From positions 1-22,967 of the IMG/VR virus record IMGVR_UViG_3300036944_000475: 22,967 bases of DNA; one strand, given 5' to 3'. This document shows positions 1 through 22,967 of this stretch, piece by piece. How positions within the stretch are numbered: position 1 is the first letter of the stretch; each line of letters opens with the position of its first letter. The stretch is from a virus. The notes below the pieces were generated by a model that ran no database searches, was not told the origin of the DNA, and worked only from the letters and a program-made list of their open reading frames with translations. A program made the translations under genes and the position numbers.

Positions 1-3000
1 CATAACCTGTGGCAATTAGTTTGCTATTAGTCCAGTTAAAACTTGTAGTTGCGGCTGTAGCAGTATCTTGAACAGGCACACTGGCCTTCCACAATGTGTA
101 GCCCGCACTTGGACTTGTTGTTATTGTCAAACTCCAACCTGAAGGTGCCAAGTATGAACTTGTTGACCAAGTATAAGTGCCTGTTCCTGTGGGACTAGCA
201 GGCAAACTGGCAGCCCACTGATATACTTCAGCAAATGCGTTCTTTGTCCCCGACGCACCATTGGTGCCATTCATTGTGTCACTGTAGATTGTAAAATTGC
301 GTGAATTAACTGGATCATTGCCATCCCAAGTTGCTGTAGTATCAGTAGCAGTTGCTAGGTCTGTGATGCTTTGTTTTGCCACCCATAACTTAATACCACT
401 TGTGCCTGGATTGCTTGGAACTGTTGTTGTCCAACCATTGCTCATGCTATTCAATGACTGCTTTGCTGTAGCCCAAGTATAGATAGTTGAACCAATGGGC
501 GGGGCTGACGTTGTTGGATCAACTGTGCTCCATAGATATAATTCTACTGCGGCAGTTTGACGACCTGGATCGCCTGCTTTGATACCAATTAAGGGCATGG
601 TATCAAATGCCACAACAGCACTGCCAGTTGAACCTTCACGTACTTCTACTCGGATGGTATCAGGCATTTGGCCATAATTGGCTTCTGGTGTGTATGAATA
701 AGTGCTTTGGTCATTATGTTGTTTCTCAACATTGTCTTCCAGGAACCTATAGTAAACTGTGCCTGTCATATTCTTTGCTGTGGCAGTGATCACAATGGGA
801 CCTGCGGGTGCGGGATTCAAACCAGCAGAGTCATATGTGAATGCCATAGCAGGCGCTGTAAGTGTAACTACCTTGGCACTGGTGCCAGGTGTTCCTGCCT
901 TTTGCTTGGCAATGGTAAACACCTTGTCAATGATTGTGCTGCCTTTGGTGGCTCTTAATGTCACGTTGGCAACATCAACAGCATTGTTCATATTTGAAAT
1001 ACTAAACTTGTTCTTGTTTGATTGTGTGCCAAATGTGCCAGTGACAGCTCCTGTTGGGCTCACATTAACTTGAGTAAAAGTCCAGTCTTGTGTTGTTTCA
1101 GTAATGCCTTCGTACACTTTAAATTCAGTTACTGCTTGCGTATAACTTGTGACACTGCCTTCGTAAGTGGCACTAACACCAGCATACTCATTTGTCAGCA
1201 AACCAGTCAAACCACCCACACCATCTACTGGCTCATATAATTTGACCAAGGTCACACTGTCCGTGTAGGCACCGTTTGCGGCTCTAATTGTGACTGAGTC
1301 TGAAGTTTGATTTGCTGTGCTAAAAGTTCTTGTAGAACCTGAACCTATCAAGCCACCTGTGATTGCGCCACTGGTGATAGTGAACACAGGATTACCAGTA
1401 AGCCCACCACCTTGTGTGGCAGTGAGTGTAACAGTTGTGGGAGTTATTGTTCCTGTTTTAGCAACTTTAATAACCTCAGCATCACTGCTTAGGTACAGCA
1501 AGGGACTACTGACACCATCAACACCATTCTTTAACTTGGTAATACCTACACTACGAGCACCTAAATCATAAACAACGCCTGCGCTGTCTTTATAACTTAA
1601 ACTTGCGCTTAGGGTAGTGCTGTCTGTGGCAAGCCCTGTGATAGTCCAACTCACACGATCTGTCGTGGTATTATAACTAGGTCCATTAACAGTTAGTCCT
1701 GCGCCTGCGCTGAATCCACTTACTCTCCATGAATCATTTACCATTGCGGCATCTGAACCAGCAGTGCTCAACTGAACTACTCTACTACCTATTTGAATTA
1801 GTAGTTCTATCACTTGACCTGTTTGTGTAACCACGCCCGCTGTAGAGGCTGGAACAACAACTGGGTTTGGTGAGAATACAACAGCAGCCGCAACTTCTTG
1901 TACTGTGCTAACAATCGGATCCCAGTAAATGCTGACAGGTTCACTTAATGGACCATACACACCTTTAAAGCCCAGTTGTGCTCGGACAAAATAACTTTCG
2001 CCTGTTTTGTTTGCGGCAATACCAGCATACTGTTGATCTTTGTATTGTCTGTCCACCAAGTTAGTGGGCAAAGGACTTGGGTTAGGCAAGAAGCCATCTG
2101 TGCCAGAATTGGGTCTTAGACTTTGAAAGTAAGCATAACTTTCTGCCGCAGGAGTTGACCCACTAGGGGCTTGAACATAAAATAACTTTAACTCATCCCA
2201 AGGACCGCCAACAGTGGGCATTGTTGTGCGTAGTGTAAAGTTTGGAATAGACGCCACTGAGTTGATCAAGTCTGCTGGGAATTCCAAGATAGGTAGTGCT
2301 GATGTGAGTCTGGCATTTTCAGGATTGATACCAATGCGTTTGACCAAGCTAAAGTCTTTCATGGACTCATCCGCATACACATCAGGATTGTATTCACTTG
2401 CTGTGATTTCAACTGCCAGGGCACCTTCAGCACTTTCAACTTCTTTAACTCGATTAATGCGGAACAACTGATTGTTCCAACCATAAATTGGATTACTAAC
2501 TTTAATCACATCACCTGCTTGTGATTGGATGCCGTAGTGACTGGCTGTGAAAGTGATGATTAGGTCTTGGCGTGTTTGTTTTAGTTCTATCAAACCAATA
2601 CGATCTGCTTGAACACTGCGATTTGTCAAATCAAGAACCATGCTGAGTTTGTTGTCTGGCTCATTGGGGTTCTTTACAATACCACTCATGTCAGGATGTG
2701 AATAACCACGTTGGTCTTTGTTGTATCTGTCCACATACTCTAACTCTAAGTCATTGTACAAGTCTGTCAAGCTGGTGGCACTTAGATTAATGCCTGATAA
2801 GATATTGCTGTCATCAAATATCAACGCCGTTGAAGTATCAACTGCTTTCTTCATAACAATACGCCACTGCCCTGCCACTACATTATAACTGAGCCATGAC
2901 GCAGAGTTTTGTAAAATACGATCCATGTTGTCTTTGACACTTACAGAGGTATCAAGAATACCATTGATTCTGTATCTAGGAGTTGTGGTATCTGCTCCAC

Positions 3001-3823
3001 CATCTTTGTTGAGTTGGTTAGCAGGGATGGTATCACTCCAAGTGTTTAAAGCACTTACTGTTGCTGTGTCAATTTCATCTAAGGGAATGCCAGCACCATA
3101 ACGCACACTTGTGGCATAATCCTGAAACACATCACCTGGGCGTGTAAGGCTGTTGTTGATATTAAATGTCAGTGTTGGTAAGCCAGTGACACCTTTGTCT
3201 TGTTTGTAGTTGATTTCAACAATGGCAAACACAAGGCCACTCATTTTATAAGAGCTGTCCCAACCAATCATTTTGTTGTAAGCAAGTGAGTTGTCCCAAC
3301 CTGAGAATGGCGTGCTACTGTTACCATCATACAACCAAACACGCACTAGGCCATTAAGGTTATCACTTACGGTGTCATTTTCACTATCAACACTTTTAAC
3401 AGTTTTGATTACTTTACTTTTGTCTGTGGAATCAAATACCAGTTGTTCGTCATTCCAATAAATGTTGCTTAACTCACCACCAAAGCCTGCTGTTCTAGCA
3501 CAGGTAAAAGAACCTGATTGTGTTTTCTCACTTAGAACCAAGCAATAGGTCATTGTTTTATTTTCATTGCCTATGTTGGCATCTGTAATGATACCATTGG
3601 CAAACGCACTGCCATATAACACTGGAACATAGTTGGAACTGGCTGGAGGAAGTTGAACCCTGCCGCCTTGATCACCGGGTTGGTTACGTTGAGCATTACC
3701 ATTGATGGTTCTACTGACAACATAACTGGCTCCAATAAGTGCTATTGAACCTACAACTGTTGCTGTTGCTCCAACAAAACCAAGAAACTCACCAATCGCT
3801 AACGCTACACCTGCTTGTGGCAT
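1..3823 (-). CDS. J-like tail tip / central tail fibre protein (partial, C-terminus beyond window)
   Basis: The frame is open without a stop from the ATG at 3823 to the left edge, at least 1274 codons, so the true C-terminus lies outside the window. AGGAG sits just upstream, inside the end of the acetyltransferase gene. The N-terminus (MPQAGVALAIGEFLGFVGAT) leads into a hydrophobic stretch to about residue 38, then a region containing PVLYG, as in phage tip proteins of the lambda gpJ type that close the tail tip and bind the receptor. Further on it is rich in Thr, Ser, Val and Gly, with Ig- or fibronectin-like modules (about bases 560-1750), for example 'VTLTATQGGG' and 'VTLRATKGG'. Near the left edge a roughly 70-residue module occurs twice (326-556 and 32-241). 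Last gene of the tail block, after the M-like, L-like and GNAT genes, as lambda J follows M-L-K-I. Family assignment rests on position, size and sequence style. Confidence 0.85.
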   Translation of the reverse strand, partial: MPQAGVALAIGEFLGFVGATATVVGSIALIGASYVVSRTINGNAQRNQPGDQGGRVQLPPASSNYVPVLYGSAFANGIITDANIGNENKTMTYCLVLSEKTQSGSFTCARTAGFGGELSNIYWNDEQLVFDSTDKSKVIKTVKSVDSENDTVSDNLNGLVRVWLYDGNSSTPFSGWDNSLAYNKMIGWDSSYKMSGLVFAIVEINYKQDKGVTGLPTLTFNINNSLTRPGDVFQDYATSVRYGAGIPLDEIDTATVSALNTWSDTIPANQLNKDGGADTTTPRYRINGILDTSVSVKDNMDRILQNSASWLSYNVVAGQWRIVMKKAVDTSTALIFDDSNILSGINLSATSLTDLYNDLELEYVDRYNKDQRGYSHPDMSGIVKNPNEPDNKLSMVLDLTNRSVQADRIGLIELKQTRQDLIITFTASHYGIQSQAGDVIKVSNPIYGWNNQLFRINRVKEVESAEGALAVEITASEYNPDVYADESMKDFSLVKRIGINPENARLTSALPILEFPADLINSVASIPNFTLRTTMPTVGGPWDELKLFYVQAPSGSTPAAESYAYFQSLRPNSGTDGFLPNPSPLPTNLVDRQYKDQQYAGIAANKTGESYFVRAQLGFKGVYGPLSEPVSIYWDPIVSTVQEVAAAVVFSPNPVVVPASTAGVVTQTGQVIELLIQIGSRVVQLSTAGSDAAMVNDSWRVSGFSAGAGLTVNGPSYNTTTDRVSWTITGLATDSTTLSASLSYKDSAGVVYDLGARSVGITKLKNGVDGVSSPLLYLSSDAEVIKVAKTGTITPTTVTLTATQGGGLTGNPVFTITSGAITGGLIGSGSTRTFSTANQTSDSVTIRAANGAYTDSVTLVKLYEPVDGVGGLTGLLTNEYAGVSATYEGSVTSYTQAVTEFKVYEGITETTQDWTFTQVNVSPTGAVTGTFGTQSNKNKFSISNMNNAVDVANVTLRATKGSTIIDKVFTIAKQKAGTPGTSAKVVTLTAPAMAFTYDSAGLNPAPAGPIVITATAKNMTGTVYYRFLEDNVEKQHNDQSTYSYTPEANYGQMPDTIRVEVREGSTGSAVVAFDTMPLIGIKAGDPGRQTAAVELYLWSTVDPTTSAPPIGSTIYTWATAKQSLNSMSNGWTTTVPSNPGTSGIKLWVAKQSITDLATATDTTATWDGNDPVNSRNFTIYSDTMNGTNGASGTKNAFAEVYQWAASLPASPTGTGTYTWSTSSYLAPSGWSLTITTSPSAGYTLWKASVPVQDTATAATTSFNWTNSKLIATGY
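32..556 (-). repeat. Two copies of a ~70-residue module inside the tail tip protein
   Basis: Translated on the minus strand, 556-326 and 241-32 give the same pattern: a start like AAVELYLW or NAFAEVYQW, a Pro-rich link, YTW(A/S)T, a GW pair, a Pro-containing strand, LW.A, then D.ATA..T and a final Trp. The aromatic positions line up, so this is an imperfect protein repeat rather than a recent DNA duplication. It is probably a beta-rich module in the distal, receptor-facing part of the fibre. More copies may lie to the left of the window. Confidence 0.7.
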
Positions 3824-3824
3824 A

Positions 3825-4280
3825 TTATTCTCCTATTATGTACTGGGATTCATAAAACTCAAATCCCTGTTTGCTAAAATCTATATCCTTTGTTGTATTG
3901 GCTCTGCCAATACTATAACTAAAAATCTCACCTCGTGATCGTTTATCTTCAGCGCATTGTTTGTATTTAATCAATAGCTTGCCACCTACACTTGTGCCAC
4001 GAAGTTCTGGCTTAACCCACCACAGCAATTCTTGTAGTCTAAGTATTTGTGGTTGCCATAAGTCTGGGTTCTTGGCACTGATTAAAAAGCCCTGTAAGTT
4101 TAGATCCTGATCTTCAGCAATCAAACACACGCCACTTAGTCTACAATAATCCAAGACTCGATTCACATGTGTTAAATCATAATCTGCTGACATGTGACTC
4201 TGACGCTTTGACTCTGCCCTAAACAATTTCATTGCTTCATGAATCTTGGGATAGTCATGTCGTGTTATGTGTCTGATCAT
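3825..4280 (-). CDS. GNAT-family N-acetyltransferase within the tail operon
   Basis: 151 residues, the usual size of a single-domain GNAT enzyme, which moves an acetyl group from acetyl-CoA to an amine. The acetyl-CoA binding motif A is visible at residues 85-103: strand LLWWVKPEL, then RGTSVGGKLL, corresponding to the R-x-x-G-x-G/A loop with the middle Gly replaced by Ser. C-terminal 'FSKQGFEFYESQYI' fits the last GNAT strands. The start overlaps the previous gene by one base (TAATG), with no clear Shine-Dalgarno, so it is probably translated by coupling. The ATG of the tip protein follows its stop after one base. It occupies the place where lambda has K (NlpC/P60 peptidase) and I. The substrate is unknown: phage tail protein, host protein or a small molecule are all possible. 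Confidence 0.8.
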   Translation of the reverse strand: MIRHITRHDYPKIHEAMKLFRAESKRQSHMSADYDLTHVNRVLDYCRLSGVCLIAEDQDLNLQGFLISAKNPDLWQPQILRLQELLWWVKPELRGTSVGGKLLIKYKQCAEDKRSRGEIFSYSIGRANTTKDIDFSKQGFEFYESQYIIGE

Positions 4281-4975
4281 TATGGCTGTTCTACAGGTGT
4301 TTCTTGTTGAACTGCGCTTCGACCATTTGAGGTTGTCTTGGCTGTGTATGGCTTGCCAAAGTCAAAACTGCTGTTGTGTAGTGTCAATACACGATCTAGA
4401 CTTGGATCATTGACGATGCCTGACGCACCTGCTCCCAATTCATCATAATAAATTTTATAATCACTGGGATTGGTTCTGCGTCCTGCTTTCTTTCTACCCA
4501 GCACACCCATGCTACTGCTACATTGTAAGGTAATGGTGTAATAACTATTGGCCTTGTTGTATTGGCTTAGATCTAAGTCTTCAGCAATGTTGTAGTTTGT
4601 GACCATGCCCGAGAATCTACGGAATACGGAGGTGCCTGAGACTTGTGTTTGATTGCCATTGGGATTAAAGAACACACGATGAATAGCAATGGGGCTGCCT
4701 TTGATTTGTGCGTCCAACACGGTTTCAACATAGCTGTCATTGATACCAGTTAACACAATACTGAGTTCTGCTTCAGTATTGGTCAGGCTATCAGTAATGT
4801 CACTGACTCCCAACAAGCCATTGGTTGTTGCGTAAGTGTGCCCAGCATATTGAATATCACAAAATGCTGTTGTGTAATACAAGGGAACCATGACTCCTGA
4901 TCCATTGACAATTTCAATATCAATCAACAAGGCATGTTCAATGGCCTGTGCTGTTACTGGTGCTATCACGTTCAT
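4280..4975 (-). CDS. Distal tail protein, L-like by position (DUF2163-like)
   Basis: 231 residues, almost the length of lambda gpL (232), and in the matching position: after tape measure and M-like, before the tip protein. Starts 'MNVIAPVTAQAIEHALLIDI'; residues 30-60 read like a strand-rich tail hub domain (YYTTAFCDIQYAGHTY). The C-terminal third has 'GRRTNPSDYKIYYDELG', a pattern seen in phage tip assembly proteins. Only two cysteines are present, so the iron-sulphur cluster known from lambda gpL is unlikely here. The ATG overlaps the stop of the upstream gene by four bases, with GAGG before it. It likely joins the tube end to the tip. The exact family needs a profile search. Confidence 0.6.
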   Translation of the reverse strand: MNVIAPVTAQAIEHALLIDIEIVNGSGVMVPLYYTTAFCDIQYAGHTYATTNGLLGVSDITDSLTNTEAELSIVLTGINDSYVETVLDAQIKGSPIAIHRVFFNPNGNQTQVSGTSVFRRFSGMVTNYNIAEDLDLSQYNKANSYYTITLQCSSSMGVLGRKKAGRRTNPSDYKIYYDELGAGASGIVNDPSLDRVLTLHNSSFDFGKPYTAKTTSNGRSAVQQETPVEQP

Positions 4976-5625
4976 AATACTACCTCTGTTAATTCAAAAT
5001 CACCTGAGAATGTGACTAATCTGTCTCCATTGACACCTCTTGTAGGCAAGTTAGTGGCAATGACTCTATAGGAGCAGTTCTTGCCCACATAAATGTTTTG
5101 TCCAACTAGGCTAGCATCAGCAATGATGCCTCTATTGACAGCAACACTGACAACACTGCCTGAGCCACGCAATATGGTACTGCTGACCACATAAGGATAT
5201 CTGCTGTTCTTGGGTTGAATAATATCACCTGCGTAAAACAGCACTGCTGTGCTACTTAAACCACTGATGGCACCTGTAAATGCCAAGTTGATGACATTGC
5301 CTGTGTAGCCACCTATGGTAAACAAGCTCTCGGCATTGGTATAACCAGGTGCTCCACGATAGTCCACCAACCATGATTGTCCTGCTACATTGCCCAGTTT
5401 AACTGCGGCTTCAGTATGACGGTCTGTGACATACAATTGTTCTAGTGTGGTTCTCACATCAACATAACGCATGCCTGAACTGGGAGTTATTGTAAACTTA
5501 AAAGGTCTATTGCTGTTGCGTACTGCTGTAATAATCTTTTGATTACGACTAATTGTTTGTGCCACAATAGGCGCACGTTCAAATTGAATTGCTTCTGCTG
5601 TGTCTATGATATATTGAAGACTCAT
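4972..5625 (-). CDS. Minor tail protein, M-like by position
   Basis: 217 residues, directly after the tape measure gene with which it overlaps by four bases (start 5625, tape measure stop 5622). Good ribosome site AAGGAG seven bases before the ATG. No membrane segment. The ending 'VTFSGDFELTEVV' resembles the close of lambda gpM-type distal tail proteins, and the place in the operon is that of lambda M. It is about twice as long as gpM; the extra part (about residues 85-190) is rich in Gly, Ser, Val and Ile and looks like an inserted beta domain. Probably part of the ring or hub at the tail tip. Recognised by context more than by sequence. Confidence 0.6.
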   Translation of the reverse strand: MSLQYIIDTAEAIQFERAPIVAQTISRNQKIITAVRNSNRPFKFTITPSSGMRYVDVRTTLEQLYVTDRHTEAAVKLGNVAGQSWLVDYRGAPGYTNAESLFTIGGYTGNVINLAFTGAISGLSSTAVLFYAGDIIQPKNSRYPYVVSSTILRGSGSVVSVAVNRGIIADASLVGQNIYVGKNCSYRVIATNLPTRGVNGDRLVTFSGDFELTEVVL

Positions 5626-8153
5626 AGTCTACTCCTTAATGGTAAATTTCTACGACCACGCTCACTGACACCAAAGATAAACTCTGGGTCACTGGCCACT
5701 AATGATTTAAAACTTGCCGCATCCACTGCTTGAATGTTGTATGTGACTTGTGTGGCAGTTGCGGTTGCGCCAGGGTTAGGTATAATAACTCCTGCTCCAC
5801 GGGGCGTGAACATTTCAGGGCCTCGTTCGCCCACCATGTAACTCTTGCCTCCCATGACAGGACCACCTGCGGCCTTGCCACCACCAAAGCCAAAGAAACT
5901 ACCAATGGCACCAAATATGTTGCCACCACCTGAACCACCCATGCCCAGTAAACTACTGAATATGTTTTTGACTTGACTCTTGGTAAACTCAGCAATTAGG
6001 CTGTTGGCCAAGTCTTTGAAACTCAACTTGCCTGTTTTAACAAAGTTAACAATGGCATCTTCTACACCTGATGTGAATGTTGTAAAGTATGTCTTGGCTT
6101 GTTCTGCTGAATTTTGTGCGGCATTTTTGTAGTTGGCAAATGCTTCATCCCAACCTGTGCTCCAACTTCTGCTGAGTTCAAGATTGGCCAGTTGAGCATC
6201 TGTAATTGTTTTATAACCTTCAGCAATGGCATTCAAACCATCTGCCAATTGCTGGCTTTGCTCTGCTGTTAGTCCATCACCACCATCTTCAAATGCTTGG
6301 GCAAATGCTCTACTGGCTTCAAGACCTGCTTTGCGATTTGCTTCAGCAATGGTCATCATTTGCTTTTGTAAATCGCCTTTGCCTGCTAGACTACCTTCAA
6401 AGGCCACATCTTGTCCTGCTCCAATGATACCTAATCGAACATTACTCAAGGCTTCTTGTACACGTTGTTGTGCTTCCATGGCCTTGGTCATGTTTTCAAT
6501 ATCTTGTAAGCGTGCCTTTTCAATCATTCTGGCACCTTGTAGTTGATCAATATACTTGACCATCTGTGTTGCTTGAGTAGTTTCAAGTTTTTTAATTCTT
6601 GCTATTTCAGCATCAATGGCACCAACATTGGCTCTTTGATCTTCTGTGCCTTGACTCCACTCTTTTCTCTTGTCAACTAGACCCTGAATAGTTTGCTTGG
6701 TCTTATCATACATGTCTTCCAAGGCTTGAACTTTTTCACGCTGGTCTTCGGTCATAGTGACCATTTCTTTTGCTAGAGCCAAGTGTTGTAATTGAAGTAT
6801 GTTATTGCGTTGGCTCTCATCACCAACTTTGGTAACCTCTTGACGAAGTTTAGCATAACGTTCATTTGTGGCCTTGAGAGCTTCTTGTTGCTCATCCCAG
6901 GCCTTTTTCATTTTGTCGCCTTGCTCTTGTTGTAGTTTTAGAGTTTCAGCATTGCCACCACGACCACCACCAACAGTGTCAGGGGCAGGTTTAATGCCTG
7001 CTAATTTCTTGCCTGCTTCAACAAGATCATTAAACTTTTTAACTACTGAATCAATGATATCAAAGTTAAAGAACTGCTTGCTCAAGAAGTTGACTGCTTC
7101 TGCTAGACTATAAATGATACCAACTATGCCAGTAAAGCGTAGGAACACACGGAACAAGATTGCCAATGAACCTATTAAAGCACCAAAGCCACTTGCGGCA
7201 CTTGCGGCACCTGTGATAACTCTAGTCCACATGTTGACAAAACTGCCTAGGTCTTTTACTATGGCCATTACTGGTGCGGCCAACATGGCAATGGCACCAC
7301 CAGCACCTCTAATGGCTGTTATACCTGCGTTGGCTGCTCCTGTGACCACAGCAACACCACGACCAAATGCCAAGTATGCGGCAATGCCTGCCACAATGGC
7401 TTTTATTAAACTGGCAAAAGCATCAGCACTGATATTAACACCTTTGACAATGTCGTTGAGTGGTTGAGCAACTTTCAACAGGGCTTCTGTTAAGTTGCTG
7501 AACTGGCGTTTCATGTTCTCACTGGCATCAGCACCTGATTTTAGTGCGGCAACTGTTTCAGGACTGATGTATGTTTGACTTTGTTGAACACCTGAGAAAC
7601 TTACACCTTTGGCACTTTTACCAAACAAGTCAGTTTGTGTTCTAATTTTTGCTGTGGCACTGGTTAGTCCACTAATACCAGCAATACTTTTCTTTGTGAG
7701 TTCTTCAATGCCATTCTTGTTTAGGTCATCAACGCTGATACCAATTTCTCTAAATGATTTTAGTGCTGAATCATTTCCTGCTCTGGCCTGAGCAATGCTG
7801 TCAGCAAACTTTAATATTGCTGTTTGTGCGCCTTCTGCTGTGCCACCATTGAGTTCAAACGCACGGCTCAATCCCAAGACGCCTTCAATACTGACATCAC
7901 TGGTTGTTGAAATATCTTTGATGGCATTGGCAAACGCATTGGCCTGCTGTAGTGCTGTGGCACTGATCAAGCCTGCTATGGCAGTTTTTAACCCACCCAG
8001 TTTGGCCACTACACTGTTGCTGACCAAGCCTATGCTGTCAATACTTTTTGTTGCGTTTCTACCAAAAGCCTGCGTGGCCGCATCTGCTGATTTGATGTCC
8101 GCAATGTATTTTTTATTGTCTACTTCTATTGCTACACGAATAGTGCTGGCCAT
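5622..8153 (-). CDS. Tail tape measure protein, lambda H family
   Basis: 843 residues. The tape measure fills the tail tube and sets tail length, and is ejected into the host. Typical features: an alanine-rich N-terminal helical region (to about 230), hydrophobic segments at about 240-365 with runs such as 'AIVAGIAAYLAFG' and 'ALIGSLAILFRVF', a long charged coiled-coil region at about 400-640 rich in Gln, Glu and Lys, then a Gly-rich tail. Near the C-terminus 'GGGKAAGGPVMGGKSYMVGE' continues into RGPEMF, the signature of the lambda-family tape measure C-terminal domain. AAGGA lies before the ATG. By the lambda scale (853 residues, roughly 135-150 nm) the tail should be close to 130-150 nm; this is inference. 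Confidence 0.93.
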   Translation of the reverse strand: MASTIRVAIEVDNKKYIADIKSADAATQAFGRNATKSIDSIGLVSNSVVAKLGGLKTAIAGLISATALQQANAFANAIKDISTTSDVSIEGVLGLSRAFELNGGTAEGAQTAILKFADSIAQARAGNDSALKSFREIGISVDDLNKNGIEELTKKSIAGISGLTSATAKIRTQTDLFGKSAKGVSFSGVQQSQTYISPETVAALKSGADASENMKRQFSNLTEALLKVAQPLNDIVKGVNISADAFASLIKAIVAGIAAYLAFGRGVAVVTGAANAGITAIRGAGGAIAMLAAPVMAIVKDLGSFVNMWTRVITGAASAASGFGALIGSLAILFRVFLRFTGIVGIIYSLAEAVNFLSKQFFNFDIIDSVVKKFNDLVEAGKKLAGIKPAPDTVGGGRGGNAETLKLQQEQGDKMKKAWDEQQEALKATNERYAKLRQEVTKVGDESQRNNILQLQHLALAKEMVTMTEDQREKVQALEDMYDKTKQTIQGLVDKRKEWSQGTEDQRANVGAIDAEIARIKKLETTQATQMVKYIDQLQGARMIEKARLQDIENMTKAMEAQQRVQEALSNVRLGIIGAGQDVAFEGSLAGKGDLQKQMMTIAEANRKAGLEASRAFAQAFEDGGDGLTAEQSQQLADGLNAIAEGYKTITDAQLANLELSRSWSTGWDEAFANYKNAAQNSAEQAKTYFTTFTSGVEDAIVNFVKTGKLSFKDLANSLIAEFTKSQVKNIFSSLLGMGGSGGGNIFGAIGSFFGFGGGKAAGGPVMGGKSYMVGERGPEMFTPRGAGVIIPNPGATATATQVTYNIQAVDAASFKSLVASDPEFIFGVSERGRRNLPLRSRL

Positions 8154-8154
8154 A

Positions 8155-8442
8155 TTATAGTCCTTTCATTCTACGATCCACTTCTTGTTGAATCGCTTGT
8201 TCTGTTGGAGCAATAATACCTTGACCTTTAGTCTGACTACTCCAGTTATTTTCTAATCTTTCTGCGTAAGGGTAGTTGGCCACAACAGTTGTACCTTGTA
8301 GCACTGTGTTTCTACGAGCATTTCCTTGATCAATGGGCGTATTGGCTCGCATTTGTTCTTGTGCGAACTTGGGCAAGTCCGTCAATGCCCGACGAGCCTG
8401 CGCCATTTGACGATCAAAGCTGGTCATGTTAACTCGTGCCAT
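8155..8442 (-). CDS. HK97 gp10-like tail or neck component (tentative)
   Basis: 95 residues. The middle reads 'NTPIDQGNARRNT' then 'NYPYAERLENNWSSQ', the 'TP-D-G-xx-R' and 'YA-x-x-E' pattern seen in HK97 gp10-like tail completion proteins; the family normally is 100-150 residues, so this is short. The start overlaps the end of the T reading frame by 14 bases and has AAGGA upstream. Lying between the tail chaperones and the tape measure is not the usual place for a gp10-like protein, which normally sits before the major tail protein. Function therefore uncertain: tail completion or an extra assembly factor. Confidence 0.45.
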   Translation of the reverse strand: MARVNMTSFDRQMAQARRALTDLPKFAQEQMRANTPIDQGNARRNTVLQGTTVVANYPYAERLENNWSSQTKGQGIIAPTEQAIQQEVDRRMKGL

Positions 8443-8988
8443 TTACTGTCCTTAATGCTTCTAGCAATTCTTCTTCTGTGGCTTCCAGTGCGGAATTGGG
8501 ATTCATTTCACGTTGCTGGACGAGGTTTCTGTAACTGATGGCGCTGTCAGCAACAAACACATCAAATGTGGTGGCACGGCACATGACTTCACTGGGAAGT
8601 AGGCCGTATCGTTCACTGAGTGTGTCTATTAGCATGATCATATTAAGTTCTTGACTGCCTTCTTTTACTTCGTCCTGAGTTACTTTCCCAAGCGTTCTAC
8701 CACAGCCCCGATAACGCTCATCATTACATCATTGGGTAGTGCTTCACCTTCTTTGAGCACAGGTGCTCCTGTTTCATCTAGCACTAGACCATTGACCATG
8801 CGAATCATCTCACCATAGTTGTCTGTGCCCATGGTGGCCATTTTGATAAACTGATCAATAGGTTGACGATCTAAAATATGAAAACTCAATGCGTCTCCAT
8901 ACTTGGCTGTGATCTCAGGTGTGTCTAATACTATTTCAATTAGTTGTGGCTTGCTAGCCAGTTGTGTTAATTTAAGTGCCATATCCAA
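8429..8988 (-). CDS. Tail assembly chaperone fusion, GT-like, made by -1 ribosomal frameshift
   Basis: After residue 102 of G the ribosome can slip back one base on GGGAAAG and go on in the frame whose first codons are GTA ACT CAG (VTQDEVKEG...), open to a stop at 8429. The product would be 186 residues: 102 from G plus 84 from the T part. The T part holds 'MIMLIDTLSERYGLLPSEV', a pattern typical of T domains, and has no Shine-Dalgarno of its own near its first ATG (8641), which supports frameshift expression over separate initiation. In lambda, GT bridges the tape measure and the tail tube protein during assembly. Frame arithmetic agrees: G codons begin at positions divisible by 3, T codons one higher, which is -1 on this strand. 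Confidence 0.85.
8680..8988 (-). CDS. Tail assembly chaperone, G-like
   Basis: 102 residues, starting 'MDMALKLTQLASKPQLIEI' and ending ...VERLGK. Position between major tail protein and tape measure, followed by an overlapping -1 frame, marks it as the short tail assembly chaperone (lambda gpG analogue) that coats the tape measure during tube assembly and is absent from the virion. Its last codons are TTG GGA AAG TAA, so the slippery heptamer GGGAAAG lies directly before the stop. The sequence is short and poorly conserved, so the call rests on context and on the slippery site. A second possible start (MALKL) lies two codons later. Confidence 0.8.
   Translation of the reverse strand: MDMALKLTQLASKPQLIEIVLDTPEITAKYGDALSFHILDRQPIDQFIKMATMGTDNYGEMIRMVNGLVLDETGAPVLKEGEALPNDVMMSVIGAVVERLGK
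8683..8689 (-). promoter_or_regulatory. Programmed -1 frameshift slippery site GGGAAAG
   Basis: In the zero frame of the G gene the heptamer reads G GGA AAG, the X-XXY-YYZ form, and is the same heptamer that lambda uses for G/GT. The stop codon TAA of G (8680-8682) follows at once. I see no strong hairpin just downstream. The T frame is open on both sides of the site. Confidence 0.88.
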
Positions 8989-8997
8989 TATCCAATC

Positions 8998-9177
8998 TTA
9001 TTTGTAATCATCTTGAAAGTCGTTTTTCAAGTAATGTATTGCTGATAAAATAAAACGCAGTCTTGCGTCAATTTGTTCACAATCTTTTTTCAAGCATTTG
9101 AGTTCACTTAGACTCTTGGCTGCTTCTGCTTCCAAGCTCTGAAGAATCTCTGCTGTGGTCAATTTGTCAAAGAACAT
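8998..9177 (-). CDS. Small helical protein of the tail block, 59 aa
   Basis: ATG at 9177, preceded by GGAG in 'GGATTGGAGATACGATG'; stop at 8998. Sequence begins 'MFFDKLTTAEILQSLEAEAA' and continues with LSELKCLKKDCEQIDARL, a heptad-like pattern of Leu, Ile and charged residues that suggests one long helix or coiled coil; two cysteines (28, 33). It is the first gene after the terminator that follows the major tail protein, and ends nine bases before the start of the chaperone G gene. Its place suggests a role in tail assembly or as an attenuator leader gene. No family recognised. Confidence 0.7.
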   Translation of the reverse strand: MFFDKLTTAEILQSLEAEAAKSLSELKCLKKDCEQIDARLRFILSAIHYLKNDFQDDYK

Positions 9178-9204
9178 CGTATCTCCAATCCTTGCTGAAG
9201 TTCA

Positions 9205-9222
9205 TCAGCATTCTATTTAGTC
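9205..9222 (-). repeat. CTAAATAGAA motif, copy upstream of the 59-aa gene
   Basis: Minus strand TTGACTAAATAGAATGCTG. Shares CTAAATAGAA(T/C)GCTG with 12348-12362. Could be a late promoter or processing element just after the terminator. Confidence 0.35.
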
Positions 9223-9226
9223 AAAA

Positions 9227-9250
9227 GACAAGCACCCTAAGGTGCTTGTC
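9227..9250 (-). terminator. Intrinsic terminator after the major tail protein gene
   Basis: Perfect 10-bp stem GACAAGCACC / GGTGCTTGTC with a 4-base loop, followed on the minus strand by TTTTG. It lies 20 bases after the major tail protein stop. It probably lets the highly expressed head and tube genes be transcribed more than the chaperone, tape measure and tip genes, acting as a leaky stop. Confidence 0.85.
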
Positions 9251-9269
9251 CCAAATCCTGTTTAAGGGA

Positions 9270-9824
9270 TTAAGTGCCTAATGTGGTCTTGTACTTGATG
9301 TAATCACCATTAACCTCAATAGTGATTGGACTCAAGAATACAGGGCTATCAGCACTAACAGTTGGAGCAAGAGCAGAAATAAATCCTGTTCCCATTAAAA
9401 CTGTTTGGTTGTCAATAACACCTGACGGTGCTACCAAGAAAGCAACTTGTGTTCTATCGTTTGATAGTTTAAAGATGCCGTCTTGAGCGGCGCCGCCGCC
9501 TGAACCAGTTCCAAAGAATGTTGCTGGGTCAAGAACAAAGTTTGAACTTAGTGTGTTGGTGGCGTTGGTTGTAATAACGTTCTCACCTGACTGATCCAAT
9601 TGCTTCCAACGATATGAACCGTTTGAGTTATTGATGGTGATGTCAGTTAAGCCACCTACCAAAATTGGGTCATTGGCTGTTGTTAGGGTAGCCGCCCCTG
9701 TTGTGTTACTGACCGCTGTGTAAAAGTCTGCTTCAATAGGAGTGCCAGGTGTAGCGGCATCTGCGTCCTTGATGATGAAAAGTTTTACACGATTTACGGC
9801 TGTTGATGCGTTAATAAATGCCAT
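9270..9824 (-). CDS. Major tail protein (tail tube)
   Basis: 184 residues, AAGGA before the ATG. Starts 'MAFINASTAVNRVKLFIIKD' and is rich in Thr, Ala, Asn and Gly with alternating hydrophobic residues, as expected for a beta-sandwich tube subunit that stacks in rings around the tape measure. A Gly loop 'GTGSGGGAAQDG' lies near residue 110. It is in the right place: after the connector proteins and before the chaperones and tape measure, with a terminator directly downstream. No extra Ig-like domain at the C-terminus. Sequence family not directly recognised, so the call is by context and composition. Confidence 0.72.
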   Translation of the reverse strand: MAFINASTAVNRVKLFIIKDADAATPGTPIEADFYTAVSNTTGAATLTTANDPILVGGLTDITINNSNGSYRWKQLDQSGENVITTNATNTLSSNFVLDPATFFGTGSGGGAAQDGIFKLSNDRTQVAFLVAPSGVIDNQTVLMGTGFISALAPTVSADSPVFLSPITIEVNGDYIKYKTTLGT

Positions 9825-9834
9825 CTTATTTCCT

Positions 9835-10221
9835 TTAATCTATAGTGTGAAATCTATACTCAAAATTGTAGGTCATAATGCCATTGCCAATTTCTGTAGT
9901 ATAGTCAAACTCATTTCTAAACGAGTTTGTTGTTGTATAATCCCGTGCTTGTGCTAGGATTGCTAATGCTGAGTCGAGGTCTGCGTTTCTGTTTTTGGCA
10001 TCAACTGATAATACCCCAGGGATAGTTGTAATCTTTTCCATTACATCACGATCAAACGTGCCAACAAGTTGACTATGTTCTGTGCTGGGTTCATCAATGT
10101 AAATCCTGCGCAGATTTTTAGTGTTAAGAGCCACACCGCCTTCTTCATATGGCAACTCCTGACTGACTCGTATGGAGCCAGCCAAGTTTGCTGTCAAATA
10201 AGCAATTAGTGTGCTTCTCAT
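9835..10221 (-). CDS. Neck protein, probably tail terminator or tail completion
   Basis: 128 residues, beginning 'MRSTLIAYLTANLAGSIRV' and ending in a beta-rich stretch 'GIMTYNFEYRFHTID'. Tail terminator proteins have this form: an N-terminal helix, then strands, and lie just before the major tail protein as here. Its ATG overlaps the stop of the upstream gene (ATGA), showing translational coupling. It would cap the finished tail tube and join it to the head. Alternative: a head closure protein. Confidence 0.55.
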   Translation of the reverse strand: MRSTLIAYLTANLAGSIRVSQELPYEEGGVALNTKNLRRIYIDEPSTEHSQLVGTFDRDVMEKITTIPGVLSVDAKNRNADLDSALAILAQARDYTTTNSFRNEFDYTTEIGNGIMTYNFEYRFHTID

Positions 10222-10724
10222 CTTGTTCTCACTCGGTTGGTTCTACTTGGTGCTTTTTCATCTGTAGAAATTGTTCCATTCCCAGAATAATCATACCAAG
10301 AACCATCTTCTGTGATGGCCTGTAACATCTGATTGTAACGGTCTGCGTAGTGTTTGATCTTTTCAACTTCCGCACTAGTTGGGTTGCCGAAGTCTGCCAC
10401 TCTTGGCAGCAAGTACTCACTTAAACATAGATACACGTTTAAGTCTTTGAACTCTTGCTCTAATCCATCAATGTTAAATGGATCAATAGCAGGAACCAGT
10501 CTTAGATCATTCTGTAACGCACTGTTACGACTGAAGTTATACTGTCTCCACCAATCAGTATTTTTTAAGGTTGTTAAAATACGCTGACTGGCAATTTCAA
10601 GTAAGTCATCAGTTATATCTTCCGTCAATATTTCATTTGATTCAAACAGACGAGCATCACGCATGACTACATCATCATATGTAGCAAACGATATGAATCG
10701 TGTTCCACTTGTATAAAAAGCCAT
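10218..10724 (-). CDS. Head-tail connector (adaptor) protein
   Basis: 168 residues following the major capsid gene, with AAGGAG before the ATG. Mostly helical with 'SQRILTTLKNTDWWRQY' and 'LYLCLSEYLLPR'-like helices (residues 45-110), similar in style to adaptor proteins that bind under the portal ring. Its C-terminal end is polar and basic (APSRTNRVRTR), as in adaptor tails that reach the portal. Function is inferred from position between capsid and tail terminator. Confidence 0.55.
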   Translation of the reverse strand: MAFYTSGTRFISFATYDDVVMRDARLFESNEILTEDITDDLLEIASQRILTTLKNTDWWRQYNFSRNSALQNDLRLVPAIDPFNIDGLEQEFKDLNVYLCLSEYLLPRVADFGNPTSAEVEKIKHYADRYNQMLQAITEDGSWYDYSGNGTISTDEKAPSRTNRVRTR

Positions 10725-10742
10725 GCTGTGATTCTCCTTTAA

Positions 10743-11591
10743 TTACAGAATTGAGCTGTCAGCAACAACACCAACACCATAACCATCATATAACTCGCCA
10801 ACACCGTAGTGGCAAGCACCAACGATGTCTGTGCCCAAGTAACTGGCACGACGCTGTGTTTCAATCATGATGTCACCAATCATGGCCAAGCCTAATGCTT
10901 CACGGTGGAATACACCACCAACATAGTCACCAGCTGTGCCGTTATTGGCAATTAAATTGCTTTCGTAGCAGGGGATTCCGAACAATGTACCAACATAACC
11001 TGTAGACATTGCTTCGTTCTGAATCATGCCACCGTTAGGGTTAGCAAATGTGTTTGTCAAGTTTGCCTTCAAGTCGTAAGCAACGTATGGGTTAACCACA
11101 CATGCCAAGTCTTGAACTGGAACACCACGAGCACGCAATGTAGCGGCTGCTTTGGCGATAGTTGCGGCGCTTAATGCGGCATCTGCGGCACCAACACTAC
11201 CTGAGAAGCTACCAAATAAAGCCAATAAGTCTGTGTCAATCTTGCGAGCAATTGCTTCACCAAATAAACGACCCAAGTCAGCAACAACGTTGCTGGCACT
11301 TGAAGCCACTGCCAAGTCTGTAACTAGTGTACGGATAGCGGCTGTGCTAACTGTCAATGTAGCACCACTTGTTGATACTGCTGTGTTGCTGACTTCATCA
11401 CCTTCTGTCAGAGCTGTAGCAGTCTGAAGTGGGTAAATCGGAACTGTGATTGTCTTGCCCGAACCTGTTCCTAGGTTATAGTTCTTTACTAATCCGCGCA
11501 TGATACTGCGCTCGCCTGCTACGAACATTGCTTCTGCTGTAATCGCAGGCAAGAGGTCGTTCAGCGTTGTGGTTGTACTTTCGTTTGCCAT
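10743..11591 (-). CDS. Major capsid protein, HK97 fold
   Basis: 282 residues, strong ribosome site AAGGA, directly after the scaffold gene. Contains 'TITVPIYPLQTATALTEGDE' followed by a Thr- and Ser-rich segment, 'IARKIDTDLLALFGSF' (spine helix region) and 'LFGIPCYESNLI' (late strand region), patterns of HK97-fold coat proteins. The length is that of the mature fold without a long N-terminal delta domain, which fits a separate scaffold. No protease gene is seen between portal and capsid, so the capsid probably matures without cleavage by a phage protease encoded here. Confidence 0.88.
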   Translation of the reverse strand: MANESTTTTLNDLLPAITAEAMFVAGERSIMRGLVKNYNLGTGSGKTITVPIYPLQTATALTEGDEVSNTAVSTSGATLTVSTAAIRTLVTDLAVASSASNVVADLGRLFGEAIARKIDTDLLALFGSFSGSVGAADAALSAATIAKAAATLRARGVPVQDLACVVNPYVAYDLKANLTNTFANPNGGMIQNEAMSTGYVGTLFGIPCYESNLIANNGTAGDYVGGVFHREALGLAMIGDIMIETQRRASYLGTDIVGACHYGVGELYDGYGVGVVADSSIL

Positions 11592-11609
11592 GTTAAATTT
11601 CCTTTTAAA

Positions 11610-12290
11610 TTATTTTCCAATACCAGCAGTTTTTCTGTATTCTGCGTATTGCTTTCTGTGCTCTGGATTCTTAAAATCGAGTTTGCTTACGTCCAGTTTG
11701 CCACTTGAGCCACCTGCCACATTACTGCGACTTGATGTTGTGGAAGGAGTTGCTTGAACAAAGTGCGGATTCTTGCTCAAGAATTCTTGAACATAAGAGT
11801 CTACTGATAATAGACGACCTGAGTCATCATAGCGAACTTTACCTTCAGCATCTACCACTTCAACTTCACCATCAGCGTTTAATCTGACATTGTTGCGAAC
11901 TAGCATTTTTACCTGTTCAGGAGCAACTGCCCTAAACCTAGATGCGGCTTCCATCAATGGAGTTTCAAGTTTGAAACTTTCAATAATACGATCTCGTTTT
12001 TGAATCTCTACATCTTTCTTAGATGCGAGCTCTTGTATCACTTTATCAAACTCACCTCTTTTGAGTTGTTGTTCTTGTTGAACCTTTTGGTAGTTAGAAA
12101 CAATAGTTTTTAACTCTTCTGGATCTCCAAGTTCTTCATACTTGGAAGTGACTTTTTTCATAACGGCTGTTTTAGTTTTTGCCATCATGTCATCAACTTC
12201 TTTTTGAGTGTAAGTTCGAACTGCCTGAGTTGTTTCAGTTGTACTGGAAGCCTCAGTTGCTTCTGTTGTGCCAATGTTTGTATCGGTCAT
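11610..12290 (-). CDS. Capsid scaffolding protein
   Basis: 226 residues, AAGGA before the ATG. N-terminal 30 residues are Thr, Glu and Ser rich and disordered; about 55-110 form a charged coiled coil (KYEELGDPEEL, QKVQQEQQLKRGEFDKVIQE); the C-terminus is low complexity (STTSSRSNVAGGSSG) then a basic end 'HRKQYAEYRKTAGIGK', like the coat-binding helix of scaffolds. It sits directly before the major capsid gene with an 18-base gap. It would guide prohead assembly and leave before packaging. Confidence 0.85.
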   Translation of the reverse strand: MTDTNIGTTEATEASSTTETTQAVRTYTQKEVDDMMAKTKTAVMKKVTSKYEELGDPEELKTIVSNYQKVQQEQQLKRGEFDKVIQELASKKDVEIQKRDRIIESFKLETPLMEAASRFRAVAPEQVKMLVRNNVRLNADGEVEVVDAEGKVRYDDSGRLLSVDSYVQEFLSKNPHFVQATPSTTSSRSNVAGGSSGKLDVSKLDFKNPEHRKQYAEYRKTAGIGK

Positions 12291-12347
12291 TGTGGTCCTT
12301 TGCCCGTTCTCTGATAACGGTATGGTTTGTTTGGCACCTATTGATGC

Positions 12348-12362
12348 CAGCGTTCTATTTAG
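12348..12362 (-). repeat. CTAAATAGAA motif, copy upstream of the scaffold gene
   Basis: Minus strand CTAAATAGAACGCTG in the 80-base gap between portal and scaffold. One mismatch in 15 to the copy near 9215. The same gap has a CCGTT/AACGG inverted repeat at 12304-12320. Confidence 0.35.
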
Positions 12363-12370
12363 CCGCTGTG

Positions 12371-13837
12371 TTATTCAACATAACCAGCCGCAACAGCCGC
12401 ACGGTGTTCTTCAAGTGTTTCTATATAAACAACTGTGCCATCTGGGGCTGTCATTTCATGTGGTTCAAAGTCAGGTGTGGCTTCACCTTCCGCAACTTCT
12501 ACACCTAAAGTGGCTTCTAGCACTTCAATATCAAGTATTTCAGCAATGCGCTTGTCTATTTCTTGTTGTATCTCAGGTCTAGCACTTAGACTTTTCATCT
12601 TGGCCAATTGATCTAGTTCATTGTCTGTGTTATGTAAAGCAAAGTTTGATGGATAATCAACAGTGCCTGTCCATGCCAGACCCATGTAGTCACAAACGAT
12701 TTGCCAGATTGATTCTTCCGCCAGTTCCAGGTTATCAGCAATGCTACTTAGACGGGCATTTAGTAATTGGAATTCTGTTTCAATAGCAATGCCTGACATC
12801 TCTCTAGTTTCTGTGGCTCTAACACTGCCAACGTTGCCCATGGTGTCAATCATGCGTTTGCGATTGTTGATGCTGTCATAAATGGCACCAATCTGTCCAC
12901 CTTGGAACTGTAGCACATATGGCTTCAAGGCAGGATCTAATGTCTCACTAATGGTAATAACTTGACCAGCAGCCGCACCTGTTACATTGGTTGAGTCTGT
13001 GGCAACCAATGAGGGGTGCGTATCTAATTTAATGCTGTCATAAATTTCACTCAACTCATTGGCAATCATCAACTGCTGATCAGCAATGTCCGTAATCAAA
13101 CTTGTGCCAACGCCACGCACAGGACTGCGTTCAGCATAGGCGCAAACAAAAGGAATGTATCCTAGTCCATTGGGTTCTACAATCACATCAAGTGCTCGAG
13201 CATCACGAGTGTTGATTTTGGTTGTAGTGATTTCAGTTGGGCTCCATTCTTTAACTATAGTGAATGTGTCATTGACTTCTTCCAACACACGAATCATGTC
13301 AAGAGCATAACCACCATTGGCTTGTCTTGCCCATGTCCAGTCAGTGACAGCCAAGGGAGTGTACACTGAGAAATATGGACGCACACCTTGACTTAATTCA
13401 TCTGCCAAGGTCACTGCGGCAACATCAGGTTTGGAAATGGCTACCCAGGCATGTCCAAAAACACTTGACCACACAGCCACATCTTTCATGAACGCATCCA
13501 TGTTGCGACCATCACGATCAGCATCTTCTAGGATGTCTTGTATTACTGGATTAAGTTCAAAAGCATCCCACTCACGCTTGGGTGCTTCACGAAACAAAAA
13601 GCTCACATACAAACTGATCAGGGCCTTACATTGATTGTCAAGGGGAGTGCTTTTCAATCTCTTTTGGTAGTCACTGTCGTTTTCTAATTGGTAACGATAC
13701 AAGTATGCGCCATTGCGAAAATCCTCGCCGCCGGAATGCGAATCCATCAAGAATTGCCAGCGCTCACGGTTGCGTGTGTATAGGTTATTGGTTGAGGTTG
13801 CTCGTGTATAAGCATCCTGGAAGGTTAATTCTGCCAT
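12371..13837 (-). CDS. Portal protein
   Basis: 488 residues, AAGGA before the ATG. Follows the large terminase gene by 26 bases. N-terminal pattern 'MDSHSGGEDFRNGAYLYRY' then an E..SDYQKRL segment and 'ISLYVSFLFREAPKREWD' resembles the DUF4055 / gp6-like portal families (G-xx-FR-xx-YL... Y-xx-R ... FR..P). The C-terminal part holds helices (LELAEESIWQIVCDYMG, EIQQEIDKRIAEILD) as in portal crown and clip. Twelve copies would form the packaging channel at one capsid vertex and bind the terminase motor. Confidence 0.88.
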   Translation of the reverse strand: MAELTFQDAYTRATSTNNLYTRNRERWQFLMDSHSGGEDFRNGAYLYRYQLENDSDYQKRLKSTPLDNQCKALISLYVSFLFREAPKREWDAFELNPVIQDILEDADRDGRNMDAFMKDVAVWSSVFGHAWVAISKPDVAAVTLADELSQGVRPYFSVYTPLAVTDWTWARQANGGYALDMIRVLEEVNDTFTIVKEWSPTEITTTKINTRDARALDVIVEPNGLGYIPFVCAYAERSPVRGVGTSLITDIADQQLMIANELSEIYDSIKLDTHPSLVATDSTNVTGAAAGQVITISETLDPALKPYVLQFQGGQIGAIYDSINNRKRMIDTMGNVGSVRATETREMSGIAIETEFQLLNARLSSIADNLELAEESIWQIVCDYMGLAWTGTVDYPSNFALHNTDNELDQLAKMKSLSARPEIQQEIDKRIAEILDIEVLEATLGVEVAEGEATPDFEPHEMTAPDGTVVYIETLEEHRAAVAAGYVE

Positions 13838-13863
13838 AGGTTTATGGTCCTTTTAATAATGTT

Positions 13864-15093
13864 TTATTTAGCACCAAAGCGAACAGGCACTCTTGGCTCA
13901 ATAGGCTTGGTAATTGGGAACAAGAACTGAATCATGTAAGTTAACGCATCGCATCCATGGTCGAAACCCGAATCCTTGGTGGGCGTCATGCTTTCAGGTT
14001 TGTAACTCCAGTTCTTCAAGCAAGCAATTGTTTTCTTACAGGCAGGATCTATAAAGAAACGGGTGCTACCATCTGGTCTCTTAAAGAACAAACTGTTGCC
14101 AGCATTGATTCTATCACGCACCAAGGGATGCTGACGATGATATCTGGTTTGAAAGCCAGCAATCTCCAATAACTTGATATCAGTGTTGCCATTGGCTGAC
14201 GATTTTCTTTGGACTCCAGCAGGATCGGGCCAAACTACAATGGGGTTCTTGGGATAACGAAGGCGTATCTCATCAATCATTTCTGTTGTGTTTGAATTCT
14301 CAAGATAAATCTCATCGTATATTTCAATGCCCGACCGTGTTTGACGACCAATAACAGCACTCATAGGTGTCACGTTAAAGTCCATGCCAATATAAACAGG
14401 TTCTGTTTCAGTTGGCTTGCGTACTTGTTGAATATTGTGTTCACCAAACTCATTGAAAATAACACCAGCAAAGTTTTCCCAGTTGGCAAGATATTCTTGG
14501 CTGAACACCTTGGGACTTAGGTCTTGTCTTGCTTGCTCAATCTCATCCTGGTCCACAAAGCCTCCGTCGGCTGTGGTGTAGGAAAATGAAGCCCAATTCT
14601 TTTTAGTTAAATGATTATCATACAGATCACGGGCGGCTTGATTGCCTGCCTTGGGAGTGCCAGTAAAAAGTGCGTGGCCTTTTTTATCTGCCAATGATGG
14701 GCGTATGATTTGACTCCATATTTCTTCCAAGTCAATGTCACAAAACTCATCCAACACAATAAAGTCTAGACTCTCACCACGCAAGTTGTCACCCTGCTCT
14801 GCTGACTTCAAACAAATCATACTGCCGTTCACCAGCTTAATGGTAAGTTCACTTTCATTGGTGTCAGCAATCCAGTTAAGGCTGTTGAGTTTCTTTTTGA
14901 GTTTAGTCCAACACAATGATTTAATTTGTTGGCGACTGTTGGCCAGCATCCACACCATGCTATTGGGACGTGACGCAAAGCGACAGGCTTCACGCATGGC
15001 AAGAAAAGTTTTGCCTCCACGACGCCCTGCTAGTACCACACGGAATCTAGTCTTGTCATCTGCTATCTGTTGTTGCTTGGCACTTAACGGCAT
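13864..15093 (-). CDS. terL: Terminase large subunit
   Basis: 409 residues. ATPase domain: Walker A AGRRGGKT at 22-29, Walker B IVLDEF at 112-117, coupling motif FTGTPK at 143-148. RNase H-like nuclease domain: 'YIGMDFNVTP' at 234-243 with D238, 'VVWPDPAG' at 286-293 with D290, and 'GFDHGCDALTY' at 376-386 with D378 and D382, giving the usual acidic cluster. It drives DNA into proheads and cuts the concatemer. The start overlaps the 64-aa gene by ten bases. The subfamily, and so the packaging mode, cannot be set from the sequence alone. Confidence 0.95.
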   Translation of the reverse strand: MPLSAKQQQIADDKTRFRVVLAGRRGGKTFLAMREACRFASRPNSMVWMLANSRQQIKSLCWTKLKKKLNSLNWIADTNESELTIKLVNGSMICLKSAEQGDNLRGESLDFIVLDEFCDIDLEEIWSQIIRPSLADKKGHALFTGTPKAGNQAARDLYDNHLTKKNWASFSYTTADGGFVDQDEIEQARQDLSPKVFSQEYLANWENFAGVIFNEFGEHNIQQVRKPTETEPVYIGMDFNVTPMSAVIGRQTRSGIEIYDEIYLENSNTTEMIDEIRLRYPKNPIVVWPDPAGVQRKSSANGNTDIKLLEIAGFQTRYHRQHPLVRDRINAGNSLFFKRPDGSTRFFIDPACKKTIACLKNWSYKPESMTPTKDSGFDHGCDALTYMIQFLFPITKPIEPRVPVRFGAK

Positions 15094-15278
15094 AACACAT
15101 CATTAATGTGGTCAGCAATACGACTGGCTTCTTCTGGGCTGATAAAATAACTGCGTGTATGCGTTGAGCCACTGACATTATCCAAGATTGTGGTTGTGAT
15201 TTTCAAATGTAGTTCTTCTTGGCTTAACCACGACAAGCCAATGTTCAACTCATAGTCATCAAGTTTCTGTATCAGCAT
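15084..15278 (-). CDS. Small protein between the terminase genes, 64 aa
   Basis: Starts at 15278 within the acidic 3' end of the small terminase gene (20-base overlap) with AGAGGA upstream of the ATG, and ends ten bases inside the large terminase gene. It reads 'MLIQKLDDYELNIGLSWLSQ', strands with alternating hydrophobic residues, then 'SPEEASRIADHINDVLCR', a C-terminal helix. No family recognised. The double overlap and good ribosome site argue it is real and made together with the terminase subunits. Confidence 0.7.
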   Translation of the reverse strand: MLIQKLDDYELNIGLSWLSQEELHLKITTTILDNVSGSTHTRSYFISPEEASRIADHINDVLCR

Positions 15279-15717
15279 CTGAGTCCTCTAATACTTGAGT
15301 ATGATTTAGGTCATCTGTGTCTTCCACTTCATCATCCATGTTGTCGCTCCAAGGAAGTGGTCGTTTCTCATCTGACCCTTGACCAGATTCATTTTGCGAG
15401 AGTAGATTTTTTCCGAGCCAGATAAGCATGGTGGGATTGCCCTCAAGTGCTACACGGAGTTGCGCTTGTCTTAAAGTTGTTTTAAGATTGTGGCGGCCAT
15501 GAGCCAGTTCAGTTTCAAAGTGACGTCGTAAGGTATCTTCTTTGACACCAAAGTATCTTGCTATCTCCGCATCAGTACAACCCAACTGTGCTAGGTGTTC
15601 CACTTCATCTGGAGGAACAACTACTGCGTTGCGGCCAATCATGATTCCGCGTTTGATGACTTCGCCCCAAGCACCACCCTTGGGACCAGGCTTTGATTTA
15701 TTTTCAGGTATTTCCAT
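15259..15717 (-). CDS. terS: Terminase small subunit
   Basis: 152 residues. N-terminus 'MEIPENKSKPGPKGGAWGEV' is basic and Gly/Pro rich; a helix-turn-helix lies at about 38-67 (EVEHLAQLGCTDAEIARYFG then VKEDTLRRHF), the DNA-recognising part; then 'TLRQAQLRVALEGNPTMLIW' forms the helical oligomerisation region common in small terminases. The C-terminal 40 residues are very acidic. First gene of the packaging and head block, followed by the large subunit. No clear Shine-Dalgarno before the ATG; TTGACTAAATA is just upstream. Confidence 0.85.
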   Translation of the reverse strand: MEIPENKSKPGPKGGAWGEVIKRGIMIGRNAVVVPPDEVEHLAQLGCTDAEIARYFGVKEDTLRRHFETELAHGRHNLKTTLRQAQLRVALEGNPTMLIWLGKNLLSQNESGQGSDEKRPLPWSDNMDDEVEDTDDLNHTQVLEDSDADTET

Positions 15718-15736
15718 ACTGATATTTAGTCAAGGC

Positions 15737-15770
15737 GAAGTCCCAGGTGTTTCACAACAGGTGGGACTTC
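15737..15770 (-). repeat. Inverted repeat upstream of terS
   Basis: Nine-base arms GAAGTCCCA (15737-15745) and TGGGACTTC (15762-15770) with a 16-base loop, 20 bases before the small terminase start. No T run follows on either strand, so it is not a clear terminator; it could affect mRNA stability or translation of terS, or be a protein site such as a packaging recognition site. Confidence 0.5.
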
Positions 15771-15787
15771 TATTGATTCCGGCTTGT

Positions 15788-15803
15788 CTGACATCTTTGT
15801 CAG
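15788..15803 (-). repeat. Short perfect hairpin CTGACA/TGTCAG upstream of terS
   Basis: Six-base arms with a 4-base loop (tctt), 18 bases upstream of the larger inverted repeat. Together the two hairpins fill most of the 112-base gap (15718-15829) between the small-gene region and the packaging genes. Function not shown. Confidence 0.4.
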
Positions 15804-15829
15804 TGCGCCTATGCTATACCAAACGTCAA

Positions 15830-15985
15830 CTACTTCTTGTTGTTGACTTGATATTTATAGGGTTCATCTAAGAGTGTTCTACTCAATTGTCGTAATATCT
15901 CATGCCGTTGTAACTGTAGGTCAGCTGTTGAACCTGGAACAATTCTACTACGATGGGTGCTTGGTGGTAACTTGGGTTTATTCAT
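15830..15985 (-). CDS. Small basic protein, 51 aa
   Basis: ATG at 15985, eight bases inside the end of the 83-aa gene, with GAGGA just upstream of the start; stop at 15830. It begins 'MNKPKLPPSTHRSRIVPGST' and is rich in Lys, Arg and Gln. No family recognised. Last member of a run of six overlapping or closely spaced small genes (16809-15830) before the packaging block. Confidence 0.65.
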   Translation of the reverse strand: MNKPKLPPSTHRSRIVPGSTADLQLQRHEILRQLSRTLLDEPYKYQVNNKK

Positions 15986-16229
15986 CTGAATCCTCACGGG
16001 CAATGCGTCTTGCTATTTCACAATGGTCAAACACTTCATTGACCAATTGTTGTTCACTCCAGCCCATCATGTGTAAGTGTACAATACAATTAGTCATGAT
16101 GCTGAATACTATGGATGTCCGTCTTGGATCATGTTCATCCAAGACAGGATGTTCATCAAGTATTTTGAAGAAGATTTCATCACCTTCTTTGATGGCTGTA
16201 TTGATTAGGTTGTCTTCTTTGTCAATCAT
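15978..16229 (-). CDS. Small acidic protein, 83 aa
   Basis: Starts by a four-base overlap (ATGA) with the 37-aa gene, preceded by GAAGAA. Acidic; 'MIDKEDNLINTAIKEGDEIF' leads to 'ILDEHPVLDEHDPRRTSIVF' and a helix 'WSEQQLVNEVFDHCEIARRI'. It looks like a folded helical protein with no membrane segment. Not recognised. Coupling with its neighbours points to co-regulation. Confidence 0.75.
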   Translation of the reverse strand: MIDKEDNLINTAIKEGDEIFFKILDEHPVLDEHDPRRTSIVFSIMTNCIVHLHMMGWSEQQLVNEVFDHCEIARRIAREDSDE

Positions 16230-16339
16230 TCTTCGCCCCGTGCTTCTTCAGGAATGTCTACGCCTGAGCCACCAAACAAGACCACAACGACAAACAAAAC
16301 AGCACAGATGGCCAATAGGTTCCAAAACAAATCTAGCAT
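16226..16339 (-). CDS. Small single-span membrane peptide, 37 aa
   Basis: ATG at 16339 overlaps the stop of the 49-aa gene (TAATG), with AAGGAG upstream. The sequence 'MLDLFWNLLAICAVLFVVVV' gives one hydrophobic segment of about 20 residues, followed by an acidic tail GGSGVDIPEEARGEE. A short phage inner-membrane peptide; possible roles include holin-like function, superinfection exclusion or altering host membrane enzymes, none of which the sequence decides. Confidence 0.7.
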   Translation of the reverse strand: MLDLFWNLLAICAVLFVVVVLFGGSGVDIPEEARGEE

Positions 16340-16488
16340 TATGCTGTCTCCTTAATGTTTAGTGTGTAAAGTTTGCCGTCAATGAGAATGTCCATACCAT
16401 CAATTTCCCAAGTATCAATCTTGTCTGCGTCAAGTTGGCAGTACATGTCATCAATTGCTGACGCAAGGTCAAAAAGTGTGATAGTCAT
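16339..16488 (-). CDS. Small acidic protein, 49 aa
   Basis: ATG at 16488 overlaps the stop of the 20-aa reading frame by one base (TAATG), with AAGGA nearby. It starts 'MTITLFDLASAIDDMYCQLD' and ends in 'DGMDILIDGKLYTLNIKETA', which looks like two strands after a helix. Acidic, no membrane segment. No family recognised; reality supported by ribosome site and coupled starts on both sides. Confidence 0.7.
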   Translation of the reverse strand: MTITLFDLASAIDDMYCQLDADKIDTWEIDGMDILIDGKLYTLNIKETA

Positions 16489-16550
16489 TATGCTGAGTCC
16501 TTGTTTTGTAGTTTAAGCAATTGTTCTACTGTCCAGGTAAAGGCGTCCAT
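16488..16550 (-). CDS. Micro-ORF, 20 aa
   Basis: MDAFTWTVEQLLKLQNKDSA, with AAGGA seven bases before the ATG (16550) and its stop coupled to the start of the 49-aa gene. Could be a true micro-protein or a leader whose translation controls the next gene. Length alone makes it uncertain. Confidence 0.5.
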   Translation of the reverse strand: MDAFTWTVEQLLKLQNKDSA

Positions 16551-16572
16551 TTTAAAGTCCTTGAGTGATGAA

Positions 16573-16809
16573 TTAAGCACGATCCACAGTCCATTCAGGC
16601 AAGTTAAAGTTTTTAAAACGCAACTTGGCTGTGGTTGTGGTGATGTTATAAACAGCGGCAACTTGATTTAAACTTGTAAAGGTGCCGCAAGGAGTAGTAT
16701 ACAAGTAAGGGCGATGAAAGTTGCCTGGTACTGTTGCTACTTTTTGTAATGCTTGGGCAATGTGCTGAGCACTAAAAACTACTAAAGCATTGCTGGGCTG
16801 TTTACGCAT
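16573..16809 (-). CDS. Small protein with a possible DNA-binding HTH (NUMOD/IENR1-like), 78 aa
   Basis: First gene after promoter P1; AGGAG lies before the ATG at 16809. The C-terminal half reads 'TTPCGTFTSLNQVAAVYNIT' then TTTAKLRFKNFNLPEW, close to the pattern 'TP-x-G-x-F-x-S...A-A...I-x-x-x-T...R..N...W' of the small helix-turn-helix module (NUMOD/IENR1 type) found at ends of homing endonucleases and alone in some phage proteins. There is no nuclease domain here. It may bind DNA, perhaps the repeated sites nearby, but that is only inference. Confidence 0.7.
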   Translation of the reverse strand: MRKQPSNALVVFSAQHIAQALQKVATVPGNFHRPYLYTTPCGTFTSLNQVAAVYNITTTTAKLRFKNFNLPEWTVDRA

Positions 16810-16840
16810 TTTAACTCCTGTTTTTGCTGTCTATGTATGT

Positions 16841-16869
16841 ATTATAAGGCCATTTTGGGGTTTGGGCAA
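16841..16869 (-). promoter_or_regulatory. Promoter P1, sigma70 type
   Basis: Minus strand TTGCCC, 17-bp spacer, TATAAT, followed by ACATACATAGACAGCAAAAA. About 30 bases upstream of the 78-aa gene. Shares the -35, spacing, -10 and downstream bases with P2. Confidence 0.85.
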
Positions 16870-16874
16870 CCAAA

Positions 16875-16895
16875 AACCCTACGCAATGTAGGGTT
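16875..16895 (-). terminator. Intrinsic terminator between the 77-aa gene and P1
   Basis: Minus strand stem ACCCTAC / GTAGGGT, loop ATTGC, followed by TTTTTGG. It closes the P2 transcript and lies just upstream of the P1 -35 box. It directly follows the two operator-like inverted repeats. Confidence 0.8.
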
Positions 16896-16912
16896 GTTGT
16901 ATTTTTACAACA
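16895..16912. promoter_or_regulatory. Operator-like inverted repeat O1
   Basis: TGTTGTATTTTTACAACA, a perfect 7-4-7 inverted repeat whose centre is about 69 bases upstream of the likely P1 start. One of four copies of the TGTTGT-N6-(A/G)CAACA family in 1.4 kb. Confidence 0.7.
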
Positions 16913-16930
16913 TGTAAACTTTTGTTTACA
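16913..16930. promoter_or_regulatory. Second inverted repeat directly next to O1
   Basis: TGTAAACTTTTGTTTACA, again 7-4-7 and perfect, same total length and same TTTT centre as O1 but a different arm. It overlaps the stop codon of the 77-aa gene. May be a related or a second regulator's site, or an mRNA end hairpin. Confidence 0.6.
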
Positions 16931-17159
16931 CAGGGTAGTCTGCTGACTTAAATGCTGGCTCAACACCCTCGCAATCAAAAGTCAAAAACGCATCGTGTGC
17001 TTCAGACTTGGTCATTGGTTGGGGTAAACGATACAAAGCAATGCGTGTGTTGCCTGTTGCCAACATTACCCGTCCTCGCACTACAGGATCAGCATTACTG
17101 TAACGCACTGCTGTTCGATTCTTGCGTGTCGATACGCCTACCACTGTGTATGTTTTCAT
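16926..17159 (-). CDS. Small basic protein, 77 aa
   Basis: Start overlaps the stop of the 63-aa gene by four bases (ATGA), so the two are coupled. Begins 'MKTYTVVGVSTRKNRTAVRY', basic with strand-like alternation, then 'RIALYRLPQPMTKSEAHDAF'. No membrane segment. It resembles a compact alpha/beta fold, but no family is recognised. Second gene of the P2 unit; its stop lies in the inverted repeat at 16913-16930. Confidence 0.7.
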   Translation of the reverse strand: MKTYTVVGVSTRKNRTAVRYSNADPVVRGRVMLATGNTRIALYRLPQPMTKSEAHDAFLTFDCEGVEPAFKSADYPV

Positions 17160-17347
17160 TCTGCGTCCTCACGAGCCAACATTGTTAATGTAACTTGTGT
17201 ACGCATAGCACGACGCGATGCCAAGTGCTCAGGCAAACTAAGCAAATCGCATAGAGTTTGTAATTGGTGATCAGACAGTGATTCTAAAAAAGCTTGTTGT
17301 TTAGCATGGCTTAACAAATTTTGCTGTAGCATTGATTGCGGTGACAT
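17156..17347 (-). CDS. Small helical protein, 63 aa
   Basis: First gene of the P2 unit, with GAGGA eight bases before the ATG at 17347. Leucine- and glutamine-rich, 'MSPQSMLQQNLLSHAKQQAF' then LSDHQLQTLCDLLSLPEHLA and a basic stretch SRRAMRT: probably two or three helices. No family recognised. Confidence 0.7.
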   Translation of the reverse strand: MSPQSMLQQNLLSHAKQQAFLESLSDHQLQTLCDLLSLPEHLASRRAMRTQVTLTMLAREDAE

Positions 17348-17372
17348 AAAAGTTTCCTCTGTGTGTTATGAA

Positions 17373-17400
17373 CTGCTTATTTTGCGAAGTGCTTTTTGCT
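17373..17400 (-). repeat. 28-nt leader repeat, copy after P2
   Basis: Identical over 28 bases to 18154-18181. On the minus strand it begins AGCAAAAAGCACTTCGC and lies just after the likely transcription start. One extra base separates it from the -10 box in the P3 copy, so any short reading frame through it differs between copies; the conservation is of DNA or RNA, not of a peptide. Confidence 0.85.
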
Positions 17401-17412
17401 GTCCATGTATCA

Positions 17413-17441
17413 ATTATAGCAAAACAGGTCCAATTGGGCAA
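17413..17441 (-). promoter_or_regulatory. Promoter P2, sigma70 type
   Basis: Minus strand TTGCCC, 17-bp spacer, TATAAT, followed by TGATACATGGACAGC. Drives the 63-aa and 77-aa genes. The TTGCCC and spacing are the same as in P1. Confidence 0.88.
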
Positions 17442-17461
17442 GCAAAAGTTGAGCCTATTTT

Positions 17462-17479
17462 TGTTGTATTTCGACAACA
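17462..17479. promoter_or_regulatory. Operator-like inverted repeat O2
   Basis: TGTTGTATTTCGACAACA, differing from O1 at two central positions; 20 bases upstream of the P2 -35 box, centre about 64 bases before the likely start. Confidence 0.65.
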
Positions 17480-17530
17480 GCGGTAACTTCTATGTTGGTG
17501 GTCACTAACCACTTGGTCTTGGAGGTAAAA

Positions 17531-17552
17531 AAAGCACACTTGCGTGTGCTTT
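17531..17552 (-). terminator. Intrinsic terminator after the 81-aa gene
   Basis: Nine-base stem AAAGCACAC / GTGTGCTTT with a 4-base loop, followed on the minus strand by an uninterrupted run of seven T (counting the last stem bases). Lies 16 bases after the 81-aa stop. Confidence 0.88.
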
Positions 17553-17568
17553 GTTAGTGCTTGCTAAC

Positions 17569-17814
17569 TTAGTTAACAAATTCGATGGCCCAGCCCGTAG
17601 TGTCAGATTTACATGCTTGCGGTGCGTTGGCAAACGGCGCCCAGCGGGGAAACTTTTGATTATAAATGTCGCGTCGAATGCTTTTAAGTTTAGCACGAAC
17701 GCCAGTTTCAGTAGTTTTAACAAACACTTCAACACTGGGGTCTTGTTTTAAGTAAACACGAATAGTTACTGGTACTGTATTACTTAGGTAAATGCTGTCG
17801 GATGTTGTAGACAT
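17569..17814 (-). CDS. Small basic protein, 81 aa
   Basis: AAGGA before the ATG at 17814, in a leader (17815-17840) nearly the same as that before the next upstream gene. Begins 'MSTTSDSIYLSNTVPVTIRV', strand-rich, then a basic helix 'ETGVRAKLKSIRRDIYNQKF' and an aromatic end. Lies between two terminators with no promoter of its own that I can see, so it depends on readthrough from P3. Not recognised. Confidence 0.7.
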   Translation of the reverse strand: MSTTSDSIYLSNTVPVTIRVYLKQDPSVEVFVKTTETGVRAKLKSIRRDIYNQKFPRWAPFANAPQACKSDTTGWAIEFVN

Positions 17815-17841
17815 AATAGATTCCTTAAAAGTTTAAAATAA

Positions 17842-17869
17842 ACAAAGCACATATTGCTATATGCTTTGT
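17842..17869 (-). terminator. Probable intrinsic terminator or attenuator between the 77-aa and 81-aa genes
   Basis: Stem ACAAAGCA / TGCTTTGT (8 bp) with a short inner pairing, followed by TTATTTT on the minus strand. No promoter is seen between it and the 81-aa gene, so it is likely leaky. Confidence 0.65.
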
Positions 17870-17873
17870 TATT

Positions 17874-17894
17874 GATTAATGATTAATGATTAAT
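17874..17894. repeat. Three tandem copies of GATTAAT
   Basis: Exact heptamer repeated three times, overlapping the stop of the 77-aa gene at 17890. Likely simple replication slippage; function unknown. Confidence 0.6.
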
Positions 17895-18123
17895 TAGACA
17901 TTGCTTTATAAAATGCTTTAAAAGCATTATCGCTGTTTAAGTTAATGAGATTAACAACGTCGTCGGCGGCAGCACTACATGTAGTTGTTGCTATTAGATT
18001 ATCGGATCCGCAAATATGTTGGTCCTCAACAACAAAACTATATTGTATAGTATTGTTAATATCGCGTTCGACAAAAAGCATATTAACTTTAGTAGTTGCG
18101 TTTGTGTTAGTAATTACTGACAT
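17890..18123 (-). CDS. Small protein, 77 aa, first gene after P3
   Basis: AAGGA before the ATG at 18123. Begins 'MSVITNTNATTKVNMLFVER', then strands 'NTIQYSFVVEDQHICGSDN' and a C-terminal helix 'LINLNSDNAFKAFYKAMSN'. Local base composition is more AT-rich than the structural genes. No clear likeness to the 81-aa protein although their leaders match. No family recognised. Confidence 0.7.
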   Translation of the reverse strand: MSVITNTNATTKVNMLFVERDINNTIQYSFVVEDQHICGSDNLIATTTCSAAADDVVNLINLNSDNAFKAFYKAMSN

Positions 18124-18153
18124 AATGATTCCTTAAAAGTTTAAAAATATGGA

Positions 18154-18181
18154 CTGCTTATTTTGCGAAGTGCTTTTTGCT
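18154..18181 (-). repeat. 28-nt leader repeat, copy after P3
   Basis: Exact copy of 17373-17400, in the same position after the promoter. After it, the leader goes on with TTTTTAAACTTTTAAGGAATC, also nearly repeated before the 81-aa gene. Confidence 0.85.
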
Positions 18182-18194
18182 GGTCCATGTATTG

Positions 18195-18223
18195 ATTATA
18201 CACAAACTGGGCCTAGAGGTCTG
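18195..18223 (-). promoter_or_regulatory. Promoter P3, TATAAT with poor -35
   Basis: TATAAT (18195-18200) with the same downstream bases as P2 (ATACATGGAC). At 17-bp spacing the -35 position is CAGACC, a poor match, so it may need an activator; it is also the one with two operator-like sites upstream. Confidence 0.7.
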
Positions 18224-18253
18224 TCGTTTTTATGCCCAAAATCAAAATATTTT

Positions 18254-18271
18254 TGTTGTATTTTAGCAACA
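18254..18271. promoter_or_regulatory. Operator-like inverted repeat O3
   Basis: TGTTGTATTTTAGCAACA, two changes from O1. Centre about 74 bases before the likely P3 start. Confidence 0.6.
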
Positions 18272-18277
18272 AGTTGA

Positions 18278-18295
18278 TGTTGTAATAAAACAACA
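18278..18295. promoter_or_regulatory. Operator-like inverted repeat O4
   Basis: TGTTGTAATAAAACAACA; with flanking bases the arms are ATGTTGT / ACAACAT. 24 bp centre to centre from O3. Confidence 0.6.
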
Positions 18296-18319
18296 TGTTT
18301 TTAAGCCAAAAACCGCAAA

Positions 18320-18335
18320 ATACCCCCGGGGGTAT
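18320..18335 (-). terminator. GC-rich 16-base palindrome with T-rich flank, possible terminator
   Basis: ATACCCCCGGGGGTAT, perfect palindrome, followed on the minus strand by TTTGCGGTTTTTGG. Could end transcripts from the 86-aa gene or be a protein site. Striking in AT-rich surroundings. Confidence 0.45.
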
Positions 18336-18351
18336 GTGGTGCGTCAAAGGT

Positions 18352-18383
18352 GAAGCCCAGTACTCGAGAAAATACTGGGCTTC
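18352..18383 (-). repeat. Strong 11-bp hairpin
   Basis: Arms GAAGCCCAGTA (18352-18362) and TACTGGGCTTC (18373-18383), 10-base loop holding CTCGAG. No T run on either strand, so it is more likely an RNA structural element than a terminator alone. Confidence 0.65.
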
Positions 18384-18391
18384 GGGGAGGC

Positions 18392-18419
18392 GGGAAGTCA
18401 AATGGCTGTAAAACTTCCC
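18392..18419 (-). repeat. 7-bp hairpin next to the strong hairpin
   Basis: Arms GGGAAGT (18392-18398) and ACTTCCC (18413-18419). With the next two structures it forms a series of three over about 100 bases. Confidence 0.5.
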
Positions 18420-18473
18420 AATAACATCAAACGGTCCCAAGGGTAATAAAACTGTTTGTGTTGCTTTTATTTA

Positions 18474-18734
18474 TCAAATGCTCATGCGCCGAACAAATTC
18501 AATTTCAGGATCCAAGTAGGTAACTTCCACTCGGTGCTGTACTTCTCGCCCTTGTGAGTTGGCTTCCATGATTTCATCAAGACTCAGGCGTTTTATTTGT
18601 ATGCTACACAGGCCCGCACGTTGATCATCAAAAAACATTTGTAGCGCAGGGTCAACAAATTCAACTTGCGCTGAGGGCACACGCACCATATAGCTTCTCA
18701 TGGCGTCTTTATTGGTCATTGGGTGAATTATCAT
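18474..18734 (-). CDS. Small protein, 86 aa
   Basis: AGGA before the ATG at 18734. Begins 'MIIHPMTNKDAMRSYMVRVP', then 'VEFVDPALQMFFDDQRAGLC' and an acidic end 'VEVTYLDPEIEFVRRMSI'. Alternating hydrophobic and charged residues suggest a small alpha/beta fold. It stands alone between the AT-rich gap and the hairpin-rich gap, so it is probably a separate transcription unit. No family recognised. Confidence 0.7.
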   Translation of the reverse strand: MIIHPMTNKDAMRSYMVRVPSAQVEFVDPALQMFFDDQRAGLCSIQIKRLSLDEIMEANSQGREVQHRVEVTYLDPEIEFVRRMSI

Positions 18735-18983
18735 TTTGGTTCCTGTTTACATTTTACTTTAGTAAAACTCCTAAGAAAGTTTATTTTTAAAAATACAAAA
18801 ATATGTCAAATACACTATATTATATATTTTTACTTTAATGTTAAAAAAAAATAGTAATATAGTAAAATAAGCACTGAATTCTGTTCTACAGGTATCAGCA
18901 TTGGCGTTTTTGTTTTACATATTTGGTTTAAAAACAGTAAAGCAAAACCGTCTATTGTACGGTTTTGCCTACTTTAGCCCAAA
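18735..18983 (-). promoter_or_regulatory. AT-rich gap with likely promoter for the 86-aa gene; possible origin
   Basis: No gene. On the minus strand it has a perfect TTGACA (18804-18809) but no good -10 at standard spacing, a TATAAT at 18819-18824, and a TTTTAC-TTTA-GTAAAA inverted repeat (18752-18767) near the ribosome site. The stretch 18781-18870 is almost all A and T. A promoter is likely, its exact form is not; an easily melted origin is possible next to the helicase gene. Confidence 0.45.
18942..18968 (-). terminator. Intrinsic terminator closing the replication operon
   Basis: Perfect 10-bp stem GCAAAACCGT / ACGGTTTTGC with a 7-base loop, followed on the minus strand by TTTACTGTTTTTA. 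Lies 15 bases after the SF3 helicase stop. Confidence 0.88.
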
Positions 18984-20672
18984 TTACGCAGTCCAGTGCC
19001 ACTCCCAAATACCTCTATCATTTAGAGCACCATAGCGTGTTTCGTCACCATCAAGCGTTTTCCATTCTAAATCTTTGTGACGCCAAACAGTTCTTTGTAT
19101 CTCTTCTAAACCATTTTTAATGTTTGCTCTATCCTTGTATTCAACAGCCCAGCCACGATCCCGGATCAAGCGTTCAATTTCCTGACGCATACGATTCTTA
19201 CCTGGAAGCATTTCCCCACGGTTAATATGACGGATCAGATCTACCAACAACTGTGCTCTAATGTATTTGAACTTTGGATCCTCAAACACTTGCTCAACAG
19301 TTTGCGTCCAAGCACCTCGTTGCGTGTCCACAATGCGACGATACTCATCACTGTGATGTGGCTCAACGTGCGTTATGTCCCCATACTTGACTGCCATGGC
19401 ACAAATCCATTTGCCCACTTCATACTCATCGTGTAGGATGTTTTGCCCAGAATCAAAACTGTGTCCTTCAATCCACTGTTTGATAGCAGTTTCACTCAAG
19501 TCCTCAAACTCTTCTAGCCCTGTCATGTGTCTAGTACAAGCAGAATAAATGCTTTCAGTTACATTAAAAAAGCTGAAACGGTTATCACTTTTAGTGCCGC
19601 CCACATTTACACCACCATTGATGTCGTTTGTAACAAACATCACCAAGCCAGTGTTGTCAGCATAGTAAATGTCCATGCCCTTGGGCTCCACTGGGATTTT
19701 GGGACTACCTAAAAATGCCTTGGTGCGTTCACTGTCAATTTTACTGCGATTGGTTTCATTAACAATAATCATTGCCTTACCAGCAATAACACTGTTAAAC
19801 TTGCCAATCACATGGTCAATGTTACAGTTGTCAGCAATGTTGCCATTAAACAAGCGTCGCAAGAAACGATTGCTAAACAAACCCTTACCACCACGACCCA
19901 CAACATCGCATATCACAATGTTGGGAATGTAAATGTTTTCAGGATGTAAGTATTTTGCCCAAATAATTCGTTGTAGTGCTTCAAACTCTTTTGAACCCGC
20001 CAAGCCACCACTTAGGCTTTCAAACACAGCGTCAAACATCCAATGGTAATCTGTGGCACCATCATCAGCAGGAGCACTGAATGTTTTATTCATCAAGTTC
20101 AGCGCACCAGGCTCATCCACATAACTTTGAATAATCTTAGTAAAGCGGCGTCCTTGCTCAACCAGTTTGGTGTTGAACTCTTTTAGACTTTTGTAATCCT
20201 CTACGCCATCGCCACCACGTATGGTCACATCCAACTGTGGGAAACTCGACATTAGTGTTTCTTTCTTGATGGCAACCCACTCACGCACACCATACACATT
20301 GGGCATGGGCAGTTGATAATACCATACTGCTGAACCCGATGCTTTGATGTGAAAGTTGTAGGTTGTAATTAAACTTTTGATATTCATTTCAGCATCAGCT
20401 GTTTGCTGTGCCTTTTGAATTTTGCTTTGTGTGCGGCGGATATCATTTAGCACACTTTTGACGCCTTGTTGATTTTGCCAACCTGGATCACCGCGTTCAA
20501 CTACTTCAACCAGTTTGTCTAATCTACCTCGTTGGGCATCACTCGCTGTGCTTTTTCTAATGTTCAAGATGCTGATGACTTCTTTACGCAGTTCCAATTC
20601 CTTTACCAATTCATCAGCACTGTCCATAACATCTTGATCAAGTATCATATCATCAATTTCAGTTTCATTCAT
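18984..20672 (-). CDS. SF3 helicase / D5-like NTPase (DUF5906-like)
   Basis: 562 residues; ATG with AAGGA upstream, overlapping the primase gene by four bases. C-terminal motor domain: P-loop 'VICDVVGRGGKGLF' at about 253-266, where GKG replaces the usual GK(S/T), as often in DUF5906 proteins; Walker B-like 'KAMIIVNET' at 299-307 with NE; motif C 'LVMFVTND' at 343-350 with sensor Asn; an Arg in 'KSDNRFSFF' near 365. The N-terminal 100 residues are helical and charged. These ATPases unwind DNA at phage origins, working with a primase, here encoded just upstream. The primase and helicase are separate proteins, whereas in many phages they are fused. Confidence 0.85.
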   Translation of the reverse strand: MNETEIDDMILDQDVMDSADELVKELELRKEVISILNIRKSTASDAQRGRLDKLVEVVERGDPGWQNQQGVKSVLNDIRRTQSKIQKAQQTADAEMNIKSLITTYNFHIKASGSAVWYYQLPMPNVYGVREWVAIKKETLMSSFPQLDVTIRGGDGVEDYKSLKEFNTKLVEQGRRFTKIIQSYVDEPGALNLMNKTFSAPADDGATDYHWMFDAVFESLSGGLAGSKEFEALQRIIWAKYLHPENIYIPNIVICDVVGRGGKGLFSNRFLRRLFNGNIADNCNIDHVIGKFNSVIAGKAMIIVNETNRSKIDSERTKAFLGSPKIPVEPKGMDIYYADNTGLVMFVTNDINGGVNVGGTKSDNRFSFFNVTESIYSACTRHMTGLEEFEDLSETAIKQWIEGHSFDSGQNILHDEYEVGKWICAMAVKYGDITHVEPHHSDEYRRIVDTQRGAWTQTVEQVFEDPKFKYIRAQLLVDLIRHINRGEMLPGKNRMRQEIERLIRDRGWAVEYKDRANIKNGLEEIQRTVWRHKDLEWKTLDGDETRYGALNDRGIWEWHWTA

Positions 20673-21586
20673 ACCATTTTCCTTTTTTCAATTTCAGTTT
20701 CTAATTCCGTTATACTCATGTATCTGGGATTCCGCCCATAAGTGGGATTGTATTGTCTAATCATGTGGTACACAGAACCCAAGGATATATCTGTGCGCTT
20801 GAATGATTTTAAAAAGTCTTCATACTTTTCTGTTTTGGCACCATCTGGCCACAAACTTCGCATGATACTTACTGTTTCTGCGGCACCAAGGTTGCCTGCC
20901 ACGGCCCAAGTAACACGCCCCCTAGGACCATTTGTCAAGTCTGGATACCATTTTTTTAATTCCTGTAACAACACAATAATTTCTTGTGCTGTTTTTTCTT
21001 TAAAATCTTCCAGTGGCCTGCCAACTGTGGCGAATTCTTGTTGTTCTCGGGCTTCTAGTATTTGTGTGACCAAGGCCGCAACAACATCATCAGGCAAGAT
21101 CCTGCCTGTAAACTCCTTGAGCACACAACCAGCATTGCCATAAAACAATCTTGCTGGATCAACACAAGCACCATCACTTTCAGGATAGATCAATCGCAGG
21201 CCTTGTATTATCAATCTGCTTAGGCGATTGCTGTCAATCACTGACTCTGTTACAAACATAATCCTAAACTTGTGTAGTTCAGGCGTAAAACTGCTGGTGG
21301 CATAAAAGCCAGCACCATAAGTGTTGTAGAAATCATTTGCCAGCAGGTCTTGTATAGTCATACCATCATCAACATCAATCATAAACAATTGGCGACTGGC
21401 ATAGTTTGACTCACGTCGTACATGATTTCGTAATTCACAAGTGCTGGCTACACCAACACCAGCAATCAATTCAAATGCTTCCTCTGGGGTAACATCAACT
21501 GTTTGCCAAGCAGGGCGGCTTTCAATATCTCTCAGCAAGTCCTTGTCAATCTTGCTGATGATTTGTGGATTGACACTTAATTTCAT
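20669..21586 (-). CDS. Archaeo-eukaryotic-type primase (AEP/PrimPol-like)
   Basis: 305 residues. Catalytic Asp pair in 'LFMIDVDDG' at 67-75; then 'YATSSFTPELHKFRIMF' at 95-111, in the place of the second AEP motif with a basic KFR; and 'DPARLFYGN' at 143-151, matching the third motif region. The C-terminal 90 residues, with 'GRVTWAVAGNLGAAETVSIM' and a 'TDISLGSVYHMIRQYNP' end, look like a PriCT-type domain. It would make primers for the SF3 helicase that follows. The start overlaps the stop of the SF1 helicase by four bases. The strict sxH of motif II is not obvious, so a family profile should confirm it. Confidence 0.8.
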   Translation of the reverse strand: MKLSVNPQIISKIDKDLLRDIESRPAWQTVDVTPEEAFELIAGVGVASTCELRNHVRRESNYASRQLFMIDVDDGMTIQDLLANDFYNTYGAGFYATSSFTPELHKFRIMFVTESVIDSNRLSRLIIQGLRLIYPESDGACVDPARLFYGNAGCVLKEFTGRILPDDVVAALVTQILEAREQQEFATVGRPLEDFKEKTAQEIIVLLQELKKWYPDLTNGPRGRVTWAVAGNLGAAETVSIMRSLWPDGAKTEKYEDFLKSFKRTDISLGSVYHMIRQYNPTYGRNPRYMSITELETEIEKRKMV

Positions 21587-22967
21587 TTGTCAAATTTCTC
21601 CTCTAACATCTTACGCAAGCGCAGTCGATTTTCACTTGGTGGTGCTGGCACACGGGGCTCATCAAATATGGCCTCCAACAACTTTCTCTTGTCAAAGCTG
21701 ATGCCACTGCGAATAACAATAACATGCTTTTCAGCACGAGTAGCCGCTGTGTATCTCCAACGCTGTGCGTCCTTGGGCATACTATAACTGTCAACCACAA
21801 CAACTGTGCCCCAACCAGTTCCTTGTGCTTTATGGCATGTGATAGCATAAGCATAGTTCCATGTAATTGCGTTTAATTCTTTTCTAGCACGGCCACCATC
21901 AATTTGAGCAATGCTTAGTGGTATGCTTAGTCGTACATCTTTTAATGTGACCCAAACAACATTGTTTCGAGCATCTGGGTGATCAACTGATTCAATCACA
22001 TACTCCTCACCGCGTGTGACCAGTTGTTCTTTTTCTTCTTTTTCATATTCTACTTCACAGCCTTGTTCTTTGTCCCAGTAACGTTTTTGTATTGTTGTTG
22101 TGTGAATGTAATGTTTGCCCGCAACAATACGATCGCCAGGTAGTGGATAAGGAGTGTATGCCCTGCCCAAGTTGCGAGCACGGCGTCGTCTAATAACTTC
22201 ATTGATGAAATTACATTCATCATTCTTCCAAGCAATAACAATGTCTGCGGCTTCTAAAATATCAATAACAGCAGAATCAATGTTGGTGTCCTTGGTCAAG
22301 TCAATGTAATCATACTCGCCTGGAACATTTAGGTCTGGGAAACGCCCTGTGGGATTCTTTGGTGAACAAATATAATCATAAATGGCTGGCAACACTGCTG
22401 ATCCATCTTTGATGCGTTTGTTGTCTAAGTTGCCACCTGTGTAAATTGTAGGTGTCTTGGCCGCACGATGAAAGAAGCCAACAAAGCGTTCATCTCTTTG
22501 ATCCTCTTCACCTATTTCAACTGGGGGCAATTGATTTTGGTCACCAGCAATTACAATATCGCCAGGCCAGTTGTCAAATATTTCTCCCCACATTGTACTA
22601 GGCAATAAACTTGCTTCATCAATGATCAGCACATCAGAAGCTTTGAACGCATCTTTCTTGAAAGCAAATTCCCATTTGGCTTCTTCGTGGACTCCATACA
22701 GGATTTGTCCCTTTTCATCACGCTGTGGAAGTCTTGTAGCGGAATCCAATATTGGAACCATGACTTCAACAATTTCTTCTGGTTCTTTTTTACGACACTC
22801 ATATAAAGTTTTATGAACTGTGGTAGCTGTGATGCCACGATCTCTTAAAACTTTGGCCGCACGGTTTGTATAAGCCACCACATAATAATCAGTATGTGAT
22901 TGATCAAGTGCTTGTATAAGTGTTTTTATTTGTTCGGTCTTACCAGTGCCTGCGGCACCAATAATCG
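21583..22967 (-). CDS. SF1 helicase, RecD/Dda-like (partial, N-terminus beyond window)
   Basis: The frame is open from the right edge; 460 residues are in the window, beginning 'IIGAAGTGKTEQ'. Walker A GAAGTGKT at residues 3-10 of the visible part, motif Ia 'VVAYTNRAAKVL', Walker B 'VLIIDEASLLP' near 112-122, motif III 'IAGDQNQLPP' near 139-148, motif V 'ITCHKAQGTGWGTVVVVDS', and motif VI 'YTAATRAEKHVIVI', the UvrD_C_2 type end of RecD-like and Dda helicases. A 5'-3' helicase for phage replication or recombination. Few residues should be missing before Walker A. First gene of the replication operon within the window. Confidence 0.92.
   Translation of the reverse strand, partial: IIGAAGTGKTEQIKTLIQALDQSHTDYYVVAYTNRAAKVLRDRGITATTVHKTLYECRKKEPEEIVEVMVPILDSATRLPQRDEKGQILYGVHEEAKWEFAFKKDAFKASDVLIIDEASLLPSTMWGEIFDNWPGDIVIAGDQNQLPPVEIGEEDQRDERFVGFFHRAAKTPTIYTGGNLDNKRIKDGSAVLPAIYDYICSPKNPTGRFPDLNVPGEYDYIDLTKDTNIDSAVIDILEAADIVIAWKNDECNFINEVIRRRRARNLGRAYTPYPLPGDRIVAGKHYIHTTTIQKRYWDKEQGCEVEYEKEEKEQLVTRGEEYVIESVDHPDARNNVVWVTLKDVRLSIPLSIAQIDGGRARKELNAITWNYAYAITCHKAQGTGWGTVVVVDSYSMPKDAQRWRYTAATRAEKHVIVIRSGISFDKRKLLEAIFDEPRVPAPPSENRLRLRKMLEEKFDK

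Follow-up and report, generated by a model that had tools for sequence, protein, structure and literature searches.

An inverted repeat (IR) of the form TGTTGT-N6-RCAACA stands upstream of the promoters of small phage genes at distances that follow the turn of the DNA helix, and it is shared between phages and relocated within them together with these promoters. Judged from the letters of the DNA, the IR is a signal across many unrelated environmental phages and is not special to the phage in which it was noticed. The best explanation is probably that a class I-like activator site is combined with mobile cassettes. The stretch of DNA analysed, here called the window, is a virus record of 22,967 bases whose main genes lie on the - strand.

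Inverted Repeats and Promoters of the Window

A pattern scan of the whole window found TGTTGT-N6-RCAACA exactly at 16895, 17462, 18254 and 18278 (Table 1), and all four copies sit in gaps that separate predicted small genes on the - strand. The exact IR gave 7 strand-hits in the whole window vs. 0.05 expected, and none of 100 shuffles reached 7; when up to two mismatches were allowed, the window scan gave 27 matches vs. 11.5 expected. Thus, the four intergenic palindromes described in the initial annotation are borne out, and their occurrence is not random. On the transcribed strand, three of the four copies have an A-rich spacer (NNAAAT); the spacer is therefore non-random and the element is an asymmetric dyad, for which the reading of relatives gives the consensus GTTGY-NN-AAAW-ACAAC on the promoter strand. 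No match to Rfam was obtained within the window.

Every IR of the window stands upstream of a sigma70-like promoter. The initial annotation had also described TATAAT in three promoters, TTGCCC at 17 bp in P1 and P2, and a poor -35 box with two IRs at P3, and all of this is found as described. The boxes of P3 are TATAAT at 18200..18195 and CAGACC at 18223..18218. The distance from the core palindrome to the -35 box is 21 bp in P2, 26 bp in P1 and, as read from the sequence, 31 bp in P3. The leaders of P2 and P3 have 35 nt in common with 97% identity. More than 100 other viral contigs also have the start of this leader, TATAATNNATACATNGAC(A)GC, frequently with a small hairpin of its own. Terminator-like hairpins adjoin P1 and P2; they are fused to the -35 box in some relatives and are absent from most copies. 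In the loci L173, L181, L194, L204 and similar ones, a terminator-like hairpin (CCCTGTCAA...TTGACAGGG-T-run) uses the -35 box as its 3' arm, forming a fused terminator-promoter.

Table 1. Positions of the IRs, promoters, leaders, terminator-like hairpins and small genes in the window; IR sequences are those of the - strand.
Feature	Position	Strand	Remark
Accessory insert holding all four IRs, between the 152-aa and 86-aa genes	15718..18473	-	junction short in most relatives
78-aa orphan gene behind P1	16573..16809	-	
P1 promoter, TTGCCC-17-TATAAT	16841..16869	-	
Terminator-like hairpin, IR-P1 interval	16875..16895	-	same order in L150 and L331
IR of P1, TGTTGTAAAAATACAACA	16895..16912	-	exact match; 48 bp to -10
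77-aa gene, P2 unit, in wide family of small phage proteins	16926..17159	-	
63-aa gene, first behind P2	17156..17347	-	relative in sister phage L331
P2 leader, weak 5' stem-loop, common to P3	17367..17408	-	fold -7.3 kcal/mol, z -1.4
P2 promoter, TTGCCC-17-TATAAT	17413..17441	-	
IR of P2, TGTTGTCGAAATACAACA	17462..17479	-	exact match; 43 bp to -10, main peak
Terminator-like hairpin after 81-aa gene, upstream of P2 IR	17531..17552	-	kept in L150
81-aa gene, P3 unit	17569..17814	-	relatives in L149, L150, L151
Terminator-like hairpin between 77-aa (17890) and 81-aa genes	17841..17870	-	
77-aa gene, first behind P3	17890..18123	-	
P3 leader, weak 5' stem-loop, common to P2	18148..18190	-	fold -8.5 kcal/mol, z -1.0
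P3 promoter, CAGACC-17-TATAAT, poor -35	18195..18223	-	read from sequence; shared -10 and leader
Near IR of P3, TGTTGCTAAAATACAACA	18254..18271	-	exact match; 53 bp to -10
Far IR of P3, TGTTGTTTTATTACAACA; spacer T-rich there	18278..18295	-	exact match

Specificity and Spread among Phages

Computation shows the IR to be real and specific, and its spread to be phage-specific. In a pattern scan of IMG/VR, the IR followed by TATAAT at 36–60 bp was found in at least 120 viral contigs vs. 15 matches for a control with permuted arms, 0 of which had a TTGAC promoter. The IR is enriched in viral contigs over this control. The pattern of IR and TATAAT gave 44 matches in 84,980 bacterial/archaeal species, nearly all of them background. 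In loci whose retrieval did not depend on the IR, GTTGT-N6-ACAAC had 42 matches, while other spacer lengths had 0–10 and permuted arms 0. Furthermore, 329 independent promoters in such IR-unselected loci yielded 25 sites with at most three mismatches vs. 4 for a reversed control, and in these 25 sites the two arms of the IR, GTTG at positions 1–4 and CAAC at positions 13–16, hardly vary. At the level of whole phage records, 38 of 50 carry the IR, with up to 10 copies each (control hits, 2 in total), and 3 of these 38 are T4-like by gp23. The IR was not found in phage DSL-LC06, and Methylophilales phage Melnitz has palindromes only without the A-rich spacer.

A host regulon was considered as another source of the element and rejected. 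In 300 genomes of one order (around a Methylotenera MAG), there were 27 matches vs. 1 for the control, and none of 12 contexts held TTGAC-TATAAT; in about 197 genomes from the order of a Pelagibacteraceae genome, 13 genomes had single hits. The genome-wide scan gave background, one phage-like contig in a MAG and one Thiodubiliella repeat family. Within this repeat family of the symbiont Thiodubiliella endoseptemdiera, GTTGTAAAAATACAACA is followed by a conserved block and TATAAT (L270, L272, L281, L288, L305, L311). An intergenic block with GTTGTAAAAATACAACA, without a TTGAC promoter, is common to two genomes of one bacterial order (L347, L348).

Spacing between the Repeat and the Promoter

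The distance from the IR to the -10 box was taken from 147 promoter-bearing, de-duplicated viral copies among the matches listed of two scans. The first analysis already pointed to the nearer peak, which the second scan was then made to test. Among the matches listed, the distance is 31–34 bp in 54 copies and 41–44 bp in 43, peak heights that are not comparable, the two scans overlapping at 36–42 bp and each covering the matches listed; it is 35–40 bp in 8 copies, 20–30 bp in 13 and 45–62 bp in 29. Thus, 97 of the 147 copies among the matches listed fall in two 4-bp intervals one helical turn apart, with dyad centres at about -53.5 and -63.5. The flanks (IR to -35, promoter spacer, and upstream of the IR) are 27–40% identical vs. 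26% by chance, and because they are so near to chance identity, the spacing pattern does not come from shared ancestry. Two peaks one helical turn apart are as expected of a protein that touches RNA polymerase from upstream (class I).

Of the window's own promoters, P2 (43 bp) keeps the main phase and the near site of P3 (53 bp) is one turn further. P1 (48 bp) is half a turn off phase, with a terminator in between. This arrangement of P1 also occurs in L150 and L331 and is therefore not an accident; the off-phase minority among the matches listed lies at 48–49 and 57–58 bp. P1 and this minority of copies speak against the class I reading. The upstream class I site on like promoters, as proposed in the initial annotation, is strongly supported by the helix-turn-quantised spacing of about 147 copies among the matches listed, with the exception of P1, which stands half a turn off.

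Each IR would be a putative site for a dimeric, sequence-specific DNA-binding protein. From one face of the helix, at about 53 or 63 bp before the start, the bound protein would touch the polymerase, probably at the alpha C-terminal domain, and would help the host RNA polymerase (sigma70-type) start at the adjacent downstream promoter in a class I manner. The class I reading is favoured because of the turn-quantised spacing with near-chance flanks, the nearly invariant arms, the viral enrichment with near absence before promoters of genome contigs, the preference for N6, the lack of stem pairing at positions 5/12, the sharing and relocation of the cassette and the matching turn-by-turn profile of CRP. 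Binding of the protein, activation, the contact with the alpha C-terminal domain and a phage-encoded or phage-dedicated origin of the protein are what we infer from these features. Many IR promoters come close to the consensus and might do without an activator.

Such near-consensus promoters would suit a need for repression, and an IR that is the operator of a repressor or looping regulator could hold strong promoters off for part of the infection. The two IRs of P3, 24 bp apart, and the regulator-type dyad would agree with this alternative. It is nevertheless unlikely, since the preferred positions of the IR do not overlap the core promoter (the IR ends 9–35 bp before the -35 box in most copies, with no overlap with -35), the turn-spaced peaks resemble class I activation and most units have one IR. 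It is also improbable that no regulator is involved and that the central A-tract, with the A-rich tract behind it, is a UP-like element for the alpha C-terminal domain or a Fis-type nucleoid protein. In this case the near-invariant GTTG and CAAC arms would be needless, as A-tract or curvature effects do not call for them, and the IR was not seen before promoters of bacterial genomes, although three features would fit: a central A-tract near -53 and -63, positions that differ by one turn; a spacer whose A-rich side belongs to the promoter strand in 125 of 152 cases; and an A-rich stretch that often comes after the IR.

A class I-like activator site can be compared with CRP, whose class I sites lie at -61.5/-71.5/-81.5 with a turn-by-turn profile (PMC6301791). 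The likeness to class I sigma70 promoters consists of a dyad upstream of the -35 box, in positions about one helical turn apart that thin out with distance. Unlike these, the IR has another recognition sequence and centres near -53.5 and -63.5, precedes small genes of phages, spreads with cassettes and has a putative binding protein. At lac, CRP acts from a position a few bp farther upstream than the IR, and the two geometries are thus not quite the same.

The Repeat as DNA or as RNA

An IR that acts as RNA would be the 3' hairpin of the upstream transcript (terminator or stability element), placed before the next promoter by chance. Some features would fit: the IR of P1 can fold together with its terminator (z -3.85), many IR copies overlap or abut the upstream stop codon, and a minority extend into T-run hairpins, so that part of the IR set may double as terminators. 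However, at the inner pair of the IR (positions 5/12) C-A is nearly as frequent as T-A in unselected loci, which argues that an RNA stem is not maintained. Most copies are followed by an A-run, not a T-run, IRs occur in none of 33 convergent gaps vs. 9 IRs in divergent ones (small numbers), and the distance to the downstream promoter is turn-quantised, which makes the action as RNA very unlikely. The more specific candidate, an intrinsic terminator with a GC-rich stem and a T-run, was rejected, as the stem of the IR is AT-rich and an A-run follows most copies. At P1 and in several relatives, a GC-rich terminator separate from the IR adjoins it.

Accessory Insert and Mobile Cassettes

The four IRs of the window belong to an insert that its nearest relatives by terminase do not have. 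These relatives are 24 contigs with 58–89% identity, and in most of those showing both neighbours the gap between the 86-aa and 152-aa genes is about 230–600 bp (about 1.8 kb in one) vs. about 2.8 kb here. None of the 24 contigs encodes the small genes of the insert and the IR was found in none of them; the IR is missing there because the insert is missing. Therefore, conservation of the motif in related phages, which the initial annotation had looked to, fails in these 24 contigs together with the insert itself.

The cassettes are found in other phages and at other places. The sister phage G046 (terminase and portal 83%, capsid 80%) has a junction of 320 bp between the 86-aa and 152-aa genes, and carries its cassettes elsewhere, after the tail genes. 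One is P1-like (78% over 94 bp) and one P2-like (72% over 125 bp), and they come with relatives of the 77-aa and 63-aa genes. Phage G049, with different portal and head families, has the P2 cassette (74% over 175 bp, E 5e-25) and also relatives of the 77-aa and 81-aa genes. Since G046 and G049 have the cassettes in common at other places, IR, promoter, leader and small genes move together as cassettes, and sharing as well as relocation are results of computation. The proposal of a regulon confined to one phage thus had to be given up: unrelated phages share the element, and the copies of the window are an accessory insert without counterpart in the terminase relatives. Such a regulatory cassette would be made up of IR, promoter, leader and one or more small genes, in many cases also a terminator, and would pass between unrelated phages; the window phage would hold three such promoter units in its accessory insert.

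Cassettes common to unrelated phages and relocated, together with the 35-nt common leader of P2 and P3, could also mean that the IR has no role in transcription and chiefly serves as a tag for recombination or homology. A tag would neither keep 16 bp alone amid near-chance flanks nor impose a helical spacing, and this explanation is the most improbable of those considered.

The PeSL cassettes of T4-type phages, with which the names Arbiol 2010 and Comeau 2014 are connected, reportedly consist of a sigma70-like promoter and a stem-loop/terminator between small nonessential genes and are shuffled among phages. The cassettes described here are likewise repeated between small genes, relocated and shared between phages, and in part of the copies a strong sigma70-like promoter adjoins a stem-loop/terminator. 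The stem-loops of PeSL are reportedly terminators, whereas here a separate dyad of fixed letters stands at a helix-phased distance, and the IR occurs also in phages that are not T4-like. The IR itself is probably not an effective terminator, since an A-run comes after most copies and only a minority look like terminators. Among known kinds, class I activator promoters and PeSL cassettes come closest, and the IR would be a putative member of either.

The usual view is that early genes of phages rely on bare host promoters. A dyad that stands at a helix-turn-exact distance from such promoters in many unrelated environmental phages, and was not found before promoters of sequenced bacterial genomes, implies that the small genes of phages have an upstream regulator in common, of which no earlier description was found in the literature searched; no paper with the exact motif strings was found there either. 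It is possible, and we hold it tentatively, that the early small-gene promoters of unrelated tailed phages (T4-like jumbo phages, small long-tailed phages and others) answer to an undescribed activator, encoded by or dedicated to phages and having one recognition sequence, and that this regulon spread as promoter cassettes. The 16-mer is a probe to fish for the protein, and in phage contigs it marks where mobile small-gene cassettes have their promoters and boundaries.

Candidate Binding Proteins and Small Genes

The FNR/FixK-type box is TTGAT-N4-ATCAA. Its TTG-N8-CAA geometry is like that of the IR, but its inner letters are A/T vs. Y/A in the IR. A phage regulator of the CRP/FNR type was rejected, as the corresponding HTH (PF13545) is present in none of the 50 phage records; a protein of this type that binds the IR may be host-encoded. 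Among the 50 records, the small winged-helix family HTH_39 is present in 11 of the 38 that carry the IR and in 0 of the 12 that do not, an association across sequence records that is suggestive only.

The 78-aa protein, which the initial annotation had named for a gel shift, was rejected as IR binder; it is an orphan without relatives, its single-sequence model is not usable and no link to the IR emerged. The family of the 77-aa protein (16926-17159) was also rejected as IR regulator, since the IR is directly upstream in only 3 of 17 unselected members and the model has no match among solved structures. The predicted fold of this protein is beta-beta-alpha-beta-alpha (pLDDT 95), and many members have a Lys/Ala-rich tail. 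The family comprises 42 viral loci, with matches solely from uncultured phages, and is the most shared protein in the 13 phages compared. Isolated phages gave no relatives of the 81-aa or 77-aa proteins, and short-query BLAST against them returned noise only. In general, the genes behind IR promoters are short (median 93 vs. 139 aa).

Outside the insert, the window encodes a 562-aa DUF5906/primase-like protein (18984-20672, - strand), which is 22–25% identical or undetected in phages with 74–89% identical terminase. Such poor conservation despite similar terminases suggests a replacement of the replication module.
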